Under the pieces are notes generated by a model that saw only the letters and a program-made list of their open reading frames with translations, was not told the DNA's origin and ran no database searches. DNA of 64,000 nt, from positions 1-64,000 of the forward strand of contig JAISSX010000030.1 in NCBI GenBank assembly GCA_031272885.1. The letters run 5' to 3'. Position 1 is the first letter of the stretch. Each line of letters opens with the position of its first letter. This document shows positions 1 through 64,000 of this stretch, piece by piece. The position numbers were made by a program, and so were the translations under genes. This DNA is from Bifidobacteriaceae bacterium. GTDB taxonomy: Bacteria; Actinomycetota; Actinomycetes; Actinomycetales; WQXJ01.

Positions 1-186
1 TGTTTGACGGCTTGGGCTATCGATCCGAGGTATTCGGGGTTCTGTGTTGGGTGCACCGCCCCAGTGTCACGCCACCCGAACCAGGCCGGACACCCACCGC
101 AACGGCACCTGTGACCGAAGAAACAGCCACCAGACCCGCCACAACCAGTCCAGTGGCGGTGGCAGGCGACAGGCGATTGCCAATCA

Positions 187-624
187 TCAGGGTGTGACGG
201 GCCGGGGCAGGGGCACAAGCGTGACCAGCGACCCAAGGCCCGCGAAGTCATCAGGGTTTGTAGTGTAGAGAGGCAGCCCGGCGACGGCTGCCGTGGCGGC
301 GATCATCAGGTCAGCCACCCGGCGGCGTGGCGTCCGGCCGATAGCGTGAACGGCCGCGGTCAAACGCCCGAAGTAGCGGGCGGCATCGGCATCGAAAGGA
401 ATCGGATCGAATTCGGATTCCACGCGCTGGAGGATATCGAGGCGTCTGGCGCGTTCAGCTTCCGCGGCCTGGCCTTGGCCCGTCACCAGGTGCACGCCTG
501 CCGCTAGTTCCGCCAGGGTGACGGCGCTGATGGCGAACTCATCCGGTAAGCCGGCTGGGTCAATCCAACGGCGCAGAACCAACACGTTGGTGTCCACCAA
601 GCCGCGAGTCACGTCAGCGGGCAT
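187..624 (-). CDS. PIN-domain (VapC-like) toxin
   Basis: Likely Mg-dependent ribonuclease toxin of a type II toxin-antitoxin pair, 145 residues. The PIN acidic residues are visible: LVDTNVL near the N-terminus, TLAELAAG about 30 residues later, RRVADLMIAATA near residue 105 and TTNPDDF near the C-terminus. The ATG at 624 was chosen because it lies inside the last codons of the antitoxin (overlap 614-624) and leaves a standard PIN length; a GTG a few codons later (VTRGLVDTN) is an alternative. The reading frame stays open upstream, but that part has no PIN similarity and overlaps the antitoxin. It would be co-transcribed with, and inhibited by, the upstream antitoxin. Family assignment is firm; the RNA target is unknown. 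Confidence 0.85.
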   Translation of the reverse strand: MPADVTRGLVDTNVLVLRRWIDPAGLPDEFAISAVTLAELAAGVHLVTGQGQAAEAERARRLDILQRVESEFDPIPFDADAARYFGRLTAAVHAIGRTPRRRVADLMIAATAAVAGLPLYTTNPDDFAGLGSLVTLVPLPRPVTP

Positions 625-877
625 AGGGGTCATCCAACGCCACCTGCAGCGCGGCATCTTGGCTGGCGCGGAAGCCTTCCAGGTGCACCGTCGCTGCGTG
701 TTCGGAGGCGAGCGCAAACTGGGTTCGTGAGACGAAGCGCCGCCGCAGTGGGATGAGTTGTCCCATGGGCCGTCCGCCTCGTGTGACGGTGAAGGACTGC
801 CCCAGCTCGACGGCGTCCATGATGTCCTTGGAACGCAGGCGCAAGTCACGCTGGCTGATTTCGGCCGGCAACGTCAT
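614..877 (-). CDS. Phd/YefM-type antitoxin
   Basis: DNA-binding antitoxin of 87 residues, first gene of the pair with the PIN toxin. The N-terminal half has the Phd/YefM pattern (ISQRDLRLRSKDIMDAVELG, then a strand-rich FTVTRGGRPMGQLIPL), and the C-terminal half is the toxin-neutralising tail. The toxin start overlaps its last codons, so the pair is translationally coupled. Its start codon follows a TAGAAT box by 6 nt with no Shine-Dalgarno sequence, so the mRNA is probably leaderless. A perfect 17-bp palindrome just upstream (897-913) is a likely autoregulatory operator. Confidence 0.85.
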   Translation of the reverse strand: MTLPAEISQRDLRLRSKDIMDAVELGQSFTVTRGGRPMGQLIPLRRRFVSRTQFALASEHAATVHLEGFRASQDAALQVALDDPYAR

Positions 878-883
878 GTCACC

Positions 884-913
884 ATTCTACCAACCTGTAG
901 CACCGGGTGCTAC
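884..913 (-). promoter_or_regulatory. Leaderless promoter and palindromic operator of the first toxin-antitoxin pair
   Basis: On the minus strand TAGAAT (889-884) lies exactly 6 nt before the antitoxin ATG (877). Immediately upstream, positions 897-913 read GTAGCACC-G-GGTGCTAC, a perfect palindrome with 8-bp arms that would cover the -35 region. That placement fits repression by the antitoxin or the toxin-antitoxin complex. Confidence 0.6.
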
Positions 914-988
914 CAACGCCGTGTGAGTGCCGAATCGGGTATCCTCATCGGGCGGACCGCGCGCGACGGCGCGCCGTGAGCCGCGCTC

Positions 989-1078
989 GGAGGTGTCGCC
1001 TAGTGGCCTATGGCGCACGCTTGGAAAGCGTGTTGGGTGCAAGCCCTCGGGGATTCGAACCCGTGAGGGCTGTCCGCC
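989..1078 (+). tRNA. tRNA-Ser(GGA)-like gene with aberrant 3' half (possible pseudo-tRNA)
   Basis: Positions 989-1048 match an actinobacterial tRNA-Ser(GGA): acceptor strand GGAGGTG, D-arm GCCTAGTGGCCTATGGCGC, anticodon arm ACGCTTGGAAAGCGT with anticodon GGA, and a long variable arm GGGTGCAAGCCCTC. The T arm is wrong. Positions 1049-1064 are GGGGATTCGAACCCGT, whose reverse complement ACGGGTTCGAATCCCC is a normal T-arm core. The 3' acceptor strand (GCTGTCC before GCC) does not pair with GGAGGTG. Either a small inversion destroyed the gene, it is a remnant, or the assembly is wrong here. Confidence 0.5.
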
Positions 1079-1185
1079 GCTAGGGATCTTCGGCCGCCGT
1101 CACCGTGAACTCGACCCGGCGGCCATCCACAACATCAGGCGCTGATCAGGGCGGGCCCAGAGGGGGCCGGAATGCGCTCGAGGAA

Positions 1186-2241
1186 CTAAGGTGCCCCCCG
1201 GATTCGACGTGGGCGGTCTTGCCACAGGGCCAGGCCAACCCCAGCGGCGGCCAACAACCCGGCCGCGGCAGCGAACCAGGCGGCCAGATCTGCCCACTTG
1301 TGCACCGTGGCGAAACTGGACGGTAGATCGGCCAGCACGGCCTGCAACTGGTCGGCGTCCTCCGCGCGGAAGTACTGGCCCTGCGTCATGTCGGCCACTT
1401 CCTGCAGCACGGCCTCGTCAATGGTCTGCCCACCGGCACCGCCCGGCCGGCCACCACCACCCGAACCACCGTAACCTCCGCTACCCGCTTCCAGCTGGCT
1501 CACATCACAAACCGAAGGCGCCGCTTCCTCGGTGCCAAAACCGATGGTAAACACCGGCACACCGCGGGCGGCGGCCTGCTCGGCGGCAGTCAGTGGATCA
1601 ACACCTTGGGAGTTCGAGCCGTCAGTCAGCAGCACGATGGCGTCCGCAACCAGCGGCACGTCATCGGCCGCCTGCACTGCCACGCCCGTAGGCGGCACCG
1701 AAGGGTCGACTTCGGCGATGGCGTCCAGGGCCACAAGAATCGCTTGGCCGATAGCCGTGCCCCGAGAGGTGGTGAATGCCGCCACCGCGTCCCGCAGCAC
1801 CGACTTGTCCGTGGTGGGCGGCACCAGGACACCCGCGCTGCCGGCGAAGGTGACCAGGCCGATGGTGGTACCGGACGGCTGGTCGTCGATGAACTGGGTG
1901 GCAGCCTCCTGAGCGGCCACCAGCCGGTTCGGGGGAACATCCGTGATGCACATCGACGAGGACAGGTCCACGGCCAACAGGATTCGTGTGCTGTTGCTGG
2001 GTACCGCCAGCCAGGCCCGCGGGCGGGCCGCCGCGACCGTCGCCACCACCAGGGCCAACACCAGCAAGACGGCTGGGATGCGACGTCGCCAGGCCGTGCC
2101 GCCCACCGCGGAACGCACCAAACCGACCGAACTGACGTGAACCACCGCGCGCCGTCGGCGGCGGGCAGCCACCCAGACGATCCCGAGTAGCAGCGGGACA
2201 ACCAATCCGATCAAAGCCATCCAGGGCGCGGCGAAACTCAT
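1186..2241 (-). CDS. VWA-domain membrane protein (BatA/BatB-like), last gene of moxR operon
   Basis: Membrane-anchored von Willebrand factor A protein, 351 residues. A hydrophobic segment at residues 8-28 is followed by a basic stretch (ARRRRR), a second membrane segment near residues 55-75, then the VWA domain with the MIDAS motif AVDLSSSM, and a last membrane helix near the C-terminus (FAAAAGLLAAAGVGLALW). A glycine-rich insert (SGGYGGSGGGGRPGG) interrupts the VWA domain late. It starts directly after the stop of the preceding VWA gene, in an operon with MoxR and DUF58 proteins. Such sets are thought to assemble or activate envelope complexes with MoxR ATP hydrolysis; the client here is unknown. 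Confidence 0.85.
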   Translation of the reverse strand: MSFAAPWMALIGLVVPLLLGIVWVAARRRRRAVVHVSSVGLVRSAVGGTAWRRRIPAVLLVLALVVATVAAARPRAWLAVPSNSTRILLAVDLSSSMCITDVPPNRLVAAQEAATQFIDDQPSGTTIGLVTFAGSAGVLVPPTTDKSVLRDAVAAFTTSRGTAIGQAILVALDAIAEVDPSVPPTGVAVQAADDVPLVADAIVLLTDGSNSQGVDPLTAAEQAAARGVPVFTIGFGTEEAAPSVCDVSQLEAGSGGYGGSGGGGRPGGAGGQTIDEAVLQEVADMTQGQYFRAEDADQLQAVLADLPSSFATVHKWADLAAWFAAAAGLLAAAGVGLALWQDRPRRIRGAP

Positions 2242-3195
2242 CTACACCAGCCTCCCCGTGCGCCAAAGCGTGGTGGCCGCCCCAGCCAGTAGCAGCAGGA
2301 CACCGAGCCCGCACGCAGCCCAGGCCAGCGGTAACTGCTGCTTCTTGAGGGTAAACCGCGTGCTGACTTGCTCGGCCACCTGGTCCAGTCCCGTCAGGTC
2401 TCCAGCCGCGTGATAGGAGCCACCGGTGATCTCGGCAATCGCCTGGAGGGTCGCCTCGTCAAGAACGGTGCGCAGGTTGTAGCCGTCAACCGTGACGGTG
2501 GCCCCTTGGGCGGTGCCGAAGCCCACTGTGTCGATGCGGACACCGGCGCCTTGCGCCAGTTCGGCCGCCGCCTGCAGTTGCTCGCCGAAATCCTCCCCGT
2601 CCGAGAACAACACGATCGTCGCCGATCCCCAATACCCCAGGTCAGGCGCTTCTTCCCCCTCCTCTGGCAGCGTTACGTCTTGGCCGGTAATGGCCGAGAG
2701 CGAACCCAGGATCGCATTCGCCAACGACGTACCGCCGCTGGCTGGCACCCGGCCGATGGCGCCCGCGGCCAGGGCATGGTCGCTGCTGACGATGCCGGTC
2801 TGCAGGGCGTCGCTCTGGAATGACACCACTCCGATGTCCACGCTGGACGGCTGGGCTTCCACGAAGGCACGCGCCGCCTGTTTGGCGGCTTCCAGCCTGC
2901 TCGGCTCCGCGTCATCGGCGCCCATTGAGCCGGACACGTCGATGGCTACTATGACCGTCCCGGCGGCGTGCGGCACCGGGACGGAGGCGGCCGGGCCGGC
3001 CACAGCGAAAGCCAGCACCACGACACCGCTGACCACCAACCACAGCCCGGCCTGCCTACCTTGCCGAGAACCGAGTGGCAGACCGGCCAGCGCAAGGGCT
3101 GCCTTGCGCCGGCGCCCGAAGACCACCACCGCAACGATCAGTGCCGCGACCACAGCGCCACCTGGAATCAACCACACCGGGTTCGCGAACGTCAT
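2242..3195 (-). CDS. VWA-domain membrane protein (BatA-like)
   Basis: Von Willebrand factor A membrane protein, 317 residues. Membrane helices lie near residues 7-27 and 50-70, followed by a VWA domain with the MIDAS motif AIDVSGSM, a later SDGEDFG metal-site loop, and a C-terminal helix (AACGLGVLLLLAGAATTLW). Its ATG overlaps the stop of the DUF58 gene (3192-3195) and its stop abuts the next VWA start, so the genes are tightly coupled. The two VWA paralogues probably act together with MoxR. The acidic loop TLPEEGEEAPDLGYW within the domain is a lineage-specific insert. Confidence 0.87.
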   Translation of the reverse strand: MTFANPVWLIPGGAVVAALIVAVVVFGRRRKAALALAGLPLGSRQGRQAGLWLVVSGVVVLAFAVAGPAASVPVPHAAGTVIVAIDVSGSMGADDAEPSRLEAAKQAARAFVEAQPSSVDIGVVSFQSDALQTGIVSSDHALAAGAIGRVPASGGTSLANAILGSLSAITGQDVTLPEEGEEAPDLGYWGSATIVLFSDGEDFGEQLQAAAELAQGAGVRIDTVGFGTAQGATVTVDGYNLRTVLDEATLQAIAEITGGSYHAAGDLTGLDQVAEQVSTRFTLKKQQLPLAWAACGLGVLLLLAGAATTLWRTGRLV

Positions 3196-4223
3196 CGGCG
3201 CCTGGCCTTCGTGCTGGTGACCACCCTTACCAGGACGTCTACAAGGTCGTCGCCGGTACCGACCAGGTGGAACGGCACGCCTAGACGGCGCATAGTTTCA
3301 CCGAGGGCCTCACTGCGCGCACGGGCCTGGGCGGCCAACCGAGAGCGGAACAGCGGATCGGCGGTGTCCACCAGTAATTGCTCGCCAGTTTCGGCGTCCT
3401 GCACCAAGATCAGGCCGGCCGTAGGAAGCTCATCGTCAGCCGGATCGACAATGCGCAAACACGCCACTTCATGCCGCACAGTCAGGCGCAGCAGGGCACT
3501 CTCCCAAGGGAGGGCCTGGCCGTCGGTCGGCTCCAGTCCGGCCCCAACGAAGTCGCTGACCAACACCACCAATGACCGGCGCCGGGCCATGGCATCGACA
3601 GCCGCCAATAGCGCCGCCAGGTCAGTCCGCGCCGCGCGCTCAGTCAGGGGTGGCTTGCCCTGGCGGCGACGGCGCGTGGCCCTCGATTTGGCCAGGGTCT
3701 CCGAGGCAACCGAACCAGCATTGACGCTGCCCAATTCCTGGCCGATCCGCAGTACCTGTGGGCGCCCCGCAGCCGGCTGGATGATCTTGGTCTGCCGCCC
3801 GTCGTACAAGACCGCCCCTACGCGGTTCCCGCCCTGCCCGAATAGCCGGGCCAGCAGCAGCGCCAGTTCCACCAACACCTCGTGTTTGGCCCGGCCTGGC
3901 CGCCCTACCGCCATCGATGCCGACCGGTCCAGCACCAGCCAGGCCGTCAGGTCGCGGTCTTCGGTGAACTGCCGCACCTGCGGCTGGGGCATCCGGGCCG
4001 TCGCGTTCCAGTCGATGCGACGGGCGTCGTCCACGTCGGTGTATTCGCGCAGCCCGGCGAAATCGAGGCTACTGCCATAGGCCACCGTGCGGTACGCGCC
4101 TTGCAACCGTCCGTCCAGACGCCGCAACACCTGCCATTCCAACTGGCGCAGCAGGCGTTCCGGAGCCAGGCGTTCCGGAGCCAGGCGTTCCGGAACGGAG
4201 GTGGCCGGGCCGGCGGTGGTCAT
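3192..4223 (-). CDS. DUF58 domain protein of the moxR operon
   Basis: DUF58 family protein, 343 residues from the ATG at 4223; a GTG at 4235 inside the moxR stop region would add four residues. The family signature is clear: YGSSLDFAGLREYTDVDDARRIDW followed by the VWA-like core LVLDRSASM. Near the N-terminus the coding sequence contains three copies of a 15-nt unit (about 4154-4198), giving the peptide repeat PERLA-PERLA-PERLL just before the first conserved helix. It lies between moxR and the VWA genes with 0-4 nt spacing, the standard order for this operon type. DUF58 proteins are MoxR partners of unknown biochemical role. Confidence 0.88.
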   Translation of the reverse strand: MTTAGPATSVPERLAPERLAPERLLRQLEWQVLRRLDGRLQGAYRTVAYGSSLDFAGLREYTDVDDARRIDWNATARMPQPQVRQFTEDRDLTAWLVLDRSASMAVGRPGRAKHEVLVELALLLARLFGQGGNRVGAVLYDGRQTKIIQPAAGRPQVLRIGQELGSVNAGSVASETLAKSRATRRRRQGKPPLTERAARTDLAALLAAVDAMARRRSLVVLVSDFVGAGLEPTDGQALPWESALLRLTVRHEVACLRIVDPADDELPTAGLILVQDAETGEQLLVDTADPLFRSRLAAQARARSEALGETMRRLGVPFHLVGTGDDLVDVLVRVVTSTKARRR

Positions 4224-4225
4224 GG

Positions 4226-5260
4226 CTACGCCCACGCCGAACCGTCGAGGCGGCCGGCGGCCGGCGCCGCCTGCGTGGCCGGCGCCGCCTGCGCGGCCTC
4301 GCGCGTGACCACAGCCGGCACGGGTGTCACCCGCAACACGGCGTTGATGACCGTGTCCGGGTCAACGCCATCGGCCAGCGCCTTGTAAGAGAGCACCAGC
4401 CGGTGACGCAACACGTCGCCCGCCAGTTCAGACACGTCGCTGGGCAGCGCGTAGTCCCGGCCGCGCAGGAAAGCCAACGCCCTGGCCCCCAACACCATGT
4501 TGATGGACGCGCGTGGACTACCACCGTAGGTAACGTAGCCGTCCAACTCACCCAGCCCGGCGGCTGCCACGTTGCGGGTGGCGCCCACCAGGGTGACGGC
4601 GTAGGTGACGATGGAGGGGTCGACATACACCCCCGCCACGGCGGCCTGCATGGCCAACAGGGAATCGGGCGAAAGGATGGGAGTGGTGACGGGCGGTGGC
4701 TGTAGCGCCCGGCCCACCACGGCATGCTCTTCCGGCGCGGTGGGGTAGTCGATCACGACCTTCATCATGAAACGGTCCACCTGTGCCTCGGGCAGTGGGT
4801 AGGTGCCCTCCGATTCGATGGGGTTCTGCGTCGCCATCACCAGGAACGGTGCCGGCACCGCGAAGGTCTCGCGGCCGATGGTCACCTGGCGTTCTTGCAT
4901 CACCTCCAGTAGGGCGGATTGCACCTTGGCCGGCGCGCGGTTGATCTCGTCTGCCAGCAGCAGGTTGGTGAAGACCGGGCCTAGGACAGTCTCGAAATCC
5001 CCCGTGTGCGGCCGGTACACGCGGGTGCCCGTCAAGTCGGCCGGCACCAGGTCTGGGGTGAACTGCACCCGCTGAAAATGGCCGCCGATCGACTCAGCCA
5101 GCACCTTGACCGCCAACGTCTTGGCCAGTCCCGGCACGCCTTCCACCAGCAGATGCCCCCCGGACAGCAGAGCGATCGCCATGCGTTCCAACAGCCGGTC
5201 TTGGCCCACAATGGTGCGTTTGACTTCGTAAAGTACCTGCTCCAACGGGTTGCCGCTCAT
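4226..5260 (-). CDS. MoxR-family AAA+ ATPase
   Basis: Chaperone-like AAA+ ATPase of the MoxR group, 344 residues, cytoplasmic. Walker A is GVPGLAKT, Walker B is LLADEINR, and the sensor region is MATQNPIESEGTYPLPEAQ, the usual MoxR sequence. The ATG at 5260 was chosen because GAGGAGAC lies just upstream and homologues begin at this point (MSGNPLEQVLYEVKRTIVGQ); the open frame before it has no similarity. The C-terminus carries an Ala-rich tail after VTREAAQ. It heads the DUF58-VWA-VWA set and is preceded, 13 nt away, by a secreted-type serine protease gene on the same strand. Confidence 0.93.
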   Translation of the reverse strand: MSGNPLEQVLYEVKRTIVGQDRLLERMAIALLSGGHLLVEGVPGLAKTLAVKVLAESIGGHFQRVQFTPDLVPADLTGTRVYRPHTGDFETVLGPVFTNLLLADEINRAPAKVQSALLEVMQERQVTIGRETFAVPAPFLVMATQNPIESEGTYPLPEAQVDRFMMKVVIDYPTAPEEHAVVGRALQPPPVTTPILSPDSLLAMQAAVAGVYVDPSIVTYAVTLVGATRNVAAAGLGELDGYVTYGGSPRASINMVLGARALAFLRGRDYALPSDVSELAGDVLRHRLVLSYKALADGVDPDTVINAVLRVTPVPAVVTREAAQAAPATQAAPAAGRLDGSAWA

Positions 5261-5273
5261 GTCTCCTCGATTC

Positions 5274-6089
5274 TCAAATCTGTGGCCCTGACCCTTGCCC
5301 ACCGCCGCCCAACGCTGCGCCAATCGGCACCGCGAAAGCGATCCCCGCGAAAGCGTCGTCCCCGCTTGGGTTGGCGATGGCGACCACCACGCCGATGACG
5401 CCCCCATCCGCATCCACCAGCGGGCCTCCCGAACTGCCCGGATTCGCCGCCGCGTCGAATTGGATCAACCCGCTGAGGGCGTTCTCACCGGTGCCGGACT
5501 CACGATCAAGCCCGGAGATCACGCCGGTCGTGATCGAATAAGCCAAGCCAAGCGGGTTGCCGATCACCGCGACCGCCCCACCGATCTCGACCTTGCCTCC
5601 CAAGATGGCCGGCACCAGCACCTCGGGTAACTCCGCGGGCACCAAGGTGGCGATGTCGGTGGCGGGATCGGCTTCCGAAACGGTGGCCACCGATCTCGTG
5701 CCGTCCCAGAACGTCACAGTGATCTCGCCGTTGCCGTCAACCACGTGGTTGGCCGTGAGAATGGAGCCATCGGCCGCGACCACGGTCCCGGTGCCCAGGT
5801 CGCCTTGGGCGGTTTGCACCACGACCACGGAGAGGCTGACGCCCTGGTAGATCTCCGGCACGGTGGGTGTGGTGGGTGTGGCGGTGGGTGTGGGACTTGG
5901 GGCGTCAGCCCCGGACAGGCCGGAACTGCTGCGTCCGGCCAAGAATGTGACGCCCAGTGCCACGACCGCCACGGCCGCGGCCATCGTTATCCAGACGGCC
6001 GGATGGCGGCGCCGAGGCGACACCCCTGCCGGGGTACTGTCAGGCATTTCAGTGGCCACTAGGGGGACTCTCCGGGTGCGGGCTGTCAC
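5274..6089 (-). CDS. Membrane-anchored HtrA-like serine protease (S1C)
   Basis: Trypsin-fold protease, 271 residues, probably facing outwards. A membrane segment at about residues 31-51 is followed by a Pro/Thr linker (PSPTPTATPTTPT) and the protease domain. The triad is visible: His115 in TANHVV, Asp145 in ATDIATL and Ser220 in NPGSSGGP. No PDZ domain follows, so it is shorter than DegP. The GTG at 6089 follows TAGGAT by 5 nt, which could be a leaderless -10 box or an AGGA ribosome site; an ATG at 6047 is the alternative. It is the first gene of the moxR operon, so it may process envelope clients together with MoxR. Confidence 0.85.
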   Translation of the reverse strand: MTARTRRVPLVATEMPDSTPAGVSPRRRHPAVWITMAAAVAVVALGVTFLAGRSSSGLSGADAPSPTPTATPTTPTVPEIYQGVSLSVVVVQTAQGDLGTGTVVAADGSILTANHVVDGNGEITVTFWDGTRSVATVSEADPATDIATLVPAELPEVLVPAILGGKVEIGGAVAVIGNPLGLAYSITTGVISGLDRESGTGENALSGLIQFDAAANPGSSGGPLVDADGGVIGVVVAIANPSGDDAFAGIAFAVPIGAALGGGGQGSGPQI

Positions 6090-6240
6090 CGGTGATCCTA
6101 CCGGCGGCGCTGCTCAGCGGACCCGCCCCAGCCCAAACTCACAGCCAATTCACAGCCACCCCTTACCCCCGGAAGATGGCTCTGACCCAGGTGATACCAC
6201 ACCAGCATCACCTGCCATGACAGTTGTTCTACCCCGGTAG

Positions 6241-6246
6241 TACTGT
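6241..6246 (+). promoter_or_regulatory. Leaderless -10 box of the ankyrin gene
   Basis: TACTGT is separated by exactly 6 nt (CTCCTC) from the ATG at 6253, the same geometry as seven other genes in this window. No ribosome-binding site separates it from the start. Confidence 0.5.
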
Positions 6247-6252
6247 CTCCTC

Positions 6253-6813
6253 ATGGCAGCGGTAGCAGCAGCCCACACGGTCGAACTGCTCTACGCCCAA
6301 GCCAGGGAAGGTCACTGGGACGCCGTCTTGGAAGCCTGGCAGGGCAACCAGGAGCTAGGCCAGGAATGTGCCCACTACGTCAAGCCGTCTTCCGGTTGGA
6401 CGTTCCTGCATCAGGCGGCCTACTTCGGCCATGAGACCGCCTGCCGGGAACTGATCCGGTTGGGTGCCGCCGTCACCGCACCCGCCTTAGACCACCAGAC
6501 GGCCGCCGATGTCGCCCGGTTACGCGGGTTTGCCGGCCTCGCCGAACTGCTGGCCTGCGCAGGCGATCTGGGCGAGACCAAACTCTGGCTGCCTCCGGCG
6601 GACGCGACCACGCTGCCCAGCAGCAGCCGCTTCCGGGAGGCGTCACCGCGGACGGCCACCCGCGAAATGTGGGTCAGCTACGGCGGCGGCGTGGTCGCCA
6701 TCCAGCCAGGCGAGACCTACTACGTCGATGCCTTCGAGCGCACGCTGGTGGGTTGGCACGGCTCATACAACCCACCCCGCGGCATGGACGCCCAATCGAT
6801 GATCAACATCTAA
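6253..6813 (+). CDS. Ankyrin-repeat protein
   Basis: Small cytoplasmic protein of 186 residues. The N-terminal 100 residues hold ankyrin-type helix pairs (VELLYAQAREGHWDAVLEAW; SGWTFLHQAAYFGHETACRELIRLGA; HQTAADVARLRGFAGLAELLA). The C-terminal 75 residues are a separate, mostly beta segment (MWVSYGGGVVAIQPGETYYVDAFERTLVGWHGSYNPPRG) that was not recognised. There is no signal peptide or membrane helix. It stands alone, between a minus-strand operon and a minus-strand ATPase gene, with its own probable leaderless promoter. Function unknown; ankyrin repeats suggest a protein partner. Confidence 0.75.
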   Translation: MAAVAAAHTVELLYAQAREGHWDAVLEAWQGNQELGQECAHYVKPSSGWTFLHQAAYFGHETACRELIRLGAAVTAPALDHQTAADVARLRGFAGLAELLACAGDLGETKLWLPPADATTLPSSSRFREASPRTATREMWVSYGGGVVAIQPGETYYVDAFERTLVGWHGSYNPPRGMDAQSMINI

Positions 6814-6951
6814 CCGTCGCTTTCGCCATCCCGCCGCCCCACCTTGGGAGATGCCCCTGCCGAGAGAGCGCCATCGGACACAGCCTGCTGACCTGCACAA
6901 ACGCCAACCGCTAACCCCTGAGGAATGAGACATAACAACACAAGGGGCATC

Positions 6952-8271
6952 TCATGACGAGACGGCATCGGCGGCAATGGCTTCGAGGCGCTCGATGGCG
7001 TACAGCGGCAAGTTGACCAGCCCGGACTCACGGCGGTAGGGCAGCAACGATGCTCGCACGGCCAGGGCCGGGGAGTACTTGTCGCGGTACACCCGCAAGC
7101 TCTTCGCCTGGGTGCTCAGACCGGCTTTGACCTCAATGGGAACCAGATCCCCGCCAAGCTGAACCAGAAAATCGACTTCCGCCCGGCCGGCCTCATTGGC
7201 CCAATAGTGAGGGGCACGCCCAAGCGCCGCCACTAGGTGAGACGCCACGTATTGCTCGGTCAAGCTGCCTTTGAACTCGGAATAGAGAGCATCACCCTGG
7301 ATGGCAACCTGCGGCGGCAACTGGGACATCGCGCCCAGCAACCCGACATCGAGCAAAAACAGCTTGAAGGCGGCCGCCGCTTCGTAACCGAGCAACGGCA
7401 ACCGAGGCACGCTCACCTGCGGCACCCGATGAACCAGGCCGGCATCCGACAACCACCTGATGGCGGCTTCATGGCTGCGGGCGCGGGCCCCCGGTGCCAA
7501 CTCCCGGTAGCGGAAACGCTTCTGCTCCTTGGCCAACTGTTGCGGAACGGACGCCCACACTGCCCTGACCTTAGGGAGCTGTTCGGCCGGGACGTGTTTG
7601 GAGAAGTCGTTGTCGAAGGCAGCGAGGATTTCCATTTGGGTCGCCCTGGCCTGCGCGAAGTCCAGCGAGTCGACAAACTCGGCCACCACTTCAGGCATGC
7701 CGCCCACCACCGTGTATTCGGCTAGGGCGTTCAACAAGGGCTGATGCAGCGCTGTCACCAGGTCCCAGGCCGAACTCTGGAGGACTTCAGCCAACTGCGG
7801 CCGCCCGCGCGCCTGCAGGAACTCTGTGAATGTCAGCGGGTTGATCGACAGGAAGGAGACCTGGCCTACCGGGAACGACTGTCCTTGGTGCATCGCGACC
7901 CCCAGCAGCGATCCGGCGCAGGCAATGTGATACTCGCTGGCCTCCTCGTTGAAGTACTTCAGGGATGTCAGGGCACGCGGGCAGGCCTGGATCTCATCAA
8001 GGATGATCAGCGTTGCACCCGGCTTGATGGAGGTTTCGGTGGCCGCCCGCAGACCGATCAGCAGGTCGCTGGGGTCGAGATCCCCGCCGAAGACGGCTGC
8101 CAGGGACGGGTTCTCTTCGAAGTTGGCGTAGGCGACGTTCCGGTATTCCCGCCGGCCAAACTCCTTCAGCAGCCACGTCTTGCCGACCTGGCGGGCGCCC
8201 TGCAACAGCAGGGGCTTGCGCCGGGCTGAGTCCTTCCACTTGACCAGGCTGGCCATGGCACTGCGTTCCAT
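6952..8271 (-). CDS. AAA_14/DUF4143 ATPase
   Basis: P-loop ATPase of 439 residues with the usual two parts. An N-terminal AAA_14 domain carries Walker A GARQVGKT, Walker B TLIILDEIQ and LVKWKDSARRKPLLL at the start. A C-terminal DUF4143 domain ends in a nuclease-like motif (RAEVDFLVQLGGDLVPIEVKAG). These genes are common, mobile-like chromosomal passengers of unknown role. The ATG at 8271 (MERSAM) was chosen since homologues begin there; TAGGGT lies 7 nt before it, so the mRNA may be leaderless. An earlier ATG at 8295 is in frame. A C-terminal remnant of a similar gene lies at 20613-20933. Confidence 0.88.
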   Translation of the reverse strand: MERSAMASLVKWKDSARRKPLLLQGARQVGKTWLLKEFGRREYRNVAYANFEENPSLAAVFGGDLDPSDLLIGLRAATETSIKPGATLIILDEIQACPRALTSLKYFNEEASEYHIACAGSLLGVAMHQGQSFPVGQVSFLSINPLTFTEFLQARGRPQLAEVLQSSAWDLVTALHQPLLNALAEYTVVGGMPEVVAEFVDSLDFAQARATQMEILAAFDNDFSKHVPAEQLPKVRAVWASVPQQLAKEQKRFRYRELAPGARARSHEAAIRWLSDAGLVHRVPQVSVPRLPLLGYEAAAAFKLFLLDVGLLGAMSQLPPQVAIQGDALYSEFKGSLTEQYVASHLVAALGRAPHYWANEAGRAEVDFLVQLGGDLVPIEVKAGLSTQAKSLRVYRDKYSPALAVRASLLPYRRESGLVNLPLYAIERLEAIAADAVSS

Positions 8272-8313
8272 GCCGCTAACCCTATCAAAGTCCATCCATG
8301 TAGTGGCGGCAAC

Positions 8314-8363
8314 GCCACAAAGTGGATGCACTTTATGGTAAGTAATGCCACAAAGTGGATGCA
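8314..8363. repeat. Two 17-bp direct repeats upstream of the DUF4143 ATPase
   Basis: GCCACAAAGTGGATGCA occurs at 8314-8330 and again, identical, at 8347-8363, a spacing of 33 bp or about three helical turns. The copies lie 43-92 nt upstream of the ATPase start on the minus strand, where a regulator could bind. Each copy contains a short inverted core CCAC-AAA-GTGG. Confidence 0.6.
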
Positions 8364-8504
8364 GTTGGGTGCACCACCACCTACTCTCGCGACATGCCCC
8401 TTCCGAGGGAGCACCACCGGGCACCCTCAAGGAAGCGTCGGCAGCCACTGGCGAGGCGCTGTGCAGCTGAAATCGTTCTCTGGGTCAATCGCGCGGGAAA
8501 CCTA

Positions 8505-8599
8505 CCCTCAGATGCGGGTTTCGCCAGCCTGTGGGACAAGAATCGAACCTTCCGGCACCAATTCGTGTCCCACAGGCGCACCAAACTCGCATCTGAGGG
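8505..8599. repeat. 40-bp imperfect inverted repeat in intergenic region
   Basis: Arm one (8505-8544) starts CCCTCAGATGCGGGTTTCG and arm two (8560-8599) ends CTCGCATCTGAGGG. About 34 of 40 positions pair across a 15-nt loop. A CTGTGGGACA core appears in both arms and once more, in the second orientation, near 8614-8624. With the direct repeats at 8314-8363, this accounts for the gap 8272-8713, which holds no gene I can support. Confidence 0.6.
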
Positions 8600-8701
8600 C
8601 TCCCGCGGGCCGGGTTTGTCCCACAGACCGGTTTGACTGACATCGACCGCACCTAGCCAAAGGTGGCGGGCCCACACGGCCTCCTTGGCTAGGGCGGCCG
8701 A

Positions 8702-8707
8702 TATTGT
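8702..8707 (+). promoter_or_regulatory. Leaderless -10 box of the P-loop kinase gene
   Basis: TATTGT lies exactly 6 nt (CTGAGC) before the ATG at 8714. No Shine-Dalgarno sequence is present. Confidence 0.5.
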
Positions 8708-8713
8708 CTGAGC

Positions 8714-9193
8714 ATGAAGCAGATCGTGGTGCTGGGCCGCGGCGGGGCGGGCAAGTCGGTACTGGCCGCCCGGTTGGCCGCGGCACACCAGCTTCCGCTG
8801 ATCGAATTGGACCAGCACTTCTGGCAGGCCGACTTGACCCCTACACCGCCCGAACAGTGGCGCCGGGTTCAGGCCGGCCTCATCGGCCAGGCAGCCTGGG
8901 TGGCCGATGGTGACCTGGGCCCCTACGACTATCACCTCACCGACAGGTTGGCGGCAGCCGACACGATCATCATGTTGGACCTGCCTCTACTGGTGTGCGC
9001 CTGGCGGGCGCTACGGCGTTCCCGTGAGAACCGTGACTTCTGGCGTTGGGTCATCCGTTACCGCCACGATTCGGTGCCAGTCATCAAGCAGGCCATCACC
9101 GCCGTCGGCGCAGAAAGCCGGGTCCATTGGTTGACCAGCCGCGCCGCGGTGGCCCGCTACCTCGCCAATGTGGCCACATCAAAGCGGACCTAA
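8714..9193 (+). CDS. Small P-loop kinase, adenylate-kinase-like (topology modulation/FlaR type)
   Basis: Cytoplasmic nucleotide-binding protein, 159 residues. The P-loop GRGGAGKS sits at residues 8-15. Next come LIELDQHFW and QAAWVADGDLGPYDYHLTDRLAAADTIIMLDLP, the pattern of AAA_17 or topology-modulation proteins that resemble adenylate kinase. The lid-like basic segment RALRRSRENRDFWRWVIRYRHD follows. Substrate is unknown; similarity to shikimate or adenylate kinases is only in the fold. It is monocistronic and converges with the YesL-like gene, 2 nt away. Confidence 0.78.
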   Translation: MKQIVVLGRGGAGKSVLAARLAAAHQLPLIELDQHFWQADLTPTPPEQWRRVQAGLIGQAAWVADGDLGPYDYHLTDRLAAADTIIMLDLPLLVCAWRALRRSRENRDFWRWVIRYRHDSVPVIKQAITAVGAESRVHWLTSRAAVARYLANVATSKRT

Positions 9194-9195
9194 CC

Positions 9196-9852
9196 TCAGG
9201 TTGATGCCCCTGAATCCTGAGCGACTAGGGAGCGCACCAAGGCGCCATGGCCAACCACGTACAAGGCCAGGGAAAGCGGACCAGGGAACAACAGCACGCT
9301 GGTAGGCATGTGGGCCACCGCGAAAGCGGCGGCGGCCAGCGCCCCCACCGCCACGGCCGTGGCACCTGGGTGGGAGGCCACCAAACTTGCGGCGGTCCGC
9401 AGCACCGCCCTGTCGGGCGCATCGTAATCGGCCATGACCACCCAGATGAAGACGGTCAGCCCGCCCAGCAGCGCAGCGGCCACGGTGAGCGGAGCCAGGA
9501 CCATAAACGACTGCCCGAACCGGCGGAACAAGCCCCAGGAACCCAGCCCGACAACGGCCCAAGTGGTAGCCAGCAACGCTCCCAACCGACTGGCCTGGCC
9601 GAAACTGCGGCGGAACTCTTGGATGAACTCGGTGGCACACCAGCCTTCGATGCCGTTCCGGCGCCAGTAGCGCACCAGGCCGAACAGGGCAGCCGTGCCG
9701 GCGGGGGCGGTGACAACGCCGACCAGGCAGACCAACCACATCAAGGTGGCCAGGAGCAGGCCGCCGACCACTTCAACCACCGAGACGTACCGGCCCCGCA
9801 GAGCCGTCAGCGGGCCGGGCCGGTCTTGCGTTGAGCCATTTGTGGTAGTCAT
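9196..9852 (-). CDS. YesL-family (DUF624) membrane protein
   Basis: Integral membrane protein, 218 residues, with about five hydrophobic helices. The family pattern is visible: a first helix ending in LVCLVGVVTAPAGTAALFGLVRYW and a following FIQEFRRSFGQASRLGALL. YesL-type proteins are typical partners of sugar ABC transporter operons, with no assigned biochemical role. The ATG at 9852 overlaps the stop of the preceding permease (9849-9852), so it is translationally coupled to the transporter and is the last gene of the alpha-mannoside operon. Confidence 0.8.
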   Translation of the reverse strand: MTTTNGSTQDRPGPLTALRGRYVSVVEVVGGLLLATLMWLVCLVGVVTAPAGTAALFGLVRYWRRNGIEGWCATEFIQEFRRSFGQASRLGALLATTWAVVGLGSWGLFRRFGQSFMVLAPLTVAAALLGGLTVFIWVVMADYDAPDRAVLRTAASLVASHPGATAVAVGALAAAAFAVAHMPTSVLLFPGPLSLALYVVGHGALVRSLVAQDSGAST

Positions 9853-10754
9853 CCGCGTATTCCCGTCGTCGAGATGCCTTCGATCAAGCGCCTCTGGGCC
9901 AGCAGGAAGAAGGCCGTCGTCGGGATCAAGGAGATGACCGACATCGCCATCAGCTTGCCCCATTGTGAGCCATAGGTGGAGGCCTGAAGCGCGGCCAAGC
10001 CCAGTGGCACCGTGAAGTTGGTGAAGTCGTTGAGGTAGATGAGTTGCCCAAAGAAGTCATCCCAGGTCCACATGAAGGTGAAGATGGCAGTGGTCACCAT
10101 GGCCGGGGTGGTCAAGGGTAGGACGATCCTGACGAACACGCGGAAGGGGCCGCAACCGTCGATCTCGGCCGCCTCGTCCAGATCGCGCGGCAAGCCGCGG
10201 ATGAACTGGACCATGAGGAAGACGAAGAACCCGTCCACGGCAAAGAACTTGGGCACCACCAGGGGCAGGATGGTGTCAATCCAGCCCAGCGTGCGGAAGA
10301 CGATGTATTGGGGCACCACAACCACGTGGTAGGGAACCATCATGGTCAGCAACATGATGGCGAACCAGCCTCCCCTGAAGCGGAACTTCAGGCGGGCAAA
10401 GGCGAAAGCGGCCAGGGTGCAACTGACCACGTTGCCGATCACGGCCAGGATGGCGATCACGGCCGAGTTGCGCAGATAGAGGCTGAAGCTCGACTGCCCG
10501 GCCACCCAGCCTTCCGGATAGTTGGTCAAGACGAATTCTTCGGGCCACAGGCTGGCGCTGCCGAAGATTTCGTTTTCGGGTTTCACGGAACTGGCCAGCA
10601 TCCACAACAGCGGGTAGAGCATCACGAACAGGCCACCGGCCAGGAAGACCTGGAGCAGGACGCGGCCAAGACGGATTTGGCGCCGGACCCTATTGGGCGC
10701 CTTGGTGGCGGGGAGAGCCGGGCGGCTCTCGGCCGGGCCTTTCAGCAGTGTCAC
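9849..10754 (-). CDS. Sugar ABC transporter permease (MalG/CUT1 type)
   Basis: Inner-membrane permease of 301 residues with six predicted helices and the CUT1 EAA loop (RDLDEAAEIDGCGPFRVFVRIVLPL), which contacts the ATPase. The N-terminal 30 residues are a polar cytoplasmic extension. It lies 9 nt after the MalF-type permease and overlaps the YesL-like gene. No ATPase gene is present in this operon; CUT1 systems in Actinobacteria often share one MsiK-type ATPase encoded elsewhere. Context with GH125 suggests alpha-mannosides as substrate. Confidence 0.92.
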   Translation of the reverse strand: MTLLKGPAESRPALPATKAPNRVRRQIRLGRVLLQVFLAGGLFVMLYPLLWMLASSVKPENEIFGSASLWPEEFVLTNYPEGWVAGQSSFSLYLRNSAVIAILAVIGNVVSCTLAAFAFARLKFRFRGGWFAIMLLTMMVPYHVVVVPQYIVFRTLGWIDTILPLVVPKFFAVDGFFVFLMVQFIRGLPRDLDEAAEIDGCGPFRVFVRIVLPLTTPAMVTTAIFTFMWTWDDFFGQLIYLNDFTNFTVPLGLAALQASTYGSQWGKLMAMSVISLIPTTAFFLLAQRRLIEGISTTGIRG

Positions 10755-10763
10755 TTTCCCCCC

Positions 10764-11726
10764 TCAGTCCTGGTAGTGGACCCAGTAGCGCGAGGTCCAG
10801 AACAGCAGTCCAGTGGCGCCGGCGATCATCACCAGCAGGGTCCACGCCAATGCCGAGGCGTAGCCCATGTGGAAGTAGCTGAAGCCGGTTTGGTAGATGT
10901 ACAGCGTGTAGAAGAGAGTCGAATCGGCCGGACCGCCCGAACCACCCGAGACTATATAGGCCGGAAGAAAGGCCTGGAAGGCTCCGATCACCTGCATCAC
11001 GATGTTGAAGAACAGCACCGGCGACAACATGGGGATGGTGATCGAGAAGAACTGTCGGGCCTTCGACGCACCGTCCACTTGCGCGGCCTCGTAGTACTCA
11101 CGGGGTATCTGTTTCAGCCCGGCCAGGAAAATGACCATGGGGGCACCAAACTGCCAGGCCCGCAACAGGATCAACGTGAGCAACGAGGTCGATGGTTGCT
11201 GCACCCAGTTGGGCAGTGTCTCGATGCCGGTGATGGCTCCGAGAATGGAGTTGACCACGCCACCGCGGCCGAACACTTGGCGCCACATCACGGCCACCGC
11301 CACCGATGATCCGAGTAGCGACGGCAGGTAGTAGGCGGCTCGGTACCAGCCAACCCCGCGCATGGGACGGTTGAGCAGCATGGCCAACAGCAACGCGAAG
11401 ACCAGTTGGAGGGGAACCGAAACCAGGACGTAGACGAAGGTGACTCGCAGGGAAGTCAGGTAGCGAGAATCCGCCGTCAGCATCTTGACGTAGTTGGACC
11501 AGCCGACGAAACCGAACTTGCCGATCAGGGAATAGTCCGTGAAGGACAACACCAGTGACGCGAGCAAGGGGCCGATCGTAAAGACCGTCAGCCCGATCAG
11601 CCAGGGAGTCAGGAAGGCGTAGCCGGCCAGGTTTGCCCGCCGTGCCCGTCTGGAGCGCGAGGCGCCCCGAGAGCCGGCCTTGGCCGCACGACCATGGCGA
11701 GAGCCCACCAGCGAGGTTGTCGTCAT
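10764..11726 (-). CDS. Sugar ABC transporter permease (MalF/CUT1 type)
   Basis: Inner-membrane permease, 320 residues. A basic N-terminal tail (SRRARRANLAGYAF) precedes six helices, and the EAA loop is REYYEAAQVDGASKARQFFSITIPML. The ATG at 11726 was preferred over the upstream open frame because the protein then starts like other MalF-type permeases. It is placed between the solute-binding protein and the MalG-type permease, giving a standard binding-protein/permease/permease order. Confidence 0.92.
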   Translation of the reverse strand: MTTTSLVGSRHGRAAKAGSRGASRSRRARRANLAGYAFLTPWLIGLTVFTIGPLLASLVLSFTDYSLIGKFGFVGWSNYVKMLTADSRYLTSLRVTFVYVLVSVPLQLVFALLLAMLLNRPMRGVGWYRAAYYLPSLLGSSVAVAVMWRQVFGRGGVVNSILGAITGIETLPNWVQQPSTSLLTLILLRAWQFGAPMVIFLAGLKQIPREYYEAAQVDGASKARQFFSITIPMLSPVLFFNIVMQVIGAFQAFLPAYIVSGGSGGPADSTLFYTLYIYQTGFSYFHMGYASALAWTLLVMIAGATGLLFWTSRYWVHYQD

Positions 11727-11767
11727 GGTTGTGCCTACACTCTCGGAGCACCTCACGGTGATAATTC

Positions 11768-13144
11768 CTAACCTTGCAGCATGGCCGGGGCTTCGGCGAA
11801 GAAACGCGCCGCGGCCGCTTCGGGCGTTGAAGAGCCGTAGGCCACCTCTTGGGCCACCACGCCCAGCAGATTCGAAACTTCGGACCAACCGGCCGGTGAC
11901 AGCGGCGGCACGGGTCCGGCGTTGTCGGACACCAGCCCGATCAGGTCGATCATCTTGGAAGCATCCGCGTTGCCTTGTGCACGTAGGGCTTCCTGCATGA
12001 CCTCCTTGGCGGGCATACGGCCGGTAACGACGGCTGGCACGGCGGTGTCGTTTATGAAGAAGTTGACTACTGCGGCGGCTTCTTCTGGATACTTGGTTCC
12101 GGAGTAGATGCTCAGCAGGTCACCTGAGATCAGCCAGCCGGCCTTGTCGGCGACGACGCCGGGGTATGGCACCATCTGGATTTCCGATGGCGCGGCCGGC
12201 TGCCATCCTTGTAGGTCACCCGAGTAGCGCCAAGACGAGGCCGAGACGCCCTGAATCATCGGATCGGTCTCGGTTGACGAAGAGTCGTAGCCTGCCACGT
12301 CTGGCGGGGTAATGGCGCCCGCATCGCGCAAGTCGGCCCAGAACTGCAGCCAGGTCACGAAATCGGCTTCATCGAAGGCGAGTTGGCCATCGGCGGTGAC
12401 CAGATCCTTGCCAATGCCGTGCAGGTAGACTTGAAGGGCGGCGTCGTTGGCCGAACCGTCGGCGCAGCCGTAGACGTTTGTCTTGCCCAAACCGGCCGTG
12501 ACGTCCTTGCAGAATTGGGCGAAGTCGTCCCAAGTCCAACTGGCCGCGGGAGCGTCGACGCCAGCTTCTGCCAAGACATCGGGCAGATACATGAAGGCGT
12601 GGGTCATGATCGTCATCGGCACACCAACCAGGCTGCCGTCAATGGTGAGGGAGTCAAGTAGGTTCTGGTCGATGCCGCTCAGGTCGAGGTTGGAGAACGA
12701 ATTGAGGTCAGCCAGGGCGCCCCGGGAGAAGTACTCCTGGATGGTACTCGGATAGTGCTGCTGCACGTCAGGGGCGGTACCACCGGCCACCTGGGTGGAT
12801 AGCTTGGAGAAATACGAATCCCAGTCGGCGCCTTGGCCGATCACCGTGATACCTGGGTTCTTCTCGGAGAAAGTTCCCAGTAGGGAGATCATCTTGTTGT
12901 TGGTCTCGGAGTCGCCCCACCAGGCCATCTGCAGTTCTACGGCTTCACCACCGGAATCGCCTGAATTGTCGGCCTGTGCTGTGGTTGCGTCGGTACCGGT
13001 GGTGTCAGTGGCGGCGTCGGTGGTGGTCGCGCCGTCTGAGGCCTTGTTGTCGTCACTTGAACAGGCACCCATCCCGGCCGCGGTGCTCAAGGCGACCGCG
13101 GCCACCAGGATGGACCGCACTAGTTTGCTCTTGTACTTGGTCAT
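11768..13144 (-). CDS. Sugar ABC transporter solute-binding lipoprotein
   Basis: Extracellular family 1 solute-binding protein, 458 residues. A lipoprotein signal peptide (MTKYKSKLVRSILVAAVALS then lipobox AAGMGAC) is followed by a Thr/Asp-rich linker (residues 30-65) and a two-lobed binding domain starting LQMAWWGDSETNNKMISLLGTF. The ATG at 13144 has AAGGACAG upstream. The aromatic-rich middle part fits oligosaccharide binding. Placed directly downstream of the GH125 and unknown genes, it would capture alpha-mannosides or N-glycan/yeast-mannan fragments at the cell surface. Confidence 0.92.
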   Translation of the reverse strand: MTKYKSKLVRSILVAAVALSTAAGMGACSSDDNKASDGATTTDAATDTTGTDATTAQADNSGDSGGEAVELQMAWWGDSETNNKMISLLGTFSEKNPGITVIGQGADWDSYFSKLSTQVAGGTAPDVQQHYPSTIQEYFSRGALADLNSFSNLDLSGIDQNLLDSLTIDGSLVGVPMTIMTHAFMYLPDVLAEAGVDAPAASWTWDDFAQFCKDVTAGLGKTNVYGCADGSANDAALQVYLHGIGKDLVTADGQLAFDEADFVTWLQFWADLRDAGAITPPDVAGYDSSSTETDPMIQGVSASSWRYSGDLQGWQPAAPSEIQMVPYPGVVADKAGWLISGDLLSIYSGTKYPEEAAAVVNFFINDTAVPAVVTGRMPAKEVMQEALRAQGNADASKMIDLIGLVSDNAGPVPPLSPAGWSEVSNLLGVVAQEVAYGSSTPEAAAARFFAEAPAMLQG

Positions 13145-13217
13145 CTGTCTGTCCTTTCGTATTGCCTTGATCTTGTCTTGTCTCGTTGTGGGTCTTTCGG
13201 TTGGTTGGGCTGGTTGC

Positions 13218-15053
13218 TCACAGCCCGCGATCCTCGCCGGGCAGGTAACCGCCTGCGGCGAGGATCCGCGCATAGCGGGCGACCGTTGATGGCAGCACAT
13301 TGCGCAACCTGGTTTCGTCCTGCCGTCCAGCGATCCAGTTGGCCAGTTCCAGGAACCGCCGACCGTGGCTCCAGATGTAGGGAGCGAAAGCAATCACTGG
13401 CGCATCTAGGGTCCCGATCAGCCAGCCCGGCCCCAAGCGAGGGGCGTCTTCCTTGACTTCTTCGGCGGTGGTGACACGCACGAAGGGTGACGCGGTCGCC
13501 AGTGAGCGAGCCGTCTGGTTGATGATCGCCATTGACCCGCACAGGCGCAGTCGGTTGCGGCCAGGACAGGCCGAAGAGATGACGTACTCCAACCCGGCCG
13601 AGGCGATGGCTTCGTAGACGGCCGGTTCGGCCGGTTCCAGCGTCTCAAGCGAGGTGTCGCAGAATGCCTGGTAGCCGGTGGGCGTGTTGTTCGGCCCGGC
13701 GATTGCCCTGATGGTCTCAAGCGCGATGTGGCAGTGTTCGGCCAGGGCCTGGGGTGGGCATTGGTATTCGGCCAGAATGCCGCGGCCACCCGAATACAGC
13801 ACCGGCTCGATCAAGCCGCGGGCCCCGCCCGCTTCGCGCGCCGCGGCAATGTATTCCCACTGCTGCCAGGAGTGGCGATAGCGGTCATCGTGGACGCCTA
13901 AACCCATCTTGATGTCGTTGGTGCAGGCGAATTCGGCCAGAGCCAGCATGGCTTCGGTGTGGGCCGATTCGCCCGAGTGCCACAGCAAGGTGGTCACGAT
14001 CAACCCCTGCTCGGCCCAGGCGCGCAACTCGGCATCGGTCGGTTCGGCAGCGTCGAAACGTGCCGGCGCAGCGTCCCAGTGCTGGCCTAGCCCACCTGCG
14101 GAGGACAGGGCCGGCCGGTTCGGCTCGGTGATCTGGCAGGCGATGCCGTGTCTAGACCAGGCGAACAGGTCGCCATCGCACGTTTGGCGGCCGACGATGA
14201 CGTTGTTGCCGGTCTGGATGGCCAGTTGGGCAGCGGCTTCGGCCGCACTGGATGTCTCTTCGGTGTAGGCACTGAACCGAACGGCGGCCGGATCCATGGG
14301 TGTGGTCGGGCCGTACAACGCAACCCTCTTCTCGCGGGCAAACCGCGGGATGCTGGACATGACAGAGTACGGTTCGCCGAAACCGACCCCGGCCGCCGAG
14401 CCAACCCACCGGCGAGCTATCCGTTCGGTGACCTCGGCCAGGCCTTCGCCATCGGCCATCGAATCGACCACCTCTACCTGGTGGCCGGCCGCCTGCAGCT
14501 TGGCCAAGGCGGCGCCGTCGAGGTAGGCCGCGAAGACCTTGGTCGAGACTTCTGGGGCTTCGAGTTCACTGGCCGGTACACCGATGGCTTGACGTCCAGC
14601 GATCTCCGGATAGAGGTAGGGGGCAACGGCCAGGGCATCGCCCAAGTCGCTCGCCGGTCCCGCCAACACGCCGTCTTGAATGGGCAGGCCGGCCAGTGCG
14701 GCGGCTGCTCGGCCCAGGTCGAGGGCCCGGGCGGCGGTAGCAGCAACAGGCACCTGGAGGGTCCGAATGGTTGACGCGTACAGCGAAGGCGTGCCGAGCT
14801 GGAAGACCACGACACGATAGGCGGCACAGATGAGATTGAACTGGGCGTAGTGGGCGCCTGAGATGACAGGACTGCCCGTCAACGCGAACAGGGCGCCGTC
14901 TCGGCGGTCCTCGACGTAGGCGTCGAATTCGGCGCCGGCCAGGGGCGCCATCCAGGCGAGAGTGGCGGCAGCGTACGGCGTGGCCGGATCGGCCGCCTGC
15001 GCCAGCAGCAGCCAGAGCGTGGGACGCTCGGCTTGCGAGTCTGACAAGCCCAA
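13218..15053 (-). CDS. Unrecognised 611-residue protein in the alpha-mannosidase operon
   Basis: I do not recognise this family. The protein is cytoplasmic: no signal peptide or membrane helix. The N-terminal third reads as an alpha/beta fold (PTLWLLLAQAADPATPYA; YRVVVFQLGTPSLY). A central part has ARRWVGSAAGVGFGEPYSVMSSI and VALYGPTTPMDPAAVRFSAY. The C-terminal half looks barrel-like, with possible active-site clusters LLWHSGESAHTEAMLAL, MGLGVHDDRYRHSWQQWEYI and YVISSACPGRNRLRLCGS. A Shine-Dalgarno AAAGGAGG ends 8 nt before the TTG at 15053, which I take as the start; a GTG at 15062 overlaps that site. It lies between GH125 and the binding protein on the same strand, so a role in handling imported mannosides is inferred. 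Confidence 0.8.
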   Translation of the reverse strand: MGLSDSQAERPTLWLLLAQAADPATPYAAATLAWMAPLAGAEFDAYVEDRRDGALFALTGSPVISGAHYAQFNLICAAYRVVVFQLGTPSLYASTIRTLQVPVAATAARALDLGRAAAALAGLPIQDGVLAGPASDLGDALAVAPYLYPEIAGRQAIGVPASELEAPEVSTKVFAAYLDGAALAKLQAAGHQVEVVDSMADGEGLAEVTERIARRWVGSAAGVGFGEPYSVMSSIPRFAREKRVALYGPTTPMDPAAVRFSAYTEETSSAAEAAAQLAIQTGNNVIVGRQTCDGDLFAWSRHGIACQITEPNRPALSSAGGLGQHWDAAPARFDAAEPTDAELRAWAEQGLIVTTLLWHSGESAHTEAMLALAEFACTNDIKMGLGVHDDRYRHSWQQWEYIAAAREAGGARGLIEPVLYSGGRGILAEYQCPPQALAEHCHIALETIRAIAGPNNTPTGYQAFCDTSLETLEPAEPAVYEAIASAGLEYVISSACPGRNRLRLCGSMAIINQTARSLATASPFVRVTTAEEVKEDAPRLGPGWLIGTLDAPVIAFAPYIWSHGRRFLELANWIAGRQDETRLRNVLPSTVARYARILAAGGYLPGEDRGL

Positions 15054-15093
15054 CTGGGTCACCTCCTTTGGTGAGTCTTGGTACTCGAATTGT

Positions 15094-16428
15094 CTAGGCC
15101 ACCGCCTGGCGCAGTCTGAGCGGACAGTGACCGGCCATCATCAATCCGGCCTCGACCAGGACAGCTTCGCTGAACAGAGCGTTGGCCCAACCGAACCAAG
15201 CCCGCGTGAAATCGGCCGGATTGTCGACATGGAACGCCTCATGCAGCAGGCCGGTCCCGGCATCGGTCGCAGCCAACACCCGGAGTAGTTCGCGCCGTTC
15301 GTCGGTTCCGTTCGCCGTCAAGGCTTGCATGGCCAAGGCAATCGGCCAGACGCGGCGTTGTTCCCCAACGTGCGGGCTACCCACGCCGGCGGCGTAGGCC
15401 CCCTCGTAGTAGTACGGGTTGGCCGGGCTGAGGACGAAACGGCGAGTGCGCAAGTACAACGAATCACTAGCCTCACACCAACCCAGGTAGGGTAGGGACA
15501 GGAGGCTGGGGATGTTGGCGTCATCCATCAGGTTGGCGTGCCCCATGCCATCGATCTCGTAGGCCAGGATCTGACCGAAGCCATCTAGTTCGACCAACCC
15601 TTCGCGGATGATCGCTGCGTCGATTCTGCCGGCGTGGTCAAGCGCCCTTGAGGCCAGACCTGGTTCTTGGTCACCGATCAGGGCCGCGAGCTTGCGGGCA
15701 GCCACCGCCGTGAAGGCGTTGCCGGGGATCGAGAGGTTGTAGGTGCAGGCATCGTCGCTGGGGCGGAAGCCCTCCCATAACAGTCCGTTCTGGTGCACGG
15801 GCGCGCCGTGCCCACCGAAGGCCAAGGTGTCCAACGGCGCGGCACCGGGCCGGCTGAACCGGTAAGAGGACCGCCCTGTGTGGTCAGCTTCGGCATCCCA
15901 GGTGGCGACGATGGTCCGGGCGGCCGCGGTAAAGGTGCCGTCCAAGTGGTCTGTGTGCCCGGTCAGGACGGCAATGTCCCAAGCCAGGGCGATCGGGTAG
16001 GCCAGCGAGTCAAGCTCGAACTTGCGCTCCCACACCCACGGGCTGACCGGACCTTCGTCGGCAGCGTCCCAGTGTGCCCCGGAGGCAGTCTCATTGAAGG
16101 CGTTCGCATACGGGTCATGGGTGATGAAGCGGAACTGCCGCTGGTTGACGGCGATCAACAACTCGGCGAAGCGCTCATCGCGGACGGCCAGGGGCAGATA
16201 GGGCCGGACCTGGGCGGCTGAGTCGCGCAGCCACATAGCGGGGATGTCACCGGTCATCAACCAGACGGTCGAATCGGCTTGTTCGCGGGCCTGCTTCGAT
16301 TCGATCAGATTGGTGAAGGCCACACGGAACAGGGGGGCGACGCCGACCAGGCTTGGATCCAGCAGTTCCCGCACGTCATCGGCCAGGCCGGAAGCGGCCC
16401 GTGCCATGCCTGCCCAATCGAACGCCAT
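15094..16428 (-). CDS. GH125 exo-alpha-mannosidase
   Basis: Metal-independent glycoside hydrolase family 125 enzyme, 444 residues, probably an intracellular exo-alpha-1,6-mannosidase. Signature segments are TGDIPAMWLRDSAAQ (residues 59-73), DDANIPSLLSLPYL and, near the C-terminus, HEAFHVDNPADFTRAWFGWANALFSE, which contain the conserved acidic residues of the family. There is no signal peptide, so mannosides are cleaved after import. The ATG at 16428 has a strong AGGAGGTG site 7 nt upstream. It is the first gene of the operon (unknown protein, ABC transporter, YesL) and is preceded by a clear promoter and palindromic operator at 16458-16486. Confidence 0.92.
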   Translation of the reverse strand: MAFDWAGMARAASGLADDVRELLDPSLVGVAPLFRVAFTNLIESKQAREQADSTVWLMTGDIPAMWLRDSAAQVRPYLPLAVRDERFAELLIAVNQRQFRFITHDPYANAFNETASGAHWDAADEGPVSPWVWERKFELDSLAYPIALAWDIAVLTGHTDHLDGTFTAAARTIVATWDAEADHTGRSSYRFSRPGAAPLDTLAFGGHGAPVHQNGLLWEGFRPSDDACTYNLSIPGNAFTAVAARKLAALIGDQEPGLASRALDHAGRIDAAIIREGLVELDGFGQILAYEIDGMGHANLMDDANIPSLLSLPYLGWCEASDSLYLRTRRFVLSPANPYYYEGAYAAGVGSPHVGEQRRVWPIALAMQALTANGTDERRELLRVLAATDAGTGLLHEAFHVDNPADFTRAWFGWANALFSEAVLVEAGLMMAGHCPLRLRQAVA

Positions 16429-16457
16429 TCGCGACACCTCCTCGTGTGCTGAAGGTA

Positions 16458-16486
16458 AGTAAATCAACTTGATTTATACCTGTCAA
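16458..16486 (-). promoter_or_regulatory. Promoter and ROK-type operator of the GH125 operon
   Basis: On the minus strand TTGACA (16486-16481), a 17-nt spacer and TTTACT (16463-16458) form a standard promoter. The spacer and -10 region hold a perfect palindrome at 16460-16476, TAAATCAA-C-TTGATTTA (8-bp arms). A protein bound there would block RNA polymerase. The divergence from GC-rich surroundings and the ROK regulator gene just upstream (16526-17794) make that regulator the likely ligand. Confidence 0.75.
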
Positions 16487-16525
16487 GAGGCAAGTCTCAT
16501 GACTTGGGTAAGTGTTGGATCAGGT

Positions 16526-17794
16526 TCAGGCGTTGAGGAACAGCGTGGAAGCGCGCGGCGAGAACATCTCGTCAAATGCCAAGGTTGCCGCACCCACGGC
16601 CCCGACATCGGTCCCCACGGCCGATCCACGGACCAGCACCTGGCGCAGGGGCGCCAGCCCGGCAAAGCTGTTGACGTCTGCCGCCAGCCAGCGCATGTAC
16701 CAGGCTTCCAGGTGGTGCCAATAGGGCCCGCCCACAATGACCTGATCGGCGTCGACCAAGTCGCTGATGGTGGCGATCGCCTGAGCCGTCGCTTCGCTGC
16801 CTCTGCGCAGAATGTCCAGCGCCTTGGCCTCACCCCGCGCGGCCGAGGCGGTCAAACAGGACAGGGCCAGGTCAATCGGATCCAGTGGCGGCTGGGTCGA
16901 ATCCGTCGCCTCTGACGAACGGTCGAGCAGGGTGCCAACCTCTGACGGCACCAGGCCGGCGGCGATCGCCTTCGAGGCCAGTGCAAGCGGTTGGCATTCC
17001 CGGCCGAAATAGCCCACAACCGAACTGCCATCTTGGGTTGGCTGGCCGACCAAGAGATCGCCGCATTCCCCCGCGTTCAGGGTGGAGCCACGAATCACTT
17101 CCCCGTTGGCCATCAGCCCGGCGCCAACGCCCGAGCCGAGGTAGATGAAGATGGCGGTTCGTCCGGTCAAGTTCCGCGCCAGCCAGCGTTCGGCCACCAT
17201 CGAGGCGATGGCGTCCTTGCTCATCACGGTCTCGAGGCCGGTTGATTCCCGCAAGGCATCGCGCAGGTGGACGTCCTCCCAGCCTCGCAAGTTTGGGGGA
17301 TGCACCACCGTACCCTCCGCAGCGTTGATGGGACCGGGCGCCGCCACACCAAGACCGATAATCGCTCCTTTGGGTGCGTTGGAGGCACTGATGACGCCGT
17401 CCACCAGGTCAGTCACCCTGGAGACCACCAGACCGGGATCGTGCGACAGCGGGGTGGTGATGCGCTCCCGGGCGGTCACGTCGCCACACCAGTTCATCAC
17501 CACGACGGTGGTTGTGGTCGGGTCGATGTGAATGCCAACGGCATAGCGGGCATTGCGCTTGAGTTGCAGGATGGTGCGCGGCTTGCCCGGTCCAACCGTC
17601 TCCCGCCCCACTTCCGCAATCAGCCCACTGGCCAGCAGTTTCTTTGCGATGTTGGTGATGGTTTGGCTGGACAAGCCCGTGTCCGAGGCCAGTTCGACCC
17701 GCGATAGGCCATCGGGCACGCGGCGGATGGCCTCAAGGACAACAATCTGGTTGAAGTCGCCCACTTTCGGCAGGTTGGTCCCGCTGGGAATCAC
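16526..17794 (-). CDS. ROK-family transcriptional repressor
   Basis: Regulator of 422 residues: an N-terminal winged helix (residues 12-75; VVLEAIRRVPDGLSRVELASDTGLSSQTITNIAKKLL) fused to a ROK sugar-kinase-like domain (YAVGIHIDPTTTTVVVMNW; IIGLGVAAPGPIN; FIYLGSGVGAGL). The usual zinc-site cysteine cluster is not evident: after NAGECGDLLVGQ comes only a single further Cys. It sits upstream of the GH125 operon on the same strand and probably senses mannose or a mannoside. Its GTG start lies 6 nt after TAGGAT (17806-17801), so its mRNA is probably leaderless. Confidence 0.87.
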   Translation of the reverse strand: MIPSGTNLPKVGDFNQIVVLEAIRRVPDGLSRVELASDTGLSSQTITNIAKKLLASGLIAEVGRETVGPGKPRTILQLKRNARYAVGIHIDPTTTTVVVMNWCGDVTARERITTPLSHDPGLVVSRVTDLVDGVISASNAPKGAIIGLGVAAPGPINAAEGTVVHPPNLRGWEDVHLRDALRESTGLETVMSKDAIASMVAERWLARNLTGRTAIFIYLGSGVGAGLMANGEVIRGSTLNAGECGDLLVGQPTQDGSSVVGYFGRECQPLALASKAIAAGLVPSEVGTLLDRSSEATDSTQPPLDPIDLALSCLTASAARGEAKALDILRRGSEATAQAIATISDLVDADQVIVGGPYWHHLEAWYMRWLAADVNSFAGLAPLRQVLVRGSAVGTDVGAVGAATLAFDEMFSPRASTLFLNA

Positions 17795-17800
17795 ACGGGC

Positions 17801-17806
17801 ATCCTA
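17801..17806 (-). promoter_or_regulatory. Leaderless -10 box of the ROK repressor gene
   Basis: TAGGAT on the minus strand lies exactly 6 nt (GCCCGT) before the GTG start at 17794. Confidence 0.5.
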
Positions 17807-17990
17807 CGGCAGAGTCTCCTGACCGGTGCCGAATCAGACAGGCGTTGATCGTATGCCACCACCGCATCAAGCCGATCGCCGATGCTCAGGGCAGCGGACT
17901 CGACCCGGTCCCGCCGCGCGGCGGCGCGGCTCTGAACGGCCTATCAGCGCGCGGCTCGCTGGTAGGTAGAACGTTGTCTGACACTGATGG

Positions 17991-17996
17991 TAGCCT
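17991..17996 (+). promoter_or_regulatory. Leaderless -10 box of the second antitoxin gene
   Basis: TAGCCT lies exactly 6 nt (GGAAGC) before the ATG at 18003, with no Shine-Dalgarno sequence. Confidence 0.5.
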
Positions 17997-18002
17997 GGAA
18001 GC

Positions 18003-18281
18003 ATGTCAGCCACGGTGACCATCCGGGAGGTGAACCAGCACACCTCGACAGTTCTTCAGCGCGTTCAGAACGGCGAAGAACTAGTCGTTACCAGGGCTGG
18101 GCGGCCGTTGGCCCGGATGATTCCCTTCCGGCCGGTGGATTCGTGGGAGCGCCTGGTGGCGGAGGCGAAAATCATCCCGGCCAAGACCCAGGCGGAGTAT
18201 GTCCCGCAACTGACCGAGCCTCTGGGCATCGATATCGACCAACTGCTGGAAGAGGAACGCTCCGACAGGCGGTTGTGGTGA
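18003..18281 (+). CDS. Phd/YefM-type antitoxin
   Basis: Antitoxin of 92 residues with the Phd/YefM DNA-binding half (MSATVTIREVNQHTSTVLQR; ELVVTRAGRPLARMIPF) and a C-terminal toxin-binding tail (PQLTEPLGIDIDQLLEEERSD). The toxin GTG start (18278) overlaps its stop codon, so the genes are translationally coupled. It differs in sequence from the antitoxin at 614-877 and is a separate module, not a recent duplicate. Confidence 0.87.
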   Translation: MSATVTIREVNQHTSTVLQRVQNGEELVVTRAGRPLARMIPFRPVDSWERLVAEAKIIPAKTQAEYVPQLTEPLGIDIDQLLEEERSDRRLW

Positions 18282-18715
18282 GGACGGTCTACCTTGACAC
18301 CTCTGCATTCATGCGGGGCATGGTCCCGGATGCAACCGGGCACGAGGCTGCTCTGGCGATCCTTTGCGCGGCAGACCTTCGCCTGGTCAGTTCGGAGTTG
18401 CTTTGGCTGGAGGCCAGCCGAACGGCCATCCGGCTCGCCCACGAAGTGCCGGGCCGGCCTGATATCTCCGAGGTTGTCAACGAGGCCCTCGACCACATTG
18501 CGGTGATCCCACTCAACAGCACGACAATCGCGACCGCCAGGGCCATCCCGGAAGTCATCAAGTCACTTGACGCCATCCATGTGGCCGCAGCTGAATCGAT
18601 CCGGGAAGGATTGGACAGCGTTGTCACCTGTGATCAGACCATGGTGCGTGTACTGACAGGGCGAGGCATCAAGGCCGTGACACCCGAAGGTTTCTGGGCT
18701 GAACCCGGCACCTAG
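18278..18715 (+). CDS. PIN-domain (VapC-like) toxin
   Basis: PIN ribonuclease toxin, 145 residues. Acidic residues are in place: VYLDTSAFMR at the N-terminus, SELLWLEASR near residue 45, SLDAIHVAAAES near residue 100 and VTCDQTMV near residue 115. The tandem GTGs at 18275 and 18278 both overlap the antitoxin stop (18279-18281); either could serve. The frame stays open further upstream inside the antitoxin, but without PIN similarity. Confidence 0.87.
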   Translation: MRTVYLDTSAFMRGMVPDATGHEAALAILCAADLRLVSSELLWLEASRTAIRLAHEVPGRPDISEVVNEALDHIAVIPLNSTTIATARAIPEVIKSLDAIHVAAAESIREGLDSVVTCDQTMVRVLTGRGIKAVTPEGFWAEPGT

Positions 18716-18761
18716 GGTGATCGGACGGCTCGCCCGCATGGAGCGAGCCACCGGCGGCGGA

Positions 18762-18767
18762 TAGGCT
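18762..18767 (+). promoter_or_regulatory. Leaderless -10 box before the acyl-CoA synthetase leader ORF
   Basis: TAGGCT is followed after exactly 6 nt (TGGGGT) by the ATG at 18774, which opens a 20-codon ORF rather than the synthetase frame. Confidence 0.45.
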
Positions 18768-18773
18768 TGGGGT

Positions 18774-18836
18774 ATGCCCTCAACACAGACCCCATCCGCG
18801 CTGCCTACCTGCCAAGAGGGGGCAACCTCCAAGTGA
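18774..18836 (+). CDS. 20-residue leader ORF coupled to the acyl-CoA synthetase
   Basis: A short ORF, MPSTQTPSALPTCQEGATSK, begins 6 nt after a TANNNT box and ends with a TGA at 18834-18836. That stop overlaps the GTG at 18833 that I take as the synthetase start (sequence AAGTGACG). The arrangement suggests that ribosomes finishing the leader restart on the synthetase. The peptide itself shows no family. The alternative reading is that the synthetase starts at the in-frame TTG at 18767 and this ORF is not translated. Confidence 0.4.
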   Translation: MPSTQTPSALPTCQEGATSK

Positions 18837-20473
18837 CGCTGCTGACGGACCTGCTGGAACGCAACGCGAGGGACTATCCGGACGACATCACCCTGGTTGA
18901 ACTGAACCCCATCCCGGATGATGCCGCAAACCTCCGCTGGCAGGAATACGAACTAGTGGAAACGGGCCACGACCCGCACTTTCGCCGCGAACTGACCTGG
19001 CGCCAGTTCGATGACCTGGCCAACCGTTTCGCCAACCTGCTGATTGACCAGGGCATCGGCAAGGGCGACAGGGTGGCCATCTTGCTGATGAACTGCATCG
19101 ACTGGCTACCCATCTACTTCGGCGTGCTCAAGACGGGCGCCATCGTGGCCCCCCTGAACTTCCGCTACACGGCCGATGAGATTGCCCACTGTGTGGGCAT
19201 CGCAGATGCCTCCGCGCTGGTGTTCGGTTGGCAGTTCACCGAACGCCTAGGCCAAGTGCTGGACCACATCCCCACCGTGCGCAAGTTCTTCTTCTTGGGC
19301 CGCGAGGTGCCCGCCTACGCCGACAGCTTCGAGGGCCTGGTGGGCGGCTACCCGGCCACCAAGCCCCAGGTCGACATCGGCCAAGACGACGATGCCGCCA
19401 TCTACTACTCTTCGGGCACCACCGGCATGCCCAAGGCCATCTTGCACACGCACCGCAGCCTCTATTCGGGCGTCACCACCGAGCATGCCCACCACGGTCA
19501 ACGCAAGGATGACGTTTTCCTGTTGATCCCGCCGCTGTATCACACGGGCGCCAAGATGCACTGGTTCGGCTCCCTGGCCTCCGGCAGCCGGGCGGTCATC
19601 CTCAAGGGCACCGACCCGCGTTGGATCATCGAGACGGCCGCGCAGGAACAGGCCACCATTGTCTGGCTGCTGGTGCCCTGGGCCCAGGACATCCTGGACG
19701 CGATCGAGGCCGGGCGGATCGACCTGGGATCATACGACCTCAGCCGGTGGCGCCTGATGCACATTGGCGCCCAGCCGGTGCCGCCCAGCCTGGTGCGGCG
19801 GTGGCAGCGGCACTTCCCGCACCACGACTACGACACCAACTACGGCCTGTCCGAGTCGCTGGGACCCGGCGCCGTCCACCTGGGTCTCGAAAACACCCAC
19901 AAGGTGGGGGCCATCGGCCGGGCTGGTTTCGGCTGGCAGACCCGCATCGTTGACGACCAAGGGGCCGATGTCGTCCCAGGGCAAGTGGGGGAACTACTGG
20001 TCAAGGGCCCCGGCGTGATGAAGGAATACGTCAAAGACCCCGAGGCCACGGCCGCCGTGCTGCAGGATGGCTGGCTCTACACCGGCGACATGGCGATGGT
20101 GGACGAGGACGGTTTCATCTACCTGGTGGACCGCAAGAAGGACGTCATCATCACAGGCGGCGAGAACATCTACCCCGTCCAGGTGGAGGACTTCCTGCGG
20201 GGCTGTGACCTGGTCAAGGACGTGGCCGTGATCGGCCTGGCGGACCCTCGCCTGGGGGAGATAGCAGTCGCCATCGTCGAACCGAAACCCGGCCTCAGCG
20301 TGACGGTGGAGAGAATCAACCAGTTCGCGGAGGGGCTGCCCCGCTACAAGCGGCCCCGCCTGGTCGTCTTCGGCCAGGTGCCGCGCAACGCCACCGGCAA
20401 AATCGAGAAGCCGAAGCTGCGCCGGCAGTGGGGCGCGGAGGGCGTGGTGGCCCGCGAGACAGAGCGCGCCTGA
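18833..20473 (+). CDS. Acyl-CoA synthetase (AMP-forming, class I adenylating enzyme)
   Basis: Activates a carboxylic acid, probably a fatty acid, to its CoA thioester via an acyl-adenylate; 546 residues. Core motifs are in order: YYSSGTTGMPKAILHTH (P-loop), NYGLSES, the adenylate-binding GDMAMVDEDGFIYLVDRKKD, the hinge region VIITGGENIYP, and the C-terminal NATGKIEKPKLRR with the catalytic lysine. The GTG at 18833 follows GAGGGGG and overlaps the stop of a short upstream ORF. No CoA- or fatty-acid genes lie next to it, so the substrate cannot be named. Confidence 0.9.
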   Translation: MTLLTDLLERNARDYPDDITLVELNPIPDDAANLRWQEYELVETGHDPHFRRELTWRQFDDLANRFANLLIDQGIGKGDRVAILLMNCIDWLPIYFGVLKTGAIVAPLNFRYTADEIAHCVGIADASALVFGWQFTERLGQVLDHIPTVRKFFFLGREVPAYADSFEGLVGGYPATKPQVDIGQDDDAAIYYSSGTTGMPKAILHTHRSLYSGVTTEHAHHGQRKDDVFLLIPPLYHTGAKMHWFGSLASGSRAVILKGTDPRWIIETAAQEQATIVWLLVPWAQDILDAIEAGRIDLGSYDLSRWRLMHIGAQPVPPSLVRRWQRHFPHHDYDTNYGLSESLGPGAVHLGLENTHKVGAIGRAGFGWQTRIVDDQGADVVPGQVGELLVKGPGVMKEYVKDPEATAAVLQDGWLYTGDMAMVDEDGFIYLVDRKKDVIITGGENIYPVQVEDFLRGCDLVKDVAVIGLADPRLGEIAVAIVEPKPGLSVTVERINQFAEGLPRYKRPRLVVFGQVPRNATGKIEKPKLRRQWGAEGVVARETERA

Positions 20474-20523
20474 CCACCTCGGCCGGCGCCTGAGCGCGGC
20501 AAGCGCCGCTAATGCCGCCGTAG

Positions 20524-20560
20524 ATGCACAAATCTAAAGACATGGTTTAGATTTGTGCAT
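20524..20560. repeat. 15-bp perfect inverted repeat, AT-rich
   Basis: ATGCACAAATCTAAA (20524-20538) is exactly mirrored by TTTAGATTTGTGCAT (20546-20560) around the 7-nt loop GACATGG. It stands out as AT-rich in high-GC DNA. No T-run follows, so it is more likely an operator or the end of a mobile remnant than a terminator. It lies just before the DUF4143 fragment. Confidence 0.65.
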
Positions 20561-20612
20561 ATGGACATGGGAATCCAGCGGTTTGCCTTTGGTCAGGTTC
20601 AAGACCGTCTGA

Positions 20613-20933
20613 CGCACGTGCCTGCTCAGTGCCACCAAGGACTATGACCCAGCCTTCTACCGCGCCGGGCGGGCCGGGGCGGACGAAGTAGATCTGCTGC
20701 TGATCCGGAGCGGCCTGCCGCAGGTCGCGATTGAAATCAAGCTCGGTTCGGCCCCAGTGGTGGGAGCAGGGTTCCACCGTGCCTGCGATGACCTTGGTGT
20801 CACCACCCGCTACGTTGTCCACCCGGATGATCCAAGAGGCGCCTACGAACGAAACTGTCTAACCGTGATCGGACTGGCAGAACTAGTGGGACGGCTCCGA
20901 CAAGGCTGGCAGCGGGTAGAGGCGCAACCCTGA
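20613..20933 (+). pseudogene. C-terminal remnant of a DUF4143 ATPase
   Basis: The frame ending at the TGA 20931-20933 encodes about 106 residues that match the C-terminal nuclease-like end of DUF4143 ATPases: ATKDYDPAFYRAGRAGADEV, then DLLLIRSGLPQVAIEIKLG, then GFHRACDDLGVTTRYVVHPD. An in-frame stop at 20610-20612 and the absence of any Walker motifs upstream show that the ATPase part is gone. The sequence differs clearly from the intact gene at 6952-8271, so this is not a recent duplicate of it. Confidence 0.75.
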
Positions 20934-20981
20934 TCCCATTCCAGCAGCCCGGAGCCATCCGCTGACGCGGACCGACTGGAC

Positions 20982-22028
20982 CTAGGCCGGTGGCGGCGCG
21001 GTGGACTGCCTGACCACCAACGATGTCGCCAATTCCACTCGGGAGGCGTTGGGCGCCAGGTCGTGGTGGGCCATGTTGACCAGCATCCGCAACGCCAACC
21101 CGGCCATGTCTTCCAGCGGCTGGTTTATGGTAGTCAACTCCGGGCTGGCCCATTCGCAGGATTGCAGGTTGTCGAAGCCCACTACCGACAGTTCGTCCGG
21201 AATTGACACACCACGTTCCCGGGCGGCTTGATACAGGCCGTGCGCCTGCAGGTCCGAGCCGGCGAATATGGCGGTGGGTGGCTGCGGCAGGTCAAGCAGT
21301 TCCCCGCCCATCTGATAGCCCGATTCGATGGTGAAGCCGCCGTACTTCTCGTAGGCCTGGTTGGGCGTGATGCCGCCCCTGGCCAGCGCCGCCCGATAGC
21401 CGTCCAGGCGTTGCTGGGAGTAGACCAGGTCGGTGGGGCCGGTGATGATTCCAATCCGCCGGTGGCCGAGTTCCACCAAGTGTGCGGTGGCATCGCGGGC
21501 TCCCGTCAGGTTGGTTGAGCCGACTGATGGCACACCCGGAATCCCTGCCCCCTGAGCATCAATCATGGTGCAGGGAGCCCGCAAGCGCGGCAGTTCATCG
21601 GCCAACTCTGGCCTGATCCGCTGGGCAATGATCAACAGGCCATCGGACCGCCGCTGCTTGAAGCGCTCCAGCCACAGCCGGTTCCCCAGGGTGCGACCCG
21701 CCATCGCTGAGACTACTAGCGCCACTCCGGCCCGTTCGGCTTCCCGTTCCGCCCCATCCAGCAGACGGACTGCCCACAGGCTGTTGATGTATGGCAGCAC
21801 GACGTCGATCAGGTTGGACCGGGAACGCCTCCCTTCGCCGCGGCGCTGGTAGCCGATGCCGTGCAGTAGTTCCAGCACTTCATCCCGTTTGGCGTCGGAG
21901 ACGCCGGGCCGCCCATTCAGCACTTTCGACACAGTTGACACGGAAGTGCCCGCCCGGGCCGCCACCTCGGCAATGGTGGCACGGCTCGGCGTGCCACCAG
22001 GGCCGGCCCCCAACACCTGCTCAGCCAT
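20982..22028 (-). CDS. LacI-family repressor of the xylo-oligosaccharide locus
   Basis: LacI/GalR regulator, 348 residues. The helix-turn-helix is TIAEVAARAGTSVSTVSKVL with the hinge helix NGRPGVSDAKRDEVLELLHG, followed by a periplasmic-binding-protein-like effector domain. The ATG at 22028 has a GGGAGGCGG site. It is divergent from the GH39 gene. The motif CGATAGTTTCG in the shared intergenic region (22072-22082) and near-identical copies at 23745 and 23838 match the CGAAASTTTCG operator type known for xylan regulators such as BxlR, so it probably responds to xylose or xylobiose. Confidence 0.88.
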   Translation of the reverse strand: MAEQVLGAGPGGTPSRATIAEVAARAGTSVSTVSKVLNGRPGVSDAKRDEVLELLHGIGYQRRGEGRRSRSNLIDVVLPYINSLWAVRLLDGAEREAERAGVALVVSAMAGRTLGNRLWLERFKQRRSDGLLIIAQRIRPELADELPRLRAPCTMIDAQGAGIPGVPSVGSTNLTGARDATAHLVELGHRRIGIITGPTDLVYSQQRLDGYRAALARGGITPNQAYEKYGGFTIESGYQMGGELLDLPQPPTAIFAGSDLQAHGLYQAARERGVSIPDELSVVGFDNLQSCEWASPELTTINQPLEDMAGLALRMLVNMAHHDLAPNASRVELATSLVVRQSTAPPPA

Positions 22029-22071
22029 GGTCCGCCTCCCTGCGGCAAGTCGAGTTCGGTTACTTAACTAA

Positions 22072-22082
22072 CGATAGTTTCG
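22072..22082. promoter_or_regulatory. LacI operator, divergent lacI-GH39 region
   Basis: CGATAGTTTCG, one mismatch from the palindrome CGAAAGTTTCG, lies 44 nt upstream of the repressor and 153 nt upstream of GH39. The surrounding ACGATAGTTTCGCTGGAAT is nearly repeated at 23744-23762. Confidence 0.65.
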
Positions 22083-22235
22083 CTGGAATATCATCTCTTT
22101 GCTCAGGATAGACTACTGGCAGATGGTTTTCTTGCCAGACTGGTTCACCAACGGTGGCCTCCCGTCAGGGCGGGCTGGCCGGCGACGTGGAACTACGAAC
22201 TTTTCGTACCACCGATTGGAGCAAGGGAGCCAGCC

Positions 22236-23750
22236 ATGGAGCGTCTCGTCATTCCCGCCGAAGGCATCGGGCAACTCTCGCCAGCCTGGCGCAAGTGCGT
22301 CGGCACCGGCCGCATGGCCCTGGCCCTGCGGGCGGACTACCGCGAGTCGCTGAAACTGGTGCAACACGACATCGGTTTCGAGCACATTCGCGGCCACGGC
22401 CTGTTCTCCCACGCCATGGGCATCCTGCGCGATTCGGAGGGGGTACAGCGCTGCGGCTTCACCTACCTGGACGAAGTCATCGACTCGTACCTTGACCTGG
22501 GCATCAAACCGTTCCTCGAACTGGGTTTCATGCCGCACGCGCTAGCCAGCGGCGAGCAAACGTTGTTCTGGTGGAAAGCCAACGTCACCCCGCCCAAGGA
22601 CCACGGTGAGTGGGCCGCCCTGGTCTCAGCCACCGTCAAACACCTGATCAGTCGGTACGGGCTAGACGAAGTCCGCGACTGGCCAATCGAGGTGTGGAAC
22701 GAACCCAACTTGGATGCATTCTGGGCGGGCGCGGACATGGCGGCCTACTTCAAGCTGTACGCCACTAGCGTGCAGGCCATCAAAGAAGTCGACGCCGAGT
22801 TGCAGGTGGGCGGCCCGGCCGTGGCCCCAAGGGCCGGGGAATGGTATGAGAAGTTCGCCGCCTTCGTTACCGACCAGGGCCTGCCGTGTGACTTCTTCTC
22901 TGCCCACGCCTACTCCTCCAAACCCATCCAGCCCTTCCCGTTCGGCGTCTACCAGGGCTTTTATCCGTCCGAGGACCTGTTGGAACAGTTCGCCATCCCA
23001 GGCCAAGTCCTGGCCGGCACGCCCCTAGAACACATTCCGGTACATATCACCGAATACAACACCAGCTACGACCCGCTGAACCCGATCCATGACACCGCCT
23101 ACAACGCCGCCTACCTGGCGCCGGTGGTGGCCAATGGCGGCGACCTGGTGGACTCGTTCTCCTACTGGACGTTCTGCGACGTGTTCGAGGAACAGGACGT
23201 CCCGACTTCGATTTTCCATGGTGGCTTCGGCTTGATGACCATCCACCAACTGCGCAAGCCGACCTACCACCTGTATGCGTTCATGGCGCGGATGGGCAGC
23301 CAGATCCTGGCTCGCGGAGAGGACCACCTGGTAACCAGGCACGATGACGGGCGGGTCACCATCCTGGCGTGGCAGCCGGTGGGTGATCCCGATGCCGTCC
23401 GGTTCGGTGAACTGCCGGCCAGCCACCAAGTCGGTTTCGAGGTGCCACTCCCAGGCGCCAAAGCCGCCGCCTTCATCCGCCGGTCGGTGGGCGAAGAAGC
23501 CGGTAACGCCTGGGCGGCTTGGCGGGAGCTTGGCCGCCCGATGGCGCCCAGTCGGCGGACCATGGACTTGCTGCGGGAAGCCTCGGCGCCGGCCGTCACC
23601 CACGGCAGCCTCGCCATCGAGCACGGGCAGGTGAACCTGGACCTGACGCTGGGACGCCACGAGGTGACCTTGGTGGAAGTGCTGCCCGTCACGCCAGACC
23701 ACCACGAGGGCCTGGACGACAGCCGCCTTCTGGGTCATGAACCACGATAG
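22236..23750 (+). CDS. GH39 beta-xylosidase
   Basis: Glycoside hydrolase family 39 enzyme, 504 residues, without signal peptide and so intracellular. The catalytic acid/base is Glu156 in EVWNEPN and the nucleophile Glu273 in HITEYNTSY. A C-terminal beta domain follows the barrel (from about residue 380). Expected reaction: release of xylose from xylobiose and short xylo-oligosaccharides with retention of configuration. A related alpha-L-iduronidase activity is unlikely in this context. The ATG at 22236 has an AAGGGAG site. It heads the plus-strand locus and is controlled by the adjacent LacI repressor through the operator at 22072. Confidence 0.88.
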   Translation: MERLVIPAEGIGQLSPAWRKCVGTGRMALALRADYRESLKLVQHDIGFEHIRGHGLFSHAMGILRDSEGVQRCGFTYLDEVIDSYLDLGIKPFLELGFMPHALASGEQTLFWWKANVTPPKDHGEWAALVSATVKHLISRYGLDEVRDWPIEVWNEPNLDAFWAGADMAAYFKLYATSVQAIKEVDAELQVGGPAVAPRAGEWYEKFAAFVTDQGLPCDFFSAHAYSSKPIQPFPFGVYQGFYPSEDLLEQFAIPGQVLAGTPLEHIPVHITEYNTSYDPLNPIHDTAYNAAYLAPVVANGGDLVDSFSYWTFCDVFEEQDVPTSIFHGGFGLMTIHQLRKPTYHLYAFMARMGSQILARGEDHLVTRHDDGRVTILAWQPVGDPDAVRFGELPASHQVGFEVPLPGAKAAAFIRRSVGEEAGNAWAAWRELGRPMAPSRRTMDLLREASAPAVTHGSLAIEHGQVNLDLTLGRHEVTLVEVLPVTPDHHEGLDDSRLLGHEPR

Positions 23751-23755
23751 TTTCG
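23745..23755. promoter_or_regulatory. LacI operator overlapping the GH39 stop codon
   Basis: CGATAGTTTCG spans the TAG stop (23748-23750) of the GH39 gene and lies 122 nt before the solute-binding protein gene. It is identical to the copy at 22072. Confidence 0.6.
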
Positions 23756-23837
23756 TTGGAATTAGCATTGTTATCAAATCGTGACCAAATCTGCTAGGGG
23801 GCGGGTGTAGCGTCCAAACAACCAACGGCTCATGCCG

Positions 23838-23848
23838 CGAAAGTTTCG
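23838..23848. promoter_or_regulatory. LacI operator upstream of the xyloside binding-protein gene
   Basis: CGAAAGTTTCG is a perfect palindrome, 28 nt before the ATG at 23877. With the copy at 23745 it forms a pair 93 bp apart, which suits looping by a LacI tetramer or two dimers controlling the transporter promoter. Confidence 0.7.
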
Positions 23849-23876
23849 TGAGTTACTCAAAGATGAGGAGTCAAGT

Positions 23877-25259
23877 ATGAAGGCGAAAAGGACCCTGGCC
23901 GTGATGGCGTTATTCGCTCTTGGAACCGCCGGTCTGGTGGCCTGCGGCAACGACAGTGCGGGGACCGATGGCGACGCCACCGCAACCGGCACCACCCAGC
24001 CCGACACCGGCGACACCTCGGATGACACCAGCGGTGACACCTCCGGCAGCGACGTCTCGAGCGACGAGCAAGTTACCCTGACCATCTGGCACGTTCAGAC
24101 CAGCGAAGCCGGTGTGGCCTTCTTCGAGGAGACGGCGGCGCTCTACACGGCCGAACATCCGAACGTGACCTTCAACATTCAGCCGATTCAGAACGAAGAC
24201 TTGGACGGCAAGCTACAGACCGCCCTCAACTCGGGCGATGCTCCTGACGTCTTCTCGCAGCGCGGCGGCGGCAAGATGCGTGACATGGTCGACGCCGGCC
24301 AGTTGCTTGACCTGACCGACCTGATCACGGACACCACCAAAGAGCAGTTGGGCGAGGGTATCTTCGAGGCTATCGCCTATCAGGGCAAGGTCTGGAACAT
24401 GCCCGAGTCGATCCAGCCCGGCGGCATCTGGTACTCGAAGGACCTGTTTGAACAGGCCGGCATCACCGAAACTCCCACCACGCTGGAAGAGTTGAATGCG
24501 GTCATCGAGAAGCTGAAGGCCGCAGGCATCACGCCGATCGCTCTGGGTGGCATGGACGCCTGGCCGGCTGCTCACTGGTTCTACTTCTTCGCCCTGCGCG
24601 AGTGCCCGGGCGGCGTCATCGACGCTGTGGCGGACAACCCGACGCTGGAAGACGCCTGCTGGCTGAAGGCCGCCGAAGACCTTGAGACCTTCGCCGCTCA
24701 GGATCCCTTCAATGAAGGCTTCTTGACCACGCCCGCTCAGCAGGGCGCCGGCTCCTCGGCCGGTCAGATTGCCAACCACATGGCCGCAATGGAACTGATG
24801 GGCTCGTGGAACGCCGGCACCATCGCCAGCCTGACACCGGACGGCCAACCGTTGGCCGACCTGGGTTGGTTCCCCTTCCCGCAAATCCCGGGCGGCCAGG
24901 GTGACCCCACCGCTGTCATGGGTGGCTCTGGCGGCATGTCTTGCTCGGCTCAAGCGCCAGCGGAGATCTGCGCCGACTTCTTGAACTTCTACGTTTCGCC
25001 CGAGCGCCAGATCGCCTACTACGAGGCCATCGGCAACCCGCCGTTGAATCAGGAAGCCGCCTCGGCCGTGACCGAGCCCTACGTGCTGCAGATCATGGAC
25101 GCTATCGGCGCTGCCACCTACAGCACCGACTGGCTCGACACCACTCTCGGCCAGAACATTGGCAATGCCCTGAACACCGCCGTCACCGAGATGCTCGCTG
25201 GGCAGATCGATGCCGCCGGCATGATCGAGGAAGCCAATATGGCGGCCGCCAAGGGCTGA
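23877..25259 (+). CDS. Xylo-oligosaccharide ABC transporter solute-binding lipoprotein
   Basis: Family 1 solute-binding protein, 460 residues. The lipoprotein signal is MKAKRTLAVMALFALGTAG with lipobox GLVACG; a Thr/Asp/Gly linker (residues 24-60) leads to the binding domain beginning VTLTIWHVQTSEAGVAFFEE. The ATG at 23877 follows GATGAGGAG. It resembles BxlE-type xylobiose-binding proteins in layout, and its position between GH39 and two permeases supports xylo-oligosaccharides as ligand. Expression is probably LacI-controlled through operators at 23745 and 23838. Confidence 0.92.
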   Translation: MKAKRTLAVMALFALGTAGLVACGNDSAGTDGDATATGTTQPDTGDTSDDTSGDTSGSDVSSDEQVTLTIWHVQTSEAGVAFFEETAALYTAEHPNVTFNIQPIQNEDLDGKLQTALNSGDAPDVFSQRGGGKMRDMVDAGQLLDLTDLITDTTKEQLGEGIFEAIAYQGKVWNMPESIQPGGIWYSKDLFEQAGITETPTTLEELNAVIEKLKAAGITPIALGGMDAWPAAHWFYFFALRECPGGVIDAVADNPTLEDACWLKAAEDLETFAAQDPFNEGFLTTPAQQGAGSSAGQIANHMAAMELMGSWNAGTIASLTPDGQPLADLGWFPFPQIPGGQGDPTAVMGGSGGMSCSAQAPAEICADFLNFYVSPERQIAYYEAIGNPPLNQEAASAVTEPYVLQIMDAIGAATYSTDWLDTTLGQNIGNALNTAVTEMLAGQIDAAGMIEEANMAAAKG

Positions 25260-25278
25260 TCCTTAGGCTCGCCCCGCC

Positions 25279-26244
25279 ATGAAGGCAACCGTTGAGGCAA
25301 CCACCCAGCCCACGCCTCGCCCCTCCAAGAAGGGGCGAGGCGTGGGCTGGCGTCAGCGGGCCGAGATCACCCTGCTGGCGGGTCCGGCCATCCTGCTATT
25401 CATCGGCTTCGTCATCTTCCCGGTCTTGACTGCCGTCTACTACGGACTGTTCCGCTGGAAGGGTTACGGTGCCCCAACCGATTTCGTGGGCCTGAACAAC
25501 TACGTTGTGCTGTTCAAGGACAGCGCGTTCCGCGAAGCGGTGCTCCACAACTTCGAGATCGTGTTCCTCTCCCTGATCATGCAGGGGCCGCTGGCGGTGG
25601 TGGTGGCGCTGCTGCTGAACCGCAAGATGCGCGGCCGGTCGCTGATCCGGGTCCTGATTTTCGTGCCCTACGTCATCTCCGAGGTGATTGTCGGCATCGG
25701 CTGGAAGCTGATGCTGATGGAAGGCAACGGCGCCATCGATTCGATGCTGCGCGGCATGGGCCTGGGCGGCCTGGTGCAGCGCTGGATGTCCGATCCGAAG
25801 ATGGCCATGTGGACGTTGATGATCATTATCACCTGGAAGTACTTCGGCTTCGCTGTCATCCTGTTCCTGGCCGGCCTGCAGGGCATCCCGGAGGAACTGA
25901 GCGAGGCGGCCCAGATTGACGGGGCCAGCTTTTGGCAGATCCAGCGGCGTATTACCCTGCCGCTGTTGGGCCCAACCATCCGGATTTGGGCCTTCCTGTC
26001 CATTCTGGGCTCGCTGCAGTTGTTCGACCTGGTCTACATCGTCTGGGGCCAGTACATCTCGGGCGTAGCCGGGACCTCGACAATGGCCACCTACATGGCT
26101 CTCAATGGCCGGCTAAGCGGCAACTACGGCTTCGGCAACGCGGTGGCCGTGGTGATCTTCCTGATCTCCTTGGTCTGTGCCCTGACCTACCAGCGGTTGG
26201 TGTTGCGGCGCGACACCGACGGCGCCCTGACGGGAGGTCGGTAG
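25279..26244 (+). CDS. Xyloside ABC transporter permease (MalF/CUT1 type)
   Basis: Permease of 321 residues with six helices and the EAA loop EELSEAAQIDGASFWQIQRRITLPL. The N-terminal 30 residues are polar (TQPTPRPSKKGRGVGWRQR). Codons 9-24 are made of a perfect 20-bp inverted repeat (25305-25350), so the start of the mRNA should fold strongly. No good ribosome-binding site precedes the ATG at 25279, which lies 19 nt after the binding-protein stop. Together these suggest that permease output is kept well below that of the binding protein. Confidence 0.92.
   Translation: MKATVEATTQPTPRPSKKGRGVGWRQRAEITLLAGPAILLFIGFVIFPVLTAVYYGLFRWKGYGAPTDFVGLNNYVVLFKDSAFREAVLHNFEIVFLSLIMQGPLAVVVALLLNRKMRGRSLIRVLIFVPYVISEVIVGIGWKLMLMEGNGAIDSMLRGMGLGGLVQRWMSDPKMAMWTLMIIITWKYFGFAVILFLAGLQGIPEELSEAAQIDGASFWQIQRRITLPLLGPTIRIWAFLSILGSLQLFDLVYIVWGQYISGVAGTSTMATYMALNGRLSGNYGFGNAVAVVIFLISLVCALTYQRLVLRRDTDGALTGGR
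25305..25350. repeat. 20-bp perfect inverted repeat (strong hairpin) at the start of the permease gene
   Basis: Arm one is 25305-25324 (begins CCAGCCCACGCC) and arm two 25331-25350 (ends GGCGTGGGCTGG), paired without mismatch across the loop CCAAGA. Sixteen of the twenty pairs are G-C. The hairpin lies between two operon genes that need unequal expression. No U-tract follows, so it may block processive RNases or translation rather than end transcription. Confidence 0.75.
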
Positions 26245-26246
26245 CC

Positions 26247-27101
26247 ATGGCAAACCGACATCGTCCGCATGGCGACAAGGAGAAATACACCTGGGCCAGC
26301 CCTGTGGTGTACCTGGTTGCGATGTGCGTCATCTCTGGCTGCCTGGCCCCCGTGGCTTTCGTGATCATTGGCGGCTTCAAGTCCAACTCCCAGATCACCA
26401 CCAACCCGGCGGCGTTCCCCAACCCCTGGAAGCTCTCCAACTTTTCAAACGTGCTGACAGGCTCGATGTTCTGGCGCCAAGCCGGCAACTCCGTCATCTG
26501 TGCCCTTGTCACCACCCTGGGTGTGGTGGTACTGGGCGTGATGGCCAGCTACGTCATCGCCCGCTACAACTTCCGCGGAAAAGGGGCTATGTATGCCCTG
26601 TTCGCGGCCGGTTTGATGTTCCCGCTGACGGTCGCCATCACCCCGCTCTATCTGTTGGTCAAGTCCCTCCATCTGACCAACACGCTGGCCGGTGTGATTG
26701 TGCCGCAGGTGGCCTTCGCGCTGCCCACCACAATCATCATCCTGGTTCCGTTCCTGAGAGCCATACCGCGGGAGATCGAGGAGGCGGCCGCCATCGACGG
26801 CTGTTCCCGTCTGGGCTTCTTCCGCCGCATGGTGCTGCGCCTGTCGGTGCCGGGGCTGGTAACCACTGGAATCTTGGCCTTCATCGGCTCCTGGAACAGC
26901 TACATGCTGCCGCTGTTCGTGTTGAACGATTCAGCCAAGTACACGCTGCCGCTGGGCGTGCAGGCGTTTGCCTCCGAACGCTCCACCGACACGGCCGCCG
27001 TACTGGCTTTCACCTCACTGTCGATGATCCCTGCACTACTGTTCTTCTCGCTCTTCGAACGGCGGATTGTGGGCGGGCTGACCGGTGCGGTCAAGGGCTA
27101 A
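26247..27101 (+). CDS. Xyloside ABC transporter permease (MalG/CUT1 type)
   Basis: Permease of 284 residues with six helices and the EAA loop REIEEAAAIDGCSRLGFFRRMVLRL. The ATG at 26247 lies 2 nt after the preceding stop and follows GGAGGTCGG, giving tight coupling. As in the mannoside operon, no transporter ATPase is encoded nearby, so a shared ATPase elsewhere is expected. Confidence 0.92.
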   Translation: MANRHRPHGDKEKYTWASPVVYLVAMCVISGCLAPVAFVIIGGFKSNSQITTNPAAFPNPWKLSNFSNVLTGSMFWRQAGNSVICALVTTLGVVVLGVMASYVIARYNFRGKGAMYALFAAGLMFPLTVAITPLYLLVKSLHLTNTLAGVIVPQVAFALPTTIIILVPFLRAIPREIEEAAAIDGCSRLGFFRRMVLRLSVPGLVTTGILAFIGSWNSYMLPLFVLNDSAKYTLPLGVQAFASERSTDTAAVLAFTSLSMIPALLFFSLFERRIVGGLTGAVKG

Positions 27102-27159
27102 CGGCTGTCACAATTAATCCAAGTCAAAGCACCATCCGAACAACCAACAGGGGAACACT

Positions 27160-29163
27160 ATGGCCCAGTTCACGCGGATCGAAGGCGGCTTCGAGTTCCG
27201 GCATTTTCACGAGGTTCTGCGCGTCGAGGCGTGGGGTGATGACTCGGCCCGCGTCCAGGTAGCCCTGCATCAGATCCCGGCCAACCCGCTAGGTGCCCTG
27301 CTGGAGCCGCGCCCCGAACTGACCCAGCCGGCCGCCATCGGCGACTGGGACGGCCAAGAGGCAACGCTGGTGAACGGCCGGCTAACCGTCAAGGTGCGTT
27401 TCGCCAGCTTCGACGGCAAGCCGCTGCCGCAGGTCTACTTCCATGACACCGCCAGCGGGCGCGAACTGCTGGCCGAACAGCGCCAGCACTTCTGGCTGCC
27501 AGGGGCGCGCTCGTTTGAGCCGAACGCGGACGGCTCGGCCCGCATCAAGCAGCAGTTTGCCGCCTACCCAGGCGAGCGCATCTACGGACTGGGGCAGCGC
27601 ACCCACGGCCGCCTGGACCACAAGGGGCTGTCGCTTGACCTGGTACAACGCAATGCGGAGATCAACGTGCCGTTCTACCTGTCCAGCCGCGGCTATGGCT
27701 TCCTGTGGAACAACCCGGCCACCGGCCAAGTGGACTTCAGCGACAACCACACCCGCTGGACCATGGATGCCGCCCTGGGCATCGACTATTGGGTCACCAC
27801 GGCGGACCAGCCAGCCGGGATTCTGCGGCACTACGCCGATGCCGTGGGGCACGCCCCGCAGTTCCCTGCCTGGGCCATGGGGTTGTGGCAGTCGAAGCTG
27901 CGCTACCTGTCGCAGGAAGAGTTGCTTGAGGTGGTGCGCGGCTACCAGCGCCGCGGCTGGCCGTTGTCCGTCATCGTGACGGACTTCTTCCACTGGACGG
28001 CCATGGGTGATTGGCGCTTCGACCCGGCCGAATACCCGGACCCGGCCGCCATGATGGCCGAACTGGAGGCCGCCGGCGTCAAGCTGATGGTGTCGGTTTG
28101 GCCCACCGTGTCCGCCTACTCGGAGAACTACCAAGCCATGCGCCAGGCCGGCTACCTGGTGGGCGCAGCCGCCGGCATGGACTTCCAGAGCGAGATCTGG
28201 GACAAGCAGAACAACGGCATCGACCTGCCCATGTCGTTCTATGACGCCACCAATCCGGCGGCCCGGGATTTCTTGTGGCAGCAGTTGAAGCAGAACTACT
28301 GGGACCTGGGCGTGCGCGTCTGGTGGCTGGACGCCTGCGAGCCGGAAGTCAACCCCTCGGACTTCGCCAACCTAGACCTGTGGGCCGGCCCCGGTGCTCA
28401 GGTGGCCAACGCCTACCCCCGCGAGCATGCTCGCGGCGTTTACGAGCATGCTCGGGCCACCGGCGATGGCGAGGTGCTGTCACTGGCCCGCTCCACCTGG
28501 GCCGGCGGAGCACGGTACGGCACGGCGGTCTGGTCCGGTGACATCTCCCCCACCTGGGAATCGCTGACGGTGCAGATCAGGGCCGGTTTGTCGATCGGCC
28601 TGGCGGGCATCCCGTGGTGGACCACCGACATCGGCGGCTTCCACGGCGGCGATCCCACCAGCGCGGCCTACCAGGAGCTGTTCGCCCGCTGGCTGGAGTA
28701 CGGCACGTTCTGCCCACTGATGCGCATCCACGGCCACCGCGAACCGCGCGGCAAACTGGCCACCGGCGGTCCCAACGAACCCTGGGCCTACGGCGAGCGG
28801 GTGGAGGCCGTGGCCGGCGCCCACATTGCGCTGCGCGAACGGCTCAAGCCCTACCTGACCAAGGTGTTCGAAGAATGCTCCGCCACCGGCCTGTCACCGA
28901 TGCGCCCCCTGTTCGTCGAGTTTCCCGATGACGCGGCCGCCTGGGACGTGGACGGCCAGTTCATGCTGGGCTCGGACCTGCTGGTGGCACCGGTCACCCA
29001 GCCTGGAGTGACCGAATGGGAGGTCTACCTGCCGGCCGGCGCGGCCTGGATCGACATCGCCACTGGTCAGGCCTACCAGGGCGGCGCGCGGGTGCTGGCT
29101 CCGGCACCCTTCGAGCGCATCCCGGTGTTCCGCCGCGAAGGGGCACCGGACCCGCTGGGCTGA
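27160..29163 (+). CDS. GH31 alpha-xylosidase
   Basis: Glycoside hydrolase family 31 enzyme, 667 residues, cytoplasmic. An N-terminal beta-sandwich is followed by the barrel with nucleophile Asp391 in WWLDACEPE and acid/base Asp461 in WSGDISPTWESL. The spacing and the CEPE context resemble YicI-type alpha-xylosidases more than alpha-glucosidases. With GH39 it would debranch and degrade xyloglucan- or isoprimeverose-type oligosaccharides entering through the adjacent transporter. It starts 58 nt after the permease with an AGGGGAA site. The length is near that of YicI-type enzymes. Confidence 0.88.
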   Translation: MAQFTRIEGGFEFRHFHEVLRVEAWGDDSARVQVALHQIPANPLGALLEPRPELTQPAAIGDWDGQEATLVNGRLTVKVRFASFDGKPLPQVYFHDTASGRELLAEQRQHFWLPGARSFEPNADGSARIKQQFAAYPGERIYGLGQRTHGRLDHKGLSLDLVQRNAEINVPFYLSSRGYGFLWNNPATGQVDFSDNHTRWTMDAALGIDYWVTTADQPAGILRHYADAVGHAPQFPAWAMGLWQSKLRYLSQEELLEVVRGYQRRGWPLSVIVTDFFHWTAMGDWRFDPAEYPDPAAMMAELEAAGVKLMVSVWPTVSAYSENYQAMRQAGYLVGAAAGMDFQSEIWDKQNNGIDLPMSFYDATNPAARDFLWQQLKQNYWDLGVRVWWLDACEPEVNPSDFANLDLWAGPGAQVANAYPREHARGVYEHARATGDGEVLSLARSTWAGGARYGTAVWSGDISPTWESLTVQIRAGLSIGLAGIPWWTTDIGGFHGGDPTSAAYQELFARWLEYGTFCPLMRIHGHREPRGKLATGGPNEPWAYGERVEAVAGAHIALRERLKPYLTKVFEECSATGLSPMRPLFVEFPDDAAAWDVDGQFMLGSDLLVAPVTQPGVTEWEVYLPAGAAWIDIATGQAYQGGARVLAPAPFERIPVFRREGAPDPLG

Positions 29164-29243
29164 CAGCCACGAGGGTGCGGACGCCATCGGGCCCCTCTGT
29201 AGGCTAGGAGGCGACCCACCAGCCCATCCCCGAAGGCGGCCCC

Positions 29244-30368
29244 GTGCACATCGCTGACTTCCAGGTCGAAATCTGGATGAACCGGTATGAGGACGAATGC
29301 CAGTACAACCTGGCCGAAACCTGCGTCCAATCGCTGACGGTGGCGCAGCTACTGGACCTGTCCGGCCAGCGTGAGGCAGTTCTGGCCGAACTGGCCGCCA
29401 CGCCGCTGACCTATGGACCTATCCGCGGCAGCGAGCGCCTGCGTGCCCTGATCGCCTCGCTCTATGAGACCCACGGCCCGGAAGACGTCATGGTGACCCA
29501 TGGCACCATCGGCGCCAACATGCTGGTCTACGAGGCCCTGGTGGAGCCGGGCGATCACGTGGTGTCGGTGGTACCCACCTACCAGCAGCACACGTCGATC
29601 CCGGCCAGTTTCCTGGCGGACGTCACCGAACTGCAGCTAGTCGAGGACCAAGGTTGGCGCCTTGACTTGGACCGGCTGCGTGATCTGGTCCGGCCCGGCA
29701 CCAAGCTGATCGCCCTGGCCAACCCGAACAACCCGACGGGCGCGCTGCTCAGCCGGGCCGATCTTGAGCAGGTGGCCGCCATCGCCGATGGCGTGGGCGC
29801 CTGGCTGCTGGCGGACGAGGTCTACCGGGGCATCGACCAGGAGGGCAGCGGTTTCACCGCCTCGGCGGCCGACCTGTATCCCAAAGCCATTTCGACTGGC
29901 GGCATGTCGAAGCCCTACTCCCTGGCCGGGTTGCGCCTGGGCTGGATTACCGGACCGGCCGAACTGATCGAGGCCGTCTCGGTGCACCGGGACTACAACA
30001 CCATCTCGGTCAGCCGGGTGGATGACCTGCTGGCGTCAGTGGCGCTGGCGGCCAGGGACGTCATTTTGGCCCGCTCACGGGACATCACCCAGCGTAATCT
30101 GGCCATCCTGGACGGCTGGGTGGCCTCCCGGCCCGATGTCGCATACGTCCGGCCGGCCGGTGGCACCACCGCCCTCCTGCGATACACGCCGCCGATCGGT
30201 TCCTACGAGTTCTGCACCCGGCTGTTGGAAGCCACCGGCGTCATGTTCACCCCGGGGGCTGCCTTCGGCATCGAGGGCACGGTGCGGATCGGCTTCGCGG
30301 ATGACACCGACAACCTGAAGGTGGGGCTTGACCTGGTGGGCGAGTTCCTCGATTCGCTGCGGGGCTGA
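29244..30368 (+). CDS. PLP-dependent aminotransferase, class I/II
   Basis: Fold-type I aminotransferase of 374 residues. Visible elements are the cofactor loop VTHGTIGANMLVYEAL, the ALANPNNPTGALL motif, DEVYRG with the PLP-contacting Asp, and the Schiff-base lysine in STGGMSKPYSLAGLRLGW; the carboxylate-binding Arg is in VRIGFA near the C-terminus. It starts at GTG 29244, 80 nt after GH31, and its stop overlaps the next gene. Substrate is unknown; it does not look like a sugar (DegT-type) aminotransferase. Its placement within sugar genes is unexplained. Confidence 0.87.
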   Translation: MHIADFQVEIWMNRYEDECQYNLAETCVQSLTVAQLLDLSGQREAVLAELAATPLTYGPIRGSERLRALIASLYETHGPEDVMVTHGTIGANMLVYEALVEPGDHVVSVVPTYQQHTSIPASFLADVTELQLVEDQGWRLDLDRLRDLVRPGTKLIALANPNNPTGALLSRADLEQVAAIADGVGAWLLADEVYRGIDQEGSGFTASAADLYPKAISTGGMSKPYSLAGLRLGWITGPAELIEAVSVHRDYNTISVSRVDDLLASVALAARDVILARSRDITQRNLAILDGWVASRPDVAYVRPAGGTTALLRYTPPIGSYEFCTRLLEATGVMFTPGAAFGIEGTVRIGFADDTDNLKVGLDLVGEFLDSLRG

Positions 30369-31135
30369 TGATGGCTACTGAACCAGCCGCCACCCTGTGT
30401 GTGGACTGCGGCGGCGGCGGCATCAAGGCCGGGGTGCTCGATGCCGCCGGCACCCTGCACGGGCAGCCCGTCCGCATCCCCACGCCCTACCCGCTGACGC
30501 CGGCCCGTCTGGTGGAGGCGGTAGGGGATCTGGCGGCCTCGTTGCCGGCCGCCGGGCGGCTGACGCTGGGCCTGCCGGGCATGATCCGGCACGGCCTGGT
30601 GGTTTGGACACCGCACTACGTCAACCGCGGTGGGCCGTGGACCCGGCAAGACCCCGACTTGGTACAGGCTTGGACCGGCTGCGACCTGCAGGCCGCGCTG
30701 AGTGCCTCGTTGGGTATGCCTTCGTTGGTGGTGAACGATGCCGAGTTGCACGGCGCCGGCGTGGTGGCCGGCACCGGGGTCGAGTTGGTTCTGACCTTCG
30801 GCACCGGTTTGGGCACGGCCCTGTTCGATGGCGGCCGGTTGGCGCCGCACTTGGAGGTGTCCCACGCGCCGATCCGCCGCGGCGTGACGTTCGACGAGTA
30901 CATCGGGGAACGCCACCGGCGCACGTTGGGCAATCCTGTCTGGTCGCGCCGGGTGCGCCGGGTGGTTGAGGCGCTCCGGCCAGTGTTCCTGTGGGACCGG
31001 CTGTATATAGGCGGCGGCAACTCGCGGCTGTTGACGCCCACTACCTTGGCCCAGTTGACGGACGAGGTGGTGGTGGTGCCGAACTCGGCCGCCATCATGG
31101 GCGGCGCCCGGGCCTGGGAACTGTACGGCGGCTGA
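30368..31135 (+). CDS. ROK-family sugar kinase-like protein
   Basis: ASKHA-fold protein, 255 residues. The phosphate-1 motif is TLCVDCGGGGIKAGVLD, followed by LTLGLPGMI, NDAELHGAG with the catalytic-type Asp, and the second phosphate loop LTFGTGLGTALF. The C-terminal adenosine loop is LYIGGGNSRLL. No DNA-binding domain and no CXCGXXGC zinc cluster are present. The overall shape resembles PPGK/ROK glucokinases. The ATG overlaps the aminotransferase stop (TGATG at 30366-30370), so the two genes form a coupled pair; the substrate is unknown. Confidence 0.82.
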   Translation: MMATEPAATLCVDCGGGGIKAGVLDAAGTLHGQPVRIPTPYPLTPARLVEAVGDLAASLPAAGRLTLGLPGMIRHGLVVWTPHYVNRGGPWTRQDPDLVQAWTGCDLQAALSASLGMPSLVVNDAELHGAGVVAGTGVELVLTFGTGLGTALFDGGRLAPHLEVSHAPIRRGVTFDEYIGERHRRTLGNPVWSRRVRRVVEALRPVFLWDRLYIGGGNSRLLTPTTLAQLTDEVVVVPNSAAIMGGARAWELYGG

Positions 31136-31136
31136 G

Positions 31137-31157
31137 GCGCGAAAAGTCAATCCCGTT
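31137..31157. repeat. Degenerate copy of the GCGCGAAAGGTCAATTCCGT box
   Basis: GCGCGAAAAGTCAATCCCGTT, just after the ROK kinase stop, differs by two bases from boxes at 51484-51504 and related copies at 51573-51612, 62091-62113 and 62424-62470. It indicates a dispersed intergenic repeat family. Confidence 0.45.
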
Positions 31158-31204
31158 CTGTGGCTCACCGTCATCCGGCACCCCTCAACGCCACCCCAGC
31201 CCCG

Positions 31205-31218
31205 TGTTAGCGGTAACT
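31205..31218. promoter_or_regulatory. AraR-type operator upstream of the araR-like gene
   Basis: TGTTAGCGGTAACT is an imperfect inverted repeat (TGTTA...TAAC[A/T]) immediately before a TAGACT -10 box (31219-31224). It shares TGTTAGCGGTAAC with the site upstream of araB, so the repressor probably controls its own gene. Confidence 0.7.
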
Positions 31219-31269
31219 TAGACTGAGACCGCCCAAGGGGTGGAAGCCGGCAGCGAAGGAGCGTGGGCC

Positions 31270-32328
31270 GTGGCGGCAGACCAAGCCAACTCCAGGCCAA
31301 CCCGGCCGCCGGCCCTGCGCGACGTGGCCGTGGCGGCGGGCGTCTCGCACCAGACCGTCTCCCGCGTGGTCAACGGCAACCCGCGCGTGCTGCCGGCCAC
31401 CCGGGAGCGGGTCCTGCAAGCCATCGAGGAACTGGGCTATCGCCGCAACCACGCCGCCCGGGCCTTGGCCACCAGCCGCACCCGGGTGCTGGGCGTGGTG
31501 GTGGTGAACACCAGGTTGTACGGGCCGTCCGGCACCTTGCTGGGCATCGAACAGGCCGCCCGGCAGGCCGGCTATTGGGTGTCGGTGGCCTCGGTGCCGG
31601 AAGGTGATGCAACCGCGGCGCGGGACGCCATCGGGCACTTCCTGGACCAAGGCGTAGATGGCCTGGCGGTGGTGGCCCAAACCGAACCGGTGCTGCGGGC
31701 GGCCCAGCAGGCGGCGGGGGCCTGCCCCACGGTCTTGGTGACCTCGGGGCCGGTGGAGCCAACGGATGCGACAACGCGGGCCGGCCTGGTGCGGATCGAC
31801 ATCGACCAGGCCATGGGGGTTGGCCTGGTGGTGAGCCACCTGGCCCAGCTTGGCCACCGGCAGATTGCCCATCTGGCCGGGCCGACCGGTAACCTGCACG
31901 CCCAGGCCCGCCTGGAAGCCTGGCGCCGCCACGTCAGCACGGCCGGGCTGACCCTAGGGCCACTGCTGCAGGGTGACTGGTCGGCCGCCAGCGGCTACGC
32001 CCTGGGCCTGACCTGGGCCAATGCCGCCCAGCCGCCCACGGCCGTGTTCGCCGCCAACGACACCATGGCGCAGGGGCTGTTGCGGGCGCTACATGAAGAG
32101 GGCTGGGAAGTGCCGCGGGACGTCTCGGTGGTGGGGTTTGATGACAGCCCGGGCACCGATCAGACCATTCCGCCGCTCACCACCGTGCGCCAGGACTTGG
32201 AGGCGTTGGGGAAGGCCTGCGTGGAGGCCCTGGTGGGGCTGATGGAGGGCTTCCCCCAGGCGGGCGTTCTGCTGCCCCCCGGTCTGGTGGTGCGGGACTC
32301 GACGGCACGGCCACCGGCCGCGCACTGA
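31270..32328 (+). CDS. araR: LacI-family repressor of L-arabinose genes (AraR-like)
   Basis: LacI/GalR regulator, 352 residues. Helix-turn-helix ALRDVAVAAGVSHQTVSRVV and hinge NGNPRVLPATRERVLQAIEELGY lead to an effector domain with VVGFDDSPGTDQTIPPLTTV. The GTG at 31270 was chosen since AAGGAG ends 8 nt before it; a GTG at 31240 is in frame but has no such site. It lies directly upstream of araB on the same strand, and matching TGTTAGCGGTAAC operators precede both genes. It is not related to GntR-type AraR of Bacillus; the name follows the actinobacterial LacI-type usage. Confidence 0.82.
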   Translation: MAADQANSRPTRPPALRDVAVAAGVSHQTVSRVVNGNPRVLPATRERVLQAIEELGYRRNHAARALATSRTRVLGVVVVNTRLYGPSGTLLGIEQAARQAGYWVSVASVPEGDATAARDAIGHFLDQGVDGLAVVAQTEPVLRAAQQAAGACPTVLVTSGPVEPTDATTRAGLVRIDIDQAMGVGLVVSHLAQLGHRQIAHLAGPTGNLHAQARLEAWRRHVSTAGLTLGPLLQGDWSAASGYALGLTWANAAQPPTAVFAANDTMAQGLLRALHEEGWEVPRDVSVVGFDDSPGTDQTIPPLTTVRQDLEALGKACVEALVGLMEGFPQAGVLLPPGLVVRDSTARPPAAH

Positions 32329-32371
32329 AATCGGCCCAACAAGTCCTCAACAGACCTAGCCCGGCCCGCCG

Positions 32372-32385
32372 TGTTAGCGGTAACA
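32372..32385. promoter_or_regulatory. AraR-type operator upstream of araB
   Basis: TGTTAGCGGTAACA has 5-bp inverted arms (TGTTA/TAACA) and overlaps a plausible -10 box TAACAT (32381-32386). Binding here would block transcription of araBDA and the epimerase gene. It lies 51 nt before the araB start. Confidence 0.75.
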
Positions 32386-32436
32386 TGGTCCTGGATCACA
32401 CGCTTCGGAACACGCCAACCGAGGAGGCACAAAGCC

Positions 32437-34050
32437 GTGTCACACAATCAGGCCGTCGAACCAGCCCAAACCGCCCAGGCCATCACCGAAGGCCGCACCG
32501 CCTTGGGCATCGAACTGGGTTCCACCCGCATCAAGGCCGCCCTCATCACCGAGGACGGCACCGTCATCGCCACCGGCGGCCACGACTGGGAGAACCAGTT
32601 CGTGGACCGGCTGTGGACCTACTCGGAGGACGCCATCTGGAGCGGCCTGCAGGCCTGCTACGCGGACCTGGCCACCAACGTCCAACAGGCCTACGGCGTG
32701 CCACTCCGGACCATCGGCGCCATCGGCTTTTCCGCCATGATGCACGGCTACCTGGCTTTCAACCAGGCCGGGCAACTCCTGGTGCCCTTCCGCACCTGGC
32801 GCAACACCAACACCGGCCCGGCGGCGGCCGAACTAAGCGCCCTGTTCCACTTCAACATCCCCCTGCGCTGGTCCATCGCCCACCTCTATCAGGCCATCTT
32901 GAACGAAGAACCCCACGTCAAGGACGTGGCCTACATCACCACCCTGGCCGGCTACGTCCACTGGAAGCTGACCGGCGCCAAAGTAGTGGGCGCGGATGAC
33001 GCCTCGGGCATGTTCCCCATCGACTCCACCACCAAGCAGTTCAACCGCACCATGCTGAACCAGTTCGATGAACTAGTGGCCCCGCGGCAACTGGGCTGGC
33101 GGGTGGCGGACGTGCTGCCGCAGGTCTTGGTGGCCGGCCAGCCGGCGGGTGGTTTGACGCCCGATGGCGCCCGGCTGCTCGACCCAAGCGGCTCGCTTCA
33201 GCCCGGCATCCCCTGCGCCCCGCCGGAGGGCGACGCCGGCACCGGCATGACGGCCACCAATTCGGTGGCGCCGCGCACCGGCAATACCTCGGCCGGCACC
33301 TCGATCTTCACCATGGTGGTGCTGGAACACGAACTGACCGAGGTCCACCACGAGGTCGACATGGTGGTGACCCCCTCGGGCGACCCGGTGGCCATGGTGC
33401 ACTGCAACAACGGCGCCTCCGAACTGGGCGAATGGGGTGAGCTGTTCGGCCAGTTCGCCGCCGCCCTGGGCGCTGAGGCCGGCCCGGGCCAGGTGTTCGA
33501 GGCCCTGTTCAAAGCCTCCCTCCAGGCCGAACCGGACGCCGGCGGCCTGCTGGCCTACAACTACCTGGCCGGTGAGCCGATCACCGGCACCGAGGAGGGC
33601 CGGCCGCTGTTTGTGCGCACGCCGGACAGCCGCATGAACCTGGCCAACTTCATGCGGGCCCAGCTATATGCCGCCTTCGGCACCCTGAAGCTGGGCATGG
33701 ACGTGCTGAACCAAGAGGGTGTCCGCCTGGACGCCATGTTCGGCCACGGCGGCATCTTCAAGACCGAGGGTGTAGCCCAGCGCTACCTGGCCGCCGCCCT
33801 GGGCACGCCGGTCACGGTGGGCCAGGCCGCTGGGGAGGGCGGCGCCTGGGGCATGGCCCTGCTGGCCGCCTTCCTGGTACGGCCGGACCAGCAGCAGAGC
33901 CTCCCGGAGTGGCTGGCCCAGCGGATCTTCACCGGCGCCGGTTTCACCACCTTGGACCCGGTGCCCGATGACGTGGCGGGCTTTGCCGTGTTCATGGACC
34001 GTTACCGGGATGGCTTGGCCATCGAACGGGCCGCCATCGCCGCCTCATAG
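32437..34050 (+). CDS. araB: Ribulokinase, FGGY carbohydrate kinase family
   Basis: Phosphorylates L-ribulose to L-ribulose 5-phosphate; 537 residues. The FGGY N-lobe begins [17 protein letters not shown], the substrate region contains [15 protein letters not shown], and the C-lobe has [12 protein letters not shown] and [14 protein letters not shown]. The GTG start at 32437 follows GAGGAGG. It heads the araB-araD-araA order typical of Actinobacteria. FGGY kinases can differ in substrate, but the two following genes fix the pathway. The AraR operator lies just upstream. Confidence 0.9.
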
Positions 34051-34098
34051 GGACACCCGAGGCCACCAGACCTAGACCGCCAACCGAAGGGAACCAAC

Positions 34099-34773
34099 AT
34101 GTCCATCACCGCCGCCGTGGCCGAGACCGTGGCCAAACTGCGCCAGCAAGTAGCTGACCTGCACGCCGAACTGCCCAAGAACAACCTGGTGGTGTGGACC
34201 GCCGGCAACGTCTCGGCCAGAGTGCCGGGAGCGGACCTGATGGTGATCAAACCCTCGGGCGTGATGTATGACGAACTGACCGCCGCCAACATGGTGGTGA
34301 CAGACCTTGATGGTGAGCTGGTGGACGGCGACTACCGCCCGTCATCGGACACCGCCGCCCATGCCTACGTCTACCGGCACATGCCCCAGGTGGGCGGCGT
34401 GGTTCACACCCACTCCACCTACGCCACCGCCTGGGCGGCCCGGCGCGAACCGATCCCCTGCGTGCTGACCATGATGGGTGACGAGTTTGGCGGGCCCATC
34501 CCGGTGGGGCCGTTTGCGCTGATCGGCGACGATTCGATTGGCCGCGGCATTGTGGCCACGCTGGAGGGCTCGCGCTCACCGGCGGTGCTGATGGCTAACC
34601 ACGGCGTCTTCACCATCGGCAAGGACGCCCGGGCCGCCGTCAAGGCCGCCGTGCTGACCGAAGAAGTGGCCAAGACCATCCACGTGGCCCGCCTGCTGGG
34701 CGAGCCTCATCCGATTGACCAGGCGGACATCGACTCGCTGTACGCCCGCTATCAGAACGTCTACGGACAGTAA
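34099..34773 (+). CDS. araD: L-ribulose-5-phosphate 4-epimerase
   Basis: Class II aldolase-fold enzyme, 224 residues, converting L-ribulose 5-phosphate to D-xylulose 5-phosphate. The zinc ligands are in [14 protein letters not shown] and later NHGVFTIG; the phosphate site is GNVSARVPG and [10 protein letters not shown]. The ATG follows GAAGGGAACC. It lies 48 nt after araB and 29 nt before araA. Confidence 0.92.
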
Positions 34774-34802
34774 TCCGAGCAAGCCAAGGAAGAAGGAACC
34801 CC

Positions 34803-36308
34803 ATGAACGCCATCCTCGAAGGCCGCGAAGTCTGGTTCGTGACCGGCAGCCAGGGCCTGTACGGGCCCGAGGTGTTGGACCAGGTAGCCGACGGCTCCAA
34901 GCGCATTGTGGCCTGGCTGGATGAAGCCGGCCTGCCCCTGCCGGTTGTCTGGAAACCCACCCTGACCAGCAAGGACGCCATCCATTCTTTGGTCCTGGAG
35001 GCCAATCGTGACCCCAACTGCGTGGGCCTGATCGCCTGGATGCACACCTTCAGCCCGGCCAAGATGTGGATTGCCGGCCTGGACGCCCTGCAAAAGCCCC
35101 TGCTGCACCTGCACACCCAGGTCAACGTGGAACTGCCGTGGGACACCATCGACATGGACTTCATGAACCTGAACCAGGCCGCCCACGGCGACCGCGAGTT
35201 CGCCTCGATCGAGACCCGCCTGGGGGTGGCGCGCAAGACCGTGGTGGGCCACGCCACCGACCCGGCGGCCACCGCCCAGGTGGCCACCTGGATGCGGGCC
35301 GCGGCCGCCCGGGCCGATGCCCGGACGGGTGTGCTGGTGCGGTTTGGTGACAACATGCGCAACGTGGCCGTGACCGAGGGCGACAAGGTTGAGGCCGAAC
35401 TGGTGTGGGGCACCTCGGTCACCTACTACGGCGTCAACGACCTGGTGGCGGCGGTGGACGCGGTGCCGGACAGCGAGGCCGAATGGCTGGCCGGGCAGTA
35501 TGAGGAGCTGTATCAGGTGGTGCCGGAACTGCGTCGCGGCGGCGAGCGCCACGCCTCGTTGGTGTACGGCGCCAAACAGGAGATCGGCCTGCGCAGCTTC
35601 CTGGAACCCCTGGGGGCCACGGCCTTCACCACCAACTTCGAGGACCTGGGCGGGCTGCGCCAACTGCCCGGCCTGGCGGTGCAACGCCTGATGGCCAGCG
35701 GCTACGGCTTCGGTGCCGAAGGCGACTGGAAGACGGCCCTGCTGGTGCGGGCGGCCAAGGTGATGGGTGAAGGCCTGCCGGGCGGCGCCTCCCTGATGGA
35801 GGACTACACCTACCATCTGACGCCGGGCGAAGAGAGGATCCTGGGTGCCCACATGCTGGAGGTCTGCCCCACCTTGAGTTCGGTCCAACCGAAGCTGGAG
35901 ATCCACCCGCTGGGCATCGGCAACCGGGAAGACCCGGTGCGCCTGGTGTTCAACACCGATCCCGGCCCGGCCGTGGTGGTGGCCATGACGGACATCCGCG
36001 ACCGCTTCCGCCTGACCGCCAACACGGTGACGGTGGTGCCGCCCGATGCCCCGATGCCGAACCTGCCGGTGGGCAGCGCCGTCTGGGTGCCGGACCCGGA
36101 CTTCGCCACCTCGGCCGCCTGCTGGCTGGCGGCCGGCGCCGCCCACCACACGGTCATGTCGACCGCGGTGGGCGCGGAGGCGTTCGAGGACTACGCCCGC
36201 ATGGCTGGGACGGAATTCGCCCTGATCACGCGCGGCACCACCGCCCGCGAGTTCGCCAAGGAACTAGCCTGGAACCAGGCCTATTACCGCCTGGCGCGGG
36301 GGCTGTAG
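34803..36308 (+). CDS. araA: L-arabinose isomerase
   Basis: Converts L-arabinose to L-ribulose with a divalent metal; 501 residues, the normal length for the family. It begins [20 protein letters not shown], then [16 protein letters not shown] and [14 protein letters not shown], with metal-site acids in [14 protein letters not shown] and LMEDYTYHL, all standard AraA segments. GAAGGAACCCC precedes the ATG. It is the third gene of the arabinose operon. Confidence 0.95.
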
Positions 36309-36375
36309 TTCTTGTAATGGCTGTCGACGTAGGCCCGGTGGGGCCGGGTTTCAGCGAGGTCAAGGGAGGCAACCG

Positions 36376-37323
36376 ATGAGCACTGTGTCCGATGGCGCCG
36401 AGGCGCACCTGCCGCTGTCCGGCCAGCAGGTCCATCTGGCGGCGGGCGGCTATGAGGCCGACATCGCCACAGTGGGGGCATCACTGCGCCGGCTGACCCT
36501 GAACGGGCGCGACCTGGTGGTGCCGTTCGAGGCCGACGAGGTGCGGCCCTGGTACCGCGGCGTGCTGCTGGTGCCTTGGCCCAACCGGGTGATCGATGCC
36601 GCCTATGACCTGCCGGGTTTGGGCCGCCAGCAGTTGGCCATCACCGAGCCGGACCGCGGCCACGCGCTGCACGGCCTGGGCCTGTGGCTGGACTGGGTGG
36701 TGCTGGAGCAGACGCCATCGGCCGCCTTGTTCAGCCTGGTGATCGAACCCCAGGTGGGCTACCCGTTCCGGCTGATCGTGATGGCGGCCTACACGTTGAG
36801 CGCGGACGGCCTGGAGACCGTGGTCCAGGCCGTCAACGCCGGGCCCGGCGTGGCGCCCTACGGCACCGGCCCGCACCCGTACGTGGTGGCCGGGCCTTCG
36901 CCCTTGAACCAGTGGACGTTCACGCTGCCGGCCGGCCAGGTGATGACGGTGACGCCGGACCGGCTGATCCCCACCGGGCTGGCCCCGGTGGCGGGCACCG
37001 AGTTCGATTTCCAGGCAGGCAAGGTGATCGGTGAGACGTTCATCGACCACGCCTTCACCGGCCTGACCTGGGACGAAGCGGGCCACGTGACTGCTACCGT
37101 GACCGACCCGGCGGCGGGCACAGGCGTGGCCGTAACCTGGGACAAGCGCTGCCCATGGGTGCAGATCCACACGGCCGATCAGCCCGACCCGGCCATCAAC
37201 CGCCTGGGCCTGGCCCTGGAGCCGATGACCTGCCCGCCGGGCGCCTTCAACAGCGGCACCGACGTGGTGTGGCTGGAAGAAGACGCCCACCACACCGCCG
37301 CCTGGACCATCTCCGGCTGGTGA
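36376..37323 (+). CDS. Aldose 1-epimerase (galactose mutarotase family)
   Basis: Mutarotase-fold enzyme of 315 residues that interconverts sugar anomers. The conserved substrate Arg-Asn region is WPNRVIDAAYDL, the His pair lies in GHALHGLGLW and GTGPHPYVV, and the C-terminal Glu is in LALEPMTCPPGAFN. It follows araA by 67 nt with an AAGGGAGGC site. It probably supplies the anomer used by AraA or released by the glycosidases. The hairpin ACCCC-acgcct-GGGGT after its stop (37367-37382) may be a terminator facing the minus-strand toxin remnant. Confidence 0.87.
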   Translation: MSTVSDGAEAHLPLSGQQVHLAAGGYEADIATVGASLRRLTLNGRDLVVPFEADEVRPWYRGVLLVPWPNRVIDAAYDLPGLGRQQLAITEPDRGHALHGLGLWLDWVVLEQTPSAALFSLVIEPQVGYPFRLIVMAAYTLSADGLETVVQAVNAGPGVAPYGTGPHPYVVAGPSPLNQWTFTLPAGQVMTVTPDRLIPTGLAPVAGTEFDFQAGKVIGETFIDHAFTGLTWDEAGHVTATVTDPAAGTGVAVTWDKRCPWVQIHTADQPDPAINRLGLALEPMTCPPGAFNSGTDVVWLEEDAHHTAAWTISGW

Positions 37324-37383
37324 CCCAACCGAGACCAGGTGTTGCTTGTCCAGGCCCAGCACCGACCCCACGCCTGGGGTACC

Positions 37384-37819
37384 TTAGCGGGCCAGGCCGA
37401 CGAAGACCGCTACGTAACGTTCCACTTCGGTCAGTTGCGACGCCGTCAGGCGGCCCAAGCGTTGCCCCAGGCTGGAGCGGCGGACTGTCGTCAGGATAGT
37501 GGCGATCATCGGCGTGCGTGTCCACCAGCGAGGCCCTTACACGCTCATCGGCCGGGACCAACACACCCTCACCCCAGTCCGCTGCCGATCGCAAGGCCGA
37601 AACCAACACCGGAGCGACAGTGCGGCCAAGCCGTTCGCCGCGTTCCTGCGAACGCCGCAGCAGGGCACGGTCAGCCTCCGCCTCTGCTGCTTGGGTCCAC
37701 CTAGCCAGGTAGGGTGCGTCCTGGTGGAGTTGGCCAAACAGGATCAGGCTCCGAGTGGTTGGAGCGGCCAGGACGGCCGCGTCAAGGAATACGGGGATGC
37801 GCTTAGAAGTCGAGGCCAT
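37384..37819 (-). pseudogene. Disrupted toxin: PIN N-terminus joined to a MazF-like C-terminus in another frame
   Basis: The first 105 codons from the ATG at 37819 read as a PIN toxin (FLDAAVLAAPTTRSLILFGQ; WTQAAEAEADRALL; SLVDTHADDRH). The PIN fold should continue past DTHADDRH, but that frame then loses similarity. In a neighbouring frame, 37509-37384 encodes 41 residues ending in a MazF/PemK-like tail (SSLGQRLGRLTASQLTEVER then a short hydrophobic end and TAA). A deletion joining two toxin genes, or a frameshift, explains this. The start overlaps the end of the antitoxin gene by 17 nt. The resemblance of the tail to MazF is judged by eye only. Confidence 0.55.
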
Positions 37820-38135
37820 CGCCCAGCATTTCAGCCATCTGGCCTGCCATCAGCATCCGGTAGCGGTCCACTTCCGCTTCCGTCACCCGCCACCTGGAGC
37901 CGCGCCGCACCGCCTTGATGGTCCCATCCTGGATGCGGCGATGGACAGTAGGACGCGATACGCCAACCAGGCCTGCCACCTCGGCCGGAGAGAACGTACG
38001 CTCTGTGGCCACCACCTGGACCGTCCTGCCCTGGTCCGCCTGTCGCCGCAGGAAGTCCCACACCGCCCTGGCGCAATCCGAGTCATAGGACTGGTTCAGC
38101 TTCACCATCTCCGGTGACACCACCAAAGTGCTCAT
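37803..38135 (-). CDS. Excisionase-type helix-turn-helix antitoxin
   Basis: Protein of 110 residues with a MerR/excisionase-type DNA-binding domain (TFSPAEVAGLVGVSRPTVHR, then RRIQDGTIKAVRRGSRWRVT). The N-terminal 45 residues form a helical segment (AVWDFLRRQADQGRTVQVV). Such proteins are common antitoxins of PIN toxins in Actinobacteria. The start lies 6 nt after TAGACT with no ribosome site, so the mRNA is probably leaderless, and an ATTGAAC-N8-GTTCAAT inverted repeat just upstream is a likely operator. Its toxin partner is broken. Confidence 0.78.
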   Translation of the reverse strand: MSTLVVSPEMVKLNQSYDSDCARAVWDFLRRQADQGRTVQVVATERTFSPAEVAGLVGVSRPTVHRRIQDGTIKAVRRGSRWRVTEAEVDRYRMLMAGQMAEMLGDGLDF

Positions 38136-38141
38136 GCGACC

Positions 38142-38172
38142 AGTCTACATATTGAACAGTATCCAGTTCAAT
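38142..38172 (-). promoter_or_regulatory. Leaderless promoter and operator of the third antitoxin
   Basis: TAGACT (38147-38142 on the minus strand) lies exactly 6 nt before the ATG at 38135. Upstream, ATTGAAC (38151-38157) and GTTCAAT (38166-38172) form an inverted repeat with an 8-nt spacer, placed to overlap the promoter. Confidence 0.55.
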
Positions 38173-38273
38173 CCGTTCACCGCGGCATGGCTGGAAGCAG
38201 CGCAACAATTCGCGAAGCGCGACCGCTGAGTTGTCCCGCCGAGGCGGCAGTAACAGGGGCCAACGTTCTATGT

Positions 38274-38393
38274 ATGAACCTGAAACAAGTCAGCCGCTGC
38301 GTGCTCTACGCCCGGCTCAGTGTCACCGAAGAAGAATCGGTCTCGATCGAGCGTCAGCTTCAGTCCGGCCGCAGCTACGCCAGCGCACGCCTG
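38274..38393 (+). pseudogene. N-terminal remnant of a serine recombinase
   Basis: From the ATG at 38274 the frame encodes SRCVLYARLSVTEEESVSIE then RQLQSGRSYASARL, which matches the start of large serine recombinases, including the catalytic serine region (YARLSV). Similarity ends after about 40 codons, and the frame then runs without recognisable sequence to a stop at 38484-38486. The remaining recombinase is absent. With the broken toxin next door it marks a site of past insertion and decay. Confidence 0.65.
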
Positions 38394-38452
38394 CGGTTGA
38401 CCCGATCCGCGCGCGGACTGGCCCGTTGGTGGGAAGGCGCGCTCGGGAACAC

Positions 38453-40669
38453 CTACCAGTTAAGGCCCACGCGCTTGGGGGCGTAGAAGGTGCCGGCGCC
38501 CTTGCCCTTGTAGAAGTACAGGTTGCCCAGCTTGTCGCGGCCCACAATGTCCGCCCGGCCGTCCCCGTCCAGGTCCGCCCCGGTAGCCAAAGTGTTGCCC
38601 ACCCAGCCGTGACCCACCGACCTGCCCACACCGAAGGTGCCATTGCCGCGGCCCATGTAGGCGTACAGGCCACCGACCGAGTTCAACATCAAGATGTCTT
38701 TGCGGCCATCGGAGTTGAGATCCCCCGCGGCATACAGGTTGAGGCCGCGCCAGCCGCGCCCCACCTCCGGGTAGGGCGTCTTGAAACCGCCGCTGCCGTT
38801 GCCGGCGTACAGCCACAACCGGCCCGAATCATCGATGGCCAACAGGTCGTTGCGGCCATCGGAGGTCAGGTCACCCGCGGGGATAATCCGGAACGGACTC
38901 CAGCCGTGGCCAATCTGCGTGGACGGGTAAAGGTACCCAGACCCGTCCCCTGGGAACAAGAACAGCACCCCTTGCGCATCACGCGCCAACAGGTCTGCCC
39001 GGCCGTCACCGTTCCAGTCTCCCGGGGCATAGATAAACACCGAGCCAAACGATTGCCCCAGCGTCCGGTAGCTGCCCAAGGTGCCGTCCGCGTTGACCGG
39101 GTAGGACCGTAGGTCGCCCTCCCAGGTGACGGCGATCACCTCGCCGCGGCCGTCCCCATCCATGTCCGGGCTCAGCACGATCTGTTCCATGGTGTAGTCG
39201 ATCGTGTCCGCCGTGGTGGAGGCGGGGATCTCCTTGGCTAGCTTCAGCAGCTTGACCACGTCCAGCACGCCGTAGCCGGTGTAGATGTCGCGGCCGGCCG
39301 GGCCCACGTCATGGGCGGACTGGCGCAGCAACTGCTTGACCTCGGCCTGCTGCAGGTCAGGGTTGAAGCGCAGCAGCAAACCCACGGCGGCCGCCACGTG
39401 CGGGGCGGCGAACGAGGTGCCGTCTTCGATGCCGTATCCACCGGCGTTCAGCACGATGATGGAGGCGCCCGGCGCAGCGATGTCGACCTGCGAGTTGTAG
39501 GTGGAGAACGAGGCCTGCTTCGCGTTGATGTCGGTAGCGGCCACGGAGATCACCGGGTCATAGGCGGCCGGGAACACCAACGGGTTGGTGACGTTGTTGA
39601 CGGTGGCGCTGCCGTAGTTGCCGGCGCTGGCCACCACGATGACGCCCTTAGAGATGGCGTAGTCGATGGCGTCCTTCAGCGTGGACGGCATCGCGGTGCC
39701 AACAAACCCGACCGACAGGTTGATGACGCGGGCGCCATCGTCGGTAGCCCCGCGGATGGCGTTGATCATGGCCGCGTCCGTCATGGCGCCCACATAGGAG
39801 CTGGAGATCTTGTAGACATAGACGTGCTGGTCCCAGGCGGCACCGGATACGGCCCAGCCGTTGTCGGTGCAGGCGCCGATCACCCCGGCGGTGGCGGTGC
39901 CGTGGTAGGTGTCCGCGTCCGAGCCCATCGACGTGGGGTTGACGTCGCTGTCCCCGTCGCCGTAGTCATACTTGCCGATGATGTTGCTGCAGGCGTCCGC
40001 GTGCGACATCAGGAAGCCGGAGTCGATGTCCGCCACGGGTGCGGACGAGGCGCTCTTGGCGCTGCCCAGGTCGGTCCAGACACCATCGAAACCGGCCCCC
40101 GGGAAACCGCCCAACGCCCACTGCTGGGCCTTTTGGAAGGCCGGGTCGTTGGGCGAACTGTGGTACAGCGGCACGGGCGTGAAACCGTAGTCCAGCGCCT
40201 CGTACAGCGGCGACTCGGCCAACGCTGCCGCCACCACTTCGGCCGCTTCCGGGCTGGAGGCGTCGATTTCGACTAGCGGCACCTCGCCATCGGGCACCGG
40301 GGTGATGGTTACGGTGGCGGTTTCACCGGTGCCGGCCAGCGCCGCCGCCACCTGGTCTTCCACCTGGTCCTCCGACACTTCGACGGCCGGTACCACCACC
40401 AGGCGTTCAGCATCGACGCCTTCGTCATCCGGGTCCAGGGCCGGGCCCAGCGGCTCTGTGGCGCCCGCCTCGGTACCAGGTCCTTGAACCGGTTCGTGGG
40501 TGGCGTCGGTTTCGCTTTCGGTTGCCTCCAGGCCGGTGTCCGATGTCGCGGTGGTGCCATCGGGTTCGGCGGCGCCATCGAGAGCGGTAGCCGGGGCAAG
40601 GCAGAGAGGGGCAAGTGCGAGCACGCCGGCCAGCCCGAGCACGGCTGGCAAGGCACGGCGGGAAGTCAT
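38453..40669 (-). CDS. Secreted S8 (subtilisin-like) protease with FG-GAP/VCBS repeats
   Basis: Extracellular serine protease, 738 residues. A signal peptide (MTSRRALPAVLGLAGVLALA) ends near residue 30, followed by a Thr/Glu-rich stretch and a pro-region with SEDQVEDQVAAALAGTGETA. The catalytic triad is Asp in VADIDSG, His in DTYHGTATAG and Ser in GTSFAAPHVAA. The C-terminal 230 residues hold at least five FG-GAP/VCBS units with Ca-binding loops (DMDGDGRGE, DWNGDGRAD, DLTSDGRND, DLNSDGRKD, DLDGDGRAD). No LPXTG or C-terminal membrane helix is present, so it is likely released or held by the repeats. ATG 40669 was chosen for the signal peptide. Confidence 0.9.
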   Translation of the reverse strand: MTSRRALPAVLGLAGVLALAPLCLAPATALDGAAEPDGTTATSDTGLEATESETDATHEPVQGPGTEAGATEPLGPALDPDDEGVDAERLVVVPAVEVSEDQVEDQVAAALAGTGETATVTITPVPDGEVPLVEIDASSPEAAEVVAAALAESPLYEALDYGFTPVPLYHSSPNDPAFQKAQQWALGGFPGAGFDGVWTDLGSAKSASSAPVADIDSGFLMSHADACSNIIGKYDYGDGDSDVNPTSMGSDADTYHGTATAGVIGACTDNGWAVSGAAWDQHVYVYKISSSYVGAMTDAAMINAIRGATDDGARVINLSVGFVGTAMPSTLKDAIDYAISKGVIVVASAGNYGSATVNNVTNPLVFPAAYDPVISVAATDINAKQASFSTYNSQVDIAAPGASIIVLNAGGYGIEDGTSFAAPHVAAAVGLLLRFNPDLQQAEVKQLLRQSAHDVGPAGRDIYTGYGVLDVVKLLKLAKEIPASTTADTIDYTMEQIVLSPDMDGDGRGEVIAVTWEGDLRSYPVNADGTLGSYRTLGQSFGSVFIYAPGDWNGDGRADLLARDAQGVLFLFPGDGSGYLYPSTQIGHGWSPFRIIPAGDLTSDGRNDLLAIDDSGRLWLYAGNGSGGFKTPYPEVGRGWRGLNLYAAGDLNSDGRKDILMLNSVGGLYAYMGRGNGTFGVGRSVGHGWVGNTLATGADLDGDGRADIVGRDKLGNLYFYKGKGAGTFYAPKRVGLNW

Positions 40670-40905
40670 AACAGAAGACTCCGTCGGTAGGGGACTGCGG
40701 CAGGATTCGCTTACCACGCTAGATCACGCCGACCGCCAAAGAAAGCGGCGTTCGTCCCGAGCGGCCAAACCTCTGAGTATTCCTGCCCCCAAACCGGCGC
40801 CAATTCAGCCGAAGGCGGACTTGGCACCCCAATCTGGCCGATCACCAGGCCCAAGGCGCCCGGCGCGGCTATGGTTGAACCGAGTCTTGAATTACAGTTG
40901 GCCTG

Positions 40906-41481
40906 ATGGAAGGACAAAGCGTGTCTGACACCGGTACGGCACAACACTCCCGCGGCGACAGCCGCAAGCAGATCATCTACCTGGCGGTCGGCGGCGTCAT
41001 CGCCCTGCTCTTAGTGGGTGGCCTGATCGCCCTGTTCTACTTCACCGGCCAGAAGGACACCCCGGCGGCCGAAGCCTCACCGCTGCCCACTCCCCCCACC
41101 CCCACCATCACCGTCACCATTACGGAACCGGCGCCATCGGCCACCGTCAGCCCCATGGCGCGGGCTGAGGGCACCGCCTTCTACCTGGCCATGCCGGCCA
41201 CGGTCAACGCCTATTCCCTGGTCGAGGCCACCCCCAACCTCGATTGGGAATCGGCCGGCGCCATCGAGGCCTACACCTTGACCTACTCGGACGGCACCGA
41301 CGCCGTCACCGTGCAGGCTGGGCAGTGGCGCACCGACCAGCTAGCCACCGACGCCCTGACCGGTTTGGGCGGCGCCGCCGCCTCCGATAAGTCCGTCACC
41401 TGGGCCAATCAGACGGCCCTATTCAAGGTGGAAGCCCCGAAGGGCGGGGCCCCCATCTTCGAGGCCGGCTTCCCCTTCTGA
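40906..41481 (+). CDS. Single-pass membrane protein of unknown function
   Basis: Protein of 191 residues: a short polar cytoplasmic end (SRGDSRKQ), one membrane helix (IIYLAVGGVIALLLVGGLIALFYF, about residues 23-46), a Pro/Thr linker (PLPTPPTPTITVTITEPAPS) and an outer domain of about 100 residues (FYLAMPATVNAYSLVEATPN; DAVTVQAGQW). No family recognised. The ATG at 40906 is 7 nt after TACAGT, while a GTG at 40921 follows AAGGAC; both starts are possible. It lies 35 nt before an ABC exporter gene pair on the same strand, so it may be an accessory part of it. Confidence 0.72.
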   Translation: MEGQSVSDTGTAQHSRGDSRKQIIYLAVGGVIALLLVGGLIALFYFTGQKDTPAAEASPLPTPPTPTITVTITEPAPSATVSPMARAEGTAFYLAMPATVNAYSLVEATPNLDWESAGAIEAYTLTYSDGTDAVTVQAGQWRTDQLATDALTGLGGAAASDKSVTWANQTALFKVEAPKGGAPIFEAGFPF

Positions 41482-41516
41482 GCCGAGGCCGGCGCCCCCC
41501 AAGCCCCGGGAGAACC

Positions 41517-42329
41517 ATGAGCCCTGCGAGCCCCAATAGCCCCACACCAGACCTAGCCGTCTCGATCCAAGGCCTCAAGGTGGTGCGCGGCGGCCGGGTG
41601 GTGCTGCCCGGCCTTGACCTGGCCGTGCCGGCCGGGCAGATCGTTGGCCTGCTAGGCCCATCCGGCGGCGGCAAGTCAACCCTGATGCGCGCCATCGTCG
41701 GTGTGCAGGTGGTGGCGGGCGGGACCGTCACCGTGCTGGGCCAACCGGCCGGGTCACCCAGCCTGCGCCACCGCGTTGGCTACATGACCCAAAGCCCGTC
41801 CGTCTACGAAGACCTGACCGTCACCGAGAATCTGTCCTACTTCGCCGCCCTGTTCGGCGCCGGCCCGGACGCCGTTGCCCGGGTCATCGAACGGGTCAGC
41901 TTGACCAGCCACGCCGGCCAGGCCGTGCGGCGCCTGTCCGGCGGCCAACGCTCCCGGGTGTCGCTGGCGGCGGCCCTGGTGGGCGGGCCCGAACTGCTGG
42001 TGTTGGATGAACCGACCGTGGGCCTTGACCCGGTGCTGCGCCGCGACCTGTGGGCGTTGTTCCGCGAACTGTCGGGCGAAGGCAAGACCCTCCTGGTGTC
42101 CAGCCACGTCATGGACGAGGCCACCCGCTGCGACCGCCTGGTGCTGCTGCACGAAGGGCGGGTGCTGGCGGATGACACCCCCACCGGCATTCTGGCCGCC
42201 ACCGGCACTTCAGACGCCGAGGCCGCCTTCCTGGCGCTGGAGGCCCAAGCAGCCCAAGCAGCCCAAGCGGCACAGGCCGCGCAGGCTGCCGCGGCCCAGC
42301 AGGCCCCGGCCGAAGGGGGTGCCCGATGA
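41517..42329 (+). CDS. ABC exporter ATP-binding protein (ABC-2 type)
   Basis: ATPase of 270 residues. Walker A is GPSGGGKST, the Q-loop YMTQSPSVYEDLTV, the signature LSGGQRSRVSLAAAL, Walker B LLVLDEPTVGLDP and the switch His in LLVSSHVMDE. These and the DRRM-like C-terminal half place it with drug/Na-type exporters (CcmA/NatA group). The last 30 residues are an unusual Ala/Gln tail encoded by near-repeats of GCAGCCCAA. The stop overlaps the permease start by 4 nt. Substrate unknown. Confidence 0.92.
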   Translation: MSPASPNSPTPDLAVSIQGLKVVRGGRVVLPGLDLAVPAGQIVGLLGPSGGGKSTLMRAIVGVQVVAGGTVTVLGQPAGSPSLRHRVGYMTQSPSVYEDLTVTENLSYFAALFGAGPDAVARVIERVSLTSHAGQAVRRLSGGQRSRVSLAAALVGGPELLVLDEPTVGLDPVLRRDLWALFRELSGEGKTLLVSSHVMDEATRCDRLVLLHEGRVLADDTPTGILAATGTSDAEAAFLALEAQAAQAAQAAQAAQAAAAQQAPAEGGAR

Positions 42330-43060
42330 GCGCCCGCCGCACCCTGGCCACCGCCCACCGCATCATGTTGCAGTTGCGGCATGACCCTCGTTCGATCGCC
42401 CTGATGGTGCTGGTGCCCTGCATCATCATGGGCCTGATTGCCTGGATGTTCCAGGACAACCCGATGGTGATCGACCGCTTCGGCCCCATCCTGGTGGCCA
42501 TTTTCCCGGCCTTCGTCATGTTCCTGATCACCTCGGTCACCACGCTGCGCGAGCGCACCAGCGGCACCCTGGAGCGGCTCATGTCCAGCCCGGTGGGCAA
42601 GGCCGATTTCCTGTTCGGCTATGCCCTGGCCTTCGCCGCCATGGCTGCCGTCCAGGCCATCGTGCTGACCGCCTGGGCGCGGTGGGTCTGCGGCATGGAC
42701 GTGCGCGGCTCCCTTGCCGCCATGATGGGCGTGGCGGTGCTGGACGCCGTGCTGGGCTCGTCTCTTGGCCTGGCAGCCTCGTCGTTTGCCCGCACCGAGT
42801 TCCAGGCCGTGCAGATGCTGCCGCTGATGATCGTCCCCCAGCTAGTGGTGTGCGGCCTGGTGATGCCGCGCAACCAGATGCCGCGGGTGCTGGAACTGTT
42901 CTCCGACGTGGTGCCGTTCACCTACGCCGTCGAGGCAGCGGGCGACATCGCCGGCGGACAGCCTGCCAGCGATGCCCTGCCGGACGTGGCCCTGGTGTTG
43001 GGCTTCACGGTGCTAGCCATCGGCTTGGGCGTGCTGACGCTGCGGCGCCGCACGCCCTAG
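42326..43060 (+). CDS. ABC-2 type exporter permease
   Basis: Membrane protein of 244 residues with six hydrophobic segments. The ABC-2 signature is TTLRERTSGTLERLMSSPV near residue 72, followed by GKADFLFGYALAF, and the C-terminal LFSDVVPFTYAVEA typical of the family. Its ATG overlaps the ATPase stop (ATGA at 42326-42329). It forms the membrane part of the exporter with the preceding ATPase. A minus-strand lipoprotein gene ends 4 nt downstream. Confidence 0.9.
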   Translation: MSARRTLATAHRIMLQLRHDPRSIALMVLVPCIIMGLIAWMFQDNPMVIDRFGPILVAIFPAFVMFLITSVTTLRERTSGTLERLMSSPVGKADFLFGYALAFAAMAAVQAIVLTAWARWVCGMDVRGSLAAMMGVAVLDAVLGSSLGLAASSFARTEFQAVQMLPLMIVPQLVVCGLVMPRNQMPRVLELFSDVVPFTYAVEAAGDIAGGQPASDALPDVALVLGFTVLAIGLGVLTLRRRTP

Positions 43061-43063
43061 CGC

Positions 43064-43960
43064 TCAGTCGCCCACCGGGCCTTCGAAGGCGAAGTAGTCA
43101 CCCTCCGCGTGCGGTTGGTTGTCGACAAACAGACCGATCTTCACCTGCCCGCCTTCGACGGCGTAGTAGTAGTTCGAGTCGTTCTTCGGCGCCTCGTCGA
43201 TGACGGCCTTGGCCACGGTCTCAGCCGCGCCGTCAACCGCCGTCTCCGGGTAGACCTGCTTGAAGATGCCGCTGGTCAGGGCGTCGCGAATGTCGCCGCT
43301 GTCGCCCGCCGGGAAGACCTGGCTGAACGGGATGGTCTGGCCGGTGCTGAGGTCGAACACCTGGGCCGTCAACGTGGTGGTGGGGTAGGCGGCATCGGGC
43401 GCTTGGGCGGTGGTGTAGGCGCGCACCGACAGCCGGTCGTTGTAGAGGGCGTAGGCGGCCTTGACGGTGTAGACCGTGTTATCGGGTTGATCGGATGACA
43501 CCGGGAACAGGAAGAACTCCTGCAGGTAGGCGTTAACCTCTTCGGAGTGGCTGAAGCCGCCGCCGTCGAAGATGTCCACCACTTCCACGGTCGATTCACC
43601 CTTGGTCTGGGTGGTGGTTTCAAACACGATCGCCTGGCACGGCGCGGTGGTTGCGGCACCGTCTTCACACACCCGGTCCGAACCGTCGCTGACTACCTTG
43701 CCCGATGGCGTGGGGCTGGGTTCCGGGGTGGCGGTGGCCGATGGCGTGGCTGGGGCTGTCGAGGCCGCCTGGCTGGGGCTGGGGCTGGCGGCCGATGGCG
43801 AGGCCGACGGGCTGGCGCTGTGTGCAGCCGAAGCCGAAGCCGTGGCCGAAGCCGAACCCTTGCCGGCGCCGCTGGCCTTGTTGCCCTGGCCGCACCCGGC
43901 CACCAATGCCCCCAACAGGGCCACTCCGGCCGCCAAGGCCAGCAACTGCTTGTTCTTCAT
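43064..43960 (-). CDS. Lipoprotein with RsiV/DUF3298-like domain
   Basis: Surface lipoprotein, 298 residues. The signal peptide MKNKQLLALAAGVALLG ends at lipobox ALVAGCG. A 65-residue low-complexity Ala/Ser/Pro/Thr linker follows (near-repeats of SASPSAS). The folded part (from about residue 95) contains VVDIFDGGGFSHSEEVNAYL, YALYNDRLSVRAYTTAQAPD and TLTAQVFDLSTGQTIPFSQV, the layout of DUF3298/RsiV-type domains. No partner sigma factor is nearby. Family call is by pattern and only moderately sure. Confidence 0.65.
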   Translation of the reverse strand: MKNKQLLALAAGVALLGALVAGCGQGNKASGAGKGSASATASASAAHSASPSASPSAASPSPSQAASTAPATPSATATPEPSPTPSGKVVSDGSDRVCEDGAATTAPCQAIVFETTTQTKGESTVEVVDIFDGGGFSHSEEVNAYLQEFFLFPVSSDQPDNTVYTVKAAYALYNDRLSVRAYTTAQAPDAAYPTTTLTAQVFDLSTGQTIPFSQVFPAGDSGDIRDALTSGIFKQVYPETAVDGAAETVAKAVIDEAPKNDSNYYYAVEGGQVKIGLFVDNQPHAEGDYFAFEGPVGD

Positions 43961-44027
43961 GGGTCCAACCCGTCCTCTTGATGACTAATGGGGCGGGGCG
44001 AAGACAATCAGCTTAACCGGCGGCCGC

Positions 44028-44717
44028 CTACGGTCTGGCGGCAAAACGGTCCAACAGCGTTGTGTTTCCGCTCACAATCAGCAGGTCTTGCGGCGAGATG
44101 CGGGTCTCTTCGGTGGCGTACTCGAACTCTTGGCCGGGTGACTTGACGCCTATCACGGTGACGCCGTACTTCTTGCGGATCTGGGATTGGCCTAAGGTAA
44201 AGCCGATGGTCTCCTTGGGCGGGTGCATCTTGACGATGGTGAAGCCGTCCTCGAACTCGATGTAGTCGAGCAGCTTGCCACTCACCAGGTGGGCCACCCG
44301 TTCGCCGGCATCGGCCTCAGGCAAAATCACCTGGTGGGCGCCGATGCGCCGCAGAATGCGGGCGTGTTCGGACGAGGTGGCCTTGGCCCACACCTGTTCA
44401 ATCCCCAGGTCAACCAGGTTCGAGGTGATCAACACCGACGCCTCCAAGGCCGTGCCCACGCCCACCACGGCGATGGGGAAATCGCGCGCACCCAACTGTT
44501 CCAGGGCCTCAGGGTCGGTGCAGTCGGCTTCGACCAGCGGCAGGCGGCCGGACCAGCGGCGGATCACCTCCGGGTCTTTCTCAACCGTCAAGACTTCGCG
44601 GCCCAACCGGTCAACCGTTAGGGCCAGGCGGGAACCGAACCGGCCCATGCCGATCACCAGCACCGCACCGTCGCTGGTGAGGTGGGTATCGGCTGTACCC
44701 GAGCGCTTACGCTCCAT
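44028..44717 (-). CDS. ktrA: Potassium uptake regulatory subunit, RCK domains (KtrA/TrkA)
   Basis: Cytoplasmic gating ring subunit, 229 residues. The RCK_N Rossmann motif is VLVIGMGRFGSRLALTV with the acidic end of strand two in VEKDPEV; RCK_C follows from about residue 145 (FTLGQSQIRKKYGVTVIGV). It binds nucleotides (ATP/ADP or NAD type) and controls the adjacent KtrB pore. The ATG at 44717 was preferred because AAGGAG lies 6 nt upstream; an ATG at 44723 abuts that site. The N-terminal 17 residues are a lineage-specific extension. It lies 22 nt after the pore gene. Confidence 0.9.
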   Translation of the reverse strand: MERKRSGTADTHLTSDGAVLVIGMGRFGSRLALTVDRLGREVLTVEKDPEVIRRWSGRLPLVEADCTDPEALEQLGARDFPIAVVGVGTALEASVLITSNLVDLGIEQVWAKATSSEHARILRRIGAHQVILPEADAGERVAHLVSGKLLDYIEFEDGFTIVKMHPPKETIGFTLGQSQIRKKYGVTVIGVKSPGQEFEYATEETRISPQDLLIVSGNTTLLDRFAARP

Positions 44718-44739
44718 CGTCATCTCCTTGTCGGGGGCT

Positions 44740-46116
44740 TCAGCCCACAATAGGCCTGTCTTCGGGCAGGCGGATCAACCGCCGCCGGTTGGTCAACGCC
44801 ATCGAGGCCGCCAGCGTCATCGTGCCCAGGCGCCCGGCCAGCATCAACACCGCCAGGGTGAGCTTGCCGGCGGCCGGTAACCCGGGCGTGATGCCGGTGG
44901 TCAAGCCGCAGGTGGCGAAAGCCGAGATGCACTCGAACAGGATCTTGTGCAGCTCGATGTCAGTCACAAAAGTCAAGGCCAAGGCGCCGGCGAAGACCAG
45001 CGCGGCCGAGGCCACCGTCACCGTCACGGCCACCCGCAGGGCGCTGGGGCCGATGCGCCGGCCGAACGCCTCCATGTCCCGGTCGCCCCTGGCCTCCGCC
45101 AGGATGGCCAGCAGCAGCACGGCCAGGGTGGTCACCTTGATGCCGCCCGCAGTTGAGGCCGAACCACCACCAATGAACATCAGTGCGTCTTGGGACAGAA
45201 TCGTGGCCGGATGCTCGGCCGACACATCAAAGGTGGCGAAGCCGCCCGAACGGGTCATCACCCCGGCGAACAGCGTGTTGAGCAGGGTCGACATGGTGCT
45301 GTGCTTCTGCAACGTGCGGGGGTTGTTCCACTCCGTGGCGGTGAACAGCAGAACCGAGGCGAACAGCAGCGCCAGGCAGAAGGTGACCGTCAGCTTGGAA
45401 TGCAGGTTCCAGCGGCTGGGGTGACGCAGGTTGCGGAACACGTCCAGAATGACCGGGAAACCGAGCGAACCGATGAACACCCCGGTACCGATGGGCCCCA
45501 GGATCAGCCAGTCGTGCTGGAACGGCACCAGGCCCTCTTGGGTGGGCACGAAGCCGGCGTTGTTAAAGGTGGAAACGGCGTAGAAGATGCCGTGCCACAT
45601 GGCTTCACCCACCGGCTCGCCGGCCCAAACGAAGCGGGGCACCAACACCACCGCCAGCGCCAGTTCAGCTACCAGCGAGATGATGGCCACGGCCCGCACC
45701 AGCAGGCCCACCTCGCCCAGGCGGGAGACGCCCAGTTCGGAACCGGTGGACAGCTTGGAGCGCAGGCCCAGCCGGCTGGTGGTCAACAACGACAACAGCG
45801 ACCCCAGCGTCATCACGCCCAAACCGCCCACCTGAATGCCGGCCAGGATGGTGACCTGGCCGAACGTGGACCAGTATTCGGCGGTCGAAACCGTGGTCAG
45901 GCCGGTGACACAGACCGAGGAGGTAGCAGTGAACAGGGCGTCCACCAGGCTGGCGGGCCGGCCGCTGGCGGTAGCCATGGGCAGCATCAAAGTGACCGCC
46001 ACCAGCAACACCACCAGAACAAAGGCCAGCACGGCCAGGCGGGCTGGAGAAAGGTGGCTGATCCGCCCACCCAGGGAACGCGACGGCGGTTTGCCTCCCG
46101 CCTTGTCAGCCCGCAT
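44740..46116 (-). CDS. ktrB: Potassium uptake pore subunit (KtrB/TrkH)
   Basis: Integral membrane K+ translocating protein, 458 residues from the ATG at 46116, which follows AGGATTAGG; an ATG at 46137 would add seven residues. Four pore-loop repeats are present: TATSSVCVTGLTTV, GIFYAVSTFNNAGFV, MTRSGGFATFD and CISAFATCGLTTGITPGL, each with the selectivity-filter glycine. Gene order pore then RCK ring is as in ktrBA-type operons. Confidence 0.92.
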   Translation of the reverse strand: MRADKAGGKPPSRSLGGRISHLSPARLAVLAFVLVVLLVAVTLMLPMATASGRPASLVDALFTATSSVCVTGLTTVSTAEYWSTFGQVTILAGIQVGGLGVMTLGSLLSLLTTSRLGLRSKLSTGSELGVSRLGEVGLLVRAVAIISLVAELALAVVLVPRFVWAGEPVGEAMWHGIFYAVSTFNNAGFVPTQEGLVPFQHDWLILGPIGTGVFIGSLGFPVILDVFRNLRHPSRWNLHSKLTVTFCLALLFASVLLFTATEWNNPRTLQKHSTMSTLLNTLFAGVMTRSGGFATFDVSAEHPATILSQDALMFIGGGSASTAGGIKVTTLAVLLLAILAEARGDRDMEAFGRRIGPSALRVAVTVTVASAALVFAGALALTFVTDIELHKILFECISAFATCGLTTGITPGLPAAGKLTLAVLMLAGRLGTMTLAASMALTNRRRLIRLPEDRPIVG

Positions 46117-46244
46117 GGGCCTAATCCTAGGGCTCATGCCACGCCAAGTGCCGGTGGCACTGTATTATGTCTCGTTGGATTTCTTGGCGCCCGGCGGGTT
46201 CGCGGCGGGGGCCGCAACTGCGAGACCGGAAACGTGAGGACCGT

Positions 46245-46343
46245 ATGGGGTCGGTAATCAAGAAGCGCCGCAAGCGGATGGCGAAGAAGAAGCACCGCAA
46301 GCTGCTGCGCAAGACCCGCCATCAGCGGCGGAACAAGAAGTAA
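46245..46343 (+). CDS. Small ribosomal protein bS22 (AURKAIP1/COX24 domain)
   Basis: A 32-residue, extremely basic protein, MGSVIKKRRKRMAKKKHRKL followed by LRKTRHQRRNKK, the well-known actinobacterial small-subunit protein bS22. GTGAGGACCGT places AGGA 6 nt before the ATG. It is short enough to be missed by gene callers. It ends 23 nt from the convergent metallophosphoesterase gene. Confidence 0.95.
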   Translation: MGSVIKKRRKRMAKKKHRKLLRKTRHQRRNKK

Positions 46344-46366
46344 CCGGCTCCCAGGCTGTCGACCCG

Positions 46367-47311
46367 CTACCCGGCGGGCGCTTCGACCAGCGTCAGTAGG
46401 CTGGCTTCGGGACGGCAGGCAAACCGCACCGGCGCGTAGGGTGACGTCCCTAGGCCGGCGCTGACGTGCAGGAACGCCTTTCCTTGGGCCGGTGTGCCGG
46501 CCAGCGCCCCAGCGCTCGGCGGCCATTCGAACAGACCTTTGGCCAGTCGCGGCGGCAGGTCGCAATTCGACACCAGCGCCCCCCAACCCGGCAGGCAGAG
46601 TTGCCCGCCGTGGGTGTGCCCCGCCAGAACCAGCCGGGCGCCATCGGCCACCATCTCATCCACTACCCGGCGGTAGGGGGCATGGGCCACCCCCAACACC
46701 AGGTCCGCTCCTTCGTGCGCCGGGTGGGCGGCATCGGGCGCCGGCATGGCGTCGAAACCGTAGTGGGGGTCGTCAACACCCACCAGATCGATCACCAGCC
46801 CGCCGGCGTGCAGCCGGGCCCGCTGGTTGTTCAGATCCGCCCAACCGGCGTCGGTCCAGCCTGCGCGCAGCACCTCGGTGGGCAGGTTCGGCACCTTGGG
46901 GTGGGGTTGCTTCTTGCCCAACAGGTAGAGGAACGGGTTGCCCCAGTGGGCGGCGAAGTAGTCGTTGGAGCCGAACACAAACGCCCCCGGCCGCATTGTC
47001 AGTTGGGCGGTGGCGTCCAGGACCATGGCGACGGCAGCCGGGAAAGCCATGTTGTCGCCCGTCACCACCACCAAGTCCGGTTCCAGGCGGGCCAGGGCCC
47101 GCACCCACGCCACCTTGCGGTGTTGCCGGGTGGTCAGGTGCAGATCGGACAGGTGCAGCAGTTTCAGCGGCCGGGCCCCGGGGGGCAGCACCGGCACGGT
47201 GCGGCGGCGCAGGGTGTACCAGTGGGCCTCGGCCGCCGCGTAGCCCACCCCGATGGCGCCGGCCGCAGCAATGGCCGATGCCGTGTGGGCCAGCTTGCCG
47301 AACAACGTCAC
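46367..47311 (-). CDS. Membrane-anchored metallophosphoesterase
   Basis: Calcineurin-like phosphoesterase, 314 residues. An N-terminal hydrophobic segment (residues 10-30) anchors it. Metal-binding motifs are in order: LLHLSDLHL (DXH), VVTGDNM (GD), FGSNDYF (GND in place of GNH), GVAHAP and LAGHTHGGQL (GHTH). The exchange of GNHE by GSND is notable but the other ligands are intact. The GTG start at 47311 lies 6 nt after TAGGGT, so the mRNA may be leaderless. Substrate unknown. Confidence 0.87.
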   Translation of the reverse strand: MTLFGKLAHTASAIAAAGAIGVGYAAAEAHWYTLRRRTVPVLPPGARPLKLLHLSDLHLTTRQHRKVAWVRALARLEPDLVVVTGDNMAFPAAVAMVLDATAQLTMRPGAFVFGSNDYFAAHWGNPFLYLLGKKQPHPKVPNLPTEVLRAGWTDAGWADLNNQRARLHAGGLVIDLVGVDDPHYGFDAMPAPDAAHPAHEGADLVLGVAHAPYRRVVDEMVADGARLVLAGHTHGGQLCLPGWGALVSNCDLPPRLAKGLFEWPPSAGALAGTPAQGKAFLHVSAGLGTSPYAPVRFACRPEASLLTLVEAPAG

Positions 47312-47317
47312 CGTGCC

Positions 47318-47323
47318 ACCCTA
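47318..47323 (-). promoter_or_regulatory. Leaderless -10 box of the metallophosphoesterase gene
   Basis: TAGGGT on the minus strand is followed after exactly 6 nt (GGCACG) by the GTG start at 47311. Confidence 0.45.
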
Positions 47324-47360
47324 CCGGGCCCTGGGTGGCCCGCTAAGGCGCGCGGCGTTC

Positions 47361-47660
47361 GTGTGTTGACGAGGAGCGCGCAGCGCGACGTAGGAAACGC
47401 ACCAGGCAAGCACAGCCGGTAAGGCTCAAGCGGCTGAGCCCGTTCAGCGGGCTCGCCGCTCGTGTGTTGACGAGGAGCGCGCAGCGCGACGTAGGAAACG
47501 CACCAGGCAAGCACAGCCGGTAAGGCTCAAGCGGCTGAGCCCGTTCAGCCGGCTCGCCGCTCGTGTGTTGACGAGGAGCGCGCAGCGCGACGTAGGAAAC
47601 GCGCCAGGCAAGCACAGCCGGTAAGGCTCAAGCGGCTGAGCCCGTTCAGCGGGCTCGCCG
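47361..47660. repeat. Three tandem copies of a 101-bp unit at the 3' end of crp
   Basis: Copies start at 47361, 47462 and 47563 (each beginning GTGTGTTGACGAGGAGCGCG) and differ at only a few bases. Each ends in a hairpin, GAGCCC-gttcagc-GGGCTC (one arm base changed in copy two). In the third copy this hairpin contains the crp stop codon (47646-47648), so the repeats look like a triplicated crp 3' end and terminator. 101 is not divisible by three, so no continuous protein is encoded. This accounts for the gap 47324-47645. Confidence 0.8.
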
Positions 47661-48335
47661 TTTGAGCCGCGTTGGGTCGAGGAGGACCACGGACCGGCCT
47701 TCGAGGCGCAGCCAGCCGCGCGAGGCGAACTCGGACAGGGCCTTGTTGACGGTCTCGCGCGAGGCACCCACCAGTTTGGCCAGTTCGTCTTGGGTCAGGC
47801 CGTGGGACACCCGCACCCCTTCGTCGCTGCTTTCGCCGAAGCGGCGGGCCAGGTCCAACAGCGCCTTGGCCACGCGGCCGGGCACATCGGAGAACACCAG
47901 ATCGGCCAACGCCTCGTTGGTGCGGCGCAACCGGTGGGCCAACGCCCCCAGCAGGTGTTTGGCGGCATCGGGGTTGCGGTCCAGCCATTCGGACATGGCG
48001 CCGTGGGACAGTTCCAACAGGTCGGACGGCACCACGGCGGTGGCGGTGGCGGTGCGGGGACCGGGATCGAACAGGGTCAGTTCGCCCAGCATCTCGCCCG
48101 CTCCCAGCAGGGCCAGCAGGTTCTCGCGGCCGTCGGCCGCGGTGCGCCCCAGCTTCATGCGGCCGGACTGGATCAGATAGAACTTCTCGCCCTCGTCCCC
48201 TTCACGGAACAGGACTTGGCCTTTCTTCAGCTTGACGGAACGCATCGTCCCGACAAGGTCCTTGGCGGTCTCCGAATCGAGCCCTAGGAAGACTCCGGAG
48301 GACCGGATCACGTTATGTACCACTGTTCGCTCCAC
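47646..48335 (-). CDS. crp: Crp/Fnr-family global regulator (GlxR-like)
   Basis: cAMP-receptor-type regulator, 229 residues. The cyclic nucleotide-binding domain spans residues 15-130 (GQVLFREGDEGEKFYLIQSG; GEMLGELTLFDPGPRTATATA with the phosphate-binding Glu/Arg). The helix-turn-helix is LTQDELAKLVGASRETVNKAL near residues 172-192. Start GTG 48335. A perfect TGTGA-N6-TCACA site lies 135 nt upstream, pointing to autoregulation. Placement before hydrolase, holin-like and SerB genes matches the crp region of mycobacteria. Confidence 0.93.
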   Translation of the reverse strand: MERTVVHNVIRSSGVFLGLDSETAKDLVGTMRSVKLKKGQVLFREGDEGEKFYLIQSGRMKLGRTAADGRENLLALLGAGEMLGELTLFDPGPRTATATAVVPSDLLELSHGAMSEWLDRNPDAAKHLLGALAHRLRRTNEALADLVFSDVPGRVAKALLDLARRFGESSDEGVRVSHGLTQDELAKLVGASRETVNKALSEFASRGWLRLEGRSVVLLDPTRLKRRAR

Positions 48336-48469
48336 TTCTTGCCGCCGTGGCGGTGTGCGGGCAAACCGGCAGGTCTACCCGGACGGCCAGGCTGGGGCTC
48401 GGGTCGAGGCCGCTACTCATTGTGCCTCAGCCCACAGTGAACAAAACAGGGATTCTGGGGTCTGGGGCC

Positions 48470-48485
48470 TGTGATACCTGTCACA
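48470..48485. promoter_or_regulatory. Crp/GlxR binding site upstream of crp
   Basis: TGTGATACCTGTCACA matches the Crp/GlxR consensus TGTGA-N6-TCACA exactly. It lies between crp (starts 48335, minus) and the end of the hydrolase gene (48540), so it most likely regulates crp itself. Confidence 0.75.
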
Positions 48486-48539
48486 AGGCTATCCGCCGGC
48501 GGGGCCGCGCGCCAGGGCCGTTGGGCCCCATGTTCGGTC

Positions 48540-49469
48540 TCAGTACTCCGGCAGCCCGGCCAGCCAACGCAGGATGGCGGCGTTCACCTTGTCGTCCGCC
48601 TCCTCGCAGGCGAAGTGGCCCACCCCGCCCAAGGTCTGGAACTGGTAGTCCGCGCCGCCTAGGCCGGGTATGGCCATGGCGCTGACCCGCAACAGGTGGT
48701 CCTGGTTGCCCTGCAGGTGTAGTACCGGCACAGGGGCCGGCACGCGGACCCCGGCCCGGAAGCGGTTGACGGCGGCCGACCAGTTGGGCCGGGCCATCCA
48801 ACGCACCAGGTCAACCGCCTTGTCGGCCGCGAACGGGATGCGCAGCGCCTCGGCGTAGCGGGCGGCGTCTTCCTGGCCCAGCCAATCCGACCGGGCGCCC
48901 CAAGTGTGTAGCAGTTTGAGCGCCATCGGGCCCTTGGCCATGGCCCTGGTGGCGAACGATGGCGTGCGCAGCCGGCCGATCTGCCCGAACGCCCGGGGAG
49001 AGACCAGCAGGCGGCGTTTCGGCAGGCGGGAACCCGGGTGGGGTGACGAGATGGGGACGATGCCGTGGAGCGCCTGGGGGGCCTGGCTGGTCATGGTCCA
49101 GGCCACCGCGCCGCCCGTGCCCTGGCCTACCACCACCGCCTTGGCCGCCCCCAGCGCGCCGATGACGCCGGCTACGTCGGCCGCCAATGTGGGCAAGGTG
49201 TAGCCCTCAGGCGGCTTGTCCGAGGCGCCAAAGCCGCGCAGGTCCATCGCTACCGTTCGATAGCCGGCGTTCGCGATGGCCGTCAACTGGTGGCGCATCG
49301 ACCACCAGAACTGGGGGATGGCGTGCAGCAACACCACCAGGGGGGCGTCATCGGGCCCGGCCGCGGCGACATGGAAACGCAGGCCGCCGGCGGAGACAAA
49401 GCGGTGCTCCCACGGGCCTTCGATCAAGACCGTGGCGAAGTCGGTGCTGGGAGGGACGCGGCGCGCCAC
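48540..49469 (-). CDS. Alpha/beta hydrolase fold protein without the usual nucleophile (EphE-like)
   Basis: Alpha/beta hydrolase of 309 residues, epoxide-hydrolase-like in sequence: LLHAIPQFWWSMRHQLTAI (oxyanion HGXP appears as HAIP), VAMDLRGFGASDKPPEGY, and the C-terminal His in GGVGHFACEE. The nucleophile elbow reads VVGQGTGGAV: the position normally Ser or Asp (GHSMGG, GHDWGG) is Gly. Either it is not a classical hydrolase or it uses another residue. Position after crp matches mycobacterial Rv3670 (EphE). GAAGGG precedes the GTG at 49469. Confidence 0.83.
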   Translation of the reverse strand: MARRVPPSTDFATVLIEGPWEHRFVSAGGLRFHVAAAGPDDAPLVVLLHAIPQFWWSMRHQLTAIANAGYRTVAMDLRGFGASDKPPEGYTLPTLAADVAGVIGALGAAKAVVVGQGTGGAVAWTMTSQAPQALHGIVPISSPHPGSRLPKRRLLVSPRAFGQIGRLRTPSFATRAMAKGPMALKLLHTWGARSDWLGQEDAARYAEALRIPFAADKAVDLVRWMARPNWSAAVNRFRAGVRVPAPVPVLHLQGNQDHLLRVSAMAIPGLGGADYQFQTLGGVGHFACEEADDKVNAAILRWLAGLPEY

Positions 49470-49472
49470 GCT

Positions 49473-49937
49473 CTACCCTTCGGCGGTGGGCGGGGAACTG
49501 GTGGTTGAGGAGGTGTCTGTGGGGGAGGCTGCGTCTGCGACAGTGCCGGGTGCTTCCGCCAAGCTGCCGGTTAGGGCCTTGACGGTGCCCTTGACGGCCT
49601 CCATGGTGCGCTTCGAGTTGGCGACGGCCTTGGACAAGGCATTCTTGGCGATCAGGAAGGTCACCACGGTCAGCACCAGCATCAGGGCGGTGGCGATCAG
49701 GTAGGACGCCCAGACTGGCAGGCCGGCCGCCACCAAGCCCCAGACGAAGGCCAAAATCAGCAGGGGCGGCACACCGGCCAGGCAGACTAAGGCCACCACA
49801 ATCATGGCCGCACCCAGGCCCACCTTGGCGCCGTCTTGGCCGGCCTGGGCCTTGATCAGGGCGGTGGTCTCTTTGACCAGGTCAGTCACTTGGGCCAGCG
49901 TGCCCTGGACTACCTCGGCCAACGGCTTGGACGCCAT
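49473..49937 (-). CDS. Phage-holin-superfamily (holin_X-like) membrane protein
   Basis: Membrane protein of 154 residues. An amphipathic N-terminal helix (LAEVVQGTLAQVTDLVKETT) precedes two membrane helices (AAMIVVALVCLAGVPPLLIL and YLIATALMLVLTVVTFLIA) and a basic/Ser-Thr tail. This is the usual form of chromosomal actinobacterial holin-superfamily proteins, and no phage genes are nearby. Its stop lies 3 nt before the hydrolase start, so the two are probably co-transcribed. Confidence 0.8.
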   Translation of the reverse strand: MASKPLAEVVQGTLAQVTDLVKETTALIKAQAGQDGAKVGLGAAMIVVALVCLAGVPPLLILAFVWGLVAAGLPVWASYLIATALMLVLTVVTFLIAKNALSKAVANSKRTMEAVKGTVKALTGSLAEAPGTVADAASPTDTSSTTSSPPTAEG

Positions 49938-50034
49938 CTGGTTCCCCCCTCGCAACAACCTGGATCAACCCCAGAAGCGTATCGTCCCCTCTGGCCGATC
50001 GTCACCCCGTTACGGGGGACGGTTCCAGGCGGCT

Positions 50035-50149
50035 CCCCTCGCGAGAGTACGGTTATGTAGGTCTGAGCCATCATCCCCGAAAGCGTTTGCGCAGGTCAGA
50101 GCGTTGCGCTTGCCAGCCACTGTCTACATAACCGTACTCTCGCGAGGGG
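50035..50149. repeat. 26-bp perfect inverted repeat
   Basis: Arm one 50035-50060 begins CCCCTCGCGAGAGTACGG and arm two 50124-50149 is its exact reverse complement, separated by 63 nt. The outer CCCCTCGCGAGAG is shared with the boxes at 51459 and 62457. It could be a small mobile element or a structured RNA. Confidence 0.75.
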
Positions 50150-50250
50150 ATGATCCCGGGAGCTGGGCGGGCACTCTACGTGGCGGTTGGACCGCCGTCA
50201 AGGGCAATTTGATAACAATTCGATAAAGAAATGCCGCCGGCGGGCATAAA

Positions 50251-50366
50251 ACAGCGGGTGAACAGGTTATCAATCGCGCAATCCAATTGCCATCGAGGGG
50301 GATCCCCTGTCTGACATGCCCTTAACGTAGGTTTAATACGTGCGTGGGTTCCTGCTCACCCGCTGT
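50251..50366. repeat. 16-bp inverted repeat with 84-nt spacer
   Basis: ACAGCGGGTGAACAGG (50251-50266) pairs with CCTGCTCACCCGCTGT (50351-50366), 15 of 16 positions. The interior is unusually AT-rich (GATAACAATTCGATAAAG lies just before it). With the repeat at 50035-50149 this fills the 486-nt gap between the holin-like and SerB genes; no coding region is supported there. Confidence 0.5.
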
Positions 50367-50423
50367 AGTTGTAGTTAATGTTCTAGCACACTTGCGGGGG
50401 CCAGACAAGCCGAATGGGGAGTT

Positions 50424-51299
50424 CTACGCAAAATGCGCGCCTTTTCGAATGGCGCGCAGATATAGTCTATCAAAGCACTTTCCCTGCCGGTTTGCAAGTC
50501 GGCCGCGGTTGTGTCGGCGCAGGTGGCGCCTGACGGCCCAAATCGTGACCAGAATCACAACCGGCACCAAGACCACCCCGCCGCCCCAGGCGGTGCGCGT
50601 GGCGTAACGCCGCTTCAGTGGCGCAGGCAGGGCGAACCGGATCACTTCCCAGCCGCGGGCCTCGGCCTCGGCCTTCAGCGCCCGGCCCGGGTTGACCACC
50701 GCCGGATGGCCCACGGCCTCCAGCATCGGCAGGTCGGTGATCGAGTCCGAGTAGGCGTAGCTGGCCGCCAGGTCGTAGCCCTGCTCGGCCGCCAGGCGCT
50801 GCATCGCCTCGACCTTGGCGGCGCCGTAGTTGAAAAACGCCACCTCGCCGGTATAGCGGCCGTCTTCCACTGCCATGGCGGTGGCCAGGGTGTGGTCTGC
50901 CCCCAGCATGCGGCCGATCGGTTCGACCAGTTCCTTACCCGAGGCCGAGACGATCACCACGTCGCGTCCCGCGGCCTTGTGCTCAGCGATCAATTCGGCC
51001 GCTTCCGCGAAAACCTGAGGGGCGATGGCCTCGGCCACCGAGGCGGCCGCCAGGCGGCTGACGGCGGCCGCGTCCCAACCCTCGATCAGCCGGCTGAGGG
51101 CATCCCGCAGGCGCTCGGTTTGCCCGGCACCGGCGCTGCCAAACTGGTAGGTGGCCTGGGCGTAGGCCGATCGGAGCATGGCTCGGCGGGCCAAGATGCC
51201 CTCGCTGCGCAGGGCACCGGACAGGGCCTGGGTTGAGCTGATGGCGATCACGGTCTTGTCCAGATCGAAGAAAGCCGCCGCCTTGCCTTGTTCAGCCAT
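50424..51299 (-). CDS. HAD-superfamily phosphatase, SerB/HAD-IB type, membrane-tailed
   Basis: HAD phosphatase of 291 residues. Motif I is FFDLDKTV with the nucleophilic Asp, motif II VVIVSASGKEL, and motif III/IV AYSDSITDLPMLE. The C-terminus has a membrane segment (GGGVVLVPVVILVTIWAV) followed by a basic tail. It matches the HAD-IB hydrolases annotated as SerB1 in Actinobacteria; true phosphoserine activity is not certain. The ATG has GGAGGTGAC upstream. It precedes, divergently, the Tad pilus cluster, the same neighbourhood as mycobacterial serB1-ssd. Confidence 0.87.
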   Translation of the reverse strand: MAEQGKAAAFFDLDKTVIAISSTQALSGALRSEGILARRAMLRSAYAQATYQFGSAGAGQTERLRDALSRLIEGWDAAAVSRLAAASVAEAIAPQVFAEAAELIAEHKAAGRDVVIVSASGKELVEPIGRMLGADHTLATAMAVEDGRYTGEVAFFNYGAAKVEAMQRLAAEQGYDLAASYAYSDSITDLPMLEAVGHPAVVNPGRALKAEAEARGWEVIRFALPAPLKRRYATRTAWGGGVVLVPVVILVTIWAVRRHLRRHNRGRLANRQGKCFDRLYLRAIRKGAHFA

Positions 51300-51338
51300 G
51301 TCACCTCCATCCCCTGGGGCTCAGTCGTGGGACCATGC

Positions 51339-51422
51339 CGTTGGTCTTGCCGCACTGGGACTACGTCGTTGGTCTTGCCGCACTGGGACTGCATCGTTGG
51401 GCTTGCCGCACTGGGACTGCAT
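51339..51422. repeat. Three tandem copies of a 28-bp unit upstream of the SerB-type gene
   Basis: The unit CGTTGGTCTTGCCGCACTGG with an 8-nt end ACTACGT/ACTGCAT starts at 51339, 51367 and 51395 with one to three changes per copy. It begins 40 nt upstream of the phosphatase start, in the region where its promoter should be. Confidence 0.7.
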
Positions 51423-51458
51423 CGCGAACCCACACCCAATCCTCTCATCCCGCCCTCT

Positions 51459-51612
51459 CCCCTCGCGAGAGGTCACTTCTCCTGCGCGAAAGGTCAATTC
51501 CGTCATCCACCGGCCGTCGACCCAACGCCCAGACCTGCAGTTATACCAAGAGCGAAACAGCCAGGAGCCACAGAATTGACCTTTCGCGCCGGAAAAGTGA
51601 CCTTTCGTGAGG
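51459..51612. repeat. Inverted pair of CGCGARAGGTCAMTT double boxes
   Basis: Positions 51459-51502 carry two boxes 22 nt apart (CGCGAGAGGTCACTT and CGCGAAAGGTCAATT). Positions 51573-51612 carry the same double box in reverse orientation, leaving a 70-nt middle part. The same arrangement appears at 62091-62470. No gene is supported in this 496-nt gap between the SerB-type and tadZ genes. Confidence 0.65.
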
Positions 51613-51795
51613 CGGGGGTGGGCGGCGAGCAGAGGGGGCGGGCGGCGAGCGGCGCGGGTGGGCGGCGAGCGACGAGGCAAACTAGTGGGGCCAGGCTGGT
51701 GGGGCAGGCTGGTGGGGAATTGAGTAATTTCAATGATCCACAGGTCTGAGGCCGTTTGGCGGGCGGCCGGCCCAGGCGGTGGCATCCTGACCGGC

Positions 51796-53034
51796 ATGAC
51801 CGAACCGATCTTCCCCGAGGTACCCTTCCCCGCTCCCTATCTGGCCCAAGCGCCGGCCACCTCGCCGGAGCCCGCACCCACGCCCACCCTCCTGGTGGTG
51901 ACGGGTGATGCCCGCCTGGCCGGCGTCGTGGCCGGCCTGGCGGCCGAGGCCGGTCTAGCGGCGGCCCAAGCCGAAACTGTCGAACAGGCCAGCCGGGCTC
52001 AGAGCACTCCGACCGCCATCGTGGTTGGCCAAGACATGGCCACCGACCTGCGCTACGCCGTGGCCGGCTACTGGCCGCACGTCTGGGTGGGCGTGGCCGC
52101 CCTAGGCGGCACCTCCCAGCCCGGCACGCCCACTCACGGCCTGTCCGGCGGCGTTTACGTGTTACCGCGCGACGCTGCAGGCCTGGTGCGCCAGTTGGAA
52201 CAGGCTGCGGCACCCACCCGGCACTGCCGGCGCATTGGCGTCATGGCCGCCCACGGCGGGGTCGGGGCCTCCAGCCTGGCCGCAGTCCTAGCCCGGCGCC
52301 TGGCCGGGCCCGGCCGGCCGGTGCTGTTGGCCGATCTCAACCCGGCCGGCGCCCCGCTGGAGGCCCTGCTTGATCTTGAAGTGCGCAGTGCCTCTTGGGC
52401 CGGGTTACTGGCCGGTTTCGGGCTGGCCGGCGGGCTCCCCATGTGGCACGGGGTGAGCGTGCTGGCCGGCCTGGGCACGGCGCCAGCCACCGAGGCTGCT
52501 TGGCGTTTCCGGGCCGGGCTTGAGGCGGCCGAAACCGAGGGTGGTCTCACCGTCCTCGACCTCAGCCCGGCCAGCCCGGGGGGGCCGTGGCGCAGCGCGG
52601 TTTGGTGCGACCACCTGCTGTTGGTGGCCCGCACCGACCCGGCCGGTTACGCCGCTGCCACCCGCACGGCCACGGCCTTGAGCGGCATCGGGCAGGGTTT
52701 CGACCTGGTGGCCAGGCCCGTCAGAGGCGGGGTCACCGCCGAAGCCCTGGGGGGCGCCATCGGCGCGGCCGACGTGCTGGTGCTGCCGCAGGAACGCGGC
52801 CTGGCGGCGGCGCAAGCCCACGGCTTGACTCCGGGCGATGGCGCCCGCGGTCCATTGCAAGGCCTGGTTAGCCGCTGGCTGGCGGCCCACCCCGAGTTCG
52901 AGCGAGTGGCCGATGGCGCCTCCACCGCCGAGCACCGCCGCCACCGAGCGGCCAGCTCCTGGCGGCCGCACCTGCCCGGGCCGCGGCCCAAGCTGCCGCG
53001 CTTCGAGCCGGCCACCTTCGCGGAGGAGTGGTGA
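51796..53034 (+). CDS. CpaE/TadZ-like (Ssd) MinD-family protein of the Tad pilus cluster
   Basis: Protein of 412 residues: a receiver-like N-terminal domain (LLVVTGDARLAGVVAGLAAE) and a MinD/ParA-type domain (RIGVMAAHGGVGASSLAAVL with an altered Walker A lacking the usual lysines; VLLADLNPAGAPLEALL). Proteins of this kind place the pilus machine or act as septum-site determinants (Ssd, Rv3660c). The ATG at 51796 gives the expected N-terminus. Its stop overlaps the start of the pilus ATPase gene. GHG-V-AS replacing GKGGVGKT suggests weak or no ATP hydrolysis. Confidence 0.85.
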   Translation: MTEPIFPEVPFPAPYLAQAPATSPEPAPTPTLLVVTGDARLAGVVAGLAAEAGLAAAQAETVEQASRAQSTPTAIVVGQDMATDLRYAVAGYWPHVWVGVAALGGTSQPGTPTHGLSGGVYVLPRDAAGLVRQLEQAAAPTRHCRRIGVMAAHGGVGASSLAAVLARRLAGPGRPVLLADLNPAGAPLEALLDLEVRSASWAGLLAGFGLAGGLPMWHGVSVLAGLGTAPATEAAWRFRAGLEAAETEGGLTVLDLSPASPGGPWRSAVWCDHLLLVARTDPAGYAAATRTATALSGIGQGFDLVARPVRGGVTAEALGGAIGAADVLVLPQERGLAAAQAHGLTPGDGARGPLQGLVSRWLAAHPEFERVADGASTAEHRRHRAASSWRPHLPGPRPKLPRFEPATFAEEW

Positions 53035-54032
53035 AACTGGAAGAGCTGGCCCCACCGGCCCTGGCCGCCCTGCTGAGCGACCCCGAAGTGACAGATGTGC
53101 TGGTCAACGGGACGGAATCGGTGTGGTGCGACGGTGCCAGGGGCCTGCAGCGGGTGGCCGTACACCTGGGCGACACGGCCCAGGTGCGGGCCCTGGCGGC
53201 CCGGTTGGCGTTGGCTGGCGGCGGGCGGCTTGACGACGCTCGGCCCGCCGCCGACATCCACCTGCCGGGAGGCATCCGCCTGCACGCCGTCTTGCCGCCG
53301 GTGGCGCCGGCCGGGCCGCTGCTCAGTTTCCGGGTGCTGCGACGTGAGGCTTTCAGCCTGGAACAACTAGTGGCCGCCGGCACCATGCCGCCGGACTGCG
53401 CCGACCTGCTGGCCGCGCTGGTGCACGGGCGGGTCAACTTCCTCATCAGCGGCGCCACGGGGGCGGGCAAAACCACCCTGTTGGCGGCGGCTCTTGGCCT
53501 GGTGGCACCCACCGAACGGATAGTGGTGATCGAAGAGGCGGCCGAGATCGCCACGCCTCACCCCCACTGTGTGCGCCTGGAGGCCAAGGTGGCCAACACC
53601 GAGGGCCAGGGCGGCTTCACGCTGACCGAACTGGTGCGCCAGGCCCTGCGGATGCGGCCGGATCGGATTGTGGTGGGGGAATGCCGCGGCGCCGAGGTGC
53701 GGGAACTGTTGACCGCGCTCAACACCGGACATGAGGGTTCATGTGGCACCATTCACGCCAATTCGGCGAGGGACGTGCCGGCCCGGTTGGCGGCTCTCGG
53801 TTCGCTGGCGGGACTGGACCAGGCGACGGTGGCGGCGCAGGCGGCCTCGGCCCTGGACGCGGTGGTCCATGTGCGCCGGGAGCGCGGCGGGGCGGCCCGG
53901 CGGATCGAGACGATTGCCGTGTTGGGGCTGTCCCAGGGCAAGTTGGTGGCGCGGCCAGCCGTGCTGGTGCAACCCCGTGGGCTGGAGCGCGGCCCGGCCT
54001 GGGACGAGTTGGCCGGGCGGTTGGGATGGTAG
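53028..54032 (+). CDS. tadA: Tad/Flp pilus assembly ATPase (TadA/CpaF)
   Basis: Secretion ATPase of the CpaF group, 334 residues. Walker A is GATGAGKTT, the Asp box VVIEEAAEI, the Walker B region RPDRIVVGECRGAEV and the His box near GHEGSCGTIHANS. It drives assembly of the pilin encoded downstream. It starts at GTG 53028 or 53031, both inside the tadZ end, and is shorter than typical CpaF because the N-terminal domain is reduced. Tightly coupled to both neighbours. Confidence 0.93.
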   Translation: MVKLEELAPPALAALLSDPEVTDVLVNGTESVWCDGARGLQRVAVHLGDTAQVRALAARLALAGGGRLDDARPAADIHLPGGIRLHAVLPPVAPAGPLLSFRVLRREAFSLEQLVAAGTMPPDCADLLAALVHGRVNFLISGATGAGKTTLLAAALGLVAPTERIVVIEEAAEIATPHPHCVRLEAKVANTEGQGGFTLTELVRQALRMRPDRIVVGECRGAEVRELLTALNTGHEGSCGTIHANSARDVPARLAALGSLAGLDQATVAAQAASALDAVVHVRRERGGAARRIETIAVLGLSQGKLVARPAVLVQPRGLERGPAWDELAGRLGW

Positions 54033-55045
54033 GAGGGCGACAGCCGGCTGTTGGCACGCTCGATGAACTGGGCGATGCCCTGGCCGAGGTGGCGGCTTTG
54101 GCAACGGCCGGGCTAGATGGCGCCGCCGTGTGGCGGCCGGTGTTGGGTGACCGGACGCAGGTGGATCCCGCTGCGGTGGGTGAGGCGCTTGGGCAGTGGT
54201 GCGACGGGTTGGCGGCTCAAGGACGCGCGGCGGCCGATGTCGCCCGGTTTGCCACCGCAGTGGTGGCGGCGCAGCGGGTGGCAGGCGAGGTGGGTGGTTC
54301 CTTGACCGGCCTGCTCCGTGGCTTGGGCGAGGCCATCCGGGCGGCCCAAGAGGCACAGGACCAGTTGGAGGCCGCCCTGGCCGGGCCCAAGGCCAGCGCC
54401 CGGTTACTGCAGTTCCTGCCGCTGCTGGGGATTGCGCTGGGTATGGCGATGGGAGCGAATCCGTTGGGGGTGCTGGTGGGTGGCGGGCTGGGCACGGTTG
54501 CCCTAGGAGTGGGGTTGGGCTTGTTATTGGTAGGGCGGCTGTGGACGGGACGATTGTTGGCCCGGGCCGGGGGATCGCGGGGCCGGGGTGTGGCCGGCGA
54601 TGGCGCCCGGTTGCTCGATGGCGAGGTGGCGGCCGGGCTGTTGGCCGGTTGTTTGGCGGCGGGGCTGAGTTTGCCGGCCGCGTTGGACGCGGCCGGCCGG
54701 GTTTGGCCAGGGCCGGCCGGGCGGGCCTTGGCCCGCGCCGGGGCGGCATTGGCCAGGGGTGAACCGTGGGCAGCGGCTTGGGCCGGGCCGGATAGGGCCG
54801 CGCCTGGAGTGGCCGGCATTGAGCGCTGCCTGGAGTTGGCCTGGCACAGCGGTGTCGAGGCCGGTCCTTTGTTGGAGGGCGTGCGCCAGAGCCTGGCGCG
54901 CCAGGCGCGCCGGGCAGCGGCGCAGGCCAACGCCAAATTGGGTGTCACCTTGATGCTGCCCTTGGGGCTGTGCTATCTGCCTGCCTTTGTGGCAGTGGGC
55001 CTGGTGCCGGTGATGTTATCGGTGGCCACGAACCTGGCGTATTGA
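54026..55045 (+). CDS. Tad pilus inner-membrane protein (T2SSF/TadB-TadC type)
   Basis: Type II secretion F-domain protein, 339 residues, with membrane segments near the middle (LLQFLPLLGIALGMAMGANP; VALGVGLGLLLVGRLW) and C-terminus (LGVTLMLPLGLCYLPAFVAVG). The ATG at 54026 overlaps the tadA stop. Mycobacteria have two separate T2SSF genes here (Rv3658c and Rv3657c); this window has a single longer one, so it may form the platform alone or combine both halves. Confidence 0.85.
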   Translation: MVGGRQPAVGTLDELGDALAEVAALATAGLDGAAVWRPVLGDRTQVDPAAVGEALGQWCDGLAAQGRAAADVARFATAVVAAQRVAGEVGGSLTGLLRGLGEAIRAAQEAQDQLEAALAGPKASARLLQFLPLLGIALGMAMGANPLGVLVGGGLGTVALGVGLGLLLVGRLWTGRLLARAGGSRGRGVAGDGARLLDGEVAAGLLAGCLAAGLSLPAALDAAGRVWPGPAGRALARAGAALARGEPWAAAWAGPDRAAPGVAGIERCLELAWHSGVEAGPLLEGVRQSLARQARRAAAQANAKLGVTLMLPLGLCYLPAFVAVGLVPVMLSVATNLAY

Positions 55046-55156
55046 TCCCATGAATTCCGTTATCCACAGGCCAAAACCGGTTTCTGGGGTGGCCCGGCGT
55101 GTCGCGGTGTTTGCTTGACCCACACGGAGGGCCCACCGACAAGAAAGGAAACCGTA

Positions 55157-55345
55157 ATGGAACCATTAGTCAGCCTCGATGGGCCCGGCCTGAATTGGGG
55201 GCCCGAAACCGGCGCCGTCACCGCCGAATATGCCATCGCCATATTGGCCGCGACCGGCTTCGCCGGCCTGTTGTTGGCCATCCTGCAAAGCGACACCGTG
55301 CGCGGTTGGCTGTCGGGCATTGTGCAGAAGGCTCTGGGCGCTTAA
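55157..55345 (+). CDS. Flp-type pilin candidate, DUF4244
   Basis: A 62-residue protein with one hydrophobic helix. The DUF4244 signature GAVTAEYAIAILAATGFAGL places an acidic Glu five residues into the pilin helix, as in type IV and Flp pilins. The sequence before it (GLNWGPETGAV) is the leader-cleavage region. AAAGGAAACC gives a good ribosome site. Its stop overlaps the TadE gene start (TAATG). It is the probable structural subunit of the pilus and is separated from the upstream genes by 111 nt that may hold a strong promoter. Confidence 0.88.
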   Translation: MEPLVSLDGPGLNWGPETGAVTAEYAIAILAATGFAGLLLAILQSDTVRGWLSGIVQKALGA

Positions 55346-55812
55346 TGCCCCCCGGATGGGTCAAAGCTGCTGGTCGAAGGACCGCCACGGTGGCTCGACG
55401 GGCCGTTTCGGCCAGGCCCTCCCGGAGCGATGGCGCGGCCTGGGGCCGCGCAGCCGGGCGGGACAGGGGCAGCGTCACGGTTGAACTGGCGCTGGCTCTG
55501 CCAGCGGTGGCGCTGCTGTTGGCCCTGGTCCTGGCCGCCGGCAGCGCCACCCTGGCCCAGATGGCGTGCGCCGACACGGCCCGGGCGGCGGCGCGAGCCG
55601 CCGCCCTCGGCCAGGACAGCGCCGCCGTTCAAGCCCTGGTGGTGAAGCGGCTAGGGCCGGCGGCCGGAGCCGTCATCAGCGTCGAAGGCGGTTCGGTCAA
55701 GGTCACGGTCAGCCGGCCGCGGCCGGCCGGCGTGACCCAGTGGATTGGCCAAGGGGCCGTCACGGCCACGGCCGTGGCGGCCTGCGAACCGATCCGTGGC
55801 TGCGGGCCATGA
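55345..55812 (+). CDS. tadE: TadE-family minor pilin
   Basis: Pseudopilin of 155 residues. The TadE signature GSVTVELALALPAVALLLAL (Glu at the fifth position of the helix) follows a basic N-terminus rich in Arg. The rest is a small outer domain (DTARAAARAAALGQDSAAVQ). It is coupled to the pilin gene by TAATG (55343-55347) and its stop overlaps the next gene start. Confidence 0.87.
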   Translation: MPPGWVKAAGRRTATVARRAVSARPSRSDGAAWGRAAGRDRGSVTVELALALPAVALLLALVLAAGSATLAQMACADTARAAARAAALGQDSAAVQALVVKRLGPAAGAVISVEGGSVKVTVSRPRPAGVTQWIGQGAVTATAVAACEPIRGCGP

Positions 55813-56474
55813 AGCGCCCTGGTGAGGCGTCCCGGCCGGCCCGCGCCGGCCGGGACGCCGGCTCCGGCACCGTCCTGACCCTTGGCCTGGTTGCAACCAT
55901 CGCCACGCTGGCCTTGGCCGCAGCCGCCCTCGGGTCAGCCACTGCGGCTCATTGGCGCGCCCAGACGGCAGCCGACCTGGCCGCCCTGGCGGGCGCCCAG
56001 GCGCTCCTTGGCGGCGCCACGCTGGAACGGGCCTGCGCCCAGGCCGGGCAGATCGCTCAAGCCAACGGCGCTGAACTGACCGCCTGCGCGGCCCAGCCGG
56101 GCACACGCCTGCTGGTCGAATGCACCGCACCGGTCGCGCCGAACAGCCTGTTGGCCCATCTGGGTCCGGCCCGCGCAACAGCGGTTGCCGGACCACCCGC
56201 GCCGGCCAAGTCTGGCCAAACCAGCCCGGGCCGCGCGTACCAGTCTGGGCCAGCGAACCATCAGCCCTTGGCCGACATGTCCACCTTGCGGGAGGCGGCC
56301 CGCACCGCCGGATCGGGATGGGACCGTAGCGCCGTCACAACGTCGCGCCAACGCCGCGGCCAACCGGCCGCGGCCGCCGCCCCGGCCACTAGCGGCATGG
56401 CCAAGAGGGCCTCGGGCGTCTGGGCAATGCGTTCCGCCGCCTGGCAAAAGGCCTGCTCGTTGATGGCGGCGTAG
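55809..56474 (+). CDS. TadE-like/Rv3654c-type pilus protein
   Basis: Protein of 221 residues resembling the 'helicase/secretion neighbourhood TadE-like' family. The signature is GSGTVLTLGLVATIATLALA near residue 20, then TAAHWRAQTAADLAALAGAQ. The final 70 residues (from about 56261) overlap, on the opposite strand, the 3' end of the 1134-residue gene by 214 nt and show no family similarity, so the natural end may be unusual or the tail acquired by loss of an earlier stop. It is the last gene of the pilus cluster. Confidence 0.75.
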   Translation: MKRPGEASRPARAGRDAGSGTVLTLGLVATIATLALAAAALGSATAAHWRAQTAADLAALAGAQALLGGATLERACAQAGQIAQANGAELTACAAQPGTRLLVECTAPVAPNSLLAHLGPARATAVAGPPAPAKSGQTSPGRAYQSGPANHQPLADMSTLREAARTAGSGWDRSAVTTSRQRRGQPAAAAAPATSGMAKRASGVWAMRSAAWQKACSLMAA

Positions 56475-59400
56475 CCGGCGTCAAAGGCCCGCTCCACCAG
56501 GTGGGCGGCGGGGTGAATGGCCCAAGGCCGGGCCGCCACCAGGGCGGCGATGGCCTCGAACTGGGCCGGTTTGAACACGGGTGGCTGTATCCGGAAGGTC
56601 AACCGGGCCTGAGCCTCAATGGCCAGGAAGAAGGTCTCTTCCCTGGTGGCCAACAGATCGGCCAGGGCCTGCAGCGTGTCCAGGGCCGGCGGCGTCTGGT
56701 CGATCGGCCGGGCAATCAGCGCCCGCACCACCGCCGCCACCCGGCGCAGGTTGGGTAGGTCCAGGTGCACTCCAGGCAGGGTGGAGGCCATCGAGTCGTT
56801 GGCGTACTCCATCAACTCGGCGCAGCAGTTGTACAGCACCTCGGTGGCCACACCATAGCTGGCAATGTGCGCCAACGTCCGGGCGTACTCCTCCCATTGG
56901 GGGTTGTCCGGGTCCCATAGTTGGTTCGCCAGCACCTGGGCGCCATCGGGAGCCCACGGCGCGTGTTTGTGGTAGACGGCCCGGGCGGCCAGCCGCACTC
57001 CCCTGTCGTCGCAGGTCAAAGCCTGGGTGACGGCCTCGGCCACGATCGGCCGGGCGGCCGGCGGCAGGGCCAGCGAGGGCGGCGACAGGATCACGGCTCG
57101 GGCCATGGCTGGCGCCAGGAACGGCACCTCGGTGTAGATGTCACGCACCTGGTCCGCCTGCGGCGCCAGCGTCTGGATGATCACTCCCATGACATCCCGG
57201 TTCAGACCAGGCCAGGCAAAGGCCGCCCGCAGCAGTGGCACCAGCCCTGGCAGCCGCGTCACCCCGGCCAGGCGGACCATCTCGGCCATCGCCCCAGGCG
57301 TTGCCGCCCGCTCCCCGGTCAGGAAGGGCCGCAGCAGGTCTGCCACGGTACCCGGCTCCAGGCGACGTAAGGCCGGAGCCAGGGCGTAAACCGCCGCGTT
57401 GGCCATGTCCGGATCACCCGCGTGGTCCAGTAGCGTCTGGGCCGCTCCCAGCGGGTTTTCGTTCAGGCGTAACGCCCCGAGGGCGGCAGACCACACCTCG
57501 GGATCGGCGCTAACCAGGTAGGGGCCCAGCCGGAATGGATCGGCCGAGGTGCATGCCCCAATCAGGTTCATGGCGATGCGCCACGACACCGGCTGGCGCT
57601 TCTTGGTCGCCATCCGTTCCGCCAGGGCCTCAAGGTAGGCCTGCTGCTGGCGCGGCAGCCAGCGGCCAATGGCATGGCCGGACACGGCCCGGGCCTGGCA
57701 GATTGGCAGGAAGAAGCGGTTGCGCTGGCTGAACGGACCCGCCGGCGGCTGGGCCACCAGATAGCGGTCCAGCAGGTCGGTGCGGCGCCGGATCAGCAGG
57801 GCGGTACAGGTAGCGATGTAGGCGGCGCTGGGCTGGGCCTCCAGGATCTGCTCCAACCGCTGGTCGCGGTAGCGGGGATCGGCCAGAGCCGCCGAAATGG
57901 CCCACCGCTGCCACGGCCCTTCTTGCGTGGCGGCCTGCATCAGCCACGGCCCGGTAATGTCCAATACCCGCTGGTCACGGGTGGTATCTAGCCGCCGGGC
58001 CAAGTGCAGCGCCTGCGGCAACTCCAACGTCCGGGCCCATGGCCGTATCACCGGCAACAAGGCAATTACCGTCTCACGGGCGGCCCCGCGCAAGCGGAAC
58101 TCGGATTGGACCCGCGGCGTCAGCAACGTCTCAAGTTGCCGTAACGCCCAGTCCTTGACTTCAGGATGGCCGGTCCGCACCGCGCCGTCCACCAACCGCA
58201 CCATCAGGCTGACCAGTTGCGACAGGGTCTCATTCGAGGTATCGGCGGCCTGCGCGCTGTAGCGGATGAACTGTTCCAGCCACTCCAGCGCGCCGGGCGT
58301 CAACAGCCGCACCTGATGTAGATGGGAAGCCAGTGTCCGCACCACCGCCAGGTGGACGGCATCGGGCTGGGCGGCCAGATCGGTCAGACCGGTCAGGGCG
58401 GCCTCAAGGGTGGCGCTGGACCGCTCCCGCAGGGCGCAGCGCAGCAGGTAGGCGTAACCCGCGGCCCGGTCTTCGGCCGCCGGCCGGCGGGTCAACTCCG
58501 TCAACCGATCCTTGGCCTCAGTGAATGGTCCAAACGAGTTGGCCTCAGCCTGCCGGTATTCAGACTTGCGGTAACGGTCTGCCAACACCCGGGCGCAGGC
58601 GTGGCGTTCGGTCTGCGGGAACAGGTCGAGCACCGCGTAGGTGAAGGCTGACCCTTGCGGCGGGGTGTCCAACCACTCCGTCTTGATCAGCGCCGGCCGT
58701 TGGCTGGGTGGCGTGGCCTTGAGCAGCCGGCAGTAGGCGGCCGGGTGGCCGGCTTCCGTGTCGGCCCACAGGGCGGGCGCCATGGCCTCGGCCCAACCGG
58801 CCTTGACCAGCGACTTGACCACCGACCGGGTCAGGTAGTCCCGCCGGGTGCGCCAATCGACATCGGACAATATGGTCACTACGCGCGCCGGGTCGTGGCG
58901 GACTAGGTGTTCCACGCACCGCACGGCCTTGGGGCTGGCCGGCGGCAACTGGTCTTCGAACAGGTCGAATACCGTCTCGGGCCGGGTTTCGGCCAGCATG
59001 GCCAGCAGGTTGATGCGGGCCGCCACCTCTTGCCGGCGCATCCTGGGCGGCAACGGCCGGATATAGGCGGCCAGGGCCTCGCCCACCACGCCGGGCAGGC
59101 GCCAGGTCAGGGTAACCAGGGTGGTTTGGCCGATGGTGCCGGCGGTGTGCAGCACCTCGGGCAGGATTTCGGCCGCCACCATGGGGCTGCAGGCTCCCAA
59201 GACGGCCGCCGCGGCGGCCGGACCGTACAGCTCGAAGACACGGTGCACGATGGCGTCCGCCACGTCGGTGACCTTGTTCCACACCAGGGCGTTGAACAGG
59301 GCGCGGCGGTGTTCCCGCGGCAGGTGGTCGATCATCGCCGCCACATCAGCTGCCCGGCCCAGTTCGACCGCGCTCATGATGGCTCGTGCCCCCACTGACG

Positions 59401-59665
59401 GGTCGGTCGCCATCCGCACCAGGTGGTCGGACTGGCCGGCCAGGTGGGCTAGCGTCAGCGACACGCGGCGGGTGAACCAGGAGCCTTCCGCCAACTCGGA
59501 CAACAGGGCGGTCATCTCTGCAGGGGGCAGCGTGCGAGCCAGTTCGGCCAGGTAGCGTTGGCGCGCCGGAACACTCAACTGGTCGATGGCGGCGTACAGC
59601 GCGGCGGTGTCCACCCCTGGATTATTCCGCGCCGTGACCGGTCTGGTCGAGGCCTTTCGCCTCAA
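56261..59665 (-). CDS. 1134-residue helical (HEAT-like) repeat protein of unknown function
   Basis: No catalytic motif, signal peptide or membrane helix was seen. The whole length is made of short helix pairs with regular Leu/Ala spacing (for example AAVLGACSPMVAAEILPEVL; AVRCVEHLVRHDPARVVTIL; DPEVWSAALGALRLNENPLG; RSHPDPAVRAASRKVDM near the end), typical of HEAT-type solenoids that bind large partners. The start is uncertain: TTG at 59665, or GTG at 59614. It converges with the pilus cluster and overlaps its last gene by 214 nt. A GalT-like gene ends 44 nt upstream of its start on the same strand. Confidence 0.8.
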   Translation of the reverse strand: MRRKASTRPVTARNNPGVDTAALYAAIDQLSVPARQRYLAELARTLPPAEMTALLSELAEGSWFTRRVSLTLAHLAGQSDHLVRMATDPSVGARAIMSAVELGRAADVAAMIDHLPREHRRALFNALVWNKVTDVADAIVHRVFELYGPAAAAAVLGACSPMVAAEILPEVLHTAGTIGQTTLVTLTWRLPGVVGEALAAYIRPLPPRMRRQEVAARINLLAMLAETRPETVFDLFEDQLPPASPKAVRCVEHLVRHDPARVVTILSDVDWRTRRDYLTRSVVKSLVKAGWAEAMAPALWADTEAGHPAAYCRLLKATPPSQRPALIKTEWLDTPPQGSAFTYAVLDLFPQTERHACARVLADRYRKSEYRQAEANSFGPFTEAKDRLTELTRRPAAEDRAAGYAYLLRCALRERSSATLEAALTGLTDLAAQPDAVHLAVVRTLASHLHQVRLLTPGALEWLEQFIRYSAQAADTSNETLSQLVSLMVRLVDGAVRTGHPEVKDWALRQLETLLTPRVQSEFRLRGAARETVIALLPVIRPWARTLELPQALHLARRLDTTRDQRVLDITGPWLMQAATQEGPWQRWAISAALADPRYRDQRLEQILEAQPSAAYIATCTALLIRRRTDLLDRYLVAQPPAGPFSQRNRFFLPICQARAVSGHAIGRWLPRQQQAYLEALAERMATKKRQPVSWRIAMNLIGACTSADPFRLGPYLVSADPEVWSAALGALRLNENPLGAAQTLLDHAGDPDMANAAVYALAPALRRLEPGTVADLLRPFLTGERAATPGAMAEMVRLAGVTRLPGLVPLLRAAFAWPGLNRDVMGVIIQTLAPQADQVRDIYTEVPFLAPAMARAVILSPPSLALPPAARPIVAEAVTQALTCDDRGVRLAARAVYHKHAPWAPDGAQVLANQLWDPDNPQWEEYARTLAHIASYGVATEVLYNCCAELMEYANDSMASTLPGVHLDLPNLRRVAAVVRALIARPIDQTPPALDTLQALADLLATREETFFLAIEAQARLTFRIQPPVFKPAQFEAIAALVAARPWAIHPAAHLVERAFDAGYAAINEQAFCQAAERIAQTPEALLAMPLVAGAAAAAGWPRRWRDVVTALRSHPDPAVRAASRKVDMSAKG

Positions 59666-59709
59666 GCTGTGCTCAGAACCTCAACGGAGACGAGGGGAGG
59701 GGGCAATCC

Positions 59710-61044
59710 CTACTGGCCTTTGCGGTTGACCGTATAGCGCAGCGGGTTGGGCCGGCAGACGCATTCGGTGGCGATCTTGATGTCGTCCGCAATGGCGCCC
59801 TCCGCCCGCAACCGGTAGAGCACCGGCACCACCCGGTCCCGCAGCGAATATGGGTCGATCGTGTTGAGGTAGATCTTGGTGGCGCCTTCGAAGCCGGCCA
59901 GCGTAGAGATGCGCCACTTCAAGATGACGCGCCACGGCATCGGTGCCTCCGAGTCGATGGGCCGGTAGTGCCACTCCTCGTTGGCGGGCACAGCCACACC
60001 GGTGGCGGCATGCATGGCGTGGATCAGGTTCGACATGTCGCGCATCTCGTCCGGCCGGTGATCCCACGGATCGGGCGCCTCGGACTTGGAATAGATCTCG
60101 ATGGTGGGATAGCGGTGGCCGAAGCCGGCAAACGCCAACGCGAAGTCGTTCTCCGCGATCACCAGGTTCTTGAACGCGGCGTAGTTGGCGGCGTCCTCGT
60201 TGTACAGGTCCGGATTGGCTCGCAGCCGTTCCAGGGCCAGACCATGCTGGACGCCGCGTTCGTCGATGGCGACCAACTGCTTGTGCAGGTGGTCCAGCGA
60301 GGCGCCGGCCGGCCGCAGCCAGTTCTGGAACACGGCCACGTAGCGGGCGTACCGGTTCATGGCGAACAGGTCTTGCATCGCCTCCACCGTGAGGCCGATG
60401 AACTGGCGGTGCTCATCCAGGCTGAGCGTGCCGGCAGAGGCCAACGCGGCATCGTCGGTAGCGCCATCGACAAAGTGCCGGCGGGCCACAATCACGTCAT
60501 GGCCGGAAGCGAAGAAGCCGTGGGCCGCCTCCAGCAGATCGTCCGCCGTGGGGTTTGGGTCGGCGATGCCGGTCGCCTTCATCTTGGCCTTGACGATGCC
60601 TTCCAGGTGGGCGTGGCCGGCCGCTGAAGCCAGGTAGGTGGCGGCGTGAGCCCGCAGGTCACCGGGCAATTCGTAGCCGTAGTTGGCGTGCCAGTAGTTG
60701 TAAGACAGGATCTCGAACAGGTTGGGGATACGGCGGAACTCGGCCACCGTGGCGTCCAGGTTTTCGGCCGGCACCAGGCGCTGGGTGTGCCAGGCGCCAT
60801 CCAGCGAGCGCACCACGCGGGCCTTCTCCGGCGGCGTCTCGCGGTAGCGGCGCTCGCAGAAAACGCAGTGGGCGCCGGCCTTGGCCGGGTCCAGCGGCTG
60901 GGGGTCGCGCTGTTGAATGCCCAAGGGCCGGTTGCCGCGCCCCGCCACCGTCCACACTTCAGTACCGGTGAACGGGTTGAGCTGCTTGACCGTGCCATCG
61001 GCCAAGGTGGCCACGTACTCGGGCTGTTTCATCAGGGGCTGCAT
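59710..61044 (-). CDS. GalT-like (DUF4921, HIT-superfamily) protein
   Basis: Protein of 444 residues resembling galactose-1-phosphate uridylyltransferases of the DUF4921 group. A zinc-type CVFCERRYRETPPEKARVV near residue 70 resembles the Cys pair of GalT. The HIT-like active site is ASLDHLHKQLVAI, which has His-Leu-His in place of GalT's HPH. The C-terminus has ECVCRPNPLRYTVNRKGQ. It probably transfers or cleaves a nucleotide-linked phosphate; the sugar is unknown. ATG 61044 has GAAAGGCG upstream. Confidence 0.8.
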   Translation of the reverse strand: MQPLMKQPEYVATLADGTVKQLNPFTGTEVWTVAGRGNRPLGIQQRDPQPLDPAKAGAHCVFCERRYRETPPEKARVVRSLDGAWHTQRLVPAENLDATVAEFRRIPNLFEILSYNYWHANYGYELPGDLRAHAATYLASAAGHAHLEGIVKAKMKATGIADPNPTADDLLEAAHGFFASGHDVIVARRHFVDGATDDAALASAGTLSLDEHRQFIGLTVEAMQDLFAMNRYARYVAVFQNWLRPAGASLDHLHKQLVAIDERGVQHGLALERLRANPDLYNEDAANYAAFKNLVIAENDFALAFAGFGHRYPTIEIYSKSEAPDPWDHRPDEMRDMSNLIHAMHAATGVAVPANEEWHYRPIDSEAPMPWRVILKWRISTLAGFEGATKIYLNTIDPYSLRDRVVPVLYRLRAEGAIADDIKIATECVCRPNPLRYTVNRKGQ

Positions 61045-61111
61045 GGCGGCGCCTTTCGCCGGGAGGGAATCGGCTCTATCTACTGCCTGCCAGGTTACCG
61101 CCCGTTGCCGG

Positions 61112-62074
61112 TCACGCCGTGTGGCCGCGCAGCTTGGTGAACAGGTCGCGGAAGATCGGGTTGCGGTGCGCCAGGTAGGCTTCACGCACCGGGTGACGGG
61201 TCGTGTCCTGCCCCCAATGGCCGTCATCGGTCACCAGGGGGCTGGGGATCAGGGCGCTGGGCAGCCAGTCCGGGTTGATCAGGTAGCCGATGGCGGCCAC
61301 GTCCCAGATCTCCTTGGCCCACCCGAAGTGATCGGTTTCGTAGGCGCAGAACTGCTCCAGCAGGGCGTCACACAGCGGGCTCGCACCGCCGATGGCGTCC
61401 CGCAACTCCGCCGGGGTGCTCAGCATGTGGGAGGCCACCCCCAGGCAAGGGATCAGCGTCACCGGGGCGCCGCAGTCCAACACCACGCGGGCGGCTGGGA
61501 TGTCTTGGGCCAGGTTGAACTCGATGGTGTGTGGATAGCCTGAGCGGTGTCCCCCCAGCCAGATGATGGCGATCCGGTCCACGATGGCGGGTTCCAGCAG
61601 CAGCGCAGAGGCCACGTTGGTGATGGCGCCGATCGCCACCACATAGAGGGGCCGGCCCGGGTCGCGGGCCATCGCCTTAGCCACCAAGTCCCGGGCGGCC
61701 GGAGAGTCGACCGGCTTGGTGGGTCCAGGCAGGAAGGTGCGGGAACCTTCATAGACGAACCCGTCCGTGGGCCTGCCCAATAGGCGCAGCAGCCGCCGGA
61801 TTTCGGCCTGGCTCTTGTCCATGCCGTCGCCCGGGTCGGTGGAGCGGTCATTCAGGAACGGGGCGGCGTAGATGGCCTGGACGTTGAGCCGTTCCGGAGA
61901 CAGCAGGGCGTAGGCCAGGGCAAACTGGTCATCGACCTCGTTGTAGGTGTCGGTGTCCAGCACCATATCGATGACCTGTCCGGCGGGCGGCGGTTGCAGG
62001 CGGGCGGTCAGCCAGGCGGGGTCCTTGGGTTCCCAGAGGGCGGCTTTGGTGGTGGTGGGGGCTGGCCAAGTCAT
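61112..62074 (-). CDS. Nucleoside hydrolase (inosine-uridine type)
   Basis: Ca-dependent N-ribohydrolase of 320 residues, cytoplasmic. The metal-site signature DTDTYNEVDDQFALAYALL is at about residues 40-58 (family DXDXXXDD, here with an Asn-Glu-Val insertion), AIGAITNVASALL follows, and the C-terminal metal Asp is in EIWDVAAIGYL. It would release ribose or a ribose-like sugar from nucleosides. The variant DTDTYNEVDD is used by a subgroup with less certain substrates. It lies 67 nt upstream of the GalT-like gene on the same strand, so the two may be one transcription unit. Confidence 0.85.
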   Translation of the reverse strand: MTWPAPTTTKAALWEPKDPAWLTARLQPPPAGQVIDMVLDTDTYNEVDDQFALAYALLSPERLNVQAIYAAPFLNDRSTDPGDGMDKSQAEIRRLLRLLGRPTDGFVYEGSRTFLPGPTKPVDSPAARDLVAKAMARDPGRPLYVVAIGAITNVASALLLEPAIVDRIAIIWLGGHRSGYPHTIEFNLAQDIPAARVVLDCGAPVTLIPCLGVASHMLSTPAELRDAIGGASPLCDALLEQFCAYETDHFGWAKEIWDVAAIGYLINPDWLPSALIPSPLVTDDGHWGQDTTRHPVREAYLAHRNPIFRDLFTKLRGHTA

Positions 62075-62090
62075 GCCCCCAATTCTCCCC

Positions 62091-62470
62091 CTCCTCACGA
62101 AAGGTCAATTCCGTTACTTGGGGTGACTGTCATGTCTCACCGGTTCGTGGACATTTGTGTCTCGCATCTTCGTGGACGATTGCGGACGGCCCGGTGCCCG
62201 ATGCTGGCCGCCCCTCTGCGTCATCTCGGCCGAAGAGCCGAGATCTCCACCTCCATCGAGTCCGCTCGTTTCGGTGTTTCGCCTCATCGAGTCCGCCAGA
62301 TCCGGCGTGGTTTCGCGTCGAGTCCGCTTTTTCCGGTGTGGGCCGACCGAACGCCGCGCCGGTGGGCGAGCCTGACCTGGGGAAACGCCGAGATCCCGGA
62401 TCAAGTCCGGGATGACAAAACCGCGGAATTGACCTTTCGCGCAAGAAAAGTGACCTCTCGCGAGGAGGGG
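62091..62470. repeat. Repeat-rich intergenic element bounded by CGCGARAGGTCAMTT boxes
   Basis: A single box (62091-62113, ACGAAAGGTCAATTCCG) and an inverted double box (62424-62470) enclose about 310 nt with no supported gene. Inside are two 25-bp near-repeats (62133 and 62158, TGTCTCNCNNNTTCGTGGAC), a hairpin ATCTCGGC-cgaaga-GCCGAGAT (62223-62244), three 31-bp repeats starting TCGAGTCCGC (62256, 62287, 62318) and a REP-like palindrome ATCCCGGATCAAGTCCGGGAT (about 62394-62413). Confidence 0.65.
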
Positions 62471-62487
62471 CGGGGCGGGCGCGGGGG

Positions 62488-63546
62488 TCAGGGCTGGGGG
62501 TAGGTGATGATGATCTTCTTGGTGCCGGGGCGGCGTTCCGCCACCAGGGCGAAGGCGTCCAGGATGTGGTCGAAGTCGAAGTAGTGCGAGATGAACGCAT
62601 CGACGTCGAGTACGCCGGCGTTGATCCAGTCCATGATCTGGGCGTGGACGGCACCCTCTTCGGCCTTGCGGGGCATCTGCTGGAACTGCAGCGTCCAGTT
62701 GTAGTCCGCCGCTGACCAGTCGATTTCACCCGAAGTCTGGGGGCTGATGCCGTAGGCGCACAGCTTGCCGCGGTCCTTGATCATGCCCATGCCCTGGTTC
62801 AGCAGCGGCGTCAGGCCAACGGCGTCCACCACGTAGTCCACGCCTTCTGGCACCAGTGACCGCACCCAAGCCACCGGGTCCGCCTGGGTCGAATCAAGCA
62901 CGTGGGTAGCCCCGGCGGCCGTCGCTTCGGCCAGTTTGGTGGCGTCGATGTCGATGGTCAATACGTGTTCCAGGCCAATCAGGGCGGCGAAGCGGGTGAA
63001 TGACAGCCCCACCGGCCCGGCCCCGAACACCACCGCGCTTTGACCGGGCGCCATACCGAAATGCAGCGCGGCCGAATAAACCTCGCGCAGGGTGACAATC
63101 ATGGCGGCGGCCTGCGGCGTCACCTTGTCGCCGGGTTGCAGCACCTTCTGGGCCAGGTAGGTCTGGTCAAACCGCGGGTCCTCCTGCCCGATGCCGTCCG
63201 CGGCCAGGGCGGCGGCGTCACCGATGACGCCGAACTCGGCAAATGAACCCCAAGCCGGGTATACGCCATCGACGGCCTCGTAGAGGAACGGCAGGGTGAC
63301 CAGGTCACCCGGCCTGAAAGAAGTGACCTTGGCCCCCACCTCGATGACCTCACCAATGGCCTCGTGGCCAAGAGCGGCGGGGTAGAGACTGTGCCCCTTG
63401 AAGTGGCCGTGGATCAGCTTGGAGTCGGTGCCGGCGCAGACGCCGCAACTGACGGTACGGGTGAGTGCCTGATAGGGGCCGATCTGCGGCATGGGCAGGT
63501 CGTCGACGGACAACTGGCCGGCTTGGTCAACCACAAGAGCCTTCAT
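62488..63546 (-). CDS. Zinc-dependent alcohol dehydrogenase (MDR family)
   Basis: Medium-chain dehydrogenase/reductase, 352 residues. Catalytic zinc region: SCGVCAGTDSKL and GHEAIGEVIEVG (His-Glu), and the NAD(P) Rossmann motif VVFGAGPVGLSFTRFAAL with Asp in LTIDIDATKL, which favours NAD. The structural-zinc four-cysteine loop is absent, as in sorbitol-dehydrogenase-like and related subgroups. AAAGGACCC lies upstream of the ATG. Substrate unknown, perhaps a polyol or sugar alcohol given the neighbourhood. Confidence 0.88.
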   Translation of the reverse strand: MKALVVDQAGQLSVDDLPMPQIGPYQALTRTVSCGVCAGTDSKLIHGHFKGHSLYPAALGHEAIGEVIEVGAKVTSFRPGDLVTLPFLYEAVDGVYPAWGSFAEFGVIGDAAALAADGIGQEDPRFDQTYLAQKVLQPGDKVTPQAAAMIVTLREVYSAALHFGMAPGQSAVVFGAGPVGLSFTRFAALIGLEHVLTIDIDATKLAEATAAGATHVLDSTQADPVAWVRSLVPEGVDYVVDAVGLTPLLNQGMGMIKDRGKLCAYGISPQTSGEIDWSAADYNWTLQFQQMPRKAEEGAVHAQIMDWINAGVLDVDAFISHYFDFDHILDAFALVAERRPGTKKIIITYPQP

Positions 63547-63862
63547 GGGGCTGGGTCCTTTCCCTGTTCCGAGTGGTGGGGGCCACTCGGCTTAAGCCTA
63601 GACCGCGCGGCCGGGACCGCCTTTACATCTACCCACATCAAGGACAGATGTTTGACCGGTCGGTGTGGTCTGTGCCACCTTTACTAATCGTGAGTAGCCC
63701 TGTGCTGACCAATGCGCCGCGTCCCAGCGGCGTCTTCAGCATGTGTATGGGCGCGCGAATGTGTTGTTGTCGCCTCTAGACAACCCCTAACCACATTCAC
63801 CCTGGCGCAATCCCTGGTCGCTTTCCCCGTGCCCGCGCCGCCCAACCCAAGGACTCACCATC
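63547..63862. other. Intergenic region with nested inverted repeat
   Basis: No gene is supported. GAATGTG (63757-63763) pairs with CACATTC (63792-63798), and inside it GTTGTC with GACAAC (63766-63785), giving a nested hairpin about 65 nt before the last ORF. The strand-divergent promoters of the alcohol dehydrogenase and the final gene must both lie here. Confidence 0.4.
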
Positions 63863-64000
63863 ATGGCTACCGCCACCATTGCCCCTTCGTTCCGTCCCCG
63901 CTACATCATCCGCAACCGCGCCGCTGCCCCGGCCGGCCCTGCCTTACCGGTGCGATCGGCCCGGTATGTACGCCTGGCCCGCCCGGCCCCGCAGGTGATG
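63863..64000 (+). CDS. Start of an unidentified gene, cut by the window end
   Basis: The frame from the ATG at 63863 stays open to the window end (46 codons: MATATIAPSFRPRYIIRNRA, then an Ala/Pro/Arg-rich stretch). AAGGACT lies 8 nt upstream as ribosome site. The Arg/Ala/Pro-rich N-terminus resembles the cytoplasmic tail of small membrane or LysM proteins seen in Actinobacteria, but too little is visible to name it. Confidence 0.5.
   Translation, partial: MATATIAPSFRPRYIIRNRAAAPAGPALPVRSARYVRLARPAPQVM

Follow-up and report, generated by a model that had tools for sequence, protein, structure and literature searches.

The window analysed here, a stretch of 64,000 nucleotides of contig JAISSX010000030.1 from a Bifidobacteriaceae bacterium, contains on its minus strand (13218-15053) an open reading frame of 611 amino acids, which starts at a TTG codon preceded by AAGGAGG, a ribosome-binding site that the alternative, longer form with a GTG start overlaps. 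On sequence comparison it is a genuine gene and not a chance open reading frame, because homologues in many phyla align with it over its whole length. It lies, as the sequence-only reading had described, between a GH125 alpha-mannosidase and a transporter. All on the minus strand, the genes run in the order (i) a ROK-family regulator with an N-terminal winged helix (16526-17794; PF00480, E 4.6e-32; PF12802); (ii) the GH125 enzyme (15094-16428; PF06824, E 7e-131), whose likely ATG start is at 16428 within an open reading frame reaching 16467; (iii) the 611-residue protein, after a gap of 40 bp; (iv) a lipoprotein-like ABC transporter sugar-binding protein (11768-13144; PF13416/PF01547); (v) two CUT1-type permeases, the first at 10764-11888 as its longest open reading frame, with a true start that is probably lower, and the second at 9849-10754 (both PF00528; best NCBIfam models UgpA and UgpE, respectively, each below cut-off); and (vi) a DUF624/YesL-like membrane protein (9196-9963; PF04854). 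The genes from GH125 to DUF624 form an apparent operon. The weak likeness of the DUF624 protein to MusI (NF052431, below cut-off) suggests a transporter accessory role. Among the transporter genes of 9196-17794 there is no ATPase gene; other actinobacterial CUT1 systems share an ATPase encoded elsewhere, and a shared ATPase is likely here as well.

The supposition that the protein shares a control region with GH125 and the transporter is supported by a dedicated site, a perfect 17-bp palindrome (TAAATCAACTTGATTTA, 16460-16476) situated between the ROK gene, which it adjoins, and GH125, just upstream of the latter and beside a TTGACA. This likely operator is unique in the 2.95-Mb genome, and no second site with up to three mismatches occurs in the window or the genome. 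An operator-like palindrome at the promoter region is what a ROK-repressed sugar operon would be expected to have. We only infer a promoter upstream of GH125, because a scan for consensus sigma-70 promoters gave no match. A comparable grouping of GH125, regulator, binding protein and permeases is known from Paenibacillus taichungensis, where the cluster comprises GH125, a regulator, an ABC transporter and GH76 (PMC12827396); the source genome differs from it in lacking GH76 and in having the additional 611-residue protein. As a companion enzyme, GH76 was absent above cut-off from all 15 genomes tested, the source genome included.

Homologues and their genomic settings

That the protein belongs to no assignable family was borne out by our searches, as neither it nor 16 of its homologues matched a family in Pfam, NCBIfam or the PDB sequences, and literature searches returned no description of such a family; PDB sequence-profile matches were at chance level only and were rejected. 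Single-sequence scans of genome contigs and viral contigs found no relatives, and an alignment-based query was required to find homologues in the genome contigs. The first relatives were three Azospirillum plasmid proteins (26-28% identity); two further homologues were found among 346 genomes of the source organism's class, 24 homologue loci were found in genome contigs by the alignment-based search, and a search of the class to which a Lentisphaerae genome belongs added further homologues. A homologue from an Actinobacteria MAG (L037:4717-6544), split between frames, was omitted from the alignments.

The homologues fall into three lineages: the window-like clade (38-55% identity) spans seven phyla, a second clade is found in exopolysaccharide clusters, and the third lineage is a single divergent sequence (L073), whose long branch makes both its placement and the tree root unsure. 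Within the window-like clade, the source protein forms a fully supported group with those of G248 and Streptomyces composti, and the remaining members belong to Bacillota, Lentisphaerota, Planctomycetota, Spirochaetota, Bacteroidota and WS1; among 397 sampled genomes of the source phylum, only two, the source genome included, have the window-like form. The exopolysaccharide clade, also fully supported, consists of sequences from Azospirillum, Chloroflexi and the actinobacterium G068. In the Azospirillum clusters the homologue is preceded by a fusion of glycosyltransferase and methyltransferase (shown for A. lipoferum) and followed by a Wzz/tyrosine-kinase-like gene, and the open reading frame upstream of the G068 homologue has, by reading of its sequence, glycosyltransferase and methyltransferase parts. 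The divergent homologue (L073:1134-3011) is flanked by a ROK-family gene and by a 593-residue protein without a Pfam match, which by eye looks like a mannose-6-phosphate isomerase, with an RpiR regulator next to it.

Most of the homologue loci inspected are carbohydrate-related, which, together with the absence of a known sequence family, agrees with the earlier proposal of a new glycoside-active or mannoside-processing family. The expectation that homologues would always lie next to GH125 did not hold. Among the 16 window-like loci (the source locus, L013-L024 and L070-L072), GH125 is adjacent in four (the source, L013, L014 and L015), and a separate clade resides in exopolysaccharide clusters. 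GH125 is nevertheless a real, yet partial and non-general, partner of the family, because it is present somewhere in 7 of the 12 genomes with a window-like copy, as against 10 of 247 genomes of the source class; none of six exopolysaccharide-clade genomes has it. GH125 precedes the homologue in the source locus, in G248 (with a 4-bp overlap) and in Streptomyces composti, and follows it in one Bacillota genome, and these two arrangements occupy separate branches of the tree.

A commoner neighbour than GH125 is a PF12831 FAD oxidoreductase, which is adjacent or within two genes in 13 of the 16 window-like loci, often directly adjacent and in many phyla. The count includes L023 and L071, whose oxidoreductases were assigned by their likeness to those scanned at L016 and L070. 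No such gene was seen at L017 and L024, and the source genome has no full-length one. In the literature searched on PF12831, or on GH125 with flavoenzymes, no carbohydrate role of PF12831 is described. The recurrent pairing of the two families is brought to light here. The PF12831 proteins beside the homologue (L013-L016, L018-L023 and L070-L072) are of about 470, 610 or 780-800 residues. Further, Gfo/Idh/MocA genes lie near the homologue at some loci, and CUT1-type permeases lie near it in four (the source, L013, L020 and L024, the last three similar to those of the source). In Streptomyces composti, a PL8 polysaccharide lyase gene (L014:11738-14446) comes after the homologue.

Predicted fold and invariant residues

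A full-length AlphaFold model built from 17 sequences was confident (pLDDT 86.8, pTM 0.90), as was a model of residues 331-611 alone (pLDDT 84.1, pTM 0.89). In a Foldseek search, the latter region (13221-14063) matched at probability 1.00 the GH57 4-alpha-glucanotransferase 1k1x, which had the lowest E-value (1.4e-7), the deacetylase 3rxz and the GH38 lysosomal mannosidase 1o7d, with the highest full-domain TM-scores to the query going to polysaccharide deacetylases (3rxz, TMq 0.60). Residues 331-611 are accordingly predicted to belong to the NodB/GH57/GH38 superfamily of deacetylase and glycosidase barrels, and the barrel-like, enzyme-like C-terminal half proposed from the sequence finds its counterpart in this model. 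The search with the full-length model returned mainly GT-B and KaiC folds of low probability, which were dismissed for TM-scores near 0.1, and its one informative match was GH38 Golgi mannosidase II (probability 0.99). Residues 1-330 (14064-15053), to which predicted secondary structure assigns two Rossmann-like subdomains, gave no significant fold match. Among viral proteins, Foldseek found nothing closer than distant matches. In profile alignments by hhalign, neither GH38 (probability 0.1) nor GH57 (probability 0.3, with a thin GH57 alignment) was significant, and NodB aligned weakly (probability 12.8), with matching strand order.

Across 22 sequences of the three lineages, the charged residues Asp293, Glu416, Glu429, Asp466, Asp550 and Arg593 are invariant, as is Tyr594. 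Asp293 is part of a conserved GRQ..D.D motif (residues 288-295) in the N-terminal part, and the barrel holds most of the acidic invariants; their position at its strand ends supports the earlier reading of an enzyme. In the model, Glu416 (codon 13806-13808) is in strand 3, Glu429 (13767-13769) is in the loop following it, Asp466 (13656-13658) comes after the fourth barrel strand and Asp550 (13404-13406) closes the strand formed by residues 543-550. The clusters HSGESAHTE, GVHDDRYRHSW and SSACPGRNR, which had been read as active-site loops, are conserved in the window-like clade, but the barrel residues conserved most deeply are the four acids just named. His359, Ser360, Gly361, Glu362, Ala364, His365 and Glu367 are invariant within that clade, as are Arg391, Tyr392, Gln397, Trp399 and Glu400, and Ser493, Pro497 and Arg499. 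Because the His359/Glu362/His365 set is missing outside the window-like clade, activity may differ between the clades.

The catalytic pair of GH57 enzymes consists of acidic residues at strand 4 and at a late strand, and Asp466 and Asp550 would occupy these places by strand order alone, which makes them a candidate catalytic residue and a candidate acid/base, respectively. Compared with GH57 (1k1x), the protein shares the predicted barrel and, going by strand order, would have acidic residues at both strands, whereas the one at strand 4 would be an Asp rather than a Glu, its barrel is C-terminal, behind the double Rossmann-like part, and it matches neither PF03065 nor a GH57 profile. With the GH38 alpha-mannosidases (1o7d and 3bvu, probability 1.00 and 0.99) it shares the barrel superfamily and a mannose-linked context, but the HxD zinc motif is absent from the 22 aligned homologues, and there is no PF01074 or profile match.

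Candidate activities

We consider it somewhat better than an even bet that the 611-residue protein represents an undescribed family of carbohydrate-active enzymes and works in the cytoplasm, most likely hydrolysing an imported mannose-containing oligosaccharide beside GH125, where "undescribed" refers to Pfam, NCBIfam, the PDB sequences and the literature, so that the family may still be a very recent one in CAZy. On this proposal, the CUT1 transporter would import a mannose-containing oligosaccharide, from which the protein would remove a linkage or substituent that blocks the exo-acting GH125; the chemistry would probably be performed by acidic residues at the barrel strand ends, with Asp466 and Asp550 as the candidate pair and Glu416 and Glu429 alongside, and the ROK regulator would probably repress the operon at the palindrome. 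In its favour we counted the confident model, the barrel matches, the invariant residues, the unique palindrome, the GH125 adjacency on separate branches, the rarity of GH125, the nearby CUT1 permeases and PL8. Against it we counted the non-significant GH38 and GH57 profile alignments and the weak NodB one, the lack of the His359/Glu362/His365 set in the other clades, the 12 of 16 window-like loci without an adjacent GH125, and the frequent FAD oxidoreductase partner, which simple hydrolysis does not explain and of which the source genome has no full-length gene. More tentatively, and with less than even confidence, we propose a new glycoside hydrolase family in which a barrel of the GH57/GH38/NodB superfamily would follow the double Rossmann-like part, an Asp/Asp pair would act on mannosides and an FAD oxidoreductase would often work alongside. 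The analysis gives the family, whose members are about 600 residues long, occur in at least seven phyla and are labelled hypothetical wherever annotation was seen, a fold prediction, a testable substrate class and candidates for the catalytic residues.

A CE4-like deacetylase, which would rid imported sugars of acetylation or of other ester or amide substituents and so clear the way for GH125, and whose exopolysaccharide-cluster relatives would deacetylate the polymer, is in our view unlikely. Many exopolysaccharide clusters encode deacetylases, and the structural likeness extends to several CE4/NodB enzymes (3rxz, 3qbu and ArnD 8t0j), which give the top full-domain TM-scores to the predicted model and share strand order with the family in the weak NodB alignment. 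However, the Asp-Asp and HxxxH motifs of CE4 enzymes, with their metal-binding Asp/His/His residues, have no conserved counterpart among the 22 aligned homologues, the late barrel strand ends in an Asp instead of the terminal His, neither the protein nor its homologues match PF01522 above cut-off, and the lowest Foldseek E-value belongs to GH57.

Quite improbable, as we see it, is an oxidative route, in which the PF12831 flavoenzyme would oxidise a sugar hydroxyl and the 611-residue type of protein would cleave or rearrange the resulting keto-glycoside, as in known 3-keto-glycoside pathways. The frequency of PF12831 genes near the homologue and the Gfo/Idh/MocA genes at some loci speak for such a route, but three window-like loci, the source among them, depart from the pairing as described above, and the predicted fold is one typical of hydrolases and deacetylases. 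That the protein is non-catalytic or transferase-like, for instance a sugar-binding or glycosyltransferase-related one in which the N-terminal Rossmann part does the work, would account for the GT-B folds drawn by the full-length search (probability 0.33 at best) and for the clade that sits between glycosyltransferase genes, but we judge it very unlikely, given the TM-scores near 0.1 of those matches and the location of the acidic invariants in the barrel.

Whichever their activity, some homologues may be exported, as the Cytophagales copy (L018:9881-9990) appears to begin with a Tat signal (KRRKFLGAGTLAAG).
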